This document shows, piece after piece, positions 1-64,000 of a stretch of 64,000 bases of DNA; the stretch's first letter is position 1, and every line of letters begins with the position of its first letter. Source of the DNA: Zobellia nedashkovskayae (GTDB taxonomy: Bacteria > Bacteroidota > Bacteroidia > Flavobacteriales > Flavobacteriaceae); the NCBI RefSeq assembly GCF_015330125.1, contig NZ_JADDXR010000002.1, positions 744,001 to 808,000 on the forward strand, read 5' to 3'. Under the pieces are notes generated by a model. The model saw nothing but the letters and a program-made list of their open reading frames with translations, was not told the origin of the DNA and ran no database searches. The position numbers and the translations under genes are program-made.

Positions 1-29
1 AATTAATACTGAAAAATCTTTTTGTTCTG

Positions 30-117
30 CAGAGAGGAAGGGATTCGAACCCTCGATACACTTTTGGTGTATACACACTTTCCAGGCGTGCGCCTTCGAC
101 CACTCGGCCACCTCTCT
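30..117 (-). tRNA. tRNA-Ser (anticodon GGA)
   Basis: The minus strand folds as a class II tRNA with a seven-pair acceptor stem (AGAGAGG with CCTCTCT) and discriminator G. The anticodon stem CACGC/GTGTG holds the loop CTGGAAA, giving anticodon GGA. A long variable arm and the T-loop TTCGAAT follow. The terminal CCA is not fully encoded. The long variable arm and anticodon together make the serine assignment firm. Confidence 0.96.
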
Positions 118-225
118 AAATTTCACTTATCCTTTAGTTTAAACAATAAACTAACTAAACAAGATCACCTTTTTTACGGGGTGGCCAAATAACAAAAAAA
201 ATGTTAGTTGATGAAATTAAAACTG

Positions 226-1260
226 CTAATTTTCTTGAATTTCACCACGTAGTGAAGTCTCAAATATACTTTTAAACAATTTGACCGAAACATTATTACC
301 CAGAAGATACATTAACTTAGCAACAGCAGCCTCAGTCGTAATGTCTTTACCATTAATTACTTGCAATTCTTCTAACTGCTTACTGGTTTCATAGCGACCC
401 ATAGAAACGCTGCCTCCTGAACATTGCGTAACATTAATAATATGAATGTTATTTTCTTTTGCCTTTCTGAGAATATTGATCATCCAAGGCTCATTTGGAG
501 CATTTCCTGCACCATATGTTTCCAAAATAAGTCCTTTTAAACCCGGAATACTGACTACACCTTGCAAAACAGCCGGACCAATACCGGGAAACAACTTCAG
601 GATAGCCACATTGGTATCCATATGTTTATGTGCTTTGAACTTTTTACGCTTCACATAAGGTAACAAATATTCTTCACTAACCTTTAAGTATACCCCAGAC
701 TCTATTAATTCAGGATAATTAAGTGAGGCAAATGCCTGAAAGTGCTCCGCATTAATTTTTGTAGTACGATTGGCACGATACAATTTATACTCAAAATAGA
801 GGCCTACCTCTTGCACCACAGGTTTTTTATTATGCTGCAAAGCAGCAATCTGAATTGAGGTAATAAGATTTTCCTTTGCATCTGTTCGCAAATCCCCAAT
901 AGGCAATTGAGAACCGGTAAAAATAACGGGTTTCCCTAAATTTTCTAGCATAAAACTTAAAGCAGATGCCGTATAACTCATTGTATCACTGCCATGTAAT
1001 ACAACAAAACCATCATGAGTATCATAATTTTCTTCAATAATAGTTGCTATTTCAGCCCAATGCGCAGGATTCATATTAGACGAATCTATTGGCACATCAA
1101 AAGAAACCGAATTAATATGACAATCCAACAGCTTAAGCTCCGGTATATTTTTAAGCAGTTTATCAAAATTAAAAGCCTTTAACGCGCCAGATTCATAATC
1201 TTTGACCATACCTATAGTACCGCCGGTATATATTAAAAGGATGCTACTTTTATCTGTCAA
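226..1260 (-). CDS. ansA: Type I L-asparaginase
   Basis: This 344-residue enzyme should hydrolyse L-asparagine to aspartate and ammonia in the cytoplasm. Both catalytic blocks of the asparaginase/glutaminase family are present. The first is TGGTIGM at residues 12-18, whose Thr15 is the expected nucleophile. The second is HGSDTM at 89-94, supplying Thr93 and Asp92, with the partner Lys129 in RTDAKEN. There is no signal peptide, which fits the cytoplasmic type I (AnsA) branch rather than the periplasmic type II branch. It lies 51 bp downstream of the TatD-family gene on the same strand and is probably cotranscribed with it. The start is well placed because the first motif follows immediately. 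Confidence 0.93.
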   Translation of the reverse strand: MTDKSSILLIYTGGTIGMVKDYESGALKAFNFDKLLKNIPELKLLDCHINSVSFDVPIDSSNMNPAHWAEIATIIEENYDTHDGFVVLHGSDTMSYTASALSFMLENLGKPVIFTGSQLPIGDLRTDAKENLITSIQIAALQHNKKPVVQEVGLYFEYKLYRANRTTKINAEHFQAFASLNYPELIESGVYLKVSEEYLLPYVKRKKFKAHKHMDTNVAILKLFPGIGPAVLQGVVSIPGLKGLILETYGAGNAPNEPWMINILRKAKENNIHIINVTQCSGGSVSMGRYETSKQLEELQVINGKDITTEAAVAKLMYLLGNNVSVKLFKSIFETSLRGEIQEN

Positions 1261-1311
1261 ACCTAGAATGTTTAATTTTTTACTAAAATAATTGAGTGCA
1301 ACTGAGCGTTT

Positions 1312-2079
1312 TTAAATTCCAAATACTTTCTTTGAATTCATCGTAGTGTAATCCGCTACAGCCTCAGCAGAAATATCATAAATATCTGCAAGTTTCTCTG
1401 CAACATTTACAAGATATGCACTTTCATTTCGTTTTCCACGGTAAGGAACTGGTGCTAAATAAGGTGAATCCGTCTCAAGAACAATATTTTCTATTGGAAT
1501 TTCCGCTAAGAATTTATCTATTTTTCCATTCTTAAATGTAACAACACCCCCAATACCAAGTTTCATGTTATAAGATATCGCTTTTTTTGCTTGTTCAACA
1601 TCACCAGTGAAACAATGAAAAATACCGAACAAATCGGCTCCCTTTTCACTTTCCAAAACCTCAAATACTTCATCAAAAGCATCACGACAATGAATAACTA
1701 TAGGTAATTTGTACTTTTTAGCCAACTGTATCTGCGCACGAAAGGCTTCCTGCTGCTCTTTCAAAAAAGTTTTGTCCCAATATAGATCAATGCCAATTTC
1801 ACCTACAGCATAAAATTTTCGCTGCTCAAGCATCTCTTTTACATGCCTCAATTCCTCTTTATAATTTTCTTTTACATGCGTAGGATGCAAGCCCATCATT
1901 AAAAAAATATTGTCCCGAAAAGACTTCTCTAAATCAAACATAGATTCCGTATAAGTTGAATCTATAGCTGGAATGAAAAACCGCTTAACACCAAGAGCTA
2001 TTGCCCTCTCAATGGCCGCTGCCCTATCTTCATCAAAGGCTTCACTGTATAAATGGGTATGGGTATCTGTTAATATCAT
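1312..2079 (-). CDS. TatD family metal-dependent hydrolase (DNase)
   Basis: This 255-residue TIM-barrel hydrolase carries the TatD family metal ligands: DTHTHLY at the N-terminus, GEIGIDLYWD around residue 100, HCRDAF, FHCFTGD and ETDSPYLAP toward the C-terminus. Known TatD/YcfH proteins are 3'-5' exonucleases or repair-linked DNases of about 260 residues, so the length is normal. It is read first in a minus-strand pair with the asparaginase gene. The start codon lies 37 bp from the divergent aspartyl protease-like gene, so the two promoters must share a very short region. The exact substrate cannot be told from sequence. Confidence 0.92.
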   Translation of the reverse strand: MILTDTHTHLYSEAFDEDRAAAIERAIALGVKRFFIPAIDSTYTESMFDLEKSFRDNIFLMMGLHPTHVKENYKEELRHVKEMLEQRKFYAVGEIGIDLYWDKTFLKEQQEAFRAQIQLAKKYKLPIVIHCRDAFDEVFEVLESEKGADLFGIFHCFTGDVEQAKKAISYNMKLGIGGVVTFKNGKIDKFLAEIPIENIVLETDSPYLAPVPYRGKRNESAYLVNVAEKLADIYDISAEAVADYTTMNSKKVFGI

Positions 2080-2116
2080 GCTGCAAAAATAGCCTTATCT
2101 TTGATAAAAAGAATAC

Positions 2117-2557
2117 ATGTCTTCTCTGAAAAAATTTCTTTGGAAAAAAAAATATACCCAAATCCCCCTAAAACTTACTCAAACAGATCATTTTGAAATA
2201 TCAGCCAAAATAAATGGTGTTCCCGGACGATTTATTTTAGATACCGGAGCATCTAACACCTGTATCGGAATTGATAAAATAGAGCAATTTGGACTGGCTT
2301 CAGAAGTTTCAGAAATAAAAGCTGCTGGAGCGGGAGCCACTGACATGGAAACTTTAATATCCACGAAAAACAAGATTAAAATTGGCAATTGGAAGAAGAA
2401 AAAATTGAAAATCGTACTTTTTGACCTTGTTCACGTAAATCAAGCCCTTACCGCTCATAATACTTTGCCAGTTGACGGCATCATAGGCGCCGATGTATTA
2501 AAAAAAGCAAAAGCAGTTATTGACTATGACAAGTATTGCGTTTACCTTAAAATGTAG
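2117..2557 (+). CDS. Retropepsin-like aspartyl protease family protein
   Basis: This 146-residue protein has the clan AA signature FILDTGASNT, with the catalytic Asp at residue 42. The family's second conserved stretch, DGIIGADVL, is near the C-terminus. Single-domain proteins like this act as dimers in the retropepsin fold. There is no signal peptide or membrane segment; the N-terminus is instead strongly basic. It is divergent from the TatD gene and convergent with sucB, from which it is separated by a long hairpin terminator. The fold assignment is strong. The substrate and physiological role are unknown. Confidence 0.85.
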   Translation: MSSLKKFLWKKKYTQIPLKLTQTDHFEISAKINGVPGRFILDTGASNTCIGIDKIEQFGLASEVSEIKAAGAGATDMETLISTKNKIKIGNWKKKKLKIVLFDLVHVNQALTAHNTLPVDGIIGADVLKKAKAVIDYDKYCVYLKM

Positions 2558-2607
2558 TTCCTGCAGAACTCCAAAGGTCGTATCCTATTAATATACCCCA
2601 TAAAAAA

Positions 2608-2650
2608 GCCCCAAAGATTTTAGTGCAACTACGCTAAAAATCTTTGGGGC
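2608..2650. terminator. Bidirectional intrinsic terminator
   Basis: A long inverted repeat pairs GCCCCAAAGATTTT with AAAAATCTTTGGGGC, between the convergent protease-like gene and sucB. An A-run on the left side gives a T-tract for minus-strand transcripts, so it should terminate sucB strongly. It may also stop the plus-strand gene. Confidence 0.85.
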
Positions 2651-2672
2651 CGTATTTTAAAGAGTTGTAATT

Positions 2673-3896
2673 CTACATCTCTAAAGCTCTTTTTACATTA
2701 CCATCCATCAATAATTCTTCTGGATTTTCTAATGCTTCTTTTATAGCTACCAAGAACCCTACTGATTCCTTACCATCAATAATACGGTGATCATAAGACA
2801 CGGCCACATACATAATAGGCGCAATAGCGATAGCTCCATCTCTAGCGATGGGTCTTTCTACTATATTGTGCATGCCTAAAATAGCACTTTGAGGTGGGTT
2901 GATAATTGGTGTGGATAACATAGACCCAAAAACACCTCCATTGGTGATCGTAAATGTACCTCCGGTCATTTCATCAACAGTAATCTCACCTTCACGAGCA
3001 CGAATAGCTAATCTCTTCACCTCTGCTTCAACACCTCTGAAAGTTAAGTTTTCTGCATTTCTAATAACAGGTACCATTAATCCTTTTGGTCCAGAAACGG
3101 CAATACTGATATCACAGAAATCATAAGAAATCATTTCCTTACCATCTATCATAGAATTCACTGATGGATACATTTCTAATGCACGCACTACAGCTCTAGT
3201 AAAAAAAGACATGAAACCTAAACCAACACCGTGCTTAGCTTTAAAATCTTCTTTATACTTATTTCTAAGTTCAAAAATAGCCGACATATCAACTTCGTTA
3301 AAAGTCGTAAGCATAGCAGTTTCATTCTTAGCGGATACCAAACGCTCTGCAACTTTTCTACGCAACATAGATAGTTTTGAACGGGACTCCCCTCTATTTC
3401 CTCCTGTAGGTGTACCCATTGAAGGAACAGCAGTTACAGCATCGTTTTTAGTGATTCTACCATCTTTTCCACTTCCTTTTACAGCAGAAGAATCGATGCC
3501 TTTTTCACTTAATATTTTTTTAGCAGCAGGAGAAGCTACACCAGAAGCGTAAGTTTCTTTAGCCTGAACAGGTTGTGGTGCTTTAGCCTCTTCTTTCTTA
3601 GGCTCACTTTTCTTCTGTTCCGCCACATCTTTTTCAGCACTGTCACCAGCCGGTTTAGCTGCGTCAGTATCAATCAAACAAACTACGGCACCAACGGCAA
3701 CAGCATCACCTACCTCAGCTTTCAATGTAATTATTCCGCTTTCCTCAGCAGGAAGTTCTAATGTAGCCTTATCTGAATCTACCTCGGCAATGGCCTGGTC
3801 TTTTTCAACGTAATCACCATCCTCAACCAACCAATCCGCAATTTCTACTTCGGTGATAGATTCGCCCGGAGATGGGACTTTCATTTCTAATATCAT
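2673..3896 (-). CDS. sucB: Dihydrolipoyllysine-residue succinyltransferase (E2 of 2-oxoglutarate dehydrogenase)
   Basis: This is the E2 core of the 2-oxoglutarate dehydrogenase complex, which transfers the succinyl group to CoA in the TCA cycle. The N-terminal lipoyl domain spans about residues 1-77, with Lys43 in DSDKATLEL as the lipoylation site. A Pro/Lys/Glu-rich linker follows. The peripheral subunit-binding domain lies at about 117-154 ([14 protein letters not shown]). The acyltransferase domain has the catalytic DHRIIDG near the C-terminus (His370, Asp374). At 407 residues the length is typical. It lies 47 bp downstream of sucA and should be in one transcript with it. The E3 subunit is not in the window. 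Confidence 0.96.
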
Positions 3897-3943
3897 GCTA
3901 TACTTATTTGCTGTGTTATCTTAACTATTTGAACAACCAATCC

Positions 3944-6757
3944 TTAACCTTTACTTGGTTTAGGCATTGGTTTTGACATATTATCCTTACTCTTATCGAA
4001 TACATAATCGATTACTTGTTGATGTCTATTTTTTGAACGAACAGAACTACCGGCAGCTGGAGAAGCATAGAACCTTCTTGAAACTACTCTAAATTTATTC
4101 GCATCACTAAAATGCATCATCATATGACTCCAAGCACCCATATTTCTTGGTTCTTCTTGAGCCCAGACCAAATCGTCGGCCTTTTTATATTTTGCAATAA
4201 CTGCTTTCATCTTTTCAGAAGGAACCGGGAACAATTGCTCTACACGAACCAAGGCCACATCATCTCTTTTCTGTTCTTCTTTTACCGCTAGCAAATCATA
4301 ATAAAATTTACCTGTACAGAATACAACAGATTTTACTTTGCTTACCGTAACAGAAGTATCATCAATAACTTCTTGAAAACCTCCCGACGCTAATTCATCT
4401 ACCGTAGACATCGCTTTTGGATGTCTTAATAAACTTTTTGGCGTGAAAATAATTAGTGGCTTTCTAAAATTTACTTTCATTTGCCTTCTAAGAATATGGA
4501 ACATCTGCGCTGGCGTAGAAACATCGGCAATATACATATTGTCTCTTGCACAAAGCTGTAAGTATCTCTCCATACGAGCAGAAGAATGTTCTGCTCCTTG
4601 TCCTTCATAACCATGTGGAAGTAACATCACCAAACCGTTTTGTAATTTCCATTTATCCTCAGCAGCCGAAATATACTGATCAATCATAATTTGGGCACCA
4701 TTACTAAAATCACCAAACTGTGCTTCCCAAATCGTTAATGTATTAGGACTGGCCATGGCATAACCATAATCAAAACCTACTACACCATACTCAGACAATA
4801 ATGAGTTATATATCTGAAATTTAGCTTGCTTATCACTAATATGATTTAACAAGATTACTTCTTCTTCACTTTCTTCAACCTTCATTACGGCATGTCTGTG
4901 AGAAAACGTACCACGCTCCACATCTTGACCTGACATACGAACCGCATAACCTTCTTGCAATAATGTACCATAGGCCAACAATTCACCCATAGCCCAGTCT
5001 AACTTATCAGACTCGAAGAACATTTTCTTGCGATCTCTTATCAGCTTATCAACCTTACGCAAGAACTTTTTATCTTTTGGAAGCTCCGTAATGACCTTGG
5101 CAATTTTGGTAAGTTCTTTTTTATCGAAAGTGGTATCTACTTTCTCCATCATTTCCCACTCACGAACGTTGGCAAAGCCTTTCCATTCATCCGCCATAAA
5201 AGGAGTTATCTCCGTTTTATCTTCTTTACGAGAATCTACCAATTCTTCTTCCAAAGAAGCCTTGTACTCTTCTTCTAACCCTTTTACATAGTCTTTTTCA
5301 ATAACTCCTTCTGCCAACAATTTCTCCGCATAAATATCACGCGGATTTTGATGTTTAGCTATGGCCTTATACAATTTTGGTTGCGTAAAGCGAGGCTCAT
5401 CACCTTCGTTATGACCATATTTTCTATACCCCAATAAATCGATAAATACATCTCTATTGAAACGCATACGATACTCCAAGGCAAAAAGCGACGCATGTAC
5501 TACAGCTTCTGCATCATCAGAATTTACGTGTAATACCGGACTCAAAGTTACTTTCCCAACATCTGTACAATAAGTAGATGTACGAGCATCTAAATAATTT
5601 GTAGTAAAACCAATTTGGTTATTTACCACTATATGTATAGTTCCATTTGTTTTATAGCCATCAAGATTAGCCATTTGAACCAATTCATATATAAGACCTT
5701 GACCAGCAATAGCCGCATCACCATGTACAACTATAGGTAGTACTTTTGAAAAATCATCAGGAAAATGGGCGTCCTGCTTAGCACGAGCTATACCTTCTAC
5801 TACCGCACCAACCGTTTCTAAGTGAGAAGGGTTAGGAGCAATATTCATTTTTATTTTTTTACCATTATCGGTTTTACGATCAGACGTCCAACCTAAATGA
5901 TATTTTACATCACCATCAAAAATCTCTTGTTCATAATCCTTCCCGTCAAACTCGCTAAAGATATCCTTTGCCGCTTTTCCAAAAATATTAGTAAGCACAT
6001 TAAGTCTCCCTCTATGTGCCATACCCATGACAAACTGCTCCACGCCTAGCTCGGCAGCACGCTCTACAACAGCATCTAACGCAGGTATTAGTGATTCGTT
6101 TCCTTCTAATGAAAATCTTTTCTGACCCACATATTTAGTATGCAAAAAGCCTTCAAACGAAACCGCTTGATTTAACTTTCTAAGAATACGCCTTTTATGT
6201 TCAGCGTCAAATTTAGGGTGGTTAGCATTAACGTTTAACCAATCCTGAATCCATTGTATGCGTTCCGGTTTACGGATGTACATATATTCAACACCAATAG
6301 CATCGCAATAAGCGTGTTGCAAATGGTCTATAATTTCTTTTAAAGTACACACCCCAATGCCAACAACTTCGCCTGCATTAAAAACAGTACTTAGGTCTCC
6401 TTGTGAAAGTCCAAAATTTTCAATATCCAATGATGGCTCGTATTTTCTACGTTCGCGAACTGGGTTTGTTTTTGTAAACAAATGACCTCTGCTACGGTAA
6501 CCATCAATAAGCCGAATAACCTGAAACTCCTTTTGGAGTGACTCTGGCATCTGCTGACCCATAGAATTTTGAGTGCCGTTTTGAGCTACGAAACCCTCAA
6601 CATCTAACTCATCAAGAGCGGTCTCGGTTCCGAAATCATAACCTTGAAAAAAGGCTCGCCAACTAGGCTCTACACTATCGGGGTTAATAAGATATTTGTC
6701 GTATAACTCTGAAAAAAAAGAGGTATGAGCGGTATTTAGAAAAGAATATTTATCCAT
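3944..6757 (-). CDS. sucA: 2-oxoglutarate dehydrogenase E1 component
   Basis: This thiamine-diphosphate enzyme decarboxylates 2-oxoglutarate and passes the succinyl group to the lipoyl arm of SucB. The protein is 937 residues from the ATG at 6757. It begins MDKYSFLN and shows the family landmarks GMAHRGRLNVL, NNQIGFTT, HNEGDEPRFTQP and, near the C-terminus, WAQEEPRNMGAW. The reading frame stays open 26 codons upstream to 6835. That extension would overlap the divergent gene's leader and has no homology to the family, so I use the internal Met. It forms an operon with sucB. Confidence 0.96.
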   Translation of the reverse strand: MDKYSFLNTAHTSFFSELYDKYLINPDSVEPSWRAFFQGYDFGTETALDELDVEGFVAQNGTQNSMGQQMPESLQKEFQVIRLIDGYRSRGHLFTKTNPVRERRKYEPSLDIENFGLSQGDLSTVFNAGEVVGIGVCTLKEIIDHLQHAYCDAIGVEYMYIRKPERIQWIQDWLNVNANHPKFDAEHKRRILRKLNQAVSFEGFLHTKYVGQKRFSLEGNESLIPALDAVVERAAELGVEQFVMGMAHRGRLNVLTNIFGKAAKDIFSEFDGKDYEQEIFDGDVKYHLGWTSDRKTDNGKKIKMNIAPNPSHLETVGAVVEGIARAKQDAHFPDDFSKVLPIVVHGDAAIAGQGLIYELVQMANLDGYKTNGTIHIVVNNQIGFTTNYLDARTSTYCTDVGKVTLSPVLHVNSDDAEAVVHASLFALEYRMRFNRDVFIDLLGYRKYGHNEGDEPRFTQPKLYKAIAKHQNPRDIYAEKLLAEGVIEKDYVKGLEEEYKASLEEELVDSRKEDKTEITPFMADEWKGFANVREWEMMEKVDTTFDKKELTKIAKVITELPKDKKFLRKVDKLIRDRKKMFFESDKLDWAMGELLAYGTLLQEGYAVRMSGQDVERGTFSHRHAVMKVEESEEEVILLNHISDKQAKFQIYNSLLSEYGVVGFDYGYAMASPNTLTIWEAQFGDFSNGAQIMIDQYISAAEDKWKLQNGLVMLLPHGYEGQGAEHSSARMERYLQLCARDNMYIADVSTPAQMFHILRRQMKVNFRKPLIIFTPKSLLRHPKAMSTVDELASGGFQEVIDDTSVTVSKVKSVVFCTGKFYYDLLAVKEEQKRDDVALVRVEQLFPVPSEKMKAVIAKYKKADDLVWAQEEPRNMGAWSHMMMHFSDANKFRVVSRRFYASPAAGSSVRSKNRHQQVIDYVFDKSKDNMSKPMPKPSKG

Positions 6758-6854
6758 AGAAAATTCTCTGTCATGCAAATAAATGGGTACAAAAATACAA
6801 TAATTCCCATTTGTGGGACGTATCTTAGTACGCAATATTGAAAAAATAAAGATA

Positions 6855-7391
6855 ATGATTAAAAAACTTTATAAGTTCTCCAAAAGCACTTTTTTAGTGT
6901 TATTTCTTATCGTTTTCGCATTAAATTGTTCCGCACAAAACACTTCTACCCCCTCCGATTTTTGGAATAAGGTACGGTTTGGCGGAGGACTAGGCTTTGG
7001 ACTCAACAATGGAGGTTTTAATGCTTCAGTGTCACCTAGTGCTATCTATCAATTTAGTGAGCAATTTTCAAGTGGTGTAAGTCTTACTTTTAATTATGCC
7101 AAATATGACGACAGTAAACGTTATGCCTATGGCGGAAGCATTATTTCGCTCTACAACCCCATACATTTTTTACAAATTTCTGCAGAATTAGAACAATTAC
7201 GCATCAATCAAACTCTTGGTTTCAATGATTTATCTACAATTGAAGATAATTATTGGTCGCCCGCTCTATTCTTAGGATTAGGGTATACAGATCGAAATTT
7301 CACTGTTGGTATTCGCTACAACGTTCTTTATGATGATAGCAAAAGTATATATCTTGATGCATGGATGCCTTTCGTAAGAGTTTATTTTTAG
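6855..7391 (+). CDS. Outer-membrane beta-barrel-like protein with signal peptide
   Basis: From the ATG at 6855 this 178-residue protein has a clear signal peptide: a basic N-terminus, a hydrophobic core (FLVLFLIVFAL) and a cleavage site after CSA before Gln. The mature part alternates Gly/aromatic-rich strands typical of small porin-like or OmpA-type barrels and ends in an aromatic residue (VRVYF). An earlier in-frame start at 6813 would put a basic 14-residue extension before the signal and is less likely. Homologues next to sucA in Bacteroidota are often misnamed alpha-ketoglutarate decarboxylase; nothing here supports an enzyme. It is divergent from sucA. Confidence 0.75.
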   Translation: MIKKLYKFSKSTFLVLFLIVFALNCSAQNTSTPSDFWNKVRFGGGLGFGLNNGGFNASVSPSAIYQFSEQFSSGVSLTFNYAKYDDSKRYAYGGSIISLYNPIHFLQISAELEQLRINQTLGFNDLSTIEDNYWSPALFLGLGYTDRNFTVGIRYNVLYDDSKSIYLDAWMPFVRVYF

Positions 7392-7741
7392 GAGTATTTT
7401 GCTTTCAAATAAACTTTTTGAAGCTCTCTTTTTAATATAAGAAAGGTAACCTGATCGGCTACCTCTACAACATCGGTTACTGCAATCTCCTTAAAAGCTT
7501 TCTCCGGAACATCTATTATATAGAGCAAATTCAGGTATTCTGAAAAACGCTCCATAATCAGGCGATATATCTTCTCCCTTAAAACACTCTTAAGTTCTTC
7601 GGGAAGAATTTCTAAACTCAGGTCTATATAAATATTGGCCAGGCCAAAATCTTTTATCAGTTGAGCTACCAGCTTATTGTAAAGCTCTGCTTTTTCTGCA
7701 TTAGCAAGCAATTCTGTACTATCGGAAAAATTCAAAACCAT
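7388..7741 (-). CDS. Conserved hypothetical protein, 117 aa
   Basis: I do not recognise a named family. The protein is acidic and helical, with no signal peptide or membrane segment, so it is likely cytoplasmic. Its sequence is non-repetitive and codon-like, and it contains alternating Leu/Ile and charged residues suggestive of a small helical bundle. Its stop codon overlaps the end of the convergent barrel gene by 4 bp, so the two genes run tail to tail with no terminator between them. It lies 87 bp downstream of galE on the same strand and may be expressed with it. Confidence 0.65.
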   Translation of the reverse strand: MVLNFSDSTELLANAEKAELYNKLVAQLIKDFGLANIYIDLSLEILPEELKSVLREKIYRLIMERFSEYLNLLYIIDVPEKAFKEIAVTDVVEVADQVTFLILKRELQKVYLKAKYS

Positions 7742-7828
7742 AAATTATCTACGTTTCTGATTCAATGTTGGTTTTGCCTGATAAAAAAATAATTCTAGAT
7801 AATGAACAGCAAAGTCTATATATTAAGG

Positions 7829-8845
7829 TTATGCCCTAACTTTTTGCTCCCACTCCCAAGCAGACTTCATTGCTTCGTCTAAAGTATATTGAGATTTCCA
7901 ACCTAAAACATCATTCGCTTTTTTAGTATCTGCATAAGCAGAAACAATATCTCCAGCTCTTCTATCTACGATTTTATAATTCAGTTTTTTACCAGAAACC
8001 CTTTCAAAACTATGAATAACCTCAAGGACAGAACTTCCTTTTCCTGTACCTAAGTTAAACACCTCATAGTTATCTTGGTTCTTCCCTCCTAGCAAGCGTT
8101 GCAATGCCTTTACATGAGCCTTGGCCAAATCTACCACGTAAATATAATCCCGAATACATGTACCATCTTCCGTAGGATAATCATCACCAAAAACAGACAG
8201 TTCCTCTCTTAACCCCATACCTGTTTGGGTTATGAAAGGCACCAAGTTCTGTGGCACACCAATAGGCAATTCTCCTATACTACCACTAGGATGGGCACCC
8301 ATTGGGTTAAAATAACGCAATGCAATAGCTTTCAATTTTGGATTTACAGCACATGTGTCACGAATAATCTCTTCGCCCATTTGCTTGGTATTCCCATAAG
8401 GAGATTCTGCTGGTTTTACCGGAGCCTTTTCACTAATAGGCATTTCATCTGCCTGACCATAAACGGTACAAGAAGAACTGAATATAAAACTAGCGTTGTC
8501 TTTCTTAGAAAGTTCTTTCAAAAGATAGACCAATGTACCTATGTTGTTTTCATAATACAAAAGTGGTTTCTGAACACTTTCGCCAACGGCTTTTGAGGCT
8601 GCAAAATGAATCACTCCTTGAACGTCTTGATGTCTTTTAAAAAAATCTTCAACTTTAGCTTTTTCCTTTAAATCAATCTTTTCAAAAATTGGCATTTTAC
8701 CAGAAATGGAAGAAATACCCTCCAATACCTTTTCAGATGAATTGGAACAATCATCAATTATCACTACCTCAAAACCTTCGTTTTGAAGTTCTACAACTGT
8801 ATGTGATCCAATAAATCCGAGCCCGCCGGTTACTAATATTTTCAT
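7829..8845 (-). CDS. galE: UDP-glucose 4-epimerase
   Basis: This extended short-chain dehydrogenase/reductase interconverts UDP-glucose and UDP-galactose. It has the Rossmann motif GGLGFIGSH at residues 7-15, the Ser-rich catalytic strand FSSSCTVYG at about 122-130, and the catalytic Tyr150/Lys154 pair in YGNTK. At 338 residues it matches canonical GalE length. It is downstream of a DegT-type aminotransferase gene on the same strand (99 bp gap). This fits a role in supplying nucleotide sugars for surface polysaccharide, although the surrounding locus is not a full polysaccharide cluster. Confidence 0.94.
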   Translation of the reverse strand: MKILVTGGLGFIGSHTVVELQNEGFEVVIIDDCSNSSEKVLEGISSISGKMPIFEKIDLKEKAKVEDFFKRHQDVQGVIHFAASKAVGESVQKPLLYYENNIGTLVYLLKELSKKDNASFIFSSSCTVYGQADEMPISEKAPVKPAESPYGNTKQMGEEIIRDTCAVNPKLKAIALRYFNPMGAHPSGSIGELPIGVPQNLVPFITQTGMGLREELSVFGDDYPTEDGTCIRDYIYVVDLAKAHVKALQRLLGGKNQDNYEVFNLGTGKGSSVLEVIHSFERVSGKKLNYKIVDRRAGDIVSAYADTKKANDVLGWKSQYTLDEAMKSAWEWEQKVRA

Positions 8846-8944
8846 AGTCTATTTTTTAAAAACCCACTCGAAAAAAGAGTAGGTTTCTTTGCTTTATTTA
8901 TAGTCAGTTTTGGATTCAAAAGTAATGGATAAGGCAAATTGCCA

Positions 8945-10105
8945 TTACCCATTTACAAAGTCCACCACCGTTTTTGTTATAAAATCTATTTGCTCACCAT
9001 CCAACTCCGTGTGCATTGGCAATGAAATAACTTCTTTCACCAATTGGTTCGTTACCGGAAAATCCGCTTCGTTATATCGCTCATCAACATAAGCTTTTTG
9101 TTTATGCAAAGGAATAGGGTAGTATACACCACATGGAATATCTTTTTCCGCTAAATGCTTTACTAAGGCATCTCTTTTTCCGTTGGTAATTCTTAATGTA
9201 TATTGATGAAATACATGACAGGTGCATGTATCACAAATTTCCTCTCCACATTGCGTAGTCCTAGGTGTAATAATATTGGCCTGTTCTCTAAAAGCACTAT
9301 TGTAACTTCTAGCAGCTTGCCTTCTTCTATTACAATATTGGTCTAATTTTGGCAATTTTGCACGTAAAACCGCTGCCTGAATAGAATCTAACCTAGAATT
9401 CACTCCCACCACATCATGATGGTATCTTTCATACATACCGTGATTAACAATACCCCTTAAGGTGTGTGCCAACTCATCATCATTGGTGAAAATCGCACCA
9501 CCATCACCATAAGCTCCTAGATTCTTTGAGGGAAAAAAAGACGTTGCACCTACATGACCTATGGTACCTGCTTTTTGCTTCTTACCATTATTAAATGTAT
9601 AATCCGCTCCAATAGCTTGAGCATTATCCTCAATAACATAAAGATTGTGCTGTTCCGCCAATTGCATAATAGCGTCCATATTGGCACATTGTCCAAATAA
9701 ATGTACCGGAACAATTGCTTTTGTTTTGGGTGTTATAGCCTTTTCAACGGCTGCAATATCTATATTAAAAGTATCTGGTTCTACATCCACAAGAACAGGT
9801 GTTAATTGCAAAAGTGCAATTACCTCTACTGTTGCCGCAAATGTAAAATCTGCCGTGATTACCTCATCACCTGGCTCAAGACCCAACCCCATCATTGCAA
9901 TCTGTAAGGCATCTGTACCATTAGCACATGGTATAACGTGTTTTACACTCAAATAGGCTTCTAGTTCGCTTTGAAAAGATTTTACTTCAGGGCCATTTAT
10001 GAAAGCCGAAGTTTCCATAATAGTAGCTATAGCAGAATTCACTTGTTCTTTTATTCCTTCGTACTGGCCTCCTAAGTCGACCATTTGAATTTTTTTCATC
10101 GTCAT
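8945..10105 (-). CDS. DegT/DnrJ/EryC1/StrS family PLP aminotransferase
   Basis: This fold-type I aminotransferase probably aminates a keto-sugar nucleotide. Family landmarks are GTDAL (phosphate binding), VPVHLFGQ, IEDNAQAIGA and the PLP lysine Lys194 in FFPSKNLGAYGDGG. The C-terminal half has the usual HVFHQYTLR stretch. Directly before it sits an unusual cysteine cluster, CGEEICDTCTC, giving four Cys in eleven residues. This could bind a metal or merely mark a subfamily. The alternative start two codons in (10099) gives MKKIQMVDL and is at least as plausible. It precedes galE on the same strand. Confidence 0.88.
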   Translation of the reverse strand: MTMKKIQMVDLGGQYEGIKEQVNSAIATIMETSAFINGPEVKSFQSELEAYLSVKHVIPCANGTDALQIAMMGLGLEPGDEVITADFTFAATVEVIALLQLTPVLVDVEPDTFNIDIAAVEKAITPKTKAIVPVHLFGQCANMDAIMQLAEQHNLYVIEDNAQAIGADYTFNNGKKQKAGTIGHVGATSFFPSKNLGAYGDGGAIFTNDDELAHTLRGIVNHGMYERYHHDVVGVNSRLDSIQAAVLRAKLPKLDQYCNRRRQAARSYNSAFREQANIITPRTTQCGEEICDTCTCHVFHQYTLRITNGKRDALVKHLAEKDIPCGVYYPIPLHKQKAYVDERYNEADFPVTNQLVKEVISLPMHTELDGEQIDFITKTVVDFVNG

Positions 10106-10190
10106 GAATTATATAAATCGAAACAAAAATACGAAACCATGCAGTACAATTTTATGTAAAGAAGCGTAATTTAGCCCAAAATATGAATCA

Positions 10191-11426
10191 GTGCACAGCA
10201 TCTATAATGTGATTGTTCAGATTTCTTGGTTCTTCTTGAAAATTCTGGCTCTTTTTAATTCTAAACTAAAGCTGTTTGTTAACGGCCGAAAGCATTCCTT
10301 CTACCTACTTGATAATGCCATTTCCAAAGATGACAAAACTCTTTGGGTTCATGCCGCATCATTAGGGGAGTTCGAACAGGGACTTCCTATTATTGAAAAA
10401 CTTAAGAACGTATATCCAGCCCATAAAATTGTACTTACCTTCTTCTCCCCTTCCGGATATGAAGTAAAAAAAAATACTTCAGCGGCAGATGTAGTGGCCT
10501 ACCTTCCTATGGACACTAAGAAAAATGCCGCCCATTTTGTAAAAACGGTGCATCCGGACATAGCCATTTTTGTCAAATATGAAATTTGGCCCAACTATAT
10601 GAAGGCACTAGAAAAGAATAAAGTCCCAGCTATTTTAATTTCCGCTCTTTTTAATAAAAACCAGGTATATTTTAAAGCTTACGGCGGATTCATGAGGAGT
10701 ACCTTGCGTAAATTCTCGAACTATTTTGTTCAAGATGAGAATTCAAAAAAACTGTTAGAATCCATTGGAATAAAAAATGCACATGTAAGTGGAGACACCC
10801 GTCTAGACCGTGTTTCTGAAATCCTAGACCGAGATAACACCTTGGACTTCATGGAAGCTTTTAAAAATGACAAACTTTGTTTTGTTGCCGGAAGCACTTG
10901 GCCTGAAGATGAAACCATATTAATAGACCATATAAACCACGCTCCAAAAAATTTAAAATACGTACTAGCGCCACATACTATTAAAAAGGATAAAATATTA
11001 GGGCTTGCAGGAGCATTTACCAAAAAAACTACGCTTTACTCAAAAATTGACAGCAACAACCTGCGTGATTATGATGTATTGATTATTGACAATATAGGAC
11101 TTTTAACTAGAATTTACAGTTACGCGGATATTGCCTATGTTGGCGGTGGTTTTTCTACTGGGTTGCATAACACCTTGGAGCCTGCCGTTTTTGGTATTCC
11201 GGTTATTATAGGACCAAACTATGACGGCTTTAAAGAAGCCGAGGATTTAGTGAAACAAAAAGGCATTTACCCAATTAAAGACCAATGGACTTTTGGTGAG
11301 CTCTTAAAAAAATTTCTAGATAGTCCGGACTTCAGAAAAAAGACGGGAGAAATAAATGCTACTTACATTTCAAAAAACAAAGGTGCTAGCCAAGAAATAA
11401 TAAACCACATTAAGGGGCTCATCTAA
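10191..11426 (+). CDS. waaA: 3-deoxy-D-manno-octulosonic acid (Kdo) transferase
   Basis: This GT-B glycosyltransferase attaches Kdo from CMP-Kdo to lipid IVA during lipopolysaccharide assembly at the inner membrane. The 411-residue length is normal. Conserved KdtA features are the hydrophobic N-terminal anchor, WVHAASLGEFEQ with the proposed catalytic Glu, KYEIWPNY, and the C-terminal YVGGGFSTGLHNTLEPAVFG block. The start is GTG; the nearby ATG at 10183 is out of frame, and GTG aligns the N-terminus with the usual IYN-type beginning of the family. It is divergent from the aminotransferase gene. Confidence 0.93.
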   Translation: MHSIYNVIVQISWFFLKILALFNSKLKLFVNGRKHSFYLLDNAISKDDKTLWVHAASLGEFEQGLPIIEKLKNVYPAHKIVLTFFSPSGYEVKKNTSAADVVAYLPMDTKKNAAHFVKTVHPDIAIFVKYEIWPNYMKALEKNKVPAILISALFNKNQVYFKAYGGFMRSTLRKFSNYFVQDENSKKLLESIGIKNAHVSGDTRLDRVSEILDRDNTLDFMEAFKNDKLCFVAGSTWPEDETILIDHINHAPKNLKYVLAPHTIKKDKILGLAGAFTKKTTLYSKIDSNNLRDYDVLIIDNIGLLTRIYSYADIAYVGGGFSTGLHNTLEPAVFGIPVIIGPNYDGFKEAEDLVKQKGIYPIKDQWTFGELLKKFLDSPDFRKKTGEINATYISKNKGASQEIINHIKGLI

Positions 11427-11605
11427 TCATCTTCCTTAAAGTTTATTTTTAATAAATCCGTATTTTTCTTTTTAAGGCAAGATACCTTTTATCGTTTTTT
11501 TAAACTGTTCAACTGATGAATGTACTAAACATGAGCTAGTTAAGTCAAATAATTCGCAATAATTAGGCTTCGTATTTAATAATTTATTAAATTTAAGGAA
11601 ACCTA

Positions 11606-11740
11606 ATGAAAATGGAACAACAACTAAACCCTAGTGTAAAATTACTTAACGGATTTCTTAGAATCATGATTACTTGCCTGGTACTAATTTTACTGGCCGT
11701 ACCAGTAGCCTTAGTTTTAGATATGATCGGAATTTTATAA
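11606..11740 (+). CDS. Small membrane protein, 44 aa
   Basis: A short open frame begins with ATG at 11606, preceded by the purine-rich AAGGAA at 11594-11599, a plausible ribosome binding site in a genome where these are weak. It encodes 44 residues: a hydrophilic N-terminus (about 15 residues), then one strongly hydrophobic segment from about Met21 to Leu38, and the C-terminus Asp-Met-Ile-Gly-Ile-Leu. The single-span pattern, the ribosome site and a terminator 35 bp downstream all favour a real gene. No function is recognised. Confidence 0.55.
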   Translation: MKMEQQLNPSVKLLNGFLRIMITCLVLILLAVPVALVLDMIGIL

Positions 11741-11774
11741 AATCTTCAAGAAAAATAAATTGACCAAGCATAAG

Positions 11775-11797
11775 AAAGGCCCTCATAGAGGGCCTTT
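11775..11797. terminator. Intrinsic terminator, bidirectional
   Basis: A ten-pair stem, AAAGGCCCTC with GAGGGCCTTT, encloses a three-base loop and is followed by T residues. It sits between the small membrane ORF and the convergent Tat-exported protein gene. Confidence 0.85.
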
Positions 11798-11804
11798 TAA
11801 TTTA

Positions 11805-12656
11805 TCACAAAGTAGCAATTATTCCCTTAATGTAACCAATTGATTCCATCATGCCCGGCAAAGGGTCATCTCCTTCTGCCTCATATTCCAAAGCCAGAGT
11901 TCCTTTATAATTTAACTTTGAAACTGTCTTTAGAAAAGCAGGAAAGTCTATAACACCGCGACCAATGATACAGGTCTCTCCATCATGCTCGGAAGCCGTT
12001 ACATCTTTTAAATGAATATCAAAGACCCTATCAAAGAACTGGGTTACATCTTGCGAAGGGTCTCTTTTTATACGTTGCGTGTGCCCTATATCTACACAGA
12101 GGCCCATGCGTTTATCCCTACCCTTAATTTTCACATAAGCACTTTCCGCACTTGGGTATACTTTATCTCCCGGGCCATGGTTATGAATGGCTAGTTTTAT
12201 ATCATATGATTTTACTTTCTTTTCTACGTAATCTAGAAGGTTATGGCTAGGCACACCCACAATCATATCAAGCTCCGCCATTTTGGCGTATTCAAAGGCT
12301 TGGTCCACCTCTTCCTCGCTATTCATATAAATCACGCCTGCGCCGTAAAAATCTACACCTTTCTCTTTACATTCTGCGACAGCGCTTTTTATCGTGTGCG
12401 CACCCGAATCTAGAGGCAAATGCATGCTCTTAAAGGTAATCCTTTTTAAACCGCACCTAAGCGTCATATCCAAAGCCTTTTCACGTGTAAATTCCCGGAG
12501 AGTAAATGAGGCAACCCCTAGCTTTAAATCGGATTTTGAAGTATTACCATTTTCTTTCACAGTAGCAGCTTTTGTCACCACAGGAAAGGAAAGAGCACCA
12601 ATACCCAATACTCCGGCAGATGTGCGCTTTAAAAAATTTCTTCTGTTCGCTTTCAT
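11805..12656 (-). CDS. Tat-exported sugar phosphate isomerase/epimerase-like protein (xylose isomerase-like TIM barrel)
   Basis: The 283-residue protein begins with a twin-arginine signal (RRNFLKRTS at residues 5-13, then a Gly/Ala-rich hydrophobic stretch). The folded enzyme is therefore expected in the periplasm. The rest is an AP endonuclease family 2/xylose isomerase-like barrel, with metal-ligand candidates in LAIHNHGPG, CVDIGHTQR, FDIHLKDV and LALEYEAEG. Such exported barrels are common in flavobacteria that process plant or algal sugars, but the substrate is not deducible. The gene stands alone, with a terminator immediately 3' of it. Confidence 0.85.
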   Translation of the reverse strand: MKANRRNFLKRTSAGVLGIGALSFPVVTKAATVKENGNTSKSDLKLGVASFTLREFTREKALDMTLRCGLKRITFKSMHLPLDSGAHTIKSAVAECKEKGVDFYGAGVIYMNSEEEVDQAFEYAKMAELDMIVGVPSHNLLDYVEKKVKSYDIKLAIHNHGPGDKVYPSAESAYVKIKGRDKRMGLCVDIGHTQRIKRDPSQDVTQFFDRVFDIHLKDVTASEHDGETCIIGRGVIDFPAFLKTVSKLNYKGTLALEYEAEGDDPLPGMMESIGYIKGIIATL

Positions 12657-13000
12657 GTATTTTTTGTTTTTGGTTCTTAGTCTGTTTTGGTCTTAAAATT
12701 ATGATATGCTATTTAACTCCTTTTAATTCTGTTCCCCATCCGTAAATACCTCGTGAGATTATTATCAATAACAACCAATAAATTCACTTTAACCATCTAT
12801 TTACAAACATCTTAAAGCTCATTTTTTCAATTTTATATAATTGCGAAATAATCATATTCAGGTCTATAAATATATAACACTTTTAAACTTTCTGCAATTA
12901 GACAGGCAATACCTTAACATAACTCCTAGTTTTTATATGAATTTCCAAACATCCAATTTAGCTTATTATTCGTATTTTGATTGACCAACAACAGTACAAA
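12657..13000. other. AT-rich divergent intergenic region
   Basis: This 344-bp gap separates two divergently read genes and must hold both promoters. I see no conserved RNA, repeat or open frame that I can defend. Confidence 0.4.
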
Positions 13001-14200
13001 ATGAAATATATAGACTTGAATCACCTTATTCCGCAACTAGCAGAAAAAGGCACATGGATAGGCAGGTGCATGGTTCCTGCAAAAAAAGCACATAAAGGTG
13101 TAGCCGGACCTCACGTGGTCTTGGCTAGAAAGGGAAAAATTTACGACCTTTCTGCATATTACAATTCCACTAGCGAATTACTAAACAGCAAGAACCCGGT
13201 TACTAGCTTAAAAGCTCTAAAGGATTTACCTAAACTTGGTAACCTAACGGACGTATTAAAAAACTCTTTGTATTTCAATCAAAATCCCAATCTCCCTTAC
13301 TTAATCTCGCCAAATGACATTCAAGCGATTAAAGCATGTGGTGTGACTTTCGTTAAAAGTTTACTGGAAAGGGTCATTGAAGAACAAGCCAAAGGAGATG
13401 CTAGTGCAGCCAAGGAAATACGTAAAACCATATCTGCTTCATTAGGTAAGGATTTAAGCAAGGTGGTACCGGGTTCTCCCCAGACCAAAAAATTGAAGAA
13501 AGAGTTACAAAAGAAAGGACTATGGTCCCAATATCTTGAAGTAGGTATTGGAAAAGATGCTGAAATTTTTACAAAAGCCCAACCTATGTCCGCTGTTGGG
13601 TTTGGAGCTGAAATAGGAGTTTTAAAAAGTTCTAAATGGAATAATCCTGAACCAGAAATTGTGCTAGCCGTATCATCTTCTGGTAAAATAATGGGCGCCA
13701 CCTTAGGCAACGATGTAAACCTTCGTGATTATGAAGGGCGGAGCGCGTTACTCTTAGGCGAAGCGAAAGATCAGAATGGCTCTTGCGCCATTGGCCCTAT
13801 GTTTCGGTTGTTCGATGAGAAGTTTACTCTAGATGATGTAAAAAAATGTGATGTGCAACTTTTCTTGGAAGGAAAGGATAGTTTCACTACATCTGGAAGT
13901 AATAATATGACGGAAATAAGCCGTACACCAGAAAATTTAGTGGCACAGGTAATTAGTGAAAACCATCAATACCCAGACGGATTTGTACTTTTTTTAGGCA
14001 CCATGTTCGCACCTACAAAGGATCGTGACAAAGAAGGATTAGGCTTTACTCATAAAAGGGGTGACCAGGTAACCATTTCGGCATCACATTTGGGCACACT
14101 TACAAACTGGACAAATACTTGCGATAAAATACCAAAGTGGAAATTTGGCATTGGTGCTTTTACCAACTATATCGTGAAAAGAAATTCAAAGAAATCTTAG
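13001..14200 (+). CDS. Fumarylacetoacetate hydrolase (FAH) family protein
   Basis: The 399-residue protein ends in an FAH-fold catalytic domain (about residues 175-395), recognisable by EPEIVLAVSSSGKI, GATLGNDVNLRDYEGR and LGEAKDQNGSCAIGP. Members cleave or isomerise beta-keto acid intermediates, or dehydrate sugar acids, with a bound divalent metal. The longer N-terminal part differs from true fumarylacetoacetase, so this is more likely a sugar-acid or related enzyme than the tyrosine-pathway hydrolase. A TTG eight codons upstream (12977) is also in frame, but the ATG at 13001 gives the natural beginning, MKYIDLNHL. A strong terminator follows. Confidence 0.85.
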   Translation: MKYIDLNHLIPQLAEKGTWIGRCMVPAKKAHKGVAGPHVVLARKGKIYDLSAYYNSTSELLNSKNPVTSLKALKDLPKLGNLTDVLKNSLYFNQNPNLPYLISPNDIQAIKACGVTFVKSLLERVIEEQAKGDASAAKEIRKTISASLGKDLSKVVPGSPQTKKLKKELQKKGLWSQYLEVGIGKDAEIFTKAQPMSAVGFGAEIGVLKSSKWNNPEPEIVLAVSSSGKIMGATLGNDVNLRDYEGRSALLLGEAKDQNGSCAIGPMFRLFDEKFTLDDVKKCDVQLFLEGKDSFTTSGSNNMTEISRTPENLVAQVISENHQYPDGFVLFLGTMFAPTKDRDKEGLGFTHKRGDQVTISASHLGTLTNWTNTCDKIPKWKFGIGAFTNYIVKRNSKKS

Positions 14201-14220
14201 AATCACATAAAGAAATTAGA

Positions 14221-14265
14221 AAAACCCGATTATAGGAAGCAATTTATTTTCTATAATCGGGTTTT
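14221..14265. terminator. Intrinsic terminator, bidirectional
   Basis: A fifteen-pair perfect stem (AAAACCCGATTATAG with CTATAATCGGGTTTT) is followed by T/A residues. It lies between the FAH-family gene and the convergent histidine kinase gene. Confidence 0.9.
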
Positions 14266-14311
14266 TAACAGTTGTCAAGAAAATGTACATCTTAAGCGCT
14301 ATTCTTGATAA

Positions 14312-15997
14312 CTACTCACTATCCGCAACTTTCTCTTCTATTTTGTTAAGCAAATCGTCCGGGTCAAAAGGTTTAAAAATAAAGCCGTCCATACCACTTT
14401 CGAACATTTTTTCTTTCACCTCTTGAAATACGGAGGCCGATAGCGCAAGGATAGGAACAGTAGTGTTAAACTTCCTGATTTCCCTAGAAGCTATATACCC
14501 ATCCATAACCGGCATCTGAATATCCATTAAAAGAATATGATAATCATTTTCACGTACTTTATTTACAGCAACAAGTCCATCATAAGCTACGTCTACAACT
14601 AAATTGGCCTTCTCTAATATCTGTTTCCCGACCATAACATTAATTTGATTGTCCTCGACTAACAATACCTTTTTTCCCTTTAAATCAAATACTTTTCTTT
14701 GTGTAGTTTTCTCTAACTCTTTACTAGAGGCTAACTTCAATTCTAAATTAAAATAAAAGCGGCTTCCCTCCCCCATTTTACTTTCTATGTGTACCTCGGA
14801 GCCCATGGCTTCTACTATACTTTTAACAATAGGCAAACCAAGTCCTGTTCCTCCGTATAAGCGATTTGTACTGCTGGAGGCTTGCGTAAATGCTTGCCAT
14901 ATTTTTCCTTGTTCTTCTTCTGTTATACCAATTCCGGTATCTATGATTTCTGTACGTATAAGTACCTTATCATTAGTTACCTTTTCTTTTACGATTTTCA
15001 AGGTCACACTTCCTTTGTCCGTAAACTTAATTGCATTAGAAACCAGGTTATTGATTACCTGATTAAAACGCACAATATCTAACCAAACAGTGGGAAGGTC
15101 ATCATCAATTTCTAGTTCCAAAGTAATTCCTTTACGCAAACAACTAGATTCATGAATTTTTTTTATCTGTTTCACCGCAGCCAAAATATTAGTAGGAATA
15201 GGATCAAGTTCAATTATTGTTGATTCCATTTTACTGAAATCCAAAACGTTATTCAACAAATTCAACAGTATTTTTCCTGAATAGTTCAACGCCTCTATAT
15301 TCTGCTTTTGATCCTCTCGTGGATTCGTATCACCTAAAATATGTGATAAACCCGTAATTGCATTTAGCGGTGTTCTTATCTCATGGCTCATCATACTTAA
15401 AAACCTAGACTTGGCATTTGATGCCTCAATGGCTTCTTCTCTCTGATTATGTATTTTAGAGTAAAATCCGGCATTTATAAAAGAGAAATACGTTAACTGA
15501 TACGTAACTAGAAGAATTGTAGTAATAATGGAAATTGGATAAATATACTTTCCTGCCAGCACTGGGTCCATGTGGGTACTAGTAAAGAGATTAAAATCTG
15601 TGTAGTATAAAAGAAACCAAAACACCATCGATAAACCTGCAAATAATGGGATATAGATTTTTTCCCTTATAAAGGAAAACAGCACAAAAGGCAAAGCCAT
15701 TGCAAACATTAGTATAAATTCTACACTACCAGGCTTTCCAATAAATGACGCAGTTACCGTAACACTCAAATTAAAGGCAATCATGTAAATAAAGCGAGCC
15801 AATGTTAGGTTTCCCTTTTTAGAGATTATTGCAGAAAGTATAAAAAGAGGTGCCGTAGCTATGATATAATTGCTTAGTTCCACCATATCCAATACTCTGG
15901 CTAGAAAAAACCAAATTATTGTAATAACAGTGGTCAACAATGAAAGCATAAAAACAAGTTGTACTCTTCTGTTTGAAAATTCTGACATATTTAACAT
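14312..15997 (-). CDS. Hybrid sensor histidine kinase/response regulator
   Basis: A 561-residue membrane kinase. Residues about 12-175 hold five or six hydrophobic segments with little periplasmic sequence, so it may sense membrane or cytoplasmic cues. HisKA follows, with the phospho-accepting His205 in SHEIRTPLN. Next is a HATPase_c domain with NLVSNAIKF, DTGIGIT and GTGLGLPIV. A receiver domain at the C-terminus carries its phospho-Asp492 in LLMDIQMPVMDG. No HPt or output domain is fused, so a separate phosphotransfer protein is required for a full relay. The free-standing HPt at 48469 is one candidate, though unlinked. Monocistronic. Confidence 0.93.
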   Translation of the reverse strand: MLNMSEFSNRRVQLVFMLSLLTTVITIIWFFLARVLDMVELSNYIIATAPLFILSAIISKKGNLTLARFIYMIAFNLSVTVTASFIGKPGSVEFILMFAMALPFVLFSFIREKIYIPLFAGLSMVFWFLLYYTDFNLFTSTHMDPVLAGKYIYPISIITTILLVTYQLTYFSFINAGFYSKIHNQREEAIEASNAKSRFLSMMSHEIRTPLNAITGLSHILGDTNPREDQKQNIEALNYSGKILLNLLNNVLDFSKMESTIIELDPIPTNILAAVKQIKKIHESSCLRKGITLELEIDDDLPTVWLDIVRFNQVINNLVSNAIKFTDKGSVTLKIVKEKVTNDKVLIRTEIIDTGIGITEEEQGKIWQAFTQASSSTNRLYGGTGLGLPIVKSIVEAMGSEVHIESKMGEGSRFYFNLELKLASSKELEKTTQRKVFDLKGKKVLLVEDNQINVMVGKQILEKANLVVDVAYDGLVAVNKVRENDYHILLMDIQMPVMDGYIASREIRKFNTTVPILALSASVFQEVKEKMFESGMDGFIFKPFDPDDLLNKIEEKVADSE

Positions 15998-16203
15998 GTG
16001 TTATTGTGAGGTAAATATAAGCTAACCGTATTTGAAAACACAATAGCCTATAATTAACTCCTGCTGATTGGCACCTTTTTGAACCTTTTCCCATAGAGAA
16101 ATGGGACACGTTCAAGAGACAAACCCCTGAAAAAGTATATCGCCTTCCGCAACTACAAATTAACTATGTAACTACCATCCATAGGAAAAAGATAACAGCC
16201 GTA

Positions 16204-17841
16204 TTATTTCATCAAATTAATCTCAGCAATGCTCTTAATTCTATTTCGCTCTAAGAAAGCATCAATAGTTTCAAAATGTTCAATCACCCTTTGGTTCTTG
16301 AACTCAAATACCTTTTCAGATAATCCTTGTAAAAAGTCACGGTCGTGAGATACTAAAATCAGCGTTCCGTCGTAGGTTGATAATGCTTCTTTTAAAACAT
16401 CTTTAGATTTTAAATCTAAGTGATTGGTGGGCTCATCTAATATCAAAAGATTTACCGGGTCCAACAATAATTTAACCATCGCCAATCTTGTTTTTTCCCC
16501 ACCAGAGAGCATACTTACCTTTTTATCGATATCATCACCGCTAAACATGAAACGGCCTAAAATATTCTTTATCTGGTTACGAATATCGCCCAAAGCAACT
16601 TCATCTACGGTTTGAAAAATAGTCAGCTCGGGATCCAATAATGAAGCTTGATTTTGCGCAAAGTATCCGACCTTCACATTATGCCCTAATTGGCAATTTC
16701 CCTCTACATCAATCTCACCCAAGATAGCTTTGATCATTGTTGATTTACCTTCACCGTTACGCCCAACAAAAGAAACTTTTTCTCCTCTGGCGATTGACAT
16801 ATTAGCATCTTTAAAAACAATATGATCATCATAAGATTTAGAAACTCCCTCAACTGTTACGGGGTAATCTCCCGAACGTGGTGAAGGTGGGAAACTTAAT
16901 TTTAAGGCAGATGTATCTACTTCGTCAATCTCAATGATTTTTAATTTTTCAAGCATCCGTTCACGCGATGTAACCTGATTTGTTTTTGAATACGTGCCTT
17001 TAAATCGTTCAATAAATGCCATATTATCGGCTATATATTTCTGTTGTTCTTGATACGCTTTAATTTGATGTGATCTACGGTCTTCTCGCAATTGTAAATA
17101 ATGTGAATAGTTGGCTTTGTAATCATATATCCTACCCATAGTTACCTCTATAGTACGATTGGTGATATTATCAATAAACGCTCTATCATGAGAAATTACC
17201 ATTACCGCATCTGCTTTGTTTAACAAAAAATCTTCTAACCAAATAACCGATTCAATATCTATATGGTTAGTAGGTTCATCCAACAAAATAAGGTCCGGCT
17301 TTTGCAACAGAATTTTAGCCAACTCTATTCGCATACGCCAACCACCACTAAATTCATTGGTTTGTCTTGCAAAATCTTCTTGCCTAAAACCTAAGCCCTT
17401 TAAGGCCTTTTCTACTTCAGAATCATAGTTTACATCTTCTAAAGCGTAATATTTCTCCCCTAAATCAGACACCTTTTCTATGATAGACATATAGGCGTCG
17501 CTCTCATAATCGGTTCTCGTTTCTAATTCTTTGTTGAGTCGCTCCATTTCATCACGCATGGTAAATACGTGCTTAAACGCTTTGGCAGCTTCCTCAAAAA
17601 CGGTGCAATCATCTTCAGTTAACAAGTGTTGCGGCAGATATGCGATAACGGCATCTTTAGGAACTCGTACATTACCACGTGTACCTTTTTGCTCACCGGC
17701 AATAATTTTCATCATTGTAGATTTCCCCGCTCCATTTTTACCCATAAGGGCAATCTTATCGGTAGGATTAATTACAAATGAAACATCACTGAATAAGGTA
17801 GTACCACTAAATTCTACTGCTAAATTATCTACTGAAATCAT
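16204..17841 (-). CDS. ABC-F family ATPase (YbiT/YkpA-like)
   Basis: Two ABC cassettes in one 545-residue soluble chain, with no membrane domain, define the ABC-F class that acts on ribosomes or translation. Cassette 1 has Walker A GKNGAGKST, signature FSGGWRMR and Walker B LILLDEPTNHID. Cassette 2 has GRNGEGKST, LSGGEKTRLAM and LLILDEPTNHLD. The charged linker between them (YQEQQKYIADNMAFIERF) corresponds to the P-site tRNA-interacting arm. The overall pattern is closest to the YbiT/YkpA branch rather than to known antibiotic-resistance members. No operon partners. Confidence 0.93.
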   Translation of the reverse strand: MISVDNLAVEFSGTTLFSDVSFVINPTDKIALMGKNGAGKSTMMKIIAGEQKGTRGNVRVPKDAVIAYLPQHLLTEDDCTVFEEAAKAFKHVFTMRDEMERLNKELETRTDYESDAYMSIIEKVSDLGEKYYALEDVNYDSEVEKALKGLGFRQEDFARQTNEFSGGWRMRIELAKILLQKPDLILLDEPTNHIDIESVIWLEDFLLNKADAVMVISHDRAFIDNITNRTIEVTMGRIYDYKANYSHYLQLREDRRSHQIKAYQEQQKYIADNMAFIERFKGTYSKTNQVTSRERMLEKLKIIEIDEVDTSALKLSFPPSPRSGDYPVTVEGVSKSYDDHIVFKDANMSIARGEKVSFVGRNGEGKSTMIKAILGEIDVEGNCQLGHNVKVGYFAQNQASLLDPELTIFQTVDEVALGDIRNQIKNILGRFMFSGDDIDKKVSMLSGGEKTRLAMVKLLLDPVNLLILDEPTNHLDLKSKDVLKEALSTYDGTLILVSHDRDFLQGLSEKVFEFKNQRVIEHFETIDAFLERNRIKSIAEINLMK

Positions 17842-18067
17842 ACTGTTAAATTTAAAAGTGCAAAACTAGCAATAAGAAGTGGTGCTTTCAGCTAACGGTA
17901 GCAAAAACTTAAGCTGATTTTTATCGATACAATTTAATTAAACTTCTTCTCTTATTTATTATATATCACCATATGTGAAGATATAAACCAAGAAATGATT
18001 ACGTAACTTACCGTTACAATTGTATCAAGGTCACGTTCTTAAAATGAACACTGTAAAACGTTTCACT

Positions 18068-18952
18068 ATGAAAAAATTAAAAAAAGAAGATATCAAACAA
18101 GAGGTTTTTGACCTCTATGACGACTATGCCCATAATAGGGTCAGCAGAAGATTATTTTTAGATAAATTATCAGCATATGCCGTAGGTGGTCTTACCGTAG
18201 GTTCCATGCTAAGTTTTATTTCTCCTGATTACGTGAAAAAAATTCAGATCAAACAAGACGATCCAAATTTAAAATCAGAATTTATAACCTACGATTCTCC
18301 CAAGGGTGGGGAAAAAATTAAAGGGCTTCTTTCTAAACACGTTGCTGCAAAAGAAAAACTTCCGGGTATTATAGTTGTACATGAGAACCGAGGTCTTAAT
18401 CCGTATATAGAAGATGTAGGACGCCGGGCTGCCCTTGCGGGATTTATTTCCCTTGCCCCAGATGCCCTAACCCCTCTAGGAGGCTACCCCGGAAACGATG
18501 ATGAAGGACGCGAACTACAGAGAAAAAGAGACAAAGATGAGATGCTACAAGACTTTATAGCTGCTTATTCCTATTTAAAAAACCACCCAGATTGCACGGG
18601 TAAAGTAGGGGTTGTTGGTTTTTGTTTCGGTGGATGGATCTCAAACATGATGGCAGTAGAAGTTTCTGATTTAGATGCTTCCGTTCCTTTTTACGGAGGG
18701 CAACCCACTGAAAACATCGAGAAAATAAAGGCACCCTTACTTCTCCATTTTGGAGAATTGGATAAACGCGTAAACGAAGGATGGCCAGACTATGAAGCTG
18801 CCTTAAAAAAATACGGTAAAGACTACACGGCATACATATACAAAAATGCCAATCATGGTTTTCATAATGACACCACGCCACGGTACGACCGTGAGGCAGC
18901 AGAACTTGCATGGCAACGCACCATTGATTTTTTCAAGAAGCATCTAGCATAG
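18068..18952 (+). CDS. Dienelactone hydrolase family protein with Tat-like N-terminus
   Basis: From the ATG at 18068 the protein is 294 residues. An N-terminal segment contains SRRLFLDKL followed by a hydrophobic run, resembling the twin-arginine signals of this family, so periplasmic location is likely. The catalytic triad of dienelactone hydrolases is visible: Cys in GFCFGGW, Asp in GELDKRV and His in NANHGFHND. The frame remains open to a TTG at 18020, but that extension has no signal-like features. A long hairpin terminator separates it from the convergent esterase gene. The substrate is unknown. Confidence 0.88.
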
Positions 18953-18973
18953 TCTTACCGGAACGAATAAAAC

Positions 18974-19013
18974 AAGAAGGCTCAACCAGATTAATATCTG
19001 GTTGAGCCTTCTT
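18974..19013. terminator. Intrinsic terminator, bidirectional
   Basis: An eighteen-pair stem (left arm 18974-18991, right arm 18996-19013) with a four-base loop and a T-run. It lies between two convergent hydrolase genes. Confidence 0.92.
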
Positions 19014-19030
19014 TTGTAATTTATCTTAAA

Positions 19031-20656
19031 TTATTTATCGGTATTCTTAATGATAGCAAACAGCTCTTTATCTAACTGTGGTTTTACAACGCTAATAGAA
19101 TCAAAATGCATCGTAGCAGTATTAGCACTATTGTATGATGGCCATTCCGGTAATCCGGAATGATTAGGGTTTCCAGTCTTGGCAAAATTAATCCATGCTT
19201 GACTCATTTTATCAGCCAAAGCGTGTGCACCTTTCCCGCCTCCTGTCATATGATTTGCTAGGGTAATATTATCGAAAACAAATGGTAGCTCCATACAATG
19301 CAGCGCTTTATATTTTCCATCAAAAACAGGAGATTGCCAAGTGAATAAGTACATATAAACAGCTGCGCCACCTTTTAAATCTGATTTGATATTGGCTTGC
19401 TCTACAGCGCCTGGGCGAAATCTGGTATCCACATCCAACAAATCTTTTGCATCCGTATCTTTGGGATAAGCTTTCTTGACCGCTTTTACATAATCATCTG
19501 CCTTTTCTTTGTAAGTATCCTTAATATGATTCATAATGGTTTCATCGGAAGCTCCCACAAAACGCATATTGGCAAATGGTCCAAATTCATTTTTTGCAGT
19601 CCCAATAAGCAACGGGATATCTTTTGAAAGTGCCAACGCCTCTAAAGAACCTACTTGATATGGCAGGTCTATACCATCTTTACTAGGACCCCAGTTCAAC
19701 TCAAAACCAACAACAGGTTTTCCTTCCGCTTTCATCTGCTCTGCAACTACTTTTAGAGCTTTGTTACTGGCATTCACCAATGTTTCAAAAGGAATATTCT
19801 GAATACTATCTATAGTACTAGCATCCAACCCTAAAATAGAAATAGTTTCTTTGGCAATAGCTTTGGTCTCTTTTTTCTCCAATATGCTATTTCTATAAGA
19901 ACCACTTTGATTGACTGCTTTATGGAACAAACCCTTGGCTTTAGGCATTGCCATGAGAGTATTTACCTTTGCTCCTCCACCAGATTGCCCAAAAATAGTT
20001 ACATTATTTGGGTCTCCTCCAAAGTTTGAAATATTATCCCGCACCCATTCCAGCGCAATAACCATATCAGAAATACTATTGTTAGCTGACTGTTGGTATT
20101 TTTCACCGTAGGCGGATAAATCTAAAAAGCCTAAAACATTCAACCGGTGATTGATAGAGACCACAACAACATCACCTTTTTTACTCAAATTAGCACCATC
20201 ATAAGAAGGTAATTCATGACTTGAGCCTGCTGTAAATCCACCACCGTGAATCCAGAACATAACTGGTCTCTTTTTCCCTTCATCAATACCAGGTGTCCAA
20301 ACATTTAAATTCAAACAATCTTCATTGGTATAACCCCAATCATGGTCAAAGACAAATTCAGCTTCATCCTGTACTAATGTTGTTGGTGTTAATAATGGCG
20401 CCACAGGCCCGTACATGGTAGAACTTCTTACGCCTTCCCAAGATTCCGGATTTTGTGCAGCTTCAAATCGTTTTGCCTGAGCATAGGGTATTCCCTTATA
20501 AGTGAAAACCCCTTTTTCAATATATCCACGAACTTTTCCGGAATTGGTTTTTGTTACCGCAATATTTTCTCCCGTATGTATTTCTGACTGAGCATCCAGA
20601 AAACTTGTGAAAAGTATAATTCCAAATACTACCAAAGTGGTGCTAATTTTTTTCAT
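19031..20656 (-). CDS. Secreted type-B carboxylesterase family protein
   Basis: The 541-residue protein from the ATG at 20656 has a signal peptide ending at FLDAQ and the type-B carboxylesterase/lipase fold. It shows GGGFTAGSS (oxyanion hole), NEDCLNLNVWTPG, the nucleophile Ser in GQSGGGAKVN, and a C-terminal His in LHCMELPF. These enzymes hydrolyse a broad range of esters; a periplasmic or outer-membrane location is expected. The open frame extends 16 codons further 5', but the signal peptide fixes the start. The following 400 bp upstream are non-coding. Confidence 0.9.
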   Translation of the reverse strand: MKKISTTLVVFGIILFTSFLDAQSEIHTGENIAVTKTNSGKVRGYIEKGVFTYKGIPYAQAKRFEAAQNPESWEGVRSSTMYGPVAPLLTPTTLVQDEAEFVFDHDWGYTNEDCLNLNVWTPGIDEGKKRPVMFWIHGGGFTAGSSHELPSYDGANLSKKGDVVVVSINHRLNVLGFLDLSAYGEKYQQSANNSISDMVIALEWVRDNISNFGGDPNNVTIFGQSGGGAKVNTLMAMPKAKGLFHKAVNQSGSYRNSILEKKETKAIAKETISILGLDASTIDSIQNIPFETLVNASNKALKVVAEQMKAEGKPVVGFELNWGPSKDGIDLPYQVGSLEALALSKDIPLLIGTAKNEFGPFANMRFVGASDETIMNHIKDTYKEKADDYVKAVKKAYPKDTDAKDLLDVDTRFRPGAVEQANIKSDLKGGAAVYMYLFTWQSPVFDGKYKALHCMELPFVFDNITLANHMTGGGKGAHALADKMSQAWINFAKTGNPNHSGLPEWPSYNSANTATMHFDSISVVKPQLDKELFAIIKNTDK

Positions 20657-21059
20657 TTTATTGAGTGTATGTTGAGCTGTTATTCTTGTTATATGCAATC
20701 CCAAATTTCAATTATGTCCAATGTAAGGAAAAAACAAATTCCTACTTCAATGCACCTGCTCATTTTACATATAGAATCACTATTTTTCTATTCCAATTTC
20801 AATGTTTTTCAAGACAAAAAAGAACCAAAGAAAAACAAATAAACAAACCTCATTAAATAGATGAAATCATTCACTTCAAAATTGATAAACGACTAAACTC
20901 CCGACTGATTTTTAATAAAAATAATGTTAAATTATTAAAAAGGACTTAACTTGTAAATTCTGGTAAATCCGCTATAAATCACCTGTATTTACCCCTGAAT
21001 TAAACACTTTGCGGCAATTTCAATGACAAAAATCATATTATTAACAAACAATTAAAGTT
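20657..21059. other. AT-rich divergent intergenic region
   Basis: About 400 bp lie between the esterase and pta genes, read away from each other. It is very AT-rich, with short A/T runs. I recognise no RNA, repeat or confident promoter. An open frame at 20665-20856 lacks coding character. Confidence 0.4.
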
Positions 21060-23147
21060 ATGACAAAAGCACTCTATGTTGCTGCTTTAGAATCTCATAG
21101 TGGCAAGTCAATAGTTGTACTTGGTTTAATGCAACTTTTACTTGGAAAAATGGCAAAAGTTGGCTATTTCAGACCAGTAATTAGTGATGTTCAAGAAGGC
21201 GAAATCGATAATCACATTAACACTGTACTTTCTCATTTTGATTTGGATATTCCTGTAGAAGATGCTTACGCACTTACCCAAAGTCAGATGGTTGAAATGT
21301 TCAATGATGGACGAAAAGGAGACATTCTTGACTCGATCATATCAAAGTACAAAGAACTTGAACAACGGTTTGATTTTATCCTTGTAGAAGGAAGTGATTT
21401 CTCTAGTGATGGAAGTGTAATTGAATTTGATTTAAACATAGATATTGCCAAAAATCTTGGCATTCCCGTTATTCTAATTGATAATGCCAAAGGCAACAGC
21501 TTAGAGGAATTTTGCGGTAACCTTGGTTCTGCTGTCAATACCTATATTAAAAAAGACATTGAGCTCATTGGCGTGGTAGCAAATAAGCTCCGGCCAGAGA
21601 ATATAGATTTAGTGAACAAGAGGCTAAATCTGGAGCTTAAAGACAAGACGGTTGTATTTGCAGTTCCTAGAGTTGCAAACCTATCTCACCCAACCATTCG
21701 TGAAATTTTGAAAGCTCTTAATGGAGAAGTGCTGTTTGGTGCAGAAAGCTTAAATAACCAAACCGGTAGTTTTGGTGTGGGTGCTATGCAATTACACAAT
21801 TACCTAAATCACTTGCATGAGAATAGCCTGGTTATTACACCAGGAGACCGCTCAGACATTATATTAGGTGCGTTACATGCCAACCTTTCTGACAACTACC
21901 CTACCATTTCAGGGATTGTATTGACCGGAGGAATTATTCCAGAACCCTCTATCCTAAAGCTATTGGAAGGTTTTGAAACCCATGTACCCATAATTTCCGT
22001 AAAACAGGGCACCTTTGACACCACCAACGCCGTAGGTAATATTAAATCTAGGATTTACCCGGAAAGCAAACAAAAAATCGCAACGTCAATTTCACTTTTC
22101 AACTCTTATATTGATGGTGAATTATTGTTGGAGCGATTAAAAACTTACGAAGCAAAAGGCACTACGCCAAGAATGTTTCAGTACAACTTAGTACAGCGCG
22201 CCAAAACCTCTAAAAAGCACATTGTTCTTCCAGAAGGTGAAGATGATAGAATTATTGAAGCTGCTAGCGAGTTGAGTGCTTTGGGCATTGTTAAAATAAC
22301 GCTTTTAGGGAATAAAGAAAAGATTGAAAAGAAGGCTATGCAGTTAGGTTTTGACCTTTCCCATTTGTCTATCCTTGATCCAGGAAGCGCACCTAATTTT
22401 GAAAGTTATGCCAACACCTTCTATGAATTAAGAAAGCATAAGGGTGTAAATATGGATATTGCCAGGGATTCTATGTTGGATGTTTCTTACTTTGGTACTA
22501 TGATGGTGTACCAAGGAGATGCAGACGGTATGGTTTCAGGAGCTGTGCATACCACGCAACATACTATTCGCCCAGCATTACAGTTTGTTAAAACCAAGCC
22601 TGGCATAAAAGTAGTATCCTCTGTATTTTTTATGTGCCTGGAAAATAGAGTTTCCGTCTTTGGTGATTGTGCCATTAACCCTAATCCAACGGCAGAACAG
22701 TTAGCAGAGATTGCAATTTCGTCCGCAGCTTCTGCAGAGGCTTTTGGAATTAAAGCTAAAATTGCCATGTTATCTTATTCTTCCGGTAGTTCAGGAAAAG
22801 GAGATGATGTAGACAAGGTGAGATTGGCGACTGAAATCGTAAAAAAATCAAATCCTGAATTACAGATTGAAGGCCCCATACAATATGATGCGGCCGTAGA
22901 CCCATTAATCGGTAAAAGTAAACTCCCTAATTCCGAGGTTGCAGGACAAGCGTCGGTTTTAATATTTCCAGATTTAAACACAGGAAACAACACCTATAAA
23001 GCAGTACAAAGAGAAACCGGAGCCGTGGCCATTGGCCCAATGTTACAGGGACTTAATAAACCCGTAAACGATTTAAGTAGAGGTTGTACGGTAGAAGATG
23101 TTTTTAATACAGTAATCGTAACTGCTATCCAAGCACAAGAAAAATAA
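21060..23147 (+). CDS. pta: Phosphate acetyltransferase
   Basis: The 695-residue protein interconverts acetyl-CoA and acetyl phosphate. It is the long, three-part form. A BioD-like P-loop domain with ESHSGKS at residues 11-17 covers about residues 1-210. A DRTGG-type domain (about 215-330) follows. The catalytic PTA domain (about 375-695) has PEGEDDRIIEAA, GDCAINPNPTAEQLAEIA and the NTGNNTYKAVQR motif. The N-terminal domains are regulatory in enterobacterial Pta. The gene is immediately followed, after 6 bp, by ackA, giving the classic acetate overflow/assimilation operon. Confidence 0.96.
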   Translation: MTKALYVAALESHSGKSIVVLGLMQLLLGKMAKVGYFRPVISDVQEGEIDNHINTVLSHFDLDIPVEDAYALTQSQMVEMFNDGRKGDILDSIISKYKELEQRFDFILVEGSDFSSDGSVIEFDLNIDIAKNLGIPVILIDNAKGNSLEEFCGNLGSAVNTYIKKDIELIGVVANKLRPENIDLVNKRLNLELKDKTVVFAVPRVANLSHPTIREILKALNGEVLFGAESLNNQTGSFGVGAMQLHNYLNHLHENSLVITPGDRSDIILGALHANLSDNYPTISGIVLTGGIIPEPSILKLLEGFETHVPIISVKQGTFDTTNAVGNIKSRIYPESKQKIATSISLFNSYIDGELLLERLKTYEAKGTTPRMFQYNLVQRAKTSKKHIVLPEGEDDRIIEAASELSALGIVKITLLGNKEKIEKKAMQLGFDLSHLSILDPGSAPNFESYANTFYELRKHKGVNMDIARDSMLDVSYFGTMMVYQGDADGMVSGAVHTTQHTIRPALQFVKTKPGIKVVSSVFFMCLENRVSVFGDCAINPNPTAEQLAEIAISSAASAEAFGIKAKIAMLSYSSGSSGKGDDVDKVRLATEIVKKSNPELQIEGPIQYDAAVDPLIGKSKLPNSEVAGQASVLIFPDLNTGNNTYKAVQRETGAVAIGPMLQGLNKPVNDLSRGCTVEDVFNTVIVTAIQAQEK

Positions 23148-23153
23148 ACAACT

Positions 23154-24338
23154 ATGCAGATTTTGATTGTCAATTCAGGGAGTTCCTCAATAAAATTTCA
23201 AGTGATTGAAATGCCTTCCGAAGAAATTATTTGTAAAGGTTTGGTGGAGCGTATCGGACTTGATAACGGTAAAGTACATTATACTGCCAAAGAAAAATCT
23301 CATGTAGAGTCATTGACCCTTGCAGACCACAAAGAAGGTTTACGGGCAATTACTAATTTATTGATGCATGACATCCATGGTATTCTAAAACACCCAGATG
23401 AAATTGATGTTGTTGCACATCGTGTAGTGCATGGTGGGAGTAAGTTTGATCAACCCACCAAAATTGATGAAAGCGTAGTAGCAGAGATAGAACGACTTAG
23501 TTCTATAGCTCCGCTCCATAATCCTGCCAACGCAACAGGTATCAGAGTAGCCATAGATATGTTTAAAAATGCAGGACAGGTTGCTATTTTTGATACGGCC
23601 TATCATCAAACCATGCCTGAAAAAGCATACCGCTATGCAATTCCTAAAGAACTTGCAGACAAAAACCGTATTCGTGTATATGGTTTTCATGGCACTAGTC
23701 ACAAATATGTTTCGGAACAGGCTATTGCCTATTTAGAAAAACCAGCGAACAAAATCATAAGTATTCACCTAGGTAATGGTTGTAGTGCTACTGCTATAAA
23801 AGATGGCAAGAGTATTGATCATTCTTTGGGCTTTAGCCCTACAAACGGACTTATTATGGGTACCCGTAGTGGAGATATTGATCATTCCGTAATTTTTCAT
23901 CTTATGAATAGTTTAAAAATGACTTCTGAAGAGGTCAACTATTTATTACAAAAACAAAGCGGACTTTTGGGCCTAACCGGATATTCGGATTTGCGAGAAA
24001 TCCAAAATGGAGCAGAAGAAGGAAATAAAGATTGCCAATTGGCATTAGCCATGACCGCCTATCGTATTAAAAAGTTTATTGGCACTTACATTGCCGTGCT
24101 CAACGGCGTAGATGCCATACTCTTTACTGGAGGTATAGGTGAAAACTCAAGTGTACTCAGAGAAATGGCCTGTAAAGACATGGAAGCATTAGGCCTTCAC
24201 ATTGATGATAAAAAAAACAACCAAAGAAGCGCCTCTATTTTTGAGATTCAGAAAGATGAATCACAAGTTAAAATTCTTGTTGTCCCCACTAATGAGGAAT
24301 TAGAAATAGCTAGACAAACTTATGCGTTGGAGGCGTAA
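23154..24338 (+). CDS. ackA: Acetate kinase
   Basis: The 394-residue enzyme of the ASKHA fold converts acetyl phosphate and ADP to acetate and ATP. Conserved blocks are NSGSSSIKF at the N-terminus, VVHGGSKF, FHGTSHKYV, GNGCSATAIKDGKSIDHS and TGGIGENSS. The length is standard. It is cotranscribed with pta. It is the last recognisable core gene before the accessory region that begins with the tRNA remnant at about 24.4 kb. Confidence 0.97.
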   Translation: MQILIVNSGSSSIKFQVIEMPSEEIICKGLVERIGLDNGKVHYTAKEKSHVESLTLADHKEGLRAITNLLMHDIHGILKHPDEIDVVAHRVVHGGSKFDQPTKIDESVVAEIERLSSIAPLHNPANATGIRVAIDMFKNAGQVAIFDTAYHQTMPEKAYRYAIPKELADKNRIRVYGFHGTSHKYVSEQAIAYLEKPANKIISIHLGNGCSATAIKDGKSIDHSLGFSPTNGLIMGTRSGDIDHSVIFHLMNSLKMTSEEVNYLLQKQSGLLGLTGYSDLREIQNGAEEGNKDCQLALAMTAYRIKKFIGTYIAVLNGVDAILFTGGIGENSSVLREMACKDMEALGLHIDDKKNNQRSASIFEIQKDESQVKILVVPTNEELEIARQTYALEA

Positions 24339-24410
24339 GTGCTAACTTTTTTGGAAAACAAGGCTTGTGTTTGCACAGATTATAGAAAATACTACTTCTT
24401 TCAAAATAAC

Positions 24411-24463
24411 AAAACTCTTTCAGTGCTCTGAGAGGGTTTTATCGTTATACTGGTGGAGAGACT
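24411..24463 (-). repeat. Hairpin plus remnant of a tRNA-Leu 3' end
   Basis: A ten-pair hairpin (24411-24440) is followed by about 20 bases (24444-24463) that match the 3' end of the intact tRNA-Leu at 42633-42714, with about three differences. The same order, a terminator hairpin then the tRNA 3' end, occurs at 38.0, 42.5 and 42.6 kb. I read it as the decayed scar of a tRNA-Leu end. The match is short, so confidence is moderate. Confidence 0.45.
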
Positions 24464-24658
24464 AACAATTTAAAACTTGATTACAAGAAGTGCTTTAAAT
24501 AGACATATATACTTATTTTCACATTATACTACTCTACTCGGATTGATTCTCTTGGATATAAATGTAACAAAGTAAAAAGATAAAGCATTTACATAATTCC
24601 GTAAGTTTTTACTTTGAATTATTTGTAATATTGCTTTTGTAACGCAAACCATTTAGCG

Positions 24659-24823
24659 ATGAGGAGTTTAGCATTTATTTTCTTAATATTCATAGTTTCT
24701 GGAATCGCGCAGAAAAAGCAAATAGACATTTATAAAGCAGATAATGGAGTGACTTATCGCCTCAAAGATGAAATACATGTGTTCATGAAATCATTGATAT
24801 TGTTTTTCTTCTCCATGATTTGA
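24659..24823 (+). pseudogene. 3'-truncated gene for a secreted protein
   Basis: An ATG at 24659 opens a frame with a good signal peptide (hydrophobic core LAFIFLIFIVSG, cleavage near IAQ). The following mature start, QIDIYKADNGVTYRLKDE, resembles the beginning of small secreted flavobacterial proteins with a 'YxASNGxxYxxGD' opening. After about codon 41 the resemblance stops. The frame runs 13 more codons through DNA that belongs to the 3' end of the convergent gene. I interpret this as the 5' stump of a gene whose remainder was lost at the left edge of the accessory region. Confidence 0.5.
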
Positions 24824-25358
24824 TTCCCAAAAAAATAAGAGCCACTAACAAAATTATAAAGTACAGTGTCGTAATTCCACTTTTAGCAAGACTAAAGACT
24901 GAGGCTGTTCTTACCATGTCAGATGTTAAATTAGGATAGTTGGCAAGTAAATTAATTATTCCGATATTTTCCAGATAATCTGCCAATCCTGCGAATAACG
25001 GTAGCAAACAGAGAAAAAACAACTTACTGTTGAGCTTATTCAGTTTTTTAAAAAAGTAGGCGAGTACTAAACAATAACTGATACCAAAAAGCGCGGGATA
25101 AACCATATCTACTGGAAGTTGACGGTAGATGTAGGCGTCCCTACCCTGTGGCCCGAGGGCATTGAACAGCGCTTTTACATAATTAGGGTCATAACCTGTG
25201 GGCATCATATCCAACAATCTCATACCATTGGCATAACCTACAACCTTGGGAATGGTAATTGTCAGCATTAGGATATATACCAAGTTGGTCAGTACAAAAA
25301 GGAACAACACCTTTTTGCCCGATACGTTTTTCTCTATTGTTGTACGGATGATTTTCAT
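24783..25358 (-). CDS. Four-helix integral membrane protein, paralogue of the one at 35284
   Basis: The 191-residue protein has hydrophobic segments at about residues 18-36, 86-103, 112-130 and 158-178. A hydrophilic loop between the first two contains NGMRLLDMMPTGYD, and a conserved QLPVDMVYPALFGISYCL stretch follows. It is clearly homologous, over its full length, to the protein at 35284-35874; about half of the positions look identical by eye. I do not recognise a named family. It lies 70 bp downstream of a Crp/Fnr-type regulator on the same strand, so the regulator may control it. Confidence 0.75.
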   Translation of the reverse strand: MKIIRTTIEKNVSGKKVLFLFVLTNLVYILMLTITIPKVVGYANGMRLLDMMPTGYDPNYVKALFNALGPQGRDAYIYRQLPVDMVYPALFGISYCLVLAYFFKKLNKLNSKLFFLCLLPLFAGLADYLENIGIINLLANYPNLTSDMVRTASVFSLAKSGITTLYFIILLVALIFLGIKSWRRKTISMIS

Positions 25359-25428
25359 GACTTTATGTTATTCAACAAAGAAACACCATGAAATCAAAAC
25401 CTAGTTTAACAAATGATAAAAAGCAATT

Positions 25429-26004
25429 CTAATACTGTTTTCTTAAGCGGCTTAAAGAAACATTGGTAATACCCAGATAGGAAGCGATCATGGAATGGGG
25501 AATTTTATTTTCTAACATTGAAAAGTCTTTACGGAACTGCTCCAATCTTTCCTTAGCCGACCAAGAGGCCATTCGGATTTCTTTACTGACCTTATTCAAA
25601 AGTTCTTGTCGCATAACCGTATTTCCGAAATCACGGATCTCTAAATTGTCAATCATTAATGATTCAAAGTCTTTGGCATCTATTTTGGCAAAGTTGCAAT
25701 CGGTTATGGTTTCGCAATACAATAATGATTTTCCATTGTCGGTTCGTGTGACGAAAGGGGGTAGAACGGTATTGTCTTCAAAGAAAGATAGTGTGATTTC
25801 CTCTCCTTCGGAGTTTAGTAAAAAAATACGGGCAATTCCTTTTAAAAGTATATATTCAGAATCATCTGTTTGATTTGGCTTAAGCAAAATACTGTCTTTC
25901 TTCGATTGTTGTTCAATACATATATCTGCTAATTGTTGGCGGGCATTTTGGGATACATGTGAAGTGTACGTATCGATAGATTTATCCAATTTTGATACTT
26001 CCAT
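25429..26004 (-). CDS. Crp/Fnr family transcriptional regulator
   Basis: The 191-residue protein has an N-terminal cyclic-nucleotide-binding-like beta barrel (about 20-120) and a C-terminal winged helix with IPHSMIASYLGITNVSLSRLRKQ, typical of the Bacteroidota Crp-like group. The phosphate-binding cassette lacks the Arg-Ser/Thr pair that binds cAMP in E. coli CRP, and there are no clustered Cys for an iron-sulfur centre. The signal is therefore unknown. It is on the same strand as, and upstream of, the four-helix membrane protein. A strong terminator lies just upstream. Confidence 0.88.
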   Translation of the reverse strand: MEVSKLDKSIDTYTSHVSQNARQQLADICIEQQSKKDSILLKPNQTDDSEYILLKGIARIFLLNSEGEEITLSFFEDNTVLPPFVTRTDNGKSLLYCETITDCNFAKIDAKDFESLMIDNLEIRDFGNTVMRQELLNKVSKEIRMASWSAKERLEQFRKDFSMLENKIPHSMIASYLGITNVSLSRLRKQY

Positions 26005-26040
26005 ACCTTAAATGTAATGAAGAGATTTAAACTTCTGCCA

Positions 26041-26078
26041 AAAAAAGGGATGGACTTTGATAATGGTCCATCCCCTTT
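26041..26078 (-). terminator. Intrinsic terminator after the peptide remnant
   Basis: GGGATGGAC pairs with GTCCATCCC across a ten-base loop. For minus-strand transcription the stem is followed by a run of T. It would end the transcript running from the AraC/TPR regulator through the cyclase and the peptide remnant. Confidence 0.8.
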
Positions 26079-26163
26079 AATTAATATTCAAGTTTCTGTA
26101 CTGCGCCCATTGTGCTCTTTTGCTGTTGTTAAAGGTTGAGAAGTACTGTCCTGTTTTTGAAGT
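26077..26163 (-). pseudogene. 5'-truncated copy of the basic micropeptide gene
   Basis: On the minus strand these 29 codons encode a sequence nearly the same as residues 11-35 of the micropeptides at 29785 and 29943: TSKTGQYFS, then NSKRAQWAQYRN, then stop. Relative to the 29785 copy, five codons differ only at the synonymous third position, so it was under protein-level selection. The first ten or so residues and the ATG are missing; the frame is open upstream for about 24 codons but contains no Met, Val or Leu start that I can defend. A terminator directly follows. It may be a decayed gene or use an unusual start. Confidence 0.6.
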
Positions 26164-26288
26164 TGGAATGTGTAACCATAATATTATATATATTTCTTTT
26201 AAGTGGGATATTTGTGTGACTTTAGGAAAATTTCAGTTTGTATAATACCCTTGATAATGCACTTAAATCCTTAAACAAATACAACACT

Positions 26289-27383
26289 TTATGCCAAAGA
26301 AACCGTTACCAAATCATACGCATCGATTTTACCTTTGAGCTGAGGTTTCCCTAAAGTCTTAACGGAATACTCGTCCCCGAATTCTAATCGAAGAATTAGG
26401 TTTTTGGAAACCAGTAGGTCAACACCATATGCATTGCATAGTCCTTGTATTCTTGCGGTGGTATTCAACACATCCCCGGTAAAGAATATCTCTTTTTTCA
26501 AGGCGCCGATTTCTCCGGTGGTTACTTCCCCAAAGTGCAAACCTGCTTTAAAATCTGGGAAAACCTTATATTTTTCCAAATAGTTTTCCTTCCTTTTTAA
26601 TAGATCCGATTTCATATCAAAAAAACAATGAATACAGTTATTCTTATTTATGCCGTTTTTGATTTTCCAAGAGATAACAATTTCATCCCCGATATATTGA
26701 TAGACCTCGCCGCGGTTCTTGACAATAGCATCCGATAGGTCAAAATAATACGCCTTTAGCAATTCAAAATATTGGATATGCCCCAATTGTTCCGCAATAA
26801 AAGTGGAATTTTTCATGTCGGCAAACATAAAGATTCGGGTCTCGGCAACGGGTTTGTGGTACTTTCCGGTAAAGAAATTGAGCAAGATGTTCTGCCCAAG
26901 ATTTTCGCTGATTTCTGCATATAGTAATGATGTCAGCAACTGAAACGAAAGTTGTATCATCGTGCTAGCATTGGTAATGCTGAAAAAAAAAGTCCCATAT
27001 CTATTCCAAACACGTTGATTCAGTATCGAAGTTTTTAGCTCCATACTTGCCGCTATTGGAAAAGTGATTAAAATTACCACAAAGAAAAATGCTGCATAAA
27101 TGAGAAATTTTGAAATAATTTTAACCAAAAAACGCTGCTTTTCGAACAAGCGGTTCAGATATACCAATTCGATAAAACCAACTAGAATACCAATAAAAGT
27201 GATTCCTGTAAGGGCAAAAGTCAGAACACCGGCATCAAGTTTAATAGCACTTTCCAGGTTATTCGCTTTGCCTCCAAGCGCGGCATGCTCTACCCAAAGA
27301 AATAAAGCCCCAGAGACTAGCCAAATGATTCCGAAGGGAATAATTCTACCTATATTTCTTTTAGTTATGGCGGATAGTTTCAT
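26289..27383 (-). CDS. Membrane-anchored class III nucleotidyl cyclase
   Basis: Residues 1-165 hold four hydrophobic segments (about 12-30, 52-75, 88-112 and 140-157). The class III cyclase homology domain covers about 180-364 and faces the cytoplasm. The metal-binding Asp189 (FADMKNST) and Asp233 (YIGDEIVISW) are present, as are the transition-state pair Asn307/Arg311 in VLNTTARIQ, so the enzyme should be active. The two purine-specifying positions are atypical: Gln229 where adenylate cyclases have Lys, and Phe300 where they have Asp. The product, cAMP or cGMP, is therefore uncertain. It follows the AraC/TPR regulator with a 112-bp gap on the same strand. Confidence 0.85.
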   Translation of the reverse strand: MKLSAITKRNIGRIIPFGIIWLVSGALFLWVEHAALGGKANNLESAIKLDAGVLTFALTGITFIGILVGFIELVYLNRLFEKQRFLVKIISKFLIYAAFFFVVILITFPIAASMELKTSILNQRVWNRYGTFFFSITNASTMIQLSFQLLTSLLYAEISENLGQNILLNFFTGKYHKPVAETRIFMFADMKNSTFIAEQLGHIQYFELLKAYYFDLSDAIVKNRGEVYQYIGDEIVISWKIKNGINKNNCIHCFFDMKSDLLKRKENYLEKYKVFPDFKAGLHFGEVTTGEIGALKKEIFFTGDVLNTTARIQGLCNAYGVDLLVSKNLILRLEFGDEYSVKTLGKPQLKGKIDAYDLVTVSLA

Positions 27384-27495
27384 TAAATCGAGTTCTATTT
27401 AATTACCGTACAATAAGCATATTGTATTTGCACAAGAATGGTGTACTGATATTGGAATCATTTCCTTATTCGGACACGATGAAAATGCCCTTGTG

Positions 27496-29547
27496 TTAAA
27501 GCAACCCCTTCTTTTCTAATGAAGCTCTCAACATCGCCTGATTTTCCCAGAATTGGTCTTTTATCTTTTGCATAATGGCATCAAATTCGGGATGATTTTT
27601 TAGCGGTTGAATCAGTGGTTCATCTTCAATTAACAAAAACCAATACATATAATTCTCTGTTTTGGAAAATATTCTAAGCTGTTCGATAGCCTCATTAACC
27701 TTCCCCTCATAAGCGTATTTCCAAACTAGATTTACACTTCTATAGGTTGATTGGTCCCCTTCGCAGTATTCTGAGAAATCGTTAAAAAGTTTCTCAGCTT
27801 CCGAGTCCAACCCCATTTTTTTATATACCGAGGCAATTTTGACGTTTTCTTGTAGATAAATATCCAGTCCATTTGCTTCCCTTGCTTCAACAAACTTTTT
27901 AAAATAGGTATAGGCACTGTCATAATTTTCCTCGATATAATACAACTTCCCTATGTCCTGTAAAAGGTCAAGCCGAGTGGTATCCTTGTTCCATTCTTTA
28001 ACCACCAAATTTCTAGTTCGCTCAACATTACCATCCTTAGCGAACAGGATAAATGCTTTTAAATGCGGCGCATAATAATTTTCAGCATTATAATCGAGCG
28101 ACATGTTGATGTATTTTAACGCCTCATCAACAAATCCCGATGACACCAGGGCATTACTCAGCTGTAAATAGGTATAGCTCTGGGTAACAGAATCACTTGC
28201 AACGTTAAGCTGAACCCCTTTCAATGCATACTCAAGGTATTTATTGGTATCGGGAATCATGCTAGAATAAAACAACGCAAGTATTTGCACGGCCAGGGAT
28301 GAATTGGGATTATACTCCAGTGCCTTTTCAAGATGTGGCAATGCCAACTGGTACTCCTTTGTTCGTATATAGTAAAAAGCCTTGGCGACCAAACTTTCGG
28401 CAGATTTTGAATCGTAAAGCAAGGCTTTATCCGCATAGCTATTAATCTTTTCGGTGTATTGTTTCTCGATTTGAGACATTTCGAGCAAATAGTATGAAAT
28501 AGCGATGTTGGCATAAGCCAAGGCAAACTGCGAATCTTGTTCTATTGCCTTTTCAAATAATGAGATGGCCTTTTCCAAGCCTTCCGGAGTCTGAGAATAA
28601 TAAGGGTCTAATGCTTGGAGATAATAATCATAGGCCACCAGATTTTCGGTAGGTCTTTTTTCAATTTGCTCCAGTTCGGCCGGTGTCACGACCGCCTCAA
28701 TGGCATCGGCAATTTTCTTCGCAACATCGTTTTGTAACGCAAAGACGTCCGACACTTCCTGATTGTACTGTTCTACCCAAATTGGTGTATCCGATGAAGC
28801 TTCAATTAATTGAACATTGAGCAATACCTGATTCCCAACACGTTGACCACTACCTTCTACCAAATAGTTCACATTAAGCTCTTTAGCTATCTCTGGGATA
28901 CCCTTATCCGTTTTTCTATACTTTTCTACAGAAGTTCTGCTGATTACTCGCAAGTCTTCGATTTTCTGAAGGTTGTTCAATGCGGATTCCATCAATCCGT
29001 TCACAAAATACAGATTGGTGGAATCGGCGCTTTCGTTTTTAAAGGGCAACACGGCAATGGATTTTTCAATTTCTACAGTATTTACGGCATCCTTTTTATT
29101 AAAAAACAAGATGGAAGCAACAAGTAATGCTACAACTGATGTAGCAATAACAGGCCACCTGTAACGATTTAAAAAGTTGGTTCGAACCTTTTCCGATTCT
29201 TCCACTACTGCACCTTTTCCAACTTCTCCAGGGGGATACCCATATAGTTCCCGAAAACATTTGATGAAGTATGAGGTGCTTCCAAAGCCCACTTGATACG
29301 AAATTTCGGAGACCGTTGAGGAACCTTCCTTAAGTAATTCCATCGCTTCTTTAAGTCGGACTTGACGAATGAATTGGCTTGCGGAAAGTTTTGTTTGTTT
29401 CTTGATTTTTCGAAGCAAGTTGGACCGGCTCATATTCATCGCATCTGCCAATTCAGAAACCCCAAATTGCTCGTTACCCAAATTCTCCAGAATCAGGGCT
29501 TCCGCTTGTTCAATAAAGGTCGATGTGTTGGCCGATGTGTTTGACAT
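27496..29547 (-). CDS. Membrane-anchored AraC-type regulator with TolB-like and TPR domains
   Basis: The 683-residue protein starts with an AraC/XylS double helix-turn-helix (about residues 15-107; LKEAMELLKEG, ISYQVGFGSTSYFIKCFRE). One transmembrane segment follows at about 131-149. The outer part begins with a FlgO/TolB-like domain (IAVLPFKNES at about 164-173, to about 270). It is completed by at least six tetratricopeptide repeats (about 300-640), one with YAYEGKVNEAIEQLR. The layout is a one-component membrane regulator with a cytoplasmic DNA-binding domain and a periplasmic sensor. TolB-like/TPR modules are often fused to class III cyclases; here the cyclase is the next gene. It is read away from the micropeptide array. 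Confidence 0.88.
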   Translation of the reverse strand: MSNTSANTSTFIEQAEALILENLGNEQFGVSELADAMNMSRSNLLRKIKKQTKLSASQFIRQVRLKEAMELLKEGSSTVSEISYQVGFGSTSYFIKCFRELYGYPPGEVGKGAVVEESEKVRTNFLNRYRWPVIATSVVALLVASILFFNKKDAVNTVEIEKSIAVLPFKNESADSTNLYFVNGLMESALNNLQKIEDLRVISRTSVEKYRKTDKGIPEIAKELNVNYLVEGSGQRVGNQVLLNVQLIEASSDTPIWVEQYNQEVSDVFALQNDVAKKIADAIEAVVTPAELEQIEKRPTENLVAYDYYLQALDPYYSQTPEGLEKAISLFEKAIEQDSQFALAYANIAISYYLLEMSQIEKQYTEKINSYADKALLYDSKSAESLVAKAFYYIRTKEYQLALPHLEKALEYNPNSSLAVQILALFYSSMIPDTNKYLEYALKGVQLNVASDSVTQSYTYLQLSNALVSSGFVDEALKYINMSLDYNAENYYAPHLKAFILFAKDGNVERTRNLVVKEWNKDTTRLDLLQDIGKLYYIEENYDSAYTYFKKFVEAREANGLDIYLQENVKIASVYKKMGLDSEAEKLFNDFSEYCEGDQSTYRSVNLVWKYAYEGKVNEAIEQLRIFSKTENYMYWFLLIEDEPLIQPLKNHPEFDAIMQKIKDQFWENQAMLRASLEKKGLL

Positions 29548-29716
29548 ATTGTTTTTTACTAGCTCTAAATTAGGGAAAATTTAAAGAATTACACCTTATC
29601 TCGAAGGCTGCCTATTTAACGGAAAAGTCATCTTTTGCGTCATAATTTACATCCCTGCGTCATAATTTTTATGGCCTCCTAAAACTTTACATAGTTCTCC
29701 GCATAGCTCATACGGG

Positions 29717-29742
29717 TTGCTTCAAGTTCGATAGCATCTTTG
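29717..29742 (+). promoter_or_regulatory. Candidate flavobacterial promoter for the micropeptide array
   Basis: A TTG at 29717-29719 and CATCTTTG at 29735-29742 resemble the Bacteroidota -33 (TTG) and -7 (TAnnTTTG) elements, with seven of eight bases in the latter. The spacing of 15 bp is a little short. The position, about 40 bp before the first micropeptide ATG, is right. Confidence 0.35.
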
Positions 29743-29784
29743 TACCAACAAAAATCATAACAAAACAATTTAAAATTATTAATC

Positions 29785-29898
29785 ATGAAAACATCAATTA
29801 GAAGAACAGCAACAGAATCAAAAACAGGACAGTACTTCTCACCCTTAAGTAACAGCAAAAGGGCGCAGTGGGCACAATACAGAAACTTTAGCAGATAA
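29785..29898 (+). CDS. Basic micropeptide 1, 37 aa
   Basis: A complete 37-codon frame from ATG to TAA encodes a very basic peptide (eight Lys/Arg, one Glu). It contains SIRRTATES, KTGQYFS, then NSKRAQWAQYRNFSR. There is no hydrophobic stretch, so it is expected to stay in the cytoplasm. The next frame, 44 bp downstream, encodes a close paralogue. Between the two, seven codons differ silently and five change the amino acid, mostly conservatively (Lys/Arg, Thr/Ala, Ser/Asn). This is the mark of a coding sequence under selection. The function is unknown; nucleic-acid binding, a modified peptide precursor or a regulatory peptide are possibilities. Confidence 0.7.
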   Translation: MKTSIRRTATESKTGQYFSPLSNSKRAQWAQYRNFSR

Positions 29899-29942
29899 TC
29901 TGAATCAAAAAAAAGTCAATAATCTATAAAAACAAATAAATC

Positions 29943-30056
29943 ATGAAAGCATCAATTAGAAGAACAGCAACAGAATCAAGAACAGGACAGTACTTCTCAT
30001 TTCTCAGCAACAGCAAGAGAACCCAATGGGCACAGTACAGAAACTTTAACCGCTAA
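29943..30056 (+). CDS. Basic micropeptide 2, 37 aa
   Basis: A second complete 37-codon frame, with the same length and arrangement as micropeptide 1. It keeps SIRRTATES, RTGQYFS, NSKRTQWAQYRNF and a C-terminal Arg. It differs at Thr3Ala, Lys13Arg, Pro20Phe, Ala27Thr and Ser36Asn. The upstream bases (AAATAAATC before ATG) also resemble those before copy 1, consistent with a tandem duplication that includes the translation start region. It is likely in one transcript with copies 1 and 3. No function is assigned. Confidence 0.7.
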   Translation: MKASIRRTATESRTGQYFSFLSNSKRTQWAQYRNFNR

Positions 30057-30094
30057 TCACGGTCAATAAAAAAACATCAAAAAACAACACAGTC

Positions 30095-30217
30095 ATGAGA
30101 ACAATCATCAATTATTCGCCAACGGAATCTAGAAGGCTCACTTTCCTTACCCACTTCAAGGACAGCAAGAGAATCCGTTGGTCAGAATCCAGACACTACC
30201 TTCATTTAGAACCCTAG
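30095..30217 (+). CDS. Basic micropeptide 3, divergent paralogue, 40 aa
   Basis: A third frame in the array, 40 codons long and 38 bp after copy 2. Aligned from the Met without gaps, it keeps only anchor positions: Thr-Glu-Ser at 10-12, a basic residue at 13, Ser-Lys-Arg at 24-26, Trp29 and Arg33. The rest has diverged, and the C-terminus is extended to LHLEP. The shared register of the anchors argues that it is an old paralogue rather than a chance frame. It is less basic than copies 1 and 2. Role unknown. Confidence 0.5.
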   Translation: MRTIINYSPTESRRLTFLTHFKDSKRIRWSESRHYLHLEP

Positions 30218-30303
30218 TTCGACGGTTTGGAAAAAGGTGTAGACCCTAATCAAAGTCTATCCCTTACTAAAACAAAATTATAACAACAATTAAAAATGTA
30301 ATT

Positions 30304-30960
30304 ATGAAATCAAAGATTCACGAATACCTATTAAAATTAAATAACAAAGGCATTAGTAAAACAATCAAAAAACAAGTTATGTTAAAAATGGCGTGTATTG
30401 CCTTTACTCTAGTATCTGCAATGGCATTTGCACAAAACAATTCTAATACCCAAAACAACTTTAACCGAGACGGTTTTATGTTAGAATTTGGTCTAGGTGG
30501 TGGTATAATTAGTATAGAAGATAGTGCTGGAAATCAAAGTTTTGATGATACCCAAGGCGGTGGCACTTTTCCTGAATTAAAGTTAGGCTATATGTTAAAT
30601 AACCGATTAGCCATTACCGTTTCTGCACCTGGAATGATTTATACGCTTAATGATAACGACAGACACTTTGGAGGCATTATACCTTCTGTTCAGTACTGGG
30701 TAAAAGACCGGTGGTGGATACATGGTGGTGCCGGTTTAGCCATCGATTCGCCTGCGTTATATGATATTAAAGACAATGTAAATGACGACTGGAATACAGG
30801 GATAGCAGCTATGGTGAGTACCGGTTATGAAGTGTACAGAAAAAACAAGTTTGCCATAAACATTCAATCTAAATTACTCCTTGGTGGTGTAAAGCTGAAT
30901 AATAACATTGACAGAGAGGTGGTGCAATTTAGTTTGGGAGTTGGCTTTAGCTGGTTTTAA
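30304..30960 (+). CDS. Outer-membrane beta-barrel-like protein with an N-terminal leader
   Basis: The 218-residue protein starts with a hydrophilic leader (MKSKIHEYLLKLNNKG, then SKT) of about 25 residues before a conventional signal peptide (CIAFTLVSAMAFAQ, cleavage near residue 44). The mature part is Gly/aromatic rich with alternating strands and ends in GFSWF, as outer-membrane barrels do. The same leader opens the next gene, whose product is otherwise unrelated. Translation could instead begin at an internal Met (residue 26 or 29), which would make a normal signal peptide. It follows the micropeptide array on the same strand. Function unknown. Confidence 0.7.
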   Translation: MKSKIHEYLLKLNNKGISKTIKKQVMLKMACIAFTLVSAMAFAQNNSNTQNNFNRDGFMLEFGLGGGIISIEDSAGNQSFDDTQGGGTFPELKLGYMLNNRLAITVSAPGMIYTLNDNDRHFGGIIPSVQYWVKDRWWIHGGAGLAIDSPALYDIKDNVNDDWNTGIAAMVSTGYEVYRKNKFAINIQSKLLLGGVKLNNNIDREVVQFSLGVGFSWF

Positions 30961-31003
30961 TTATTAGCAAAAAATCATATCAATAATCATAAAAAATATA
31001 AAC

Positions 31004-31654
31004 ATGAAATCAAAGATTCACGAATACCTAGTAAAAATGAATAACAAAGTAATGAGCAAAACAGCTAGAATTAATTCATTAAGAATAGTAGCACATATGT
31101 CACTAGCTCTCCTTTTACTAATCACTGCTTGCGGTCAGTCTGGTAATAAGGTTGAACAACAGGCAAACAGCAATACAGAAGTCAAGGCCGTAGTTGATGC
31201 ACCAGAAATGGACATTCAAGCAGCAATACTATCGGATAATCTAGAAGCTATTAAAAAACACATCAACGTCGGTACCGACCTTAATAAAAAAGATGCTATG
31301 ACCGGTTCAACTCCGTTAATCACTGCAGCAAGCTTTGGGAAAATCAAGATTACCCAAGAGCTTATCAATGCGGGTGTGGATTTAACCGTCAAGAATAATG
31401 ATGGGGCCACAGCCTTGCATACGGCAGCATTCTTTGGTAGGGTCGAGATTGTTCAAATGTTGATTGATGCCAAGGTTGATAAATCTGCAAGAAACAATTT
31501 TGGTGCGACGGCCAGAGAATCCGTAATGGTACCTTTCGCAGATATGAAACCCATTTATGAAATGTTACAAAAACAGTTACAGCCAATGGGCTTGCAAATT
31601 GATTTGAACGAAATCGAAAAAACGCGTCCTGTCATTGCCATGATGTTACAGTAA
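31004..31654 (+). CDS. Ankyrin-repeat lipoprotein with the same N-terminal leader
   Basis: The 216-residue protein begins with MKSKIHEYLVKMNNK, nearly the leader of the preceding gene. It then has a lipoprotein signal with lipobox LITAC at about residues 39-43. The mature part has about three ankyrin repeats: AAILSDNLEAIKKHINVG, GSTPLITAASFGKIKI and GATALHTAAFFGRVEIV. Ankyrin repeats mediate protein binding; the lipid anchor places it at the periplasmic face of a membrane or on the surface. It is followed after 22 bp by an acyltransferase gene on the same strand. Confidence 0.8.
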   Translation: MKSKIHEYLVKMNNKVMSKTARINSLRIVAHMSLALLLLITACGQSGNKVEQQANSNTEVKAVVDAPEMDIQAAILSDNLEAIKKHINVGTDLNKKDAMTGSTPLITAASFGKIKITQELINAGVDLTVKNNDGATALHTAAFFGRVEIVQMLIDAKVDKSARNNFGATARESVMVPFADMKPIYEMLQKQLQPMGLQIDLNEIEKTRPVIAMMLQ

Positions 31655-31676
31655 TAGACCTTAAAAGGATATTTCC

Positions 31677-32771
31677 ATGAAAACAGAACGAAGACACGAT
31701 ATTGATTGGCTCCGGGTTATTGCGATAGGTTTGCTATTGATTTATCACATATCCATCATATTCCAACCTTGGGCTATGTTCATTGGCTTTATCAGAAGTG
31801 ATGAATTTTTAGAGGGTCTATGGAAACCAATGACCATGCTAAATGTTTGGCGAATTCCATTGTTGTTTTATGTGTCCGGTATGGGGCTCTATTTTGCCAT
31901 GCGCAAAAGAAACTGGAAGCAATTGCTCTTGGAGCGGGCAAAGCGGATTCTTATACCCTTTGCCTTTGGCTTTGTGGCAATAACCACGCTTCATATGTTT
32001 ATTTTTCAGAAATATTACGATATGCCCTTGGGCTATTTCCCGCATGCAGGGCATTTATGGTTCTTAGGTAATATTTTTGCATATGTATTATTGTTACTGC
32101 CCCTGTTTTTCTATCTGAAAAGGAACGAGAAAGGTAGGTTTAAAAAAGGCTTGTCCGCATTTATGGGAAATCCTGTTGGCCCTTTGTTGATTTCCTTGTT
32201 TTTTGTCGTAGAGGCCGTAGCGGTAAAACCTCAGTTATTTTCCATGTATGCGCAGACTTGGCATGGCTTTTTCCTTGGACTGCTTGCCTTCTTTTTTGGT
32301 TTTCTCTTTGTGTATAGTGGTAAAACCTTTTGGCAAACCGTGCTAAGGTGGCGATGGTTATATATTGGCTTGGCCGCTGTTTTGTTCGGTATCCGATACT
32401 TTATGTACGCTACGGAAGCGCCTGGCTATCTTACGGCCATCGAATCAAATTGCTGGATTTTTGGGGTTTTTGGTCTTGGCTACAAATATTTGAACAGGCC
32501 GAGTAAAACACTAAGCTATTTGAGTCAAGCAGCTTATCCTGCTTATATCATTCACATGTTTGTCTTATATGCAGGAGCACTGCTCATATTGCCATTGGAG
32601 ATACCTATCCTATTTAAATTTATTGGTATTGTAGCTTTTACGGGTGTAGGTTGTTTTATCATTTATGAGTTTGTTCTTAAAAGGATAAGATTCTTAAGGC
32701 CTTTATTCGGATTGAAATGGACCTACAAAAAAATCGAAAAGGGTAAAACTTTGACCTCGAACCAAAACTGA
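31677..32771 (+). CDS. Acyltransferase family 3 membrane protein
   Basis: The 364-residue protein has about ten hydrophobic segments. It opens with RRHDIDWLRVIAIGLLLIYH, the signature of acyltransferase-3 proteins, in which the Asp/His pair near the first helix is essential. Members O-acylate exopolysaccharides, peptidoglycan, lipopolysaccharide or small molecules, and include OpgC, the glucan succinyltransferase. A polar aromatic-rich loop (FPHAGHLWFLGN) resembles the OpgC-like subgroup. The acceptor cannot be predicted from the neighbours. It probably belongs to the same transcript as the ankyrin lipoprotein. Confidence 0.85.
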   Translation: MKTERRHDIDWLRVIAIGLLLIYHISIIFQPWAMFIGFIRSDEFLEGLWKPMTMLNVWRIPLLFYVSGMGLYFAMRKRNWKQLLLERAKRILIPFAFGFVAITTLHMFIFQKYYDMPLGYFPHAGHLWFLGNIFAYVLLLLPLFFYLKRNEKGRFKKGLSAFMGNPVGPLLISLFFVVEAVAVKPQLFSMYAQTWHGFFLGLLAFFFGFLFVYSGKTFWQTVLRWRWLYIGLAAVLFGIRYFMYATEAPGYLTAIESNCWIFGVFGLGYKYLNRPSKTLSYLSQAAYPAYIIHMFVLYAGALLILPLEIPILFKFIGIVAFTGVGCFIIYEFVLKRIRFLRPLFGLKWTYKKIEKGKTLTSNQN

Positions 32772-32894
32772 ACATCGAGCAAAATGAAGCATTCAATTTG
32801 ATTGAAACTAGGGTTAGAATTTATTAAAGAATGGCCTGAACAAGCGGAAAAAAAGGCATTAAAGAGAAGTACGCAAATTTAAAATATAGCTCAT

Positions 32895-33488
32895 ATGAAA
32901 AGTCAAATTATACTATTTTTCTCACTAGTAATGCTTAGTGCTTGTAACAGTACTGAGAAATCTGGTATCACCCAACAACCTACTTTAACTGATTATCAAG
33001 TTGGTGAAAAATGGGTATGGAAATATAAAGGTGTAACAAGCGAAGGAGAAGTACGCTCCGATGGAACAGATACAAGAAAAATAGTGAGTGCTGATGGAGT
33101 TTTAGGCATGACAATCGGAAAGGATACAATTCCCGTTACTGACATAGTGAAGCCGGAAGATAGCGAAACACCTAAGTACGATTGGCCTCTGGAAGTGGGT
33201 AAAAAGTGGAAATATGAAAACAATTGGACCAGTCAAGATGGAACAACCGGAAACCAAAGTCAAGATGCTGAGATAGTATCATACCAAGAAGAAACAGTAG
33301 AAGCCGGAACATTCATGGCCTATACCATAAAATACGCTGGAAAAACCACGAATTCTAGGGGATATAGCGCCAATGAAGAGGAGGTTTGGTTATATGCACC
33401 CGCTGTAAAAAACTTCATAAAACTCACTCAGAATCAAGGTGACTTTTTATACATAGAGGAATTAATCGAATATTCAAAACCAGAGTAA
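32895..33488 (+). CDS. Lipoprotein of unknown function, 197 aa
   Basis: A lipoprotein signal with lipobox LSAC at residues 14-17 is clear. The mature part is Trp-rich with a repeated pattern (YQVGEKWVWKYKG, LEVGKKWKYENNW, and a C-terminal APAVKNFIKL block). This is typical of beta-sheet lipoproteins in Bacteroidota that carry no assigned role. The 120 bp before it contain a short open tail (KEWPEQAEKKALKRS then stop) that looks like the end of a lost gene. It precedes an oxidoreductase gene on the same strand by 25 bp. Confidence 0.7.
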   Translation: MKSQIILFFSLVMLSACNSTEKSGITQQPTLTDYQVGEKWVWKYKGVTSEGEVRSDGTDTRKIVSADGVLGMTIGKDTIPVTDIVKPEDSETPKYDWPLEVGKKWKYENNWTSQDGTTGNQSQDAEIVSYQEETVEAGTFMAYTIKYAGKTTNSRGYSANEEEVWLYAPAVKNFIKLTQNQGDFLYIEELIEYSKPE

Positions 33489-33513
33489 ATCAAAGTAACT
33501 TAAAACAATAAAT

Positions 33514-34434
33514 ATGAAAGCGGTAGTTTATAAAAAATATGGTCCGCCAAATGTCCTTCGAGTCACAGAAATGGCAAAACCACATCCGAAGGACAATGAA
33601 ATGCTGGTCAAAATCCATGCAGCGACGGTCACTTCAGGCGATGTGAGATTGCGGAGTTCAGATTTTCCACCCTTACTCTGGCTCCCGGCACGATTGATAT
33701 TTGGATTGTTCAAACCCAAGAAGAAAATTTTAGGACACGAGCTAGCCGGAACCATTGAAGCCATCGGAAAAAATGTTACGAAATTTAGTGTTGGAGACAC
33801 TGTATTCGGCACCACCACAATGCTAAAAACAGGTTCCTACGCGGAATATATTTGCTTGCCCGAGGAATGGAAAAATGGCGTGGTAGCCCTAAAACCGGAA
33901 AATCTTACTTATAAAGAAGCGGCTGCTTTGCCCGTAGGAGCTATGACGGCTATGTACCTTCTTGAGAAAGCCAATTTAAAAAAGAGACAGCAAGTTTTGA
34001 TTTATGGTGCTTCGGGCAGTGTGGGCAGCTATGCCGTGCAACTTGCAAAACAAAAAGGAGCAGCGGTCACGGGCGTTTGCAGCGGTTCCAATATTGAGAT
34101 TGTTAAATCCCTTGGTGCGGAAGAAGTAATCGATTATAAGAGAGAGGATTATTCGGAGCACAACGAAAAATTCGACATTGTGTTTGATGCCGTGGGCAAA
34201 ACCTCCAAGGCCAAGGCAAAAAAAGTCTTAAATGCCGGAGGTAAATTTGTAACGATTAAAATGCTGACTAAGGAGAAAACGGAGAATCTTGAGCGCATAA
34301 AAGAATTTGCGGAACAAGGAAAGCTTAAACCTTTTATCGATAAAACCTTTACGCTTGATGAAATCGTAAAAGCACATACATATGTTGATTCAGGACGAAA
34401 AAGAGGAAATCTCGTGATTGACATTCAACAATAA
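33514..34434 (+). CDS. NAD(P)-dependent medium-chain alcohol dehydrogenase/quinone oxidoreductase family
   Basis: The 306-residue protein is a medium-chain dehydrogenase/reductase of the zinc-free quinone reductase type. It starts AVVYKKYGPPNVL, has GHELAGTIEAIG and GDTVFGTT, and carries the cofactor loop YGASGSVGSYAVQLAK at about residue 155. The structural zinc cysteine lobe is absent. Such enzymes reduce quinones or activated double bonds with NADPH. It is 25 bp after the lipoprotein gene and 42 bp before the DUF6090 gene. Confidence 0.9.
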   Translation: MKAVVYKKYGPPNVLRVTEMAKPHPKDNEMLVKIHAATVTSGDVRLRSSDFPPLLWLPARLIFGLFKPKKKILGHELAGTIEAIGKNVTKFSVGDTVFGTTTMLKTGSYAEYICLPEEWKNGVVALKPENLTYKEAAALPVGAMTAMYLLEKANLKKRQQVLIYGASGSVGSYAVQLAKQKGAAVTGVCSGSNIEIVKSLGAEEVIDYKREDYSEHNEKFDIVFDAVGKTSKAKAKKVLNAGGKFVTIKMLTKEKTENLERIKEFAEQGKLKPFIDKTFTLDEIVKAHTYVDSGRKRGNLVIDIQQ

Positions 34435-34476
34435 AATGGAAACGATTTGTAATACTTAACTAAAGCATAGCCAATC

Positions 34477-35244
34477 ATGAAAATATTTAGAAAAATACGG
34501 TTTGAATTATTGGGAGATAATAAGACCAGAAAATATATACTATATGCCATAGGTGAAATAGTGCTCGTTGTCATCGGTATATTGATCGCCTTGCAAATCA
34601 ACAATTGGAACCAGGTTCGAAAAGATGATAACGCCTTAAAAGATTATTTGGTAAAAATTAAGTCCCACACTTTAGAAGATATGCGAAAGCTAGAAAAGAT
34701 ATCTAAGGGAAGGGCGGAAATAGCCGAGGTCTGTAAAAAAGCCCGTACAAGTATTTTGGATAAGACAGAAGATGAGAATCTTATACTTTTTATGGCCAGC
34801 GGTTATGCTTTTGCAGATTACTTTTTTAAACCGAATACTGGCGGATATGAAGCTCTGAAAAATTCAGAATATTTTGGAAAAATCAATAACACCCCGCTAG
34901 ATTCATTGTTGGCCAATTACCATGATTTATTAGTAGTCATTGCCGAAAACGAGAAGAGTTATAATGATTTTATGGTGCATCAAGAGGCCTATCTTTCTAC
35001 CCAGTTTGATTTGTCGTTAATTTTTGCTTATGCCTTTGTGTCACCAGACTCTTTAAAAACAAGGGCAACATCTCAATCTGAGTATGATGAGGCCTTTAGG
35101 CGATATACGGGGTCTGCGCCTTACCGAAACGTAATCAGTTTGGCAGCTTTTCAATTTGATAGCATGATCGATCAATACAGTAAGCTGGGAGCTGTTGGAC
35201 AAAGTGTTGTCAATCAAATAGATGTATTGATAACCAATGATTAA
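34477..35244 (+). CDS. DUF6090 family membrane protein
   Basis: The 255-residue protein starts with a short basic segment (FRKIRFELLGDNKTRKY) and a single transmembrane helix with GEIVLVVIGILIALQINNWN. This is the constant N-terminus of the flavobacterial DUF6090 group. The remaining roughly 200 residues are hydrophilic, helical and probably periplasmic. These proteins are numerous in marine Flavobacteriaceae, often in accessory regions, and have no established function. It is 39 bp from the following membrane protein gene. Confidence 0.8.
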   Translation: MKIFRKIRFELLGDNKTRKYILYAIGEIVLVVIGILIALQINNWNQVRKDDNALKDYLVKIKSHTLEDMRKLEKISKGRAEIAEVCKKARTSILDKTEDENLILFMASGYAFADYFFKPNTGGYEALKNSEYFGKINNTPLDSLLANYHDLLVVIAENEKSYNDFMVHQEAYLSTQFDLSLIFAYAFVSPDSLKTRATSQSEYDEAFRRYTGSAPYRNVISLAAFQFDSMIDQYSKLGAVGQSVVNQIDVLITND

Positions 35245-35283
35245 ATTCTTTCTACCCATTTGTTAAACTTTAGAGAAGAAAAA

Positions 35284-35874
35284 ATGACAATGAAGCAAAC
35301 AAAACAAATAACCAAATTCTTTCAGAAAAATATTGCTGGTAAAAAAGTATTATCACTTTTCATAATTACCAATGTAGTATATGTATTCATGCTTACTGTT
35401 ACTATTCCCAAAACAATGGAATTTTCAAATGGAATGAAATTGCTTGATATGCTACCAATGGGATATGACTTCAATTATGTCGACCAACTATTCAACACAC
35501 TCGGAGAAATTGGACGTAAGACTTATTTAAGCAATCAAATACCTGTGGATATGGTTTATCCATTTTTATTTGGAATAAGTTATTGCTTAGTACTTGCCTA
35601 TTTTCTTAACAAACTCGACAAACTAAAAACGGTGTTGGCATATCTCTGTCTTTTGCCTTTATTAGCCGGAGCGATGGATTACGCTGAAAATATAGGAATC
35701 ATTGCTATACTCAACAGCTATCCCGAAATAGACCATAGTACTGTAACAATAACCAGTAGTTTCAGTCTTCTTAAGAGTACGATTACGACACTCTATTTCG
35801 TGATTTTAATAATATCGCTGGTAGCACTAGCAATTAGAACGCTGAGAATGGGTAAAAGTACCAAGTCCCATTAA
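35284..35874 (+). CDS. Four-helix membrane protein, paralogue of the one at 24783
   Basis: From the ATG at 35284 the protein is 196 residues, with the same four-segment topology as the protein at 24783-25358. They share GKKVL, LTxTIPK, NGMxLLDM, PVDMVYP, LFGISYCLVLAYF, ENIGII and TTLYF. A TTG at 35260 is in frame but adds nothing conserved. The two paralogues lie 10 kb apart in opposite orientation within the same accessory region, each with different neighbours. No family name is recognised. Confidence 0.75.
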   Translation: MTMKQTKQITKFFQKNIAGKKVLSLFIITNVVYVFMLTVTIPKTMEFSNGMKLLDMLPMGYDFNYVDQLFNTLGEIGRKTYLSNQIPVDMVYPFLFGISYCLVLAYFLNKLDKLKTVLAYLCLLPLLAGAMDYAENIGIIAILNSYPEIDHSTVTITSSFSLLKSTITTLYFVILIISLVALAIRTLRMGKSTKSH

Positions 35875-36023
35875 TGGAATGGGCTGTTAAGAATGATATT
35901 CAGTTCATTGGGGCAAAGTATAGCTATTGACCGCTATTTAGCACCATTAGCAAGAAAAACAAAGAGGTAAAAACAATCAAATTAGCACTGTAAATAGGCA
36001 TATAGTCACCTAATAAACTTACT

Positions 36024-36878
36024 ATGAGTAACGAACCAAAAAACCAGAAAAAAGTCCGGATAACGATACTGTTGTTTTTGGCGATTTTGACCTTGTTAAG
36101 TGTTATCTGTTATTATGCAATACTCAAGCTGAACCCTACAAGTATCTATGTCGGAGCTTTGATGATGTGCCCTGCACTTTCGGCCTTCATTACATTGAAG
36201 CTAATGAAAAGACCGATTTCAAGTCTTCCTTGGGGTCTTAAAGGCTTGAAAAACTTGCGCCTATCCTATTTGATTCCGGTAGCCTATATTATGATTTCCT
36301 ATGTATTGATTTGGGTTTTCGGTTTTGGAAATGTGCTCAATCAGGAAACTATCACCGAATGGTCGCAAGAATTAGGCATGGAAGGTTTCAGTAGTACTAT
36401 TATACTATTGACTATGATTGTTCTCTTATCTATTGTTGGTGTTGTAAAGAACATTGGTTCAACATTGGGCGAGGAAATAGGATGGCGGGGATTCTTCATC
36501 TACGAACTTCGGAAACTATTTTCCTTTGGCACTGTTTCTTTAATTAGTGGGGTAATTTGGGCGATATGGCATTGGCCAATTATCTTTTTAATTTACAAGG
36601 GAAGTGGAAGCCTCTTGCTTCACATTACAGCCTTTACAGTAATGATAGTGGCAATTTCGGTCATTTTGGCCTACTATACTTTTAAATCCAACAGCTTGTG
36701 GCCTGCGGCCCTATTTCATTCCGTACATAATATATTCATACAAAAGGTCTTCACACCCTTGACGATTACAAATGACCGCACTACTTTTTGGATAGATGAA
36801 TACGGACTCATGCTACCGATTATCACGACGCTATTTGCCATCTATTTTTGGCGAAAGGCGAAAGTTGAGCACTTATAA
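36024..36878 (+). CDS. CPBP family intramembrane glutamic endopeptidase-like protein
   Basis: The 284-residue protein has about eight hydrophobic segments and the three CPBP (Abi/CAAX protease) motifs: EEIGWRGFF with the paired Glu and Arg, the WAIWHWP block, and ALFHSVHN. Family members process prenylated proteins in eukaryotes. In bacteria they have varied roles, including bacteriocin self-immunity. The following serine hydrolase gene starts 31 bp after its stop, so they are likely coexpressed. The substrate is unknown. Confidence 0.85.
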   Translation: MSNEPKNQKKVRITILLFLAILTLLSVICYYAILKLNPTSIYVGALMMCPALSAFITLKLMKRPISSLPWGLKGLKNLRLSYLIPVAYIMISYVLIWVFGFGNVLNQETITEWSQELGMEGFSSTIILLTMIVLLSIVGVVKNIGSTLGEEIGWRGFFIYELRKLFSFGTVSLISGVIWAIWHWPIIFLIYKGSGSLLLHITAFTVMIVAISVILAYYTFKSNSLWPAALFHSVHNIFIQKVFTPLTITNDRTTFWIDEYGLMLPIITTLFAIYFWRKAKVEHL

Positions 36879-36909
36879 GTTTTCAGATAGTATAAAAAAC
36901 CACGGAATT

Positions 36910-37944
36910 ATGACAAAGCAAAAAGCAAAGCAAATACTCAGAATCCTATTTATAGCTGCAAGCATAGGCTCCCTGTTCTTCGTGCCATGGATTTTGGTAA
37001 AGGCATGGATTTTACCGTTACCCGATACGGTTCAAGAACAAGTAGACGAAGCCATTGGCCACGGGTTTGATGGTATGATTGCCTATGTCGACGAAGGGGG
37101 TAAACCACCTGCATTTTATGCAGGGGGTTGGAAAGACCGAGATAAGAAAATACCAGCCGACCCAAAAGCGCTGTTCAAAATTGCCAGTATCAGCAAGTTA
37201 TATGCGGCTGTTGCTGTCACAAAACTGGTCAAAGAAAAACGTTTGTCTTTGAATGAAACACTCGCAGAATACTTTCCAGAACTTGTAGGAAGAATTGAAA
37301 ATGCAGAAAAAATCACTCTTAGAATGATGGTGCAACATCGGAGTGGTATTCCCAATTTTACCGATAATCCCAAGTATTGGCAAAACGAAGAGGAAAATGG
37401 TGAAAAAGCGATTGACTTTGCCCTTGATTTACCGGCTAGTTTTGAACCTGATAAAGGCTACGAATATTCAAACACCAATTATCTGTTGCTTCGCAAAATT
37501 ATGGATGACGTATTAGGCTATAACCACCAACAGTATATCAAGGAGAAAATATTGATACCACTCGAACTGAAGAACACTTTTTTTTCGATAAACGAAGTCG
37601 ATTTAGATGATGTAATGAGTGGCTATTATGTTGGATATGATGAAGATTATAAAGCTAGAGAGAACGGAATGTTAGCTACTGCAGAAGACGTAGGTATATT
37701 TCTTAGGGCACTGAATGATGGTTCTGTTTTTGATGTAGGGGAACAGGAAATCTATCCCTATGAATACGAACATGGCGGTTTGGTTGTTGGCTATCAGAGT
37801 CTTGCAGAATACCACGAAGATATCGATACCGTTGTTGTCCAATTTATCAATACGACAGATTTTGAGGGATACGAATGGAACTTATCGGAAATTGTAATTA
37901 ACCGTATTGTCAAAATCCTGAAAAGGGAAGAAACCTTTCAATAG
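36910..37944 (+). CDS. Serine hydrolase (beta-lactamase/penicillin-binding protein-like)
   Basis: From the ATG at 36910 the 344-residue protein has one N-terminal membrane segment (about 9-30) followed by a class C beta-lactamase-like domain. The catalytic motifs are visible: SISK (SxxK), YSN in GYEYSNTNYL (YxN), and HGG in YEHGGLVVGY. The open frame continues upstream inside the CPBP gene, but that extension is not homologous. Such proteins include esterases, D-aminopeptidases and carboxypeptidases; anchored in the inner membrane, it would act in the periplasm. Confidence 0.88.
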   Translation: MTKQKAKQILRILFIAASIGSLFFVPWILVKAWILPLPDTVQEQVDEAIGHGFDGMIAYVDEGGKPPAFYAGGWKDRDKKIPADPKALFKIASISKLYAAVAVTKLVKEKRLSLNETLAEYFPELVGRIENAEKITLRMMVQHRSGIPNFTDNPKYWQNEEENGEKAIDFALDLPASFEPDKGYEYSNTNYLLLRKIMDDVLGYNHQQYIKEKILIPLELKNTFFSINEVDLDDVMSGYYVGYDEDYKARENGMLATAEDVGIFLRALNDGSVFDVGEQEIYPYEYEHGGLVVGYQSLAEYHEDIDTVVVQFINTTDFEGYEWNLSEIVINRIVKILKREETFQ

Positions 37945-38020
37945 GGACTAAAAGTATCCCCGATTGGCAAACGGGTAGGAAAACGCTCCATTTTTTTTAA
38001 CATTGTTTGACCAAAAATAA

Positions 38021-38048
38021 AAAAGCCGACTCCTAAAAGTCAGCTTTT
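38021..38048. terminator. Terminator hairpin beside the tRNA-Leu pseudogene
   Basis: AAAAGCCGACT pairs with AGTCAGCTTTT, with one mismatch. It corresponds in position to the terminator 3' of the intact tRNA-Leu at 42.6 kb. Confidence 0.75.
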
Positions 38049-38054
38049 TGTTTG

Positions 38055-38138
38055 TACCGGCGTAAAGATTCCAACTCTCTCGCACCTTGCGCAACTAAAT
38101 CCTAAGTCTAGAGTGTCTACCAATTCCACCACGCCTGC
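38055..38138 (-). pseudogene. tRNA-Leu(UAG) pseudogene
   Basis: The minus strand aligns along its full length with the intact tRNA-Leu at 42633-42714, including the anticodon loop CTTAGGA. The T arm is damaged: the T-loop reads TTGGAAT instead of TTCGAGT, and its stem no longer pairs. The acceptor 3' end is CGCCGGT and two bases are inserted. About 25 bp of upstream flank are also duplicated, up to about 38164. It is unlikely to yield a functional tRNA. Confidence 0.8.
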
Positions 38139-38164
38139 ATCTCCAAATTAAATTGGGAGGCAAT

Positions 38165-38540
38165 TTTTGTCGTTTCTCTGTTTCCTATTTTTGGTATTTC
38201 AATAATAGTTCTTACTGCACTTGCTGTCAGGTACAAATTAAACCTACCCATTATGATTGCATTGAGCTATGTTGTGGAGCTTATTAAGGCACTTCTTTTT
38301 ATTCCTTTTATCAATATCGGCGAAACACTTTTTGGAACGGCACATACCCTATTAACTTTTGAGGCTATAAAAGCAAGTTATGACCTTAGTTTTTGGAATA
38401 CGCTAAGTTCACTTTCATATGAATTACTCTGTGGTTTTGTAGGTTGGGGCTTAACTATTTTACCCGCTTCAATATTTTTTTACTTTTTATTGAAAGAAAT
38501 GTTAAAATTTTTCGTCAAAGATTCTAAATCAACCAAATGA
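38165..38540 (+). pseudogene. 5'-truncated DUF2062 family protein
   Basis: The frame reads back past the first Met (38253) to about 38165 with good family resemblance: FPIFGISIIVL, then VRYKLNLPIMIALSYVVE. This is the second half of the DUF2062 integral-membrane domain. Above 38165 the sequence is the flank of the duplicated tRNA-Leu, so the true N-terminus is absent. If translated from 38253 the product would be a 95-residue membrane fragment. Its last codons overlap the next gene's start by 4 bp, so it may still serve as a leader cistron. I treat it as a broken gene. Confidence 0.65.
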
Positions 38541-39211
38541 GTACAAACAAAACCATTCAATTTCTAGGATATCTAGGATTAATCGGATCAATTCTAGTCG
38601 GTATAGGAGAATATTTACTCCACTACTCCACTAATATTTTAGGTCATTCAGAGAATTATGAATTCTTTGCCTTTGTAGATTTAGATCATATGACTTTAGG
38701 TCATTTTTTAGCGGTCATTGGTCTACCCTTTTATTTTGCTGGGTACATTCATATATATCTAATGTTAAGATCAGGTAATGAAACATTAGCCAGATTGGTA
38801 CTCGCCATTGGCTTTATTGCCTTTGCCGTTGGAGGCATATGGATTGGATCTCGCTCTTCTATAGGTAACATTGTACATCTTAAAGATTCCATGAACCCAG
38901 AAGTTTATAAAGATCTGCTAGCGCATTATACAAATCATATGGAAGTATTAGTGCAAGCACTAAGGGTTATAGTTGCACTGTTATCTATTGTTTTCATTGT
39001 TGCCATACTTAAAGGCGGTACGTACTATAAAAAATGGATGGCAATTTTCAGTCCAATTGTTATCTTAATTGCTGTGGCACTTGTTGGTTTAGCAATCCCG
39101 TCTATTGGTCAACATACCTTACCAATTCTTATGAACATTACTCATTTTATACTTTTTAGCTTATCGCTATACCAACTACATATTCTTATAAAACCTTTAC
39201 ATAATGATTAA
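38537..39211 (+). CDS. Integral membrane protein, 224 aa (DUF6796-like)
   Basis: The protein has about six hydrophobic segments and a conserved-looking LDHMTLGHFLAVIGLPFYFAG stretch. The Asp/His pairs between helices 1 and 2 could be functional. I believe it matches DUF6796, but the assignment is from memory of its general pattern. It starts four bases inside the end of the DUF2062 fragment and ends eight bases inside the next gene, so translation is probably coupled. Confidence 0.65.
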   Translation: MSTNKTIQFLGYLGLIGSILVGIGEYLLHYSTNILGHSENYEFFAFVDLDHMTLGHFLAVIGLPFYFAGYIHIYLMLRSGNETLARLVLAIGFIAFAVGGIWIGSRSSIGNIVHLKDSMNPEVYKDLLAHYTNHMEVLVQALRVIVALLSIVFIVAILKGGTYYKKWMAIFSPIVILIAVALVGLAIPSIGQHTLPILMNITHFILFSLSLYQLHILIKPLHND

Positions 39212-40865
39212 AAAGCTACTTAAAATAATAGGTACACTCCTATTGATGATGATAATCTTAGTCTTTTTCAGATTCTGGCGAGATTCTGTTTCTGATAAAT
39301 ACGATGTTAGTATTGAATCGGAGAAAATACCTGAATTTTCAAATGTACCCTTAGACTTTGTTCATAAATACACTGGTGAAAAATCACTTCCATTAGCACC
39401 TTCAGCACTTATTGATATTGATAATGACAACATCGATGAAGTATTTTTTGGTGGAGGAATGAGCCAGGAAGATGCCATTTACGCATATCGAAATAATGAA
39501 TTCGTACTAGTTTCAGAAGAAGTTGGTTTACCAAAAAAAGGCAACACCACAACTTCATTAGGAGTTGTTTCTGGAGATATGGACAATAATGGCTTTACTG
39601 ACCTTATTATTGCTCGCGAAGATGGTCTTCGTATTTACTATAATGATGGTAAAACGTTTACAGAAACAATCATTAATACACCTGTAAATAAAAAATCATC
39701 TCCTGCAGGAATTACCCTTGGTGATATTGATAAGGACGGAGATTTAGATATTTTCTTAGCTACCTACTTGCACAAAGAACTGATGGAGGGGCAAAACATT
39801 TTTGAACGCTATGATTATGGCTCTACAAGTGAGTTATTATTAAACAACGGTGATAATACTTTTAAGAGTATTACGAAAGCTGCTGGCTTAGACTACATAC
39901 ATAATACTTTTCAAGGGGTTTTAGTAGATATTGACAATGACTCTTGGTTAGATCTTGTTGTAGTTCATGATACCGGCGAAGCTAGAACATATAAAAATAA
40001 CGGTGATTTGACTTTTACTATGAAATCGAATCCGTTAACTGGTAAGTTCGCTTACCCAATGGGACTTGCAGTTGGTGATTATAATAATGACGGCTTGGTA
40101 GATTTTATGTTCTCTAATGTTGGTACTACCGCCCCAAATTTTATGGCAAGCGGTGACATTAAGGATAAATCCCTTTTTAATGATAAATGGATTCTGTTTA
40201 AAAATGAGGGCAATTTTAAATTTACCGATGCCGCAGAAGAGGCTAAAATTGCTGATTATGAGTTTTCATGGGGATGCACTTTTGCCGACATGAATAATGA
40301 CGGACTACAAGATTTGATAGTTGCAGAAAATTATGTCGATTTTCCTTTCAGTAAAATATTTAAACTACCTGGGCGATTATTGATTCAAAAAGAAGACCAC
40401 ACTTTTGTACCAACAGAAACAGAAAGTGGTGTTGAAAATCCTTTGTATGGTATAACCGCACTTGTAAGTGATTTTAATGCTGATGGACATTTAGACCTTA
40501 TTTGGACCAATATAGATGGACCTTCAAATGCTTTTATCAATAAAGGAAATGCTAACAATTTTGTACAAGTAGATTTAGCAGATGCTGCAGAAGCTATGGG
40601 AGCTAAAGTTACCGTTGTTACACCAGATGAAACTTATACCGATTGGCTGGTAACCGGTGAAGGATTAGCGAGTGATCAAACGGCACTACTTCACTTTGGA
40701 TTAGGCAAAACTCAGCATATCGACAAAATAACGGTAGCCTATTCAAATGGTCATAAAGACGAGATTATTTCGCCTAAAATTAATTCGGTTGTAGATGTTA
40801 TCAAAGAACGTAATCTACAAATAGCAAATGATACTGTAGCAACAAACTTGAAAACAAAAAAATGA
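39204..40865 (+). CDS. CRTAC1-type FG-GAP/VCBS repeat protein
   Basis: The 553-residue protein has an N-terminal membrane anchor (about residues 7-23) and then six or more FG-GAP/VCBS repeats with calcium-binding DxDxDG-like loops (DIDNDNIDEVFF, DIDKDGDLDIFLA, DYNNDGLVDFMF, DMNNDGLQDLIVA, DFNADGHLDLIW). It ends in an ASPIC/UnbV domain (GAKVTVVTP... LHFGLGKTQHIDKI). The beta-propeller is expected outside the cytoplasm, where it may bind proteins or glycans. Related proteins accompany SusD-like or gliding-secretion cargo, but no such genes are here. It sits in a chain of overlapping genes. Confidence 0.88.
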   Translation: MIKKLLKIIGTLLLMMIILVFFRFWRDSVSDKYDVSIESEKIPEFSNVPLDFVHKYTGEKSLPLAPSALIDIDNDNIDEVFFGGGMSQEDAIYAYRNNEFVLVSEEVGLPKKGNTTTSLGVVSGDMDNNGFTDLIIAREDGLRIYYNDGKTFTETIINTPVNKKSSPAGITLGDIDKDGDLDIFLATYLHKELMEGQNIFERYDYGSTSELLLNNGDNTFKSITKAAGLDYIHNTFQGVLVDIDNDSWLDLVVVHDTGEARTYKNNGDLTFTMKSNPLTGKFAYPMGLAVGDYNNDGLVDFMFSNVGTTAPNFMASGDIKDKSLFNDKWILFKNEGNFKFTDAAEEAKIADYEFSWGCTFADMNNDGLQDLIVAENYVDFPFSKIFKLPGRLLIQKEDHTFVPTETESGVENPLYGITALVSDFNADGHLDLIWTNIDGPSNAFINKGNANNFVQVDLADAAEAMGAKVTVVTPDETYTDWLVTGEGLASDQTALLHFGLGKTQHIDKITVAYSNGHKDEIISPKINSVVDVIKERNLQIANDTVATNLKTKK

Positions 40866-41137
40866 TAGAATCTCTAAAAAGAATGTTCAATAAAAGACCA
40901 GACGAATTCGATAAAGTTCCTGAAGGTGTTTGTCCTAATTGTTGGGGTGACCAAGAATATGGAAACGTAGTTCGTGAAAAATATAAGGATCTACAGATTG
41001 AAGTTAATAATCACAGTAGTAAACATGCCTTTATTCAAAATTTTGTGGTTACCCATTTAACAGGTATACAGCTAAAAAGTAAAGTTAGCGGTCTAGAGTG
41101 CCCCACTTGTCATATAACCCCTAAAAATGAAAGCTAG
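40862..41137 (+). CDS. Small zinc-ribbon-like protein, 91 aa
   Basis: Two Cys pairs, CPNCWGDQEYG at about residues 22-25 and CPTCHITP at about 80-83, frame a helical middle and should bind one zinc ion. There is no signal peptide. It overlaps the CRTAC1 gene by four bases (ATGA) and the next membrane protein gene by eleven, so it is translationally coupled to both. No named family is recognised. The ribbon could mediate protein or nucleic acid contacts. Confidence 0.65.
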   Translation: MIESLKRMFNKRPDEFDKVPEGVCPNCWGDQEYGNVVREKYKDLQIEVNNHSSKHAFIQNFVVTHLTGIQLKSKVSGLECPTCHITPKNES

Positions 41138-41510
41138 TACTACTTTATTCTGGGTTATAAATATGCTATTCCTCATCGGTCTTTTTGGTGCGGGTAGTCT
41201 AGTTATTACAGAATTTACAACAGGTGATGGCTGCCCCAAATTTGGGGCTGTGCCCGCCTGTTTAATCATCTTAATATGTTTTATACTTCCCTTTATTTCG
41301 CATTTGCTTAAAAAATGGAATCTCATTTATTTCTTATTTACCGGTATTGCAGTACTAATTGCTTTAGTGGCATCGGTAATGCAGTTTATAGGTAATGCAG
41401 AATGCCCTAAAACTGATTCAGGAATACCTATGTGTTATATATCGTTACTGATTTTCACATCACTTATCATCCTTAAAAAAATTCAACTTAATTCTTCAAA
41501 TAAGAAATAA
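41127..41510 (+). CDS. Small integral membrane protein with cysteine pairs, 127 aa
   Basis: Four hydrophobic segments (about 5-25, 43-58, 66-88 and 99-116) are joined by short loops. Two loops hold similarly spaced cysteines, TTGDGCPKFGAVPAC and GNAECPKTDSGIPMC. The repeated 'CPK...PxC' design suggests an internal duplication of a two-helix unit with a disulfide or metal site in each outer loop. It is the last gene of the overlapping set that begins at 38165. I do not recognise a family. Confidence 0.65.
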   Translation: MKASTTLFWVINMLFLIGLFGAGSLVITEFTTGDGCPKFGAVPACLIILICFILPFISHLLKKWNLIYFLFTGIAVLIALVASVMQFIGNAECPKTDSGIPMCYISLLIFTSLIILKKIQLNSSNKK

Positions 41511-41653
41511 TCTCACAAAGAGAACCAAAGTCCTTGAGGTGCTTGGGAAATGCTATTGAAAATTTGAAGTGATTTGCATGTTGAATCGAAAGAATTATTT
41601 AAACAAAGTGACCCTACTATTTTAGAAATAATTACGGATACAAGCCTAATGTA

Positions 41654-42307
41654 ATGAGAGGAAGAATTATAGCGACTTTGACAGATTACAAATATGTAAT
41701 TGCGCTGGTTAGCGTGTTCAATTTTTTATTAACACCTATTCACATTGCAGTAAGCGGATTTAATCCAGGTTACGTAATCGTAACAAATTTTACTTTGGTG
41801 ATTTTAGGGAGTTCACTTATTGCTTCAACAAAATTGACAAAGGCGTTTACCTATGTTCTGGGCTTGCTTACATTAACCGCAATTTGGATGGAGTTTGCCC
41901 ATGAAGGGTCCAAACCGCTCACAATTTTTAGACTGGTCATTTCGTTTGCACTTTTTACTAACTTATGCATCTTATTACTTGGCCAACTTCGGAAAATTAA
42001 ACAGGTTAACCTTCAATTTATTCTGATGCCCATTTTAGGGTTTCTTTTTTTAGGGCTTATTGGAGGAATTCTTTTTGAAGCAATTGATATTGCCGACCCA
42101 AATTCATTCAGACGCGTAGCTCACTTTTATAGCTATAGTTTTTACTATTTCAGCTTTATCAGCATTACCACAGTAGGTTATGGAGATATTACTCCGTTAA
42201 CCGCTCCAGCTCAATCTCTTACTCTTGTTCTAAATATTATTGGTCAGTTTTATTTGGCCATAGTCATTGCTGTTTTTGTCGGAAAATATATTAATGTGAA
42301 ATCGTAA
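41654..42307 (+). CDS. Potassium channel-like protein (two-pore-helix Ion_trans_2)
   Basis: The 217-residue protein has five or six hydrophobic segments. The last two flank the pore signature ISITTVGYGDITPLT, the canonical K+ selectivity filter TVGYGD. There is no cytoplasmic RCK or cyclic-nucleotide domain after the last helix, so gating is probably intrinsic. It stands 143 bp after the previous gene; that gap contains a short tail-like frame ending at 41653 that may be a gene remnant. It is the last protein gene of the accessory region. Confidence 0.88.
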   Translation: MRGRIIATLTDYKYVIALVSVFNFLLTPIHIAVSGFNPGYVIVTNFTLVILGSSLIASTKLTKAFTYVLGLLTLTAIWMEFAHEGSKPLTIFRLVISFALFTNLCILLLGQLRKIKQVNLQFILMPILGFLFLGLIGGILFEAIDIADPNSFRRVAHFYSYSFYYFSFISITTVGYGDITPLTAPAQSLTLVLNIIGQFYLAIVIAVFVGKYINVKS

Positions 42308-42475
42308 ATCCTATAACACCCCTTTAGTATAGTCTTTTCTATTGCCGCGTCTTTCAGTTTTATAAATTATGAGTGGGTAACTTTCAGTGACTATTGAATT
42401 GATGGCTATAGGTTTAACCACCGTGGTAGTACTAAGGGTAAACTGAATTAAGCGGGAAAATTACACCCATAAAAA

Positions 42476-42525
42476 AAGCCTCTCAGTTTCCTGAAAGGCT
42501 TCTGGTTGTACAGGCGGAGAGACTC
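42476..42525 (-). repeat. Terminator hairpin plus tRNA-Leu 3'-end remnant
   Basis: A hairpin (AAGCCT...AGGCTT, 42476-42501) is followed at 42507-42525 by a 19-base identical copy of the intact tRNA-Leu 3' end (T-stem side, acceptor and partial CCA). The rest of a tRNA is absent. It lies about 110 bp from the real tRNA, in the same orientation. Confidence 0.75.
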
Positions 42526-42543
42526 CCCGAGGCTGCGCTCGGG
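42526..42543. repeat. Short GC-rich hairpin (REP-like)
   Basis: CCCGAG pairs with CTCGGG around a six-base loop. It is much more GC-rich than its surroundings and joins directly to the tRNA remnant. It resembles the small dispersed hairpins seen between flavobacterial genes. Between 42308 and 42632 I see only these repeats and no gene. Confidence 0.4.
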
Positions 42544-42596
42544 ACAGGCTTCTCAACTCTCCTTATTTCATATTTTATTCAAAACTTCATAAAACT

Positions 42597-42627
42597 AAAA
42601 AAGCTTCTCGGTTAAGAGAAGCTTTTT
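42597..42627. terminator. Intrinsic terminator of tRNA-Leu
   Basis: AAAAGCTTCTC pairs with GAGAAGCTTTT. It lies immediately 3' of the tRNA on the minus strand and is followed there by T residues. Confidence 0.85.
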
Positions 42628-42632
42628 GTTTG

Positions 42633-42714
42633 TACAGGCGGAGAGACTCGAACTCTCACACCTTGCGGCACTAGATCCTAAGTCTAGCGTGTCTACCAAT
42701 TCCACCACGCCTGC
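42633..42714 (-). tRNA. tRNA-Leu (anticodon UAG)
   Basis: The minus strand folds into a class II tRNA of 82 bases. The acceptor is GCAGGCG with CGCCTGT and discriminator A. The anticodon loop is CTTAGGA, giving UAG. The variable arm is long and the T-loop is TTCGAGT. The next bases CA partly encode the CCA end. This is the intact member of the four related tRNA-Leu sequences in the window. Confidence 0.96.
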
Positions 42715-42828
42715 ATTTCCAATTCTAAATTGGGATGCAAATATAGTGCAAAATTTCAATTCTCTAAATTTTCTATCATTTAAAAACGTTCTTTTTCGTA
42801 TTTTTAAAATACACCCTAAATTTGCTAC

Positions 42829-44217
42829 ATGCAAAACGTACAAGATTACATTTCAAAAAACAAAGAAAGGTTCTTAGATGAACTCATACAATTATTGCGT
42901 ATTCCTTCTGTAAGTGCTGATTCTGCCTTCTCTCAAGACGTAATCGATACCTCAGAAGCAGTAAGGACTGCGCTAGAAAATGCAGGTTGTGACACGGTCG
43001 AAATTTGTGAGACCGATGGCTACCCAATTGTATACGGCGAAAAAATTATTGACCCTGCCCTACCCACGGTTCTGGTATATGGTCATTATGACGTTCAACC
43101 GGCAGATCCAATCAACCTTTGGAACTCGCCTCCGTTCGAGCCTGTTATCAAAAAAACAGAAATACATCCTGAAGGTGCCATTTTTGCCCGTGGTGCTTGT
43201 GACGATAAAGGTCAGATGTATATGCACGTAAAAGCGTTGGAATTTATGGTGAAAACCAATCAATTGCCCTGCAACGTAAAATTCATGATTGAAGGCGAAG
43301 AAGAAGTTGGTAGTAACAACCTAGCCGTTTTCGTGGCCAATAACCACAAAAAACTAGCTAATGATATCATCTTAATTTCCGATACTGGTATGATTGCGAA
43401 CGATGTTCCATCAATAACTACCGGTTTAAGAGGCCTTAGCTATGTAGAGGTAGAGGTTACTGGCCCAAATAGGGATTTACACTCTGGACTTTATGGTGGT
43501 GCCGTAGCGAACCCTATAAACGCTTTAACCAAAATGATCGCTTCGCTTCATGATGAAAACAATCATATTACCATTCCTGGGTTTTATGACAAAGTAGAAG
43601 ACCTCTCCCAAGAAGAACGGGCAGAGATGGCAAAGGCGCCCTTTAGTCTAGATGCATATCAAAAAGCGCTTAACATTACATCGGTAGACGGTGAAAAAGG
43701 TTATAGTACAAATGAACGTAACAGCATACGTCCTACCCTAGATGTAAACGGAATTTGGGGCGGATACACAGGAGAAGGCGCAAAAACGGTAATAGCCAGC
43801 AAAGCCTATGCAAAAATATCTATGCGTTTGGTTCCTAACCAAGATTGGCAAGATATCACACAGTTATTCAAAACTCATTTTGAAAGCATAGCGCCTAAAG
43901 GGGTTACCGTAAAAGTGACGCCCCATCATGGTGGACAAGGGTATGTTACACCTATTGACACCATTGGTTACAAAGCAGCGTCTAAAGCATACGAAATTAC
44001 ATTTGGTAAAAAACCCATTCCACAACGTAGTGGTGGCAGTATTCCTATTGTAGCGTTATTCGAAAAAGAATTGAATAGTAAAACTATTCTAATGGGCTTT
44101 GGCTTAGATAGCGATGCTATTCACTCACCAAATGAACATTTTGGAGTTTGGAACTACTTAAAAGGTATTGAGACCATACCTTATTTCTATCATCACTTTA
44201 CAGAAATGAGCAAGTAA
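42829..44217 (+). CDS. M20 family dipeptidase
   Basis: The 462-residue metallopeptidase has the M20 zinc-site motifs: GHYDVQPAD (first ligand His plus Asp), ARGACDDKGQ (bridging Asp), EGEEEVGS (catalytic Glu and ligand Glu), SDTG, and IHSPNEHFG with the last His. An inserted dimerisation domain (RDLHSGLYGG) is characteristic of the longer peptidase V/CNDP-like subgroup. It probably hydrolyses di- or tripeptides in the cytoplasm. It starts about 115 bp from the tRNA-Leu gene, on the opposite strand, and ends at a strong terminator. Confidence 0.93.
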   Translation: MQNVQDYISKNKERFLDELIQLLRIPSVSADSAFSQDVIDTSEAVRTALENAGCDTVEICETDGYPIVYGEKIIDPALPTVLVYGHYDVQPADPINLWNSPPFEPVIKKTEIHPEGAIFARGACDDKGQMYMHVKALEFMVKTNQLPCNVKFMIEGEEEVGSNNLAVFVANNHKKLANDIILISDTGMIANDVPSITTGLRGLSYVEVEVTGPNRDLHSGLYGGAVANPINALTKMIASLHDENNHITIPGFYDKVEDLSQEERAEMAKAPFSLDAYQKALNITSVDGEKGYSTNERNSIRPTLDVNGIWGGYTGEGAKTVIASKAYAKISMRLVPNQDWQDITQLFKTHFESIAPKGVTVKVTPHHGGQGYVTPIDTIGYKAASKAYEITFGKKPIPQRSGGSIPIVALFEKELNSKTILMGFGLDSDAIHSPNEHFGVWNYLKGIETIPYFYHHFTEMSK

Positions 44218-44220
44218 AAT

Positions 44221-44256
44221 AAAAAGGGGAATCAACTAAAACTGATTCCCCTTTTT
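44221..44256. terminator. Intrinsic terminator, bidirectional
   Basis: A fourteen-pair perfect stem (AAAAAGGGGAATCA with TGATTCCCCTTTTT) lies between the convergent dipeptidase and PhnA genes. Confidence 0.93.
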
Positions 44257-44258
44257 AT

Positions 44259-44837
44259 TTATATTTTTTTAACGTACTTGGTAATTATAACCGTCATAGT
44301 TGGTCCTACTTTACCTTCTATATATTCTGCATTCTCGCGGTCTAAAGAAATTCTTCGTACAGCCGTACCTTGCTTGGCAACTTGACTAGAACCTTTAATT
44401 TTCAGGTCTTTTACTAAAACAACACTATCTCCATTTTCTAGAATTACGCCGTTTACATCTCTGTGAATAATTTTATCAGCCTCTGCTAAACCTTCTCCTG
44501 TTGCTTTTGCCCAGTCCAAAACTTCTGGCTCTAAATACATCATTTCTAAAAGATCCTTAGGCCAACCTTCAGACTTTAATCTAGATAACATTCTCCAAGC
44601 TACAACTTTCACAGAGTCATACTCGCTCCACATGCTATCATTAAGACATCGCCAATGATTGGCATCCATTTGTTCTGAATCCTCAATTTGAGTACGACAA
44701 GTTTCACATGCTAAAATACTTGAATCTACTCCACTTATAGATACCGGCTCTACTTCAAAAACTTCTAAATTATTCGTTCCCGTACATAATTCGCAAGTGG
44801 AGCCACTACGTGCTTCCAAATCAGCTAATACACTCAT
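44259..44837 (-). CDS. PhnA domain protein
   Basis: The 192-residue protein has an N-terminal four-Cys zinc ribbon (CELC at 15-18, CETC at about 64-67) and a C-terminal PhnA domain with DVNGVILENGDSVVLVKDLKIKG. Despite the old name (alkylphosphonate uptake), PhnA proteins lie outside phosphonate metabolism in most genomes and their role is unsettled. No phosphonate genes are near. It is monocistronic. Confidence 0.9.
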   Translation of the reverse strand: MSVLADLEARSGSTCELCTGTNNLEVFEVEPVSISGVDSSILACETCRTQIEDSEQMDANHWRCLNDSMWSEYDSVKVVAWRMLSRLKSEGWPKDLLEMMYLEPEVLDWAKATGEGLAEADKIIHRDVNGVILENGDSVVLVKDLKIKGSSQVAKQGTAVRRISLDRENAEYIEGKVGPTMTVIITKYVKKI

Positions 44838-44893
44838 TATTCATTATTTTTATAATACAAATTTACATCTTTTAAGTGGGTCAATTGGACCTT

Positions 44894-44980
44894 TCCCCAA
44901 AGAATTGGGGGCGGGCTATACATTACAAGTACGCTTTGCTAAAAAGCAAATGCGGGCTTTTCATTACTATCCCTAAGGCA
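44894..44980. repeat. Degenerate intergenic repeat with hairpins
   Basis: CCCCAA...TTGGGG, then a 'GCGGGCTATacattac' segment, a TTTGCT/AGCAAA hairpin, and a second 'GCGGGCTTTTcattac' segment ending in TATCCCTAAGG. This resembles a dispersed intergenic repeat that I associate with Bacteroidota genomes. No coding potential is seen. Confidence 0.4.
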
Positions 44981-44996
44981 AAAAAACAAAAATTAC

Positions 44997-45058
44997 TCTA
45001 CATTTGTAGAATCAATATATATATTCTATGTTTGTAGAACATACTCTAAACTTGTAGA
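44997..45058. promoter_or_regulatory. Three operator-like palindromes for the BlaI-type repressor
   Basis: TCTACATTTGTAGA (44997-45010), TTCTATGTTTGTAGAA (45024-45039) and TCTAAACTTGTAGA (45045-45058) share the frame TCTA-n6-TAGA. The last ends two bases before the repressor ATG. BlaI/MecI operators are TACA/TGTA-type palindromes, so autoregulation is strongly suggested. Centres are 28 and 20 bp apart. Confidence 0.75.
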
Positions 45059-45060
45059 AA

Positions 45061-45426
45061 ATGCAGTTATCCAAATCGGAAGAAGAATTAATGAATATTC
45101 TATGGAAGCAAAAAAAGGCGTTCATGAAAGATTTACTCGATGCTTACCCAGAGCCAAAACCCGCTACGACCACTGTTGCCACATTATTAAAAAGAATGGC
45201 CGACAAGAAGTTTATTGACTATAAAAGCTTTGGTAGAAGTAGAGAATACTATCCGCTGGTAAAAAAGAAAGATTACTTCTCTAAACACGTTAACGGACTC
45301 ATTAAAAACTTTTTCAATGATAGTGCCAGTCAGTTCGCATCATTTTTCACTCAAGAAACCAATTTAAGTAAAGCTGAATTGGAAGATTTAAAAAAATTAA
45401 TAGATAGTGAAATCTTAAAGAAATAG
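45061..45426 (+). CDS. BlaI/MecI/CopY family transcriptional repressor (first copy)
   Basis: The 121-residue protein is a winged-helix repressor: an N-terminal MQLSKSEEELMNILWKQKK, then TTVATLLKRMADKKFIDY, then REYYPLVKKKDY and a helical dimerisation tail. In the BlaI/BlaR1 paradigm the partner M56 metalloprotease inactivates it upon signal. The partner gene begins two bases after its stop. Upstream lie three matching palindromes. The inducing signal in Bacteroidota is generally unknown and need not be a beta-lactam; no beta-lactamase gene is adjacent. Confidence 0.93.
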   Translation: MQLSKSEEELMNILWKQKKAFMKDLLDAYPEPKPATTTVATLLKRMADKKFIDYKSFGRSREYYPLVKKKDYFSKHVNGLIKNFFNDSASQFASFFTQETNLSKAELEDLKKLIDSEILKK

Positions 45427-45428
45427 TC

Positions 45429-47222
45429 ATGATCTTATTCCTTATAAAATCTGCTGCCTGTATGGCCATATTTCTAACCTTCTACAAATTATTGTTAGAA
45501 AAGGAAAGTATGCACACTTTCAAAAGGTTTTATCTTTTAGGTGCATTGTTCATTTCTTTCATAATACCGAGTATTGTTTTTACCGAAGTTGTTGCCGCAA
45601 CACCCATAAATGTATCTATAGAAACACAAAATATAGAATTCATAGAGGATGCTCAGATTACACAACCCATTGCAACCGATTCAAAATTCAATTGGGAATT
45701 AGCATTATGGTCAGTTTATGGTATAGGAGTCCTAGGTTTCGGATTTCGATTTTTTCGTCACCTCTTTCAAATTGGATTACGAATTCGTAAAAACCCAAAA
45801 CTAAAAACAAATTTCAGTGTAAAAGTACTTCTAAAAGAGCAGTTACCTCCACACACTTTTTTCAGTTATATATTCTTGAACAGGCAAAAGTATGAGGCTA
45901 AAATAATTCCTAATGAGGTACTACTTCATGAGGAAACCCATGCGAAACAAAAACACAGTATAGATGTGTTATTAATCGAATTTCTACAGGTTATATTCTG
46001 GTTCAACCCCCTTACCTATCTCTTCAAAAAGTCAATTAAACTTAATCATGAATTTCTGGCAGATAGTGCTGTAATTATAAATAGTAAAGACCCTATTCAA
46101 TATCAAAACACGTTATTATCGTACTTATCAAACGATAGTTTTAATCATTATCAGTCGGCTGGCATTGCGAATGCCATTAATTATTCATCAATCAAAAAAC
46201 GTTTTAAAATCATGAAAAAACAAACATCAAAAAAAGGGATTGTATTAAGATGTACATTACTTCTACCCTTACTCGCAATTTTACTATTTGGTTTTAGCGA
46301 AACCAAAACTATCATCCAAAATGAAAATGCTGCAAGTAAAATAATTATGACGGATTCGGAGAAAAATCCAGAAATTGAAAAATATAATGCCCTTGCCAAA
46401 AAATACAATGCGATACCTATTGAAAAAAGGGTCATCCCATTAAAGGATTTGTACATATTGGAAACTATCTACCGTAATATGAGCAAAGCTCAAAAAGAAG
46501 AGGCTCATCCTTTTCCTGAATGCTTGCCAAAGAAGAACCAAGATGGCGCAACGAAAAAGCAAATTACATCTTATAATTATTTGGCGAAAAAATATAATAC
46601 CATGATGGACAATGGCGCAAACGTTCACATCGTAAAATCTGATGTAGACCAGTTAAATCGTATCTACGGATTAATGTCTGCTAAACAAAAAGAGAATGGA
46701 GAGCCGTTCCCAGATTTTCCAGAGCCACCAGCAATACCCGAAGCTCCTCACGTATCAAAAGATGAAAAAAGCAATATTCCTCATCCACAAACACCAAATA
46801 CGAAAATAGAATCATCATTAAATTTTCCTGCACCTCCTCGCTCACCCCATGCGCCAAAAACACTAAACACAACTAATTATGCCAATAAACAATTAAAAGA
46901 AATCATTGAAAATCAAGACCCATATGATCATTTAAACCTCGATGCAAAGGCTATAAACGGAATTCCTTCAAACACCCACACCTTTTATTCTAAACCTAGC
47001 AGTCCGGTCGCACCACCATCACCTCCTACTCCGGCATCCCCATTAGATTATGCCATTGATATGGCAAAAAAAGGAGCAACATTCTTCTATGAAGGCAAAA
47101 AGGTTTCGTCTAATAAAGCCATTGACCTACTAAAGAAAAACAAAGAGTTAAATATAGAATCTAGAGAGAAAAATGGCAAAGCAGAAGTACGAATTACCAA
47201 AGAACCTGTAACAATAAGATAA
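45429..47222 (+). CDS. M56 family (BlaR1-like) metallopeptidase (first copy)
   Basis: The 597-residue protein has four hydrophobic segments in the first 310 residues and the zinc motif HEETH at about residues 160-164, with WFNPL after it. This is the BlaR1/MecR1 peptidase domain. The C-terminal half is periplasmic and unusual. Two copies of a YNxLAKKYN...IYxxMSxxQKE...PFP unit (about residues 320-360 and 382-430) are followed by a Pro-rich region with several short 'PAPP/PSPP' stretches and a small terminal domain. No penicillin-binding sensor domain is present, so the ligand is not a beta-lactam by this evidence. It is cotranscribed with the repressor. Confidence 0.88.
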   Translation: MILFLIKSAACMAIFLTFYKLLLEKESMHTFKRFYLLGALFISFIIPSIVFTEVVAATPINVSIETQNIEFIEDAQITQPIATDSKFNWELALWSVYGIGVLGFGFRFFRHLFQIGLRIRKNPKLKTNFSVKVLLKEQLPPHTFFSYIFLNRQKYEAKIIPNEVLLHEETHAKQKHSIDVLLIEFLQVIFWFNPLTYLFKKSIKLNHEFLADSAVIINSKDPIQYQNTLLSYLSNDSFNHYQSAGIANAINYSSIKKRFKIMKKQTSKKGIVLRCTLLLPLLAILLFGFSETKTIIQNENAASKIIMTDSEKNPEIEKYNALAKKYNAIPIEKRVIPLKDLYILETIYRNMSKAQKEEAHPFPECLPKKNQDGATKKQITSYNYLAKKYNTMMDNGANVHIVKSDVDQLNRIYGLMSAKQKENGEPFPDFPEPPAIPEAPHVSKDEKSNIPHPQTPNTKIESSLNFPAPPRSPHAPKTLNTTNYANKQLKEIIENQDPYDHLNLDAKAINGIPSNTHTFYSKPSSPVAPPSPPTPASPLDYAIDMAKKGATFFYEGKKVSSNKAIDLLKKNKELNIESREKNGKAEVRITKEPVTIR

Positions 47223-47243
47223 CCACAACGTCAAACATATGTT

Positions 47244-47266
47244 AAAGCCCTCTTTTCGAGGGCTTT
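47244..47266 (+). terminator. Intrinsic terminator of the first BlaI/M56 operon
   Basis: AAAGCCCTC pairs with GAGGGCTTT, followed by T residues, 22 bp after the M56 stop codon. Confidence 0.88.
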
Positions 47267-47359
47267 TTCATTACCAAAAGTGAAATAGTTACGTTCACCC
47301 AGTATACATCATCATCAACATGCCAGCCGTATGGATGGTCAAAAAACAAATCATTAATC

Positions 47360-48460
47360 ATGATACAAAACTTCTTTATTCTCTGCTCGGGGGCGGACAG
47401 CTCCATTTTAAAAACCTGTTCACAAGGGGAACAGAACAAATACGCCGGTATTGGCGCAACCGTATTCTTTACGGCTCTCATGGCATTTATTGCCAGTAGC
47501 TACGCCCTTTATACTGTTTTTGACAATATATACACGGCTACTTTCTTTGGTTTCATTTGGGGGCTTTTGATTTTTAACCTAGACCGTTTTATTGTCTCCA
47601 CCATTAAAAAGAGAAACAATTTTGGTCAAGAATTTTTACAAGCTACTCCACGTATAATTCTCGCAGTCATAATTGCCATAGTAATTTCAAAACCCTTGGA
47701 AATGAAAATTTTCGAGAAAGAAATAAATCAAGTATTGTTGGAGCAAAAGAATGAAATGACGTTGGCCAACAAAGAACAGTTGGCCTTACAGTACATGCCA
47801 AACATAGAAAAACTGAATGCAGATATCGGTATTTTAAAAAGTGAAATCACTACCAAAGAAGCTGAAACCAATGCGCTATACAGCACATACATTACAGAAG
47901 CGGAAGGTACTTCAGGAACTCTAAAACTGGGCAAAGGTCCCGTTTACGAAGAAAAACGCGAAAAGCATGATGCTGCCTTGGCCGAACTTCAACAATTAAA
48001 AGAGAGTTATAGTCAAAAAATAACCGCCATAGAAAATGAGATTGCAACCTTAAATACCGAGTATGCAAATGTGGTTAAAACTTCCCAACCTCTAATAGAT
48101 GGTTTTGACGGACTTATGGCACGCATAAATGCGTTGAACGAGCTGCCTTGGTGGCCCTCTTTCTTTATATTTCTATTGTTTTTAGCAATTGAAACCTCAC
48201 CGATCATCGCTAAACTTTTATCACCAAAAGGTACTTATGATATTAAGCTAGAGGAAGAAGAAAGTATGGTCAATACTTGGGCGCGACAAAAAATACAGCA
48301 ACGCGAACAAATTCTGTTAGCAGACACGGCATTGAACGAAAAGATTTATAATGAGATAAAAAGAGAAGAAGAGGTATACGCCTATAAAAAGAAAAAAACA
48401 GAAGAACTATTAAAACTTCAAGCCGATGCTTTTCGTGATATCCAAGTGAAGCAATTGTAA
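47360..48460 (+). CDS. DUF4407 family membrane protein
   Basis: The 366-residue protein has three hydrophobic segments near the N-terminus (about 30-50, 58-75 and 90-108). A long charged coiled-coil region (about 115-235) follows, then a fourth membrane segment (WWPSFFIFLLFLAIETSPI) and a charged helical tail. The FNLDRFIVSTIKK stretch after helix 2 is typical of DUF4407. The function is unknown; the topology suggests a scaffold or tether. It is convergent with the HPt gene and only nine bases from it. Confidence 0.85.
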   Translation: MIQNFFILCSGADSSILKTCSQGEQNKYAGIGATVFFTALMAFIASSYALYTVFDNIYTATFFGFIWGLLIFNLDRFIVSTIKKRNNFGQEFLQATPRIILAVIIAIVISKPLEMKIFEKEINQVLLEQKNEMTLANKEQLALQYMPNIEKLNADIGILKSEITTKEAETNALYSTYITEAEGTSGTLKLGKGPVYEEKREKHDAALAELQQLKESYSQKITAIENEIATLNTEYANVVKTSQPLIDGFDGLMARINALNELPWWPSFFIFLLFLAIETSPIIAKLLSPKGTYDIKLEEEESMVNTWARQKIQQREQILLADTALNEKIYNEIKREEEVYAYKKKKTEELLKLQADAFRDIQVKQL

Positions 48461-48468
48461 GAAACTTA

Positions 48469-48816
48469 CTAATCTAGTAGGTCTAGAAAGACATTTATCC
48501 TTTTTAAAATCTTCTTAAAGTCTTCGTCAAGACTGGCATCTCCTGCATGTAAACGTTCTTTGTGCTCTTCAGCAAAAACAAATGTTTTTTTCATACCTAG
48601 GACACTGATCTTGTACTTTAACTTGTGAACGATTTCTGCTGCGGCTCGGGGTTCGTCCAATTTTATATGATAGAGGTATTTGCCAAGGTCCCAAGAAAAT
48701 TCAGATTTAAGAAGGGTTACGAACTTTTTTTCGAATTCAGCATCACGAGCCCCTACGAGGTTTTCCACGTAGTTTAAGCTTGGTCTTTCCCCTTTGTAAC
48801 TATCAAAATCCTTCAT
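48469..48816 (-). CDS. Free-standing histidine phosphotransfer (HPt) protein
   Basis: The 115-residue helical protein carries AAEIVHKLKYKISVLGM, which matches the HPt consensus around the phosphorylatable His (aHxLK...lG). No other domain is fused. It can pass phosphate between a hybrid kinase receiver and a separate response regulator. No kinase is adjacent. The hybrid kinase at 14312 in this window lacks an HPt and is a possible partner, though nothing besides that ties them together. Confidence 0.8.
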   Translation of the reverse strand: MKDFDSYKGERPSLNYVENLVGARDAEFEKKFVTLLKSEFSWDLGKYLYHIKLDEPRAAAEIVHKLKYKISVLGMKKTFVFAEEHKERLHAGDASLDEDFKKILKRINVFLDLLD

Positions 48817-49004
48817 AAAAATCCGCCTCTATTTAAGCTTACCTGTTCGTAATTCAGAGCAAATAAAGGTAAGAATTATAGTACCGGTATTTTTTTGTTT
48901 GTTGTGAAACAGTCAAAAGAATACATCATCGGCTAATAAAAAGATGTTTGTTTTTAAAAAAGCTTTAAATTATCGTCAAAGTATCAGATTATGTGCGGAT
49001 TGCC

Positions 49005-50828
49005 TTAGCGTTTTATCAGAACAATCCAGTCTTGTTCTTTGTCTCCGGGAGGTGTGCCAAAATCAATTTTACTACCCCCTTTTAATTTTAAAACAGAGCC
49101 CGGTTGTAGGCTTCCGCCATTGAGTGGATCAAACCAACTTACTGTAAAATCACCTTCGGTTTCACTTAAATCTATACTATAGTTGCCTTTCTCCGGTAAA
49201 TAAACCGCATAGACCTCACCTTCTTTCCTGTAACAATATGCCTCTTTAGAATTTATTAAACTATGTTGGGCCTGCATTTCCCAGTATGGTAAATTCTCCT
49301 GAAAAAAGTCTAAAGCATGTTTGGTAATTTCCCATAAGCGGTCTCTGCTACGCCAATCTTCGGCATTAAGGTCATGATACGTATTATTCGCTCCAAAATA
49401 CCACTCCACACCTGCGGCACCGGATAGCAAAGTTCCCCAAAGTACATAACGGCGTAATGAATCATGATTACCATCTAATGAATCCGAACGCGCTCCGGTG
49501 TGCCACATGCCTATCTCATCCATAGTAATCATCCATTCATGACCTGCTTTGCTTGCTTTTGTCTTCCAAGTTTCCACTACCTCTGCAGCTCCTTCTCGTT
49601 TGTCCACCTGTAAAGAAATACCATCCAAATCCTTAAAACCGACAATTGAATCCAAAATATTAGCGCGAGCCGGTTCATGGCTATGGGTATGCAAAAGTAC
49701 AGGATGGTTATAAGGATCTATTTTTTTAAGAAAAGAAGTCATTGCTCTACGCTGTGCGTCATTCTGGGAAACAGGTGTAAATTCTGCATAGCCGTTCTCT
49801 TCTCCTAAATTAAAATTCATGGCCAAATGATGCCCAAAACGCGCCATAAGCTCACGGAGATACAATTGGCGCATAGAGCCTGTATCACCTTTATCCAACA
49901 TGGTTTCGTTCTCCGTTTCCTGCAGTACCATATGTAACAATATGCCCTTTGCCTGCATATGGTTAAAAACTATTTCCCATTGCTCTAATTTACTAACATC
50001 AAAACGGGTAAAATCATCAGGATCGGCGTAAGGCCAGACATCTTTTCCATCGCCAAGAATATTTAACGTTAAAAAGTAGGCTACGTTCATCCCCTTTGAG
50101 GATAAATAGTTTAACGCACCAATTAGCGCCTTCCCTTTGCCTTCTTTCCAAGTTGGATCACCATTGTTCCAATCTTCTAAATGGGGCGCGTAACGATGTA
50201 GCTGTTCATTTGTCTTGGCTTCTCCTTTACTCTCCGAACTTTGCATACGGTAGGTACCATCAAAATCTTCATAGCCTAAAAGATTTTCAGGACTATCTGC
50301 ACCCCCTTTTATCCAATACTCACCAGAATCTTGAAATCGGAAATATCCTTTTGAATTCACCAAACGCCCTTTTCCCCTAAAATCTGGACTTTTCTTATCC
50401 GATGCCACTACATTAAACTTACCCATGGCATTGGTTATACTTATCTCTTCACCCTGTAACTTATCATTAGAAAGCGCGATGGAATCTCCATGTTGCAGAG
50501 TTGCCGAATAGCTCCACTCCCCCATTTCACTTGGAGAAAAACGAACTTGCCAAATTTTACCTTTTTCAGCACTACTCTCTGCAGCATCACCGTCAGCAGC
50601 ATAAAAGCCACGAACTTCATACGTTTTATCACCATTAGTAAACTCAACGTTTAAACGATAGTTTAAAAACGGATTATCATCTGCTTTTTCCGATGTTTCA
50701 GGGCCTTCAAAGGATAAAGTGACTGTATGCCACCTTTGGTATTCCGTTAGCTTTTCCTCCTTCTTTTTTTCTGTACATGAAATCAGGAGAAAAGTGCACG
50801 CAATAAGGTATAGAAAATGTTTTTTCAA
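49005..50828 (-). CDS. DUF5060 domain glycoside hydrolase-like lipoprotein
   Basis: The 607-residue protein has a lipoprotein signal (lipobox LISC at residues 15-18). A DUF5060 N-terminal beta-sandwich (about 30-135, WHTVTLSFEGPET) follows. A TIM-barrel glycosidase-like core (about 160-500) is recognisable from GMNVAYFLTLNIL, EENGYAEF and WMITMDEIGMWH. The C-terminal 90 residues form the collagen-binding-type beta domain (SIDLSETEGDFTVSWFDP). Relatives act on plant or algal polysaccharides, including apiosidases. It stands alone, with no SusC/SusD pair nearby, so the substrate is open. Confidence 0.82.
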   Translation of the reverse strand: MKKHFLYLIACTFLLISCTEKKKEEKLTEYQRWHTVTLSFEGPETSEKADDNPFLNYRLNVEFTNGDKTYEVRGFYAADGDAAESSAEKGKIWQVRFSPSEMGEWSYSATLQHGDSIALSNDKLQGEEISITNAMGKFNVVASDKKSPDFRGKGRLVNSKGYFRFQDSGEYWIKGGADSPENLLGYEDFDGTYRMQSSESKGEAKTNEQLHRYAPHLEDWNNGDPTWKEGKGKALIGALNYLSSKGMNVAYFLTLNILGDGKDVWPYADPDDFTRFDVSKLEQWEIVFNHMQAKGILLHMVLQETENETMLDKGDTGSMRQLYLRELMARFGHHLAMNFNLGEENGYAEFTPVSQNDAQRRAMTSFLKKIDPYNHPVLLHTHSHEPARANILDSIVGFKDLDGISLQVDKREGAAEVVETWKTKASKAGHEWMITMDEIGMWHTGARSDSLDGNHDSLRRYVLWGTLLSGAAGVEWYFGANNTYHDLNAEDWRSRDRLWEITKHALDFFQENLPYWEMQAQHSLINSKEAYCYRKEGEVYAVYLPEKGNYSIDLSETEGDFTVSWFDPLNGGSLQPGSVLKLKGGSKIDFGTPPGDKEQDWIVLIKR

Positions 50829-50905
50829 GTTGAAGTGGTTTTAATCAATTAATACTTAAAAATAGTCAAATGGAGGAAAGTTCTACTACGTAGATACAAA
50901 TTTAA

Positions 50906-51907
50906 CTAGTTGCCCCATATCCGAAGCCACAGTGCATTTAGCAACCGTTTGGCATCTACTCGGTTTTTTGGCATTTCATGAACTGCAAGTCCATTTTCAG
51001 TTGGCTGAAGTTCATAAGTAAAGGCAAATTGCGTCTCATTAGGGTCTAGACTTATAAGTCCAAAACGAAGGTCATTAAAGAACAGTTTGCCATCCTTTTT
51101 AGAAATGGTATACCAACCTTCCGTAATACCAATGAGCCGTTTTACCTTATCTTCAGATTTTAGATCACCCAAAAGTTGATGGTTTTTAGGATAGGATATA
51201 AACTTGATTTCCTCCGTATCAAAAAAAGAATAATTCCCTATTAAATACGCATCGCCAGCATCTACATTAGCAGTCCATAAAATGGTATTGAACGGTGCGG
51301 GACGGGTATCTATATTTTCATAGTTTACACCATGTATTTCTAAACTATGAACGAACTCTCCGTAAGCAAAATACTTTAGAATTAAAGAGGTTACCAAATA
51401 CGCCGTACTCACCGTTAACCCTAATCTGTTGTATCTTTTTCTTTTTGGCGATGTTTTTGGCTGGCGCATGGCCATAATCAAAAAAACAATAAAAGGTACC
51501 GTATACAAAGGGTCGATGACAAAAATACTCTGAAACGCCAATCGGATTTTAAGAGGCCAGAATAATTGAGTTCCCCAAGTGGTAAACGTATCAAGAATCG
51601 GATGCGTAAAAAGCCCCCAAAACATTAACCAAGACCAATCTTTAAAAGTGGCCTCGCTCTTTCTTTCTATTTTTGAAATAAGCCAACCAAATATTGGAGC
51701 GAATAGTATGGAGAAGAAAATGGAATGACTAAAACCCCGATGCATCTCTGTTGCTGTAACAGTATCAAAAAAGAAACGCGCTATAACATCCAAGTCAGGA
51801 ATAGTACCTGCAATAGCCCCATACAGCATGGCTTTGTTACCTACCTTCTTTCCTAAAACGGCTTCACCAACAGCAGCGCCTAAAACTATTTGAGTTAACG
51901 AATCCAT
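50906..51907 (-). CDS. YdjM/LexA-binding family inner-membrane metal-dependent hydrolase
   Basis: The 333-residue protein starts MDSLTQIVLGAAVGEAVLG and contains PDLDV, HRGFSHSIFF and HPILDTFTTWGTQLFWP. These are the conserved His/Asp-bearing motifs of the DUF457/YdjM family, with four or five membrane segments. A soluble C-terminal portion of about 150 residues follows. The family is annotated as metal-dependent hydrolase by similarity; the substrate is not established. It is 26 bp downstream of the MutS-like ATPase gene on the same strand. Confidence 0.88.
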   Translation of the reverse strand: MDSLTQIVLGAAVGEAVLGKKVGNKAMLYGAIAGTIPDLDVIARFFFDTVTATEMHRGFSHSIFFSILFAPIFGWLISKIERKSEATFKDWSWLMFWGLFTHPILDTFTTWGTQLFWPLKIRLAFQSIFVIDPLYTVPFIVFLIMAMRQPKTSPKRKRYNRLGLTVSTAYLVTSLILKYFAYGEFVHSLEIHGVNYENIDTRPAPFNTILWTANVDAGDAYLIGNYSFFDTEEIKFISYPKNHQLLGDLKSEDKVKRLIGITEGWYTISKKDGKLFFNDLRFGLISLDPNETQFAFTYELQPTENGLAVHEMPKNRVDAKRLLNALWLRIWGN

Positions 51908-51932
51908 TTATTGACTATCGTTTGTACTATTC

Positions 51933-53705
51933 TTATTCTACAATTTGCATCTTCTTTAATAAGAACGATGCGTTCATGTTCTGACAGATTCCATCTTTGA
52001 ACTTGTAATCAAAATGAAGCTCATCATCAATAATTTCGGCATCAAAATAATGGTTTTCTACTTGTGGCAATGTATTGGCCACTTCACATAAACTTAAATC
52101 GTGAGTAGCAATAATCCCTGTAGATTTTGACGCCACCAACCGTTCCACAAACTTGCGGCTTCCTTCTGCCTTATCTGTGCTATTGGTTCCTTTTAGGATT
52201 TCGTCTAAAACAATAAAATAACGGTCTTCCTGAATTTCATCTACAATGAATTTTAATCGCTTTAATTCTGAAAAGAAGTATGATTCATCATCCGTTAACG
52301 AATCCGTCGTACGCATACTTGTAATTAATTTTATAGGCGAATAATCTACCTTCTTGGCGCAAAGCGGAAGTCCCATATTGGCCATAACAATTTGCAATGA
52401 AACTGTCCGTAAGAAAGTACTCTTACCCGCCATGTTGGCTCCGGTAACAATAAAAAACTGTTCGCGGTCTATTACAAAGTCATTCAAGACACTCTTTTCA
52501 GGGTTTAGCAAAGGGTGACCTGCTCCAATGGATTTAAGAACCGCTGCATCATTATTGATATTTGGAAAATTGTACTCTGGATGGTTAAAAGTAAAATTAC
52601 CTAAGCTATTGTAGGCATCAAAAAATGCGATGGTATCAAACCATTTTTCTACAAAAGCCCCGTGTTTGGCAATCCATTTTTCAATCTCATAGCAATGCGT
52701 TAAGGTTCGTAAAAAAAAGCCGTTGCCAAAAAAGAGATAAATAATGTTGTTATTCTTATCTAAACTATTCAACTGCTTTGAAAATTGCGCTATGATCAAA
52801 GACGTTTTTTCTTTATCTCTAAGCACATTACCCCGCAATTCTTTTAAATAATCTGAAGTAAATTCAGTTTCTTCTATTAGGTGCAACAACTTATTATACT
52901 GTTGAAAAGTGCTCTGTACTTTTGAAGCATCACCACCTAGCTTCATGATTTTCTTCATATACATTCCGGTAACACCCATACCCACCACAAGCCAAACCAC
53001 CAAGGCCGACTCTGGTGCCAGGTCTAGAAAATAAAGTGCAAATAGAACCACGGAGATTGCCGAAAAAACTAGAGGTAGATAACGCATTATTTTAGGCACG
53101 AAAGGAACGTAGTTCGTTAGCCAATTTACAATAGTATCCGTCTTGCCTTCTGCTTGCGTTAAAGATGCTATTGCAGAAAAATTCTGCCGCCACTCGGGCA
53201 TTTTCCCTAATTCTTTAATGGCTTCTTGTTTCTCTACAATCCCATCTATGGTATTCGCTTTGAACAAACCAGCAAAAGTCTCAGCTCCTTGTTTTAAAGC
53301 GGTACGGTTGGCGTACTGAAAAAATGAACCTCTCCCAAAAAGGTCTATATCTTGACTGAAATAATGTAACGGGTCTTTAAACTCATCGCCTTCCGGTAAA
53401 TCGTGAAAGTCACGATCTAATACTTTCAGTTCCGTTTGGTTAATATCTAGCAAAGCCAATAACCTATCTCGTTTGTACTGGAGCGTTGCATGTCTCGTTA
53501 CTAAAAAGAGAAAAAGAACAACGGTAACCAACACTACGCCCATAACCCATTTGGCATCACCAAAAAACCAATATATGGCAAAGCCGGCTACACCAAATAT
53601 GGCTAAACGCAACATGCTTGAAGCAAAGAGTTGTTTCTTTATTTGTGATAATTCTTTGGTGTATTTTTCAATTTCACCACTATAAAAAGATTTTAATTGC
53701 TGCAT
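51933..53705 (-). CDS. MutS-like membrane-associated ATPase
   Basis: The 590-residue protein has the MutS C-terminal ATPase, with Walker A TGANMAGKST, the FFSELKRL stretch, Walker B FIVLDEILKGTNSTD and ATHDLSL. It lacks the mismatch-recognition and connector domains. The N-terminal third instead carries two pairs of hydrophobic segments (about 35-80 and 210-250), so it is membrane-bound. This MutS-like family is widespread in Bacteroidota with no demonstrated repair function. A TTG four codons upstream (53717) is possible, but the ATG at 53705 is preferred. Confidence 0.88.
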   Translation of the reverse strand: MQQLKSFYSGEIEKYTKELSQIKKQLFASSMLRLAIFGVAGFAIYWFFGDAKWVMGVVLVTVVLFLFLVTRHATLQYKRDRLLALLDINQTELKVLDRDFHDLPEGDEFKDPLHYFSQDIDLFGRGSFFQYANRTALKQGAETFAGLFKANTIDGIVEKQEAIKELGKMPEWRQNFSAIASLTQAEGKTDTIVNWLTNYVPFVPKIMRYLPLVFSAISVVLFALYFLDLAPESALVVWLVVGMGVTGMYMKKIMKLGGDASKVQSTFQQYNKLLHLIEETEFTSDYLKELRGNVLRDKEKTSLIIAQFSKQLNSLDKNNNIIYLFFGNGFFLRTLTHCYEIEKWIAKHGAFVEKWFDTIAFFDAYNSLGNFTFNHPEYNFPNINNDAAVLKSIGAGHPLLNPEKSVLNDFVIDREQFFIVTGANMAGKSTFLRTVSLQIVMANMGLPLCAKKVDYSPIKLITSMRTTDSLTDDESYFFSELKRLKFIVDEIQEDRYFIVLDEILKGTNSTDKAEGSRKFVERLVASKSTGIIATHDLSLCEVANTLPQVENHYFDAEIIDDELHFDYKFKDGICQNMNASFLLKKMQIVE

Positions 53706-53747
53706 AATACCCAACAAGGATTTTAAATAAAAATACTACGAAATGAT

Positions 53748-54107
53748 TCACGAAAGTGCATCATACTCCGCTTTAAGCTTTTTAGTGAATTTGGAAATGA
53801 CCAAATTATACGAATGGTCTATGAGTTCAGTTATGAGTTTAGGTGGCAGACTGTCTAACAGAAGCGTATTCCAGTGTACTTTGCTCATATGATACCCAGG
53901 TATGATGTTGCCATCAAACTCTTCACGAAGTTCAACAGCCCTCTCCGGATCACATTTGAGGTTGACCTGAGACGGAAGCCGTTCTAATGCACAAAGAGCG
54001 AACATCTTACCCATGACTTTAAAGACCAATGTTTTTTCATCAAAAGGAAACTCTTCAGTCACTCCTTTTTTAGTAATACAATAGTCGCGAAACAGTTCAA
54101 TGTTCAT
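53748..54107 (-). CDS. MmcQ/YjbR family DNA-binding-fold protein
   Basis: The 119-residue protein (from the second of two tandem ATGs) matches the MmcQ/YjbR cyclic-fold family: FRDYCITKKGVTEEFPF, FKVMGKMFAL, LKCDPERAVELRE and KVHWNTLLLD. Family members have a double-wing fold related to the CyaY and MotA C-terminal type, and are often called DNA-binding, though evidence is thin. It is a short cytoplasmic protein and lies 42 bp upstream of the MutS-like gene on the same strand. Confidence 0.88.
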   Translation of the reverse strand: MNIELFRDYCITKKGVTEEFPFDEKTLVFKVMGKMFALCALERLPSQVNLKCDPERAVELREEFDGNIIPGYHMSKVHWNTLLLDSLPPKLITELIDHSYNLVISKFTKKLKAEYDALS

Positions 54108-54206
54108 CATTTGCAGTCGTCATTATGTATGATGAGTCCTTATCAATTTAAAATTGATAATTTATGGCATCCTATCTTTAAAATTGGCTTATGCCTTATC
54201 TACTAA

Positions 54207-54608
54207 TTACTGTTGCACGCCCTTTGAATCGTAAACGATTACTTTCTCCCATAAAGCGCTAGACTCTTCAATAAACACTTTATGAGGTGCTTCATCTTGG
54301 TAGTTCTTTTGTGCTTCTGCAGATTCAAAAGTTACGATTAAAGAGTAGGTAAACGATCCATCTACCACATCACGACTAGCTTTTGGAGGCATACCGATAA
54401 AGCTTGTTTTAGCGTATTGTGAGTTATCTAGAAATTTCTGTAGGGATTTTTCAAACGTAGCACGATCTGCCTTGTTATCAGGGTTTTTAAACCAGAAAAA
54501 TACGGTATGGGCAAAATTGGGGTCAAATTCTCTCATGTCATTCTTTGTTTGGCCATTAGCGGTAATGGCAAGTGTTAAAAATAATATTGCAAGGGTAAGT
54601 GTTCTCAT
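54207..54608 (-). CDS. Secreted Dabb (stress-responsive A/B barrel) domain protein
   Basis: The 133-residue protein has a signal peptide (LTLAILFLTLAITANGQ, cleaved about residue 20) and a Dabb domain, recognisable from HTVFFWFKNP, FEKSLQKFLD and the SLIVTFESAEAQKNYQ strand-helix unit. Dabb domains are small dimeric alpha/beta barrels, usually cytoplasmic; here the domain is exported. The function is unknown. It lies in a minus-strand run of small genes. Confidence 0.85.
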   Translation of the reverse strand: MRTLTLAILFLTLAITANGQTKNDMREFDPNFAHTVFFWFKNPDNKADRATFEKSLQKFLDNSQYAKTSFIGMPPKASRDVVDGSFTYSLIVTFESAEAQKNYQDEAPHKVFIEESSALWEKVIVYDSKGVQQ

Positions 54609-54635
54609 AATTATGGTTTGAATAGTATAAATGAA

Positions 54636-55259
54636 TTAATCTTCCAGCATTTCTTTTTGCTTCTCCGTAATCTCTAAAGCAGTATAATCTAATTTCCAAC
54701 CAATGGTTTCCACTATTTTTTCGATAAGTAGAACCGCTTGAATGGCTTCCTTTTTGGCTGTTTCCATCAGTCCGCTTTGAGGAATTTTTTCACGAATATG
54801 TTGTTTCGCTTCTTTATTAAGCAACGTTAAATCTTCAGAAGAAAAGAAGTTGAACATACCACTCTGAATATCATAAAACTGAATATCCGGCTCTATGGAT
54901 AAAATTTCAGGTGCTGGAAAATGAGTCAGAATTATTCTTTTATTCTCGTTGTCCGCCTTAATTTTTACCTTTTTAAGATCGTAACCAATATGAGCTTTGG
55001 CATTGATGACCAGCAAGGCTTTTTTCTTACTGCTCACCAAACTCATGAACCGTTCTTTAATATTCTCATAGCGGTAGATTTCAGCAAAATCTCCTTCTAC
55101 AGAAACCAACTTGCAAACACTCTGTATTTTATCAACAAGGACCGTAGATTGGTGTTTGGTCAATTCTTTATTTTGCTTTTGTCTAAAAAGAGAATACACC
55201 CAGTACATAAGGATAGCTCCTAGAATCAGACCCAAAAAAGTATCGAAGATATTATCCAT
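54636..55259 (-). CDS. DUF4230 family membrane-anchored protein
   Basis: The 207-residue protein has an N-terminal transmembrane segment (FLGLILGAILMYWVYSLF) and then a DUF4230 domain (about 40-190). Markers are SVEGDFAEIYRYE, KALLVINAKAHIGYDL and HFPAPEILSIEPDIQFYD. DUF4230 proteins are widespread in Bacteroidota and Firmicutes without a defined role. It starts three bases after the stop of the upstream DUF4260 gene, so the two are cotranscribed. Confidence 0.88.
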   Translation of the reverse strand: MDNIFDTFLGLILGAILMYWVYSLFRQKQNKELTKHQSTVLVDKIQSVCKLVSVEGDFAEIYRYENIKERFMSLVSSKKKALLVINAKAHIGYDLKKVKIKADNENKRIILTHFPAPEILSIEPDIQFYDIQSGMFNFFSSEDLTLLNKEAKQHIREKIPQSGLMETAKKEAIQAVLLIEKIVETIGWKLDYTALEITEKQKEMLED

Positions 55260-55261
55260 TC

Positions 55262-55612
55262 TTATTTTCCTATTTCCCCTAAGTGAGTAAATTTAAATCC
55301 TTTGTCATATTTAAGGCCATAACCAAAAACACGATCCATTGCGGCATGCGAAAATAAAACAATCCCCACCAACTGCAATATAGGTTCCGAAAGATACGCC
55401 CCAATTATATAGATCACAAGAGCAATACCTTTATGATGAAAAATATTATACCCTATAGCTCCCACTTTGTTCCCAAAAAGATACCCTAACATGCCTATAT
55501 CCGGCGTTAAGAGCAATACTAGAAACCACCACCATGCATAAGGTAAGAGAGTAAAAAGATACATCCCTAAAAAGAACATAACCAACTCCTCAACCTTTAG
55601 CAATGCGCTCAT
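55262..55612 (-). CDS. DUF4260 family membrane protein
   Basis: This small 116-residue protein has three or four hydrophobic segments. Its motifs PDIGMLGYLFG, YNIFHHKGIAL and SHAAMDRVFGYGLKY identify DUF4260. The conserved His and Asp residues could be catalytic, but no activity is known. Its start overlaps the end of the cyclase-family gene by 4 bp, giving coupled translation of the cyclase, DUF4260 and DUF4230 genes. Confidence 0.88.
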   Translation of the reverse strand: MSALLKVEELVMFFLGMYLFTLLPYAWWWFLVLLLTPDIGMLGYLFGNKVGAIGYNIFHHKGIALVIYIIGAYLSEPILQLVGIVLFSHAAMDRVFGYGLKYDKGFKFTHLGEIGK

Positions 55613-56376
55613 TTCTGAACGGGTTTATTCTGAATGACTCTGTAAAGTACAGGCCTACTAGGGCTGGCATCATTCTCAAAAGGTGCCACTTGCAGATTCA
55701 ATATATAGGTGCCATCTTCTATAGCGTTAGCCACGTAGACAAATTCCGTTATGGTGGCTTGTTTTCTTAGTTTACCTTCAAAATTCCAAAATGCTTTGTG
55801 CGATACTAAGGCGCCATTATCTTTTTCCTTATCTACCGATGGAAGGTCCACCAATAAATGCTCCACTCCTTTCTCCACTAGAAACTCTGTGGCCTCCTGC
55901 GTTAGATATGGAGGATTGGTGTGTGCATATTGGCGTGATTTTTTCTGCCTCATATTAGGAAGGGTTCGTATAACCACAGCCTCCCTTTTTTTATTTCCTA
56001 AAGCATATTTGAGCTGCTTTTTTGAAACAACTAAATCGTTATCAAACATTTCCGGGGCTATGGTAATCACTTCCGAGAGAAAGAAATATTTCTTTAGATT
56101 TTTATTGATGGAATGAAATTCTTCAGTAATATGGCCCACACATTCCGTGTGTGTCCCGTGCGCATGTGGGTTGAACGAAATATCATTGAAATTAATGGAC
56201 GCTCCTTCCGATACCTTGCCCACAAAACCTTTTTCCTCGTGAGGTGTAATTGTTGGCGGATCCACGTACCAAGCATTTACATTATCCGCACCATTTTTTA
56301 TAACTATGGATATATCTAAAGGTTTTGTAAGATCTATAGGATAATTTTTTGTTCTATGTTTTACTGTGGCAATCAT
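55609..56376 (-). CDS. Cyclase family protein (kynurenine formamidase-like)
   Basis: The 255-residue protein has the metal-binding motif HAHGTHTECVGHI at about residues 71-83, matching the HxGTHxDxPxH signature of the cyclase/KynB hydrolase family with Glu for Asp. A C-terminal KAFWNFEGKL region follows. Family members hydrolyse N-formylkynurenine, isatin or related amides. No tryptophan-degradation genes are adjacent, so the substrate is not asserted. It heads a coupled set with DUF4260 and DUF4230. Confidence 0.85.
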   Translation of the reverse strand: MIATVKHRTKNYPIDLTKPLDISIVIKNGADNVNAWYVDPPTITPHEEKGFVGKVSEGASINFNDISFNPHAHGTHTECVGHITEEFHSINKNLKKYFFLSEVITIAPEMFDNDLVVSKKQLKYALGNKKREAVVIRTLPNMRQKKSRQYAHTNPPYLTQEATEFLVEKGVEHLLVDLPSVDKEKDNGALVSHKAFWNFEGKLRKQATITEFVYVANAIEDGTYILNLQVAPFENDASPSRPVLYRVIQNKPVQK

Positions 56377-56467
56377 AAATATGTGTTGTTTTACGGCCGT
56401 TATTTGGGGTAACTATATGCTTACGGCCTTCATGGTGTACTTCTTCTACACCTATTCACTTCTGTTT

Positions 56468-57601
56468 CTACTTCAAATTTAACATAAAAAGGTCGGATGC
56501 TAGACCGTCAGCTAAAAAACGCCCCTTTTTAGTAGTTAACAGGGTGTCACCATCAATATGTAGCAACTCGTCCTTCAGGTGCTTCTCCGCCTGCATTAAA
56601 GCATATTCCTGGTATTTCTCACCAAACTTAGAAGCAATTCTTGTAAGCGAGACACCCCAAATGGTACGTAAACCGGTCATCACATATTCATTATAAGTAT
56701 CGGTAACGGATAAGGTTTCAGTTTCCATAGGAAGCTCTCCTTTTTCTATCGACTTCAAATATTTGGGATTATTATTGATGTTCCACCCTCTACGCACACC
56801 ATCATACGAGTGTGCGGACGGACCTATACCTAAATACTTTTTCTGTTGCCAGTAGGCCGTATTATTTCTTGAAAAATAACCTGGTTTTCCAAAATTAGAT
56901 ATCTCATAGCTTTCAAAACCAGCGGCTTCCAAAGTTTCGGACAGGATATGAAAATGCGCCTGCGCCACCTCATCATCTACATTTTTGACCAAGCCTTTTT
57001 TAATAAAACTAGCGAGTGCCGTGTGTGGCTCAACGGTTAGGGCATAACTAGAAATATGAGGTATTCCAAAAGAAAGTGCTTTGTCTATATTCTCTTTCCA
57101 ACGCTCGTTTGTCATGTCTGGGACTCCGTAAATTAAATCAATAGAAATATTATCAAAATAGGTAGTTGCTTCCCTTATACAATTCTCCGCTTCACTAGCA
57201 TTATGTGCACGATTCATAAGTTTTAAATCCTTCTCAAAGAAAGATTGAACACCTATGCTTAAACGATTGATAGGACTTTTGGAAAGGGCAATTATTTTCT
57301 CCGTTGATAAATCATCTGGATTGGCCTCTAACGTGATTTCCGGATTTTCAGAAACTGTATAATTACTGTAAACTGAATCAATAATAGATTGTATTTCTTC
57401 TGTTTGAAGCACACTGGGCGTTCCTCCTCCAAAATATATAGTTTCTACAACCTCATTCTTAAACTCGTCTTTTCGCAAGAGTAGTTCTTTCTGCAAAGCC
57501 GTAATCATGGCTTCTTTCTTCCCCATTGAAGTCGAGAAATGAAAATCACAATAATGACATGCCTGTTTGCAAAAAGGAATATGGATGTAGATGCCGCTCA
57601 T
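56468..57601 (-). CDS. hemW: Radical SAM heme chaperone HemW
   Basis: The 377-residue protein starts SGIYIHIPFCKQACHYCDF, with Cys-x3-Cys-x2-Cys ligands for the 4Fe-4S cluster and an aromatic Phe after the third Cys as in HemW/HemN. YFGGGTPSVL and ISIDLIYGVPDMTNERW are also family markers. HemW acts as a heme chaperone rather than a true coproporphyrinogen oxidase. The C-terminal winged domain is intact. It is 154 bp downstream of ruvC on the same strand. Confidence 0.93.
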   Translation of the reverse strand: MSGIYIHIPFCKQACHYCDFHFSTSMGKKEAMITALQKELLLRKDEFKNEVVETIYFGGGTPSVLQTEEIQSIIDSVYSNYTVSENPEITLEANPDDLSTEKIIALSKSPINRLSIGVQSFFEKDLKLMNRAHNASEAENCIREATTYFDNISIDLIYGVPDMTNERWKENIDKALSFGIPHISSYALTVEPHTALASFIKKGLVKNVDDEVAQAHFHILSETLEAAGFESYEISNFGKPGYFSRNNTAYWQQKKYLGIGPSAHSYDGVRRGWNINNNPKYLKSIEKGELPMETETLSVTDTYNEYVMTGLRTIWGVSLTRIASKFGEKYQEYALMQAEKHLKDELLHIDGDTLLTTKKGRFLADGLASDLFMLNLK

Positions 57602-57754
57602 TTTTTTTAGTAATTAGTATTTAGCACTTAGAATTGAGAGGTTAGGGGTTGTTGTGAATGACTAATTTTTTTTAGATGTAGATTAAATCAGTATTAGTTT
57701 TTCACTGCCAACCGAGTACTATTTACTTAATACTAAGTACTCACTACTACCCCA

Positions 57755-58309
57755 CTACTTTTTAACCCTAGAACTATTCTGTTTTACAAAAGCATCCCAA
57801 CCCGAATACCCTTTACCGACATCTACTCTACCTGAGTTATAAAAATGGCAAACCGCAGCGGCAAGACCATCTGTACTATCTAGGTTTTTGGGTAGCGTTT
57901 TTAGTCCCAGTACACTTTGTAGCATTTTGGCAACCTGTTCCTTACTAGCATTACCATTGCCTGTTACAGCCATTTTTATCTTCTTTGGCAAATATTCCGT
58001 TATGGGAATTTCACGGGAAAGACCTGCTGCCATGGCCACACCTTGGGCGCGACCTAGTTTGAGCATAGATTGTACGTTCTTACCAAAGAACGGCGCCTCA
58101 ATAGCTATTTCATCAGGGTGGTACGTATCAATAAGTTCTATGGTGCGTTCAAAAATGAGCTTTAATTTTACGTAGTGGTCGCTGTATTTTTTGAGCATCA
58201 GTTCGTTCATTTGAATGAACTCCATTTTTTTTCCAACCACTTTAATAACACCGAAGCCCATAATGGTAGTTCCTGGATCAATGCCGAGTATAATTTTTTC
58301 CGTTGCCAA
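57755..58309 (-). CDS. ruvC: Crossover junction endodeoxyribonuclease RuvC
   Basis: The 184-residue nuclease resolves Holliday junctions with RuvAB. The catalytic acids are visible: Asp in ILGIDPGTTIMGFG (about residue 11), Glu in IAIEAPFFGKN (about 70), and the C-terminal Asp in STDGLAAAVCHF. The length is slightly above the E. coli protein. It lies ten bases downstream of the TonB-like lipoprotein gene on the same strand; ruvA and ruvB are not in the window. Confidence 0.95.
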   Translation of the reverse strand: MATEKIILGIDPGTTIMGFGVIKVVGKKMEFIQMNELMLKKYSDHYVKLKLIFERTIELIDTYHPDEIAIEAPFFGKNVQSMLKLGRAQGVAMAAGLSREIPITEYLPKKIKMAVTGNGNASKEQVAKMLQSVLGLKTLPKNLDSTDGLAAAVCHFYNSGRVDVGKGYSGWDAFVKQNSSRVKK

Positions 58310-58319
58310 ATAATTTGTT

Positions 58320-58790
58320 TTATTGAAGTACTATAGGAATTCTAAATTTTGCCCTAACAGGAATACCTCTTTTTAATGCGGGTTCAATTTTAGGTAAACC
58401 GTTCAGGCAATTTTCTATTTGTTTGTCAAAACCTGGAAGTTGAATTTCTGTTATATCTCCTTTATCAATATTCAAAAGAGAAATAGCCCCTGAAGCTTCC
58501 ATTAAAAAATCGACAAAAATAGTGTCTTTCACTGCTTCTTGTACCACAAAATCTGATTCCTCAAGTGTTTTTGAAAAATGTTTCATCAGCGTAGCCATAA
58601 AACATTGTTTCTGCTCTTCTTTGGAAGCCATTTCGTCGCAATCGGCAAAAAGAGGGTATTGATCCACATCTTCCCAATCAATACCTAAGATTTCTTTGTT
58701 GACCAATTCTTGGGTTTTCTTTTCCCTTGAAGCCGACCAATTACATGCCGTAAGCAGGAACAAAAAACATAAAATTGTGAGGTTTCGCAT
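58320..58790 (-). CDS. Lipoprotein with diverged TonB C-terminal-like domain
   Basis: The 156-residue protein has a lipobox (LLTAC at residues 12-16). The body follows the layout of the two TonB_C domains in the M56 protein at 60061: an 'FADCD...CFMATLMKHFSKTL' opening, then VDFLMEASGAISLLNI and 'GIPVRAKFRIPIVL' at the end. It therefore looks like a single-domain, lipid-anchored relative. Free-standing TonB_C-like lipoproteins in Bacteroidota have no demonstrated role. It is on the same strand as, and downstream of, the M56/TPR operon. Confidence 0.7.
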   Translation of the reverse strand: MRNLTILCFLFLLTACNWSASREKKTQELVNKEILGIDWEDVDQYPLFADCDEMASKEEQKQCFMATLMKHFSKTLEESDFVVQEAVKDTIFVDFLMEASGAISLLNIDKGDITEIQLPGFDKQIENCLNGLPKIEPALKRGIPVRAKFRIPIVLQ

Positions 58791-58917
58791 TGCCTTAATT
58801 CTAGGCTGAAATTACGATTTTTTGTGGAGGTTTGTGCTATGAATCCTTATTCGCAAAGGGAAAATTCATCAAAAGGACAGTTTTTTATTAAAAAAACCAT
58901 TTAGAAAACAAGGTCTG

Positions 58918-60057
58918 CTATTTTACATCATAATGAATTTCCTCTTTTAGTTCAGAAATGCGTTTGGCTACCATCTTTGCCATATAATCATTCTTGTTAC
59001 CGAACCTTTCGTCAAATTTCTCGTAATACTTCAACTTAACCTTAGGGTCTTTATAATACTGATCAGCCACCGTACAAATATTGTGATAGATTAGCGCATC
59101 ATCCGGGTCTTCCTCATGAGCTAATTTATAATATTCCAAAGCAGATTTCATATCTTCTTTATTTCTAGAAATTCCAGCAAGGGCAACATATTCCCTAACC
59201 AGAAAAGGTTTCTGAACTGCAATAGACTCTTTAACATAGTACTGCGCACTATCTATCTGTTTATCTTTCCAATATACCTGACCCAAATAGAAATAAGCAT
59301 CGGCATTTTCCTCATTCAATTCTAAGACCTTTTTATAGTTGGCTTTTGCCTTTTCAAACTCCCAATCCTTAAAATAGCAATAGGCTAGTTTTTCATAGAT
59401 ATACTCCTTTTCCTCTCCTAACTCTAAAAGCGTATTAAAATAAGGAAGTGCTTTAATATATTCATCATTGTTAAAATAGGCTAAAGCCTTTAAATTTATA
59501 AGCGCTACATCATTTTCGTAAAATCGGAGTCCACGGTCAATGAAAATAAAGGCCGAATCCTTTTCTCTTTGTCCAACATAGTATTTTCCCAACTGAAACA
59601 GACTCCTTAGATGGGTACTATCTGTTGCCGTGGCATTCTTATATGAAGTTATACTATTGCCAACCTTTTTTTGTTCACGAAAAGTCTCTGCTAGATAAAA
59701 ATGATATTCAGGATTATTATCTGAAACATTGATAAGGTCTTTAAATAAGATTTCTGAATTGCTGAAATCTTTTGTCTTTAGATAGAGTTTACCCAACTCA
59801 AATTTACAGATTTGGAGTGTTACATCTAGCGACAAAACATTTCGATATTGTGCTATTGCTTTTTCGTAATTTCCAATGGCGTTATACGCTCTTGCAATCT
59901 GGAGACCGGAAGCTTTGGAACCATCTTTCGCATAGTAGTTAATAGCTTTTATATAGTTACCGGTAGCATAGAGACTATCCGCTAATTGGGAATTTGCTAT
60001 TTGGCCATCTGCCGTAGCGCCGCATGCGAGTAAAAAAAAACAAAATAAGGTTTTCAA
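58918..60057 (-). CDS. Exported tetratricopeptide repeat protein
   Basis: The 379-residue protein has a signal peptide (LFCFFLLACGATADGQ) and is otherwise made of about nine consecutive TPR units. Examples are YATGNYIKAINYYAKDGS, AIGNYEKAIAQYRNVL, FKDWEFEKAKANYKKVL and NKEDMKSALEYYKLA. An exported TPR superhelix usually binds proteins or peptidoglycan-linked complexes. The Cys in LLAC could make it a lipoprotein instead. It begins three bases after the M56 gene and is the third gene of the second BlaI/M56 operon. Confidence 0.88.
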   Translation of the reverse strand: MKTLFCFFLLACGATADGQIANSQLADSLYATGNYIKAINYYAKDGSKASGLQIARAYNAIGNYEKAIAQYRNVLSLDVTLQICKFELGKLYLKTKDFSNSEILFKDLINVSDNNPEYHFYLAETFREQKKVGNSITSYKNATATDSTHLRSLFQLGKYYVGQREKDSAFIFIDRGLRFYENDVALINLKALAYFNNDEYIKALPYFNTLLELGEEKEYIYEKLAYCYFKDWEFEKAKANYKKVLELNEENADAYFYLGQVYWKDKQIDSAQYYVKESIAVQKPFLVREYVALAGISRNKEDMKSALEYYKLAHEEDPDDALIYHNICTVADQYYKDPKVKLKYYEKFDERFGNKNDYMAKMVAKRISELKEEIHYDVK

Positions 60058-60060
60058 GTT

Positions 60061-62025
60061 TTATCTCAGTTTAAAAGTGATAGGTATAGAATAAGGTACA
60101 TTTACATTTTCACCGTTATGTTTCCCCGGAATCATTTTAGGTAATTTAGAAATAATACGTTCCGCTTCCTCTTCGAAAGATTTATCGGGGCCTCTTGTAG
60201 AAATATGAGTAATGTTTCCTGAGGTATCCATTAGGAAAATTACCAGAACCCTGCCTTGAATCCCTCTTTCTTGTGTATCCTGCGGATATCTGAAATTCTT
60301 GGAAATATGCCGATACATACTTTGCTGAAAACAATCTAACATGTCATCAGCGTTTTCACAGCCGGGAAAAACAGGAGGACTGCCAACATTTCTAAATGCC
60401 ACAGAATTCCCATAGGCCATTTGCGCTTCAGTAGATAATTTGGCTATTTGTTCTTTTTGCATCTGCACATAGTCAGCATCTGCATTAAATGGATTGAACC
60501 CAGCTTGTTCTAACTTAAAAGATATAGGAATTGAAAATGGCACTTTCACGGTTTTACCCGCGTAAGAACCCGGCGCCATACGCGGCAATTTTTCAATGAT
60601 ACGAACTGCTTCAGCTTCTAATAATTCATGAGGACCTCTTTTTCTAATTTTTACAATTGAACCATCTTCATCAATGGTAAACATGATACTTACCCTACCT
60701 TCAATTCCTTGTCTCTGGGCTTCTTCGGGATATTTAAAATGTTTACTAATATGTTTCTGCATGTTTTGTTGAAAGCAAGCTCTCACGTCCGTTTCACCTT
60801 CACATCCAGGAAAAACTGGAACTTTATCTACATAGGAGAAAGGCACTTGGTTATCTTCTTTATAAATTTTCTTCCAATCATACGGTTCTCCCGCAGAAGG
60901 TATAAAGTTTTTAAAATACTCTGGTGAACCACTATTATCAATTGTCATTTTAGCCTGTATTGGCTCATTGTTAATTCCAGAAATAAATACGTCCTCCTTT
61001 GTGCTTTCAAACTTCAACGAATTTTCGGAATCTTCTACCTTCAAGCTCCAAACTTCTTCCGAATTCGCTAGAGACTTTAATTTTGTATACACCTTAGTTT
61101 CCTCTTCTTCCGAGAGATTATCTACACTACTTACGGTTATGATATTTTCATTATTGGCAGCATCATCCTTACTATCATTTTCGCACGAGGTATAAAACAA
61201 CATACCCAGCACCAAGGGCAATAATGCCAAATACTTTAATTTAAAAACCGATTTTGATTGTGATTTTTGTAACATGACGATTCGTTTTTTGATTAATGAT
61301 GATTTAAAAAAGTGATTGATGAATGAAATATTCTGTGTTTGAAAAACTTGTGACAGCAACAATTGGTATTGTTCGTTTTTATTACTCTTTGCCACTTTTG
61401 CATCGGCGATGAACTCGTGCAATTCCGAAATTCTATTTTGATAGACATAGACTAGCGGATTAAACCAACCTACAATACGCATTAGCTCAAAGAAGAGCAA
61501 GTCCCAAGAATGACCTTGCTTTATATGAACCAGCTCATGGGCTATAATATTGGTGTAATCTGTTTTTGAAACCTTATCTCCAATGAAAATGGATTTAAAA
61601 AACGAGAAGGCAATGTTACTATTAGAAACCAATATTTGGGTATATTCCTTAAAGCTAATCTTGTCGCCTTTTGCCCTTAATAGATATAGTTGGCGCAACT
61701 TATGAACCAACAGTAGTGTAGAAACTAGCGCGCCCAATCCATACAAGACCATTTGCCATGAAATATCAAACCCGGAAATTTCTTGAGGGTTAAGAGTAAC
61801 CGCATTATCCACTCCCCAAAGCGCCTCTCCATATTCAATGTAAGGCTGTTCCACAGTAGTTTTAAAAGCTTCAATCTTTACAAAAGGCAGCAAGAGCGAT
61901 AGCAAAAACGTGCTTAAAAGATAAAAACGGTTCCATTGAAAAAAGGTTTCTAGCTTTAAGAAAAAATCATAAATAACAAGAAAGACCAGTTGAAAAGCGA
62001 TGCACTCTAAGATATACTGTACCAT
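60061..62025 (-). CDS. M56 family (BlaR1-like) metallopeptidase with two TonB C-terminal domains (second copy)
   Basis: The 654-residue protein has four hydrophobic segments with the zinc motif HELVH (about residues 164-168) and WFNPLVYVYQ. This is the BlaR1/MecR1 peptidase domain. After a fourth membrane segment (KYLALLPLVLGMLF), the periplasmic part carries a linker and two homologous TonB_C domains. Each opens with FPGCE and a CFQQ unit, then YP, GRV and a GPxxxxxxEAxRII-type helix, and ends with a P(Y/F)SIPI(S/T)FKL strand. Such domains bind energy transducers or periplasmic partners. It lies between the repressor and the TPR gene. Confidence 0.88.
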   Translation of the reverse strand: MVQYILECIAFQLVFLVIYDFFLKLETFFQWNRFYLLSTFLLSLLLPFVKIEAFKTTVEQPYIEYGEALWGVDNAVTLNPQEISGFDISWQMVLYGLGALVSTLLLVHKLRQLYLLRAKGDKISFKEYTQILVSNSNIAFSFFKSIFIGDKVSKTDYTNIIAHELVHIKQGHSWDLLFFELMRIVGWFNPLVYVYQNRISELHEFIADAKVAKSNKNEQYQLLLSQVFQTQNISFINHFFKSSLIKKRIVMLQKSQSKSVFKLKYLALLPLVLGMLFYTSCENDSKDDAANNENIITVSSVDNLSEEEETKVYTKLKSLANSEEVWSLKVEDSENSLKFESTKEDVFISGINNEPIQAKMTIDNSGSPEYFKNFIPSAGEPYDWKKIYKEDNQVPFSYVDKVPVFPGCEGETDVRACFQQNMQKHISKHFKYPEEAQRQGIEGRVSIMFTIDEDGSIVKIRKRGPHELLEAEAVRIIEKLPRMAPGSYAGKTVKVPFSIPISFKLEQAGFNPFNADADYVQMQKEQIAKLSTEAQMAYGNSVAFRNVGSPPVFPGCENADDMLDCFQQSMYRHISKNFRYPQDTQERGIQGRVLVIFLMDTSGNITHISTRGPDKSFEEEAERIISKLPKMIPGKHNGENVNVPYSIPITFKLR

Positions 62026-62041
62026 CAGAATAAGGTTTTAA

Positions 62042-62425
62042 TTATTTTTCCTTTTTGCCATCCGGCTCTTCAATTTTTTTAATGTCCTTTAAAATGGATT
62101 CCAATTCAGTCAGACTCATATCATTCTTCTTCATAAAGAAGGAAACCATACTTTTAAATGAACCTTGAAAATACCCATCTACCAACTTGTTTATACTCTG
62201 ATTACTGTAATCCGATTTCTTTACAAGCGGAAAATATAGGTATCCCTTACCCTCCTTTTCATGGTTCACAAAACCCTTGCTTTCCAAAATTCTAACAATT
62301 GTTGAAACCGTGTTGTAAGCGGGTTTTGGTTCTGGCAACTGTTCAATTATTGTTGCCACGTTACACTTTTCCAGCAACCATAATTGCTGCATTACCTCTT
62401 CTTCCGCCTTTGTTAATTGCTTCAT
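62042..62425 (-). CDS. BlaI/MecI/CopY family transcriptional repressor (second copy)
   Basis: The 127-residue winged-helix repressor (MKQLTKAEEEVMQQLWLLEK, then NTVSTIVRILESKGFVNHE and GYLYFPLVKKSDY) resembles the first copy at 45061 but is clearly distinct. It is followed after 16 bp by its M56 partner and then the TPR gene. The promoter region holds three palindromes built on AACTA/TAGTT. These differ from the TCTA/TAGA palindromes of the first system, so the two repressors should not cross-bind. Confidence 0.93.
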   Translation of the reverse strand: MKQLTKAEEEVMQQLWLLEKCNVATIIEQLPEPKPAYNTVSTIVRILESKGFVNHEKEGKGYLYFPLVKKSDYSNQSINKLVDGYFQGSFKSMVSFFMKKNDMSLTELESILKDIKKIEEPDGKKEK

Positions 62426-62427
62426 TT

Positions 62428-62495
62428 AACTAAATATTTAGTTCATTCTCAAAACAAATATAACTAAAAACATAGTTTAAACTAAATTTTTAGTT
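62428..62495. promoter_or_regulatory. Three operator-like palindromes for the second BlaI
   Basis: AACTAAATATTTAGTT (62428-62443, perfect), AACTAAAAACATAGTT (62462-62477) and AACTAAATTTTTAGTT (62480-62495) share AACTA-n6-TAGTT. They sit directly upstream of the repressor start. Centres are 34 and 18 bp apart. Confidence 0.78.
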
Positions 62496-62637
62496 CAAAA
62501 AAAATAAAATGGATCTACTTTTCTCATCAATGCTCCTAACAATCTAACAGCCAGATTATAATTTAAAAACAACCATATGATGGACATGAAGGGTGTAACA
62601 AAATGTACTTATCTTCGTCCAACAGGAAATTGACTAA

Positions 62638-63153
62638 ATGGATATTGTATTACTTATTTTTGGTTTCATTTTTATGCTCGTCGGGATTTTAGGCAGCTTC
62701 TTGCCCATACTCCCCGGACCTCCTATTAGCTGGGTTGGTCTTTTATTATTACACCTCACAAAGGCAGTACCACCAGACAGTTGGTTTTTAGGAATTACTG
62801 CTGCCCTGGCTCTAGTGGTTTTTGGACTAGATTATGTAATTCCTGCTATGGGAACAAAGAAATTTGGCGGAACAAAATATGGAGTTATCGGTACCACTTT
62901 AGGTCTTTTGGTTGCCCTATTCTTTCCGATTTTAGGCCCGTTTGGTATTATAGTTTGGCCTTTTGCTGGTGCATTGGTAGGTGAATTATTGAATAAAGCC
63001 GATGGAAAAACAGCTACCAAAGCCGCTTTCGGGTCGTTTCTAGGCTTTTTGACCGGTACTTTTATGAAGTTCTTGATTGCAATAATCTATTTAGGTCTTT
63101 TCATTTCTAAGGCTTGGAACTACCGACTTGAATTGTTTCCGTTTTTAAACTAG
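62638..63153 (+). CDS. DUF456 family membrane protein
   Basis: The 171-residue protein is almost entirely hydrophobic with four to five membrane segments. GILGSFLPILPGPPISWVG and the Gly-rich GTKYGVIGTTLGLLVALFFPILGPFG repeat are the conserved DUF456 features. The family is widespread and unstudied; small-molecule or ion movement has been guessed. It is divergent from the second BlaI operon and ends at a strong terminator. Confidence 0.88.
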   Translation: MDIVLLIFGFIFMLVGILGSFLPILPGPPISWVGLLLLHLTKAVPPDSWFLGITAALALVVFGLDYVIPAMGTKKFGGTKYGVIGTTLGLLVALFFPILGPFGIIVWPFAGALVGELLNKADGKTATKAAFGSFLGFLTGTFMKFLIAIIYLGLFISKAWNYRLELFPFLN

Positions 63154-63173
63154 TGCTTATAAAATAGAATAAA

Positions 63174-63202
63174 AAAAACCTTGCTCTAAGCGCAAGGTTT
63201 TT
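63174..63202. terminator. Intrinsic terminator, bidirectional
   Basis: ACCTTGC pairs with GCAAGGT around a seven-base loop, with A-run and T-run on either side. It lies between DUF456 and the convergent nitroreductase gene. Confidence 0.9.
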
Positions 63203-63243
63203 TTTGTTTTCAAGTAAAAAGTTTAATGAATTCTAAGCAATTT

Positions 63244-63798
63244 CTAGTCCATCCAAACTACTTTATCTTCTATTGGAGTTCTTTCCCCTTCGGGGATTTC
63301 TTCATCGGAATACCCCATATAGAAAAAGCCGAAACAGGCTTCACCATCATTCATTTCAAAAAAATCATTCATGTGTTTTACCAATCCCGGTGAGCTCCAG
63401 TAAGAACCGATACCCATTTCTGTACAGCATAACCACATATTCTGAACAGCCATTGCTGTAGCGGCCACTTCTTCCCATTTAGGAATACTTTGTGCAGGGT
63501 CTCTTTGCATACAGATGGCTATAATAGCCGCTGCACGCTTTGGGTTTTCAATTAGTTTTTTGGCTTTGAATTCCTTTGGATTAGGTTCATTTTCCAAATA
63601 CTTCAGAGAAAGAAATAGCCCTAATTTCTTTTGAGACTCGCCTTGTAAAACTTTAAACCGCCAAGGTTCCGTTTTCTTATGTGTAGGAGCCCAATTAGCC
63701 ACCTCTAATATTTTTTCAATATCCGCTTTAGCTATAGGCTTGTCATTATATTGAGCCGGAAAAACCGATCGTCTGTTTTTTATAAGGTCAAAAATCAC
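63244..63798 (-). CDS. Nitroreductase family protein (YdjA-like)
   Basis: The 184-residue flavoprotein fits the short nitroreductase subgroup. It has FDLIKNRRSVFPAQY with the FMN-phosphate Arg pair, VANWAPTHKKTEPWRF, AVQNMWLCCTEMGIGSYW and CFGFFYMGY. These proteins bind FMN as dimers and reduce nitro or other electron-poor substrates with NAD(P)H. It lies 44 bp downstream of the homogentisate dioxygenase end on the same strand and may be cotranscribed with it. Confidence 0.9.
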   Translation of the reverse strand: MIFDLIKNRRSVFPAQYNDKPIAKADIEKILEVANWAPTHKKTEPWRFKVLQGESQKKLGLFLSLKYLENEPNPKEFKAKKLIENPKRAAAIIAICMQRDPAQSIPKWEEVAATAMAVQNMWLCCTEMGIGSYWSSPGLVKHMNDFFEMNDGEACFGFFYMGYSDEEIPEGERTPIEDKVVWMD

Positions 63799-63842
63799 TT
63801 ATTTTATTTTGTTTAATTTCTAATTCAGTTTCTCTTATAAAT

Positions 63843-64000
63843 CTACTCTAACCAACTTTTGTAATACTTACCATCATCTATATCCATGGCCTGTTGGGTT
63901 AATTTTAATGGCTTAAAAGTATCGATCATTACCGCAAGTTCTTCAGTTTTGGTTTTACCAATACTAGCTTCATAAGTTCCTGGGTGCGGACCATGAGGAA
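63843..64000 (-). CDS. hmgA: Homogentisate 1,2-dioxygenase, C-terminal part (cut by the window edge)
   Basis: Fifty-one codons before the stop encode GPHPGTYEASIGKTK, ELAVMIDTFKPL and a C-terminal KYYKSWLE. These closely resemble the end of homogentisate dioxygenases, which cleave the aromatic ring in tyrosine degradation with non-heme iron. The rest of the gene lies beyond base 64000. The identification rests on the tail only, but the pattern is distinctive. Confidence 0.85.
   Translation of the reverse strand, partial: PHGPHPGTYEASIGKTKTEELAVMIDTFKPLKLTQQAMDIDDGKYYKSWLE

Follow-up and report, generated by a model that had tools for sequence, protein, structure and literature searches.

The 64-kb window analysed here carries an array of three small peptide genes, which lies between the control region of a divergent regulator gene and a downstream operon. 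The features of this locus are as follows.

26086..26163, minus strand: orphan fragment (C-terminal part of a type A frame); no in-frame ATG found; hairpin and T tract behind it
27496..29547, minus strand: AraC-type regulator with TPR repeats, 683 aa, divergent; Pfam HTH_18 and TPR
29636..29672, plus strand: TGCGTCATAATTT occurring twice, 20 bp apart; putative operator for the divergent AraC/TPR regulator
29735..29742, plus strand: CATCTTTG, a putative -7 box (cf. TAnnTTTG), near which the conserved control block ends
29785..29898, plus strand: type A peptide gene, copy 1, 37 aa; ATG start, TAA stop
29943..30056, plus strand: type A peptide gene, copy 2, 37 aa; ATG start, TAA stop
30095..30217, plus strand: type B peptide gene, 40 aa; final gene in the array, as in all mixed arrays (68/68)
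30234..30265, plus strand: terminator-like hairpin with a loop common to many arrays, here without a T tract
30304..30960, plus strand: first gene past the array, 218 aa; weak outer-membrane beta-barrel match (PF13505, E = 1.7e-4, below cut-off)
31004..31654, plus strand: ankyrin-repeat protein, 216 aa; directly behind the control region in three genomes of the same genus
31677..32771, plus strand: acyltransferase (PF01757); a recurrent neighbour in the same conserved neighbourhood

The original prediction described two complete 37-aa frames of equal length, separated by 44 bp. Both lie exactly where it placed them and run from ATG to TAA, and our recount of the differences between them agrees at seven silent and five replacement codons (T3A, K13R, P20F, A27T and S36N). 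In a search of the whole 4.94-Mb genome, copy 2 and copy 1 matched at E = 2.4e-16; there were five matches at E ≤ 10, none of them convincing outside the neighbourhood of the array. A third array member, at 30095-30217, had gone unmentioned; it is diverged, with 30% identity to copy 1. The orphan fragment is 73% identical over 26 residues and is flanked on its own strand by a guanylate-cyclase-domain gene and a CRP-like cNMP-binding gene (25429-26004 and 26289-27383, both minus strand). For 9 of 63 arrays, a relative of the guanylate-cyclase-domain gene (cluster C14) stands next to the array or close by. Within the window, the hairpin sequence occurs only behind the array and behind the orphan. 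None of eight other genomes of the genus contains the peptides.

A profile built from the three window frames found A/B relatives in 61 of the 397 Flavobacteriaceae genomes sampled, representing 41 of 237 genera. Most relatives stand in tandem arrays across the family, in agreement with the proposal of a tandem family. A first locus set, consisting of the window and 60 regions picked among the matches listed, gave 149 matches, of which 146 have an in-frame ATG and 115 of those are exactly 37 aa long; within arrays, the gap from one stop to the next start ranges from 15 to 285 nt and is mostly 35-60 nt. Adding 72 named loci (from Maribacter, Croceitalea, Pricia, Arenibacter, Ulvibacterium and others) raised the count to 365 matches and 305 distinct frames. 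An in-frame ATG is kept in 359 of the 365, so the frames are not disrupted as often as chance would have it; among the remaining six, L155 does hold an ATG-started frame that a script artefact concealed, and L093 and L173 seem to be one place.

The reading that the protein is conserved rather than the DNA proved sound. Over 118 disjoint closest pairs of relatives, dN/dS was 0.132, with 305, 299 and 1008 differences at codon positions 1, 2 and 3; the other two reading frames of the same pairs gave 1.84 and 1.25. Judged by these codon statistics, the A/B peptides are translated and kept by purifying selection. The RNA of 29760-30060 folds no better than its shuffles (z = 0.11, one array), which speaks against an untranslated structured RNA, and a search of the window against Rfam brought only two tRNAs to gathering scores. 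Composition also matches what had been noted for the two copies: among 139 distinct relatives, Lys and Arg together average 7.9 residues per peptide and Asp and Glu 1.9, 131 have exactly one Trp, and no hydrophobic stretch was seen by eye in the relatives' sequences. The peptides are conserved along their whole length, most strongly at M, T-E-S, F-S, S-K-R, W and R. AlphaFold predicts an open structure with two short helices; it is a poor model (mean pLDDT 60.8) in which only the C-terminal helix (25-35) is moderately confident.

The peptides had been said to match no family, and this held in every collection searched. No Pfam or NCBIfam profile exceeded its cut-off for A/B, nor did any for types C, D and E described below (best Pfam E 0.073); PHROG returned one match only, at E 0.33, PADLOC returned none, and PDB matches were at chance level. 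None of 86 protein-database matches to the profile carries a functional name. A literature search of incomplete coverage found no title on such peptides or on ECF-driven small peptides in flavobacteria. We regard the operon as one of a new kind, and the individual peptides as new small-protein families. Similar lengths and a W-K-G-T run in type E led us to consider kinship with the smallest ribosomal proteins; it was dropped, with no Pfam or NCBIfam support. A viral origin was likewise set aside after a type A query gave no confirmed relative in IMG/VR.

The order of genes within arrays is fixed. Among 116 arrays scored with A and B profiles, with identical copies counted once, A precedes B in 68 of 68 mixed arrays. 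Some A/B operons also hold a type C peptide of about 40 aa (R-P-K-I-Y-F...G-F-G-W-N-T-D), placed before or between the A copies (for example L078:8205-8321 and L037:8138-8263). The surroundings vary: the neighbour beyond the array lies on the opposite strand in 36 of 63 cases, on the same strand in 26 and is absent in one, and the biggest cluster of neighbouring genes within 7 kb reaches only 15 of 63 arrays, so no immunity, export or modification gene is common to them. An ATCAA/ATAAA loop is common to 47 of 109 array hairpins, whose stems are variable; because the best hairpin of every tail was taken, the mere existence of one carries no evidential weight.

Upstream of the arrays, 44 of 62 have a conserved block composed of a 23-bp dyad and GTAAC-N16-CGTC, a layout like that of an ECF sigma factor promoter. 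From 90 sites, the promoter consensus reads AtAGTACCTTTTtaTaCATAGTACT-GTAACAAAA...CGTCT...TgTAA, with the dyad abutting the core. The pattern is missing upstream of the other 18 arrays, that of the window included. A strict form of the promoter occurs at 34 sites in 24 of 30 genomes (two of the 30, G058 and G060, being array-less); their spacing is uniform throughout, and each of the 34 is at most about 320 nt upstream of an array. The genome of the window has no site of this strict form. When one mismatch was allowed, the promoter was found in 216 of 397 genomes, many of them without A/B arrays, compared with about 70 of 397 (counted by eye) for a reversed control. In an order-level sample of 346 genomes, the exact promoter was present in 11; all 11 are among the 62 of this family, with none in the 284 outside it and none in the large genus g127 of that sample.

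We then searched from the promoter rather than from the peptides, at 40 further exact sites chosen among the matches listed where no A/B array was known. These promoter-first loci revealed type D, a 28-aa peptide (M-R-T-L-N-N-N-Q-L-T...W-N-x-K-R-R-Y-R) in one to three copies, and type E, a 44-aa peptide ending W-K-G-x-K-R-Y-A-H, often after D copies. Wherever D and E share an array (25 of 25), E is the later of the two, and where the E profile gives no match the last frame is often one of 44 codons. Both types have the codon signature of selected proteins, with dN/dS of 0.189 for D (32 pairs) and 0.194 for E (only 4 pairs). Type E has 45 database matches (in Algibacter, Flaviramulus, Flavivirga and others); those with a name are called hypothetical, apart from two in Flavivirga that UniRef labels Transposase. 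Altogether, A/B, C, D or E peptides stand behind 55 of 64 distinct exact promoter sites. The nine others precede different basic micro-frames (four sites: L237, L247, L254, L256), a 187-188-aa protein (three: L233 twice, L264) and larger proteins that look by eye like outer-membrane receptors (two: L265, L268). The 187-188-aa protein under this dedicated promoter has an apparent signal sequence.

Type D occurs in 141 of 397 genomes; it coincides with A/B in 10, and the two together cover 192 of 397. The promoter, at one mismatch or fewer, is present in 169 of these 192 peptide genomes versus 47 of 205 peptide-less ones, a difference for which the Fisher P of 8e-42 is only indicative because the genomes are related; 23 peptide genomes are without even a one-mismatch match. 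The genome lists behind the overlap and co-occurrence counts were compiled by hand, and the genome of the window was scored positive although its one-mismatch sites lie away from the array. A single superfamily of A/B, D and E was considered and found no support: hhalign probabilities were 13.5, 2.2 and 5.6%, none significant, and the part aligned was the Trp-basic-aromatic C-terminus. With homology of the types unsupported, we claim for them only a common slot and a common C-terminal look. The operon at L228 might bridge the two systems: two 27-aa D-like frames stand there ahead of a 36-aa frame of A/B type.

The promoter core connects these operons to a particular sigma factor. The bare core TGTAACA-N15-CGTCT was found at 45 sites in 10 genomes versus 3 for a reversed control. 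One of two core sites in the genome of the window precedes an ECF sigma gene that scores 237 bits against NF058625 (cut-off 130) and is followed by the gene for a 149-aa partner without a Pfam match. A gene of this NF058625 type (PG0214/GFO_1088) exceeds the cut-off in 29 of 30 genomes chosen to include 10 with A/B, 10 with D and 10 with neither; it is nearly universal, array-less genomes included, and looser matches to the profile are other ECF factors, present in control genomes too. GTAAC-N16-CGTC lies 0-54 nt before the script-chosen start of all 29 NF058625 genes, and the 23-bp dyad is missing from the consensus of 27 of their promoters. The peptide operons (44 of 62 arrays) therefore share a core with 29 of 29 sigma genes but add the dyad to it, and the window array has no core. 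Given the shared core and the extra dyad, we take the peptide operons to belong to an autoregulated ECF regulon and to answer to a further, putative regulator as well; other ECF factors may read the same core.

Further core sites (30 of the 45, inspected by eye) precede genes for a TolC-like protein, ABC ATPases, an ankyrin protein and small exported proteins, which hints at envelope business for the genes concerned. Proteins of three kinds recur among the products of core-promoter genes, also by eye: small ankyrin, membrane-like (84-85 aa) and exported-looking (116-129 aa) (L282, L290, L272, L280, L285, L289). In published work, PG_0214 and PG_0215 rise about 10-fold in Porphyromonas gingivalis FLL361 under H2O2 (PMC10101095), PG_0214 is reported up in biofilm (PMC5378342), and a CGT-box ECF motif of Flavobacterium psychrophilum is induced at low nutrients (PMC9723704). 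This last motif, SM6, resembles the core in being an ECF-type motif located ahead of an ECF/anti-sigma pair and an ABC ATPase, and differs in that the available portion of the study describes no peptide operon (PMC9723704). As these papers concern other genera, the assignment of the peptide operons to stress is one that we infer.

The window array is a special case: it is without the ECF-plus-dyad promoter and adjoins the divergent AraC/TPR regulator gene. The repeats in its control region, TGCG(T/C)CATAATTT-like, are conserved with variation in an alignment of 13 loci and in three array-less loci. Across the 13 aligned loci the candidate -7 box takes a C-A-(C/T)-C-T-T-T-G-like form, to be compared with the sigma-A consensus TAnnTTTG of the F. 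psychrophilum work (PMC9723704). In three genomes of the same genus, whose regulators are 61-62% identical, a recognisable control region leads straight into the ankyrin gene and the array is absent. The cassette would have been either inserted or, in these three relatives, lost, and since it occupies the same place in other genera, either history can account for the pattern. Among arrays whose hairpin fits one pattern, the longest T run is 2-3 in 10 of 10 hairpins of the window context; in 12 others it ranges from 3 to 9, with a median of 5.5. The hairpin is kept here and its T tract gone, which would be in keeping with a need for transcription to run on into the operon. The cassette of the window lineage is probably run by the AraC/TPR regulator.

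We propose that an NF058625-type sigma factor and a putative regulator at the 23-bp dyad switch the operon on, with envelope, starvation or oxidative stress as the presumed trigger. Several A genes and one B gene would then yield two basic peptides in unequal amounts, both cytoplasmic and each largely unfolded by itself. Their binding partner would be anionic, with RNA or ribosomes the likeliest, and contact would be made by the conserved stretch S-K-R-x-x-W...R-(N/H)-(Y/F). In the window lineage, the cassette would operate within the AraC/TPR-flanked operon, probably answering to that regulator instead. Taken as a whole, sigma-induced cytoplasmic microproteins that bind an anionic partner are the best explanation we have, to which we give nearly, though not quite, an even chance. 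The regulatory part is well supported at the level of sequence. That the peptides are cytoplasmic and bind RNA or ribosomes is a guess, a little further from even, made because they are basic, have no export or membrane features visible by eye, carry one Trp and a basic-aromatic C-terminus, and have an open predicted structure.

The strongest rival, though an unlikely one, is that the peptides are feedback regulators, which bind the sigma factor, its partner or the dyad protein and so tune the regulon. The core promoter common to operon and sigma gene would suit such a loop, as would a dyad that the consensus makes specific to peptide operons, and either DNA or a regulator would be a conceivable target for basic Trp peptides; but the sigma factor is also present in array-less genomes, the window array has left the promoter and yet been kept, and the unrelated sequences of the same slot would all need the same target. 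We consider it rather less likely again that the peptides are toxins, act as antimicrobials or are matured into a modified, secreted product. Small, cationic, tandem, diversified peptides of patchy distribution might suggest it, against which stand the absence by eye of any hydrophobic segment or leader and the PADLOC, PHROG and IMG/VR results above. The suggestion in the original prediction of a precursor of a modified product found no support, with no export leader seen and no neighbour family beyond the 15 of 63 arrays already mentioned. The same count, within 7 kb, means that no recurrent modification or export gene stands next door, and a RiPP precursor is unsupported on this ground. A type I toxin is likewise unsupported, the peptides not being hydrophobic and membrane-spanning by eye. 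The type I toxin genes ldr and ibs are tandem and encode hydrophobic peptides; the arrays resemble them in their tandem copies of tiny genes and differ in encoding basic peptides, with no hydrophobic stretch, in a fixed A-then-B order.

It is improbable that the short upstream frames serve the gene behind them as attenuators or leaders. In the window, as in the 12 relatives aligned with it, the array does stand between control region and operon, and the terminator there has no T tract; across the family, however, only 26 of 63 arrays are followed by a gene on their own strand and neighbours differ, the peptide sequence is conserved end to end, and the control region, judged by its conservation, works without the array in three relatives. 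For the family, orientation and neighbours led us to reject this reading. More improbable still is a small regulatory RNA in which the frames are incidental. ECF regulons elsewhere include small RNAs, the F. psychrophilum study lists the Rfp11 RNA under an ECF-type promoter (PMC9723704), and the array hairpins often share a loop; the codon statistics of the A/B, D and E frames, the unremarkable folding of the one array tested and the lack of the exact promoter in the sample of genus g127 all count against it. A structured RNA was likewise rejected on codon statistics and folding. The E. coli sigma-E response uses sigma-dependent small RNAs, short transcripts that end at a hairpin; the arrays would be similar as short transcripts of a stress sigma factor with a terminal hairpin, but their conserved product is, by codon statistics, a protein.

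Returning to microproteins that bind an anionic partner, a wider form of the proposal is possible and distinctly more tentative: that Flavobacteriaceae have a microprotein arm of a sigma-controlled stress response, in which an ECF-plus-dyad promoter drives operons that hold nothing but a tiny basic peptide in several copies and a second one in a single copy behind it, the unequal pair acting on RNA, ribosomes or another anionic target. Unrelated pairs (37 + 37-40 aa, 28 + 44 aa) would fill one slot, the architecture being selected more than the sequence, and the cassette could move to other promoters, as in the window. Bacteroidota are not known to have Hfq, so a peptide arm in place of the enterobacterial small RNAs would, if true, set their stress responses genuinely apart. 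A mostly unannotated gene class in 192 of 397 family genomes would then be tied to a specific sigma factor, and frames now called hypothetical would become a testable system. The approach of promoter first, peptide second, which found unrelated peptides in the same slot, might also serve for other micro-operons.

Past the window array, the outer-membrane and ankyrin genes open with the same coding start, MKSKIHEYL (30304-30330 and 31004-31030), as if duplicated.
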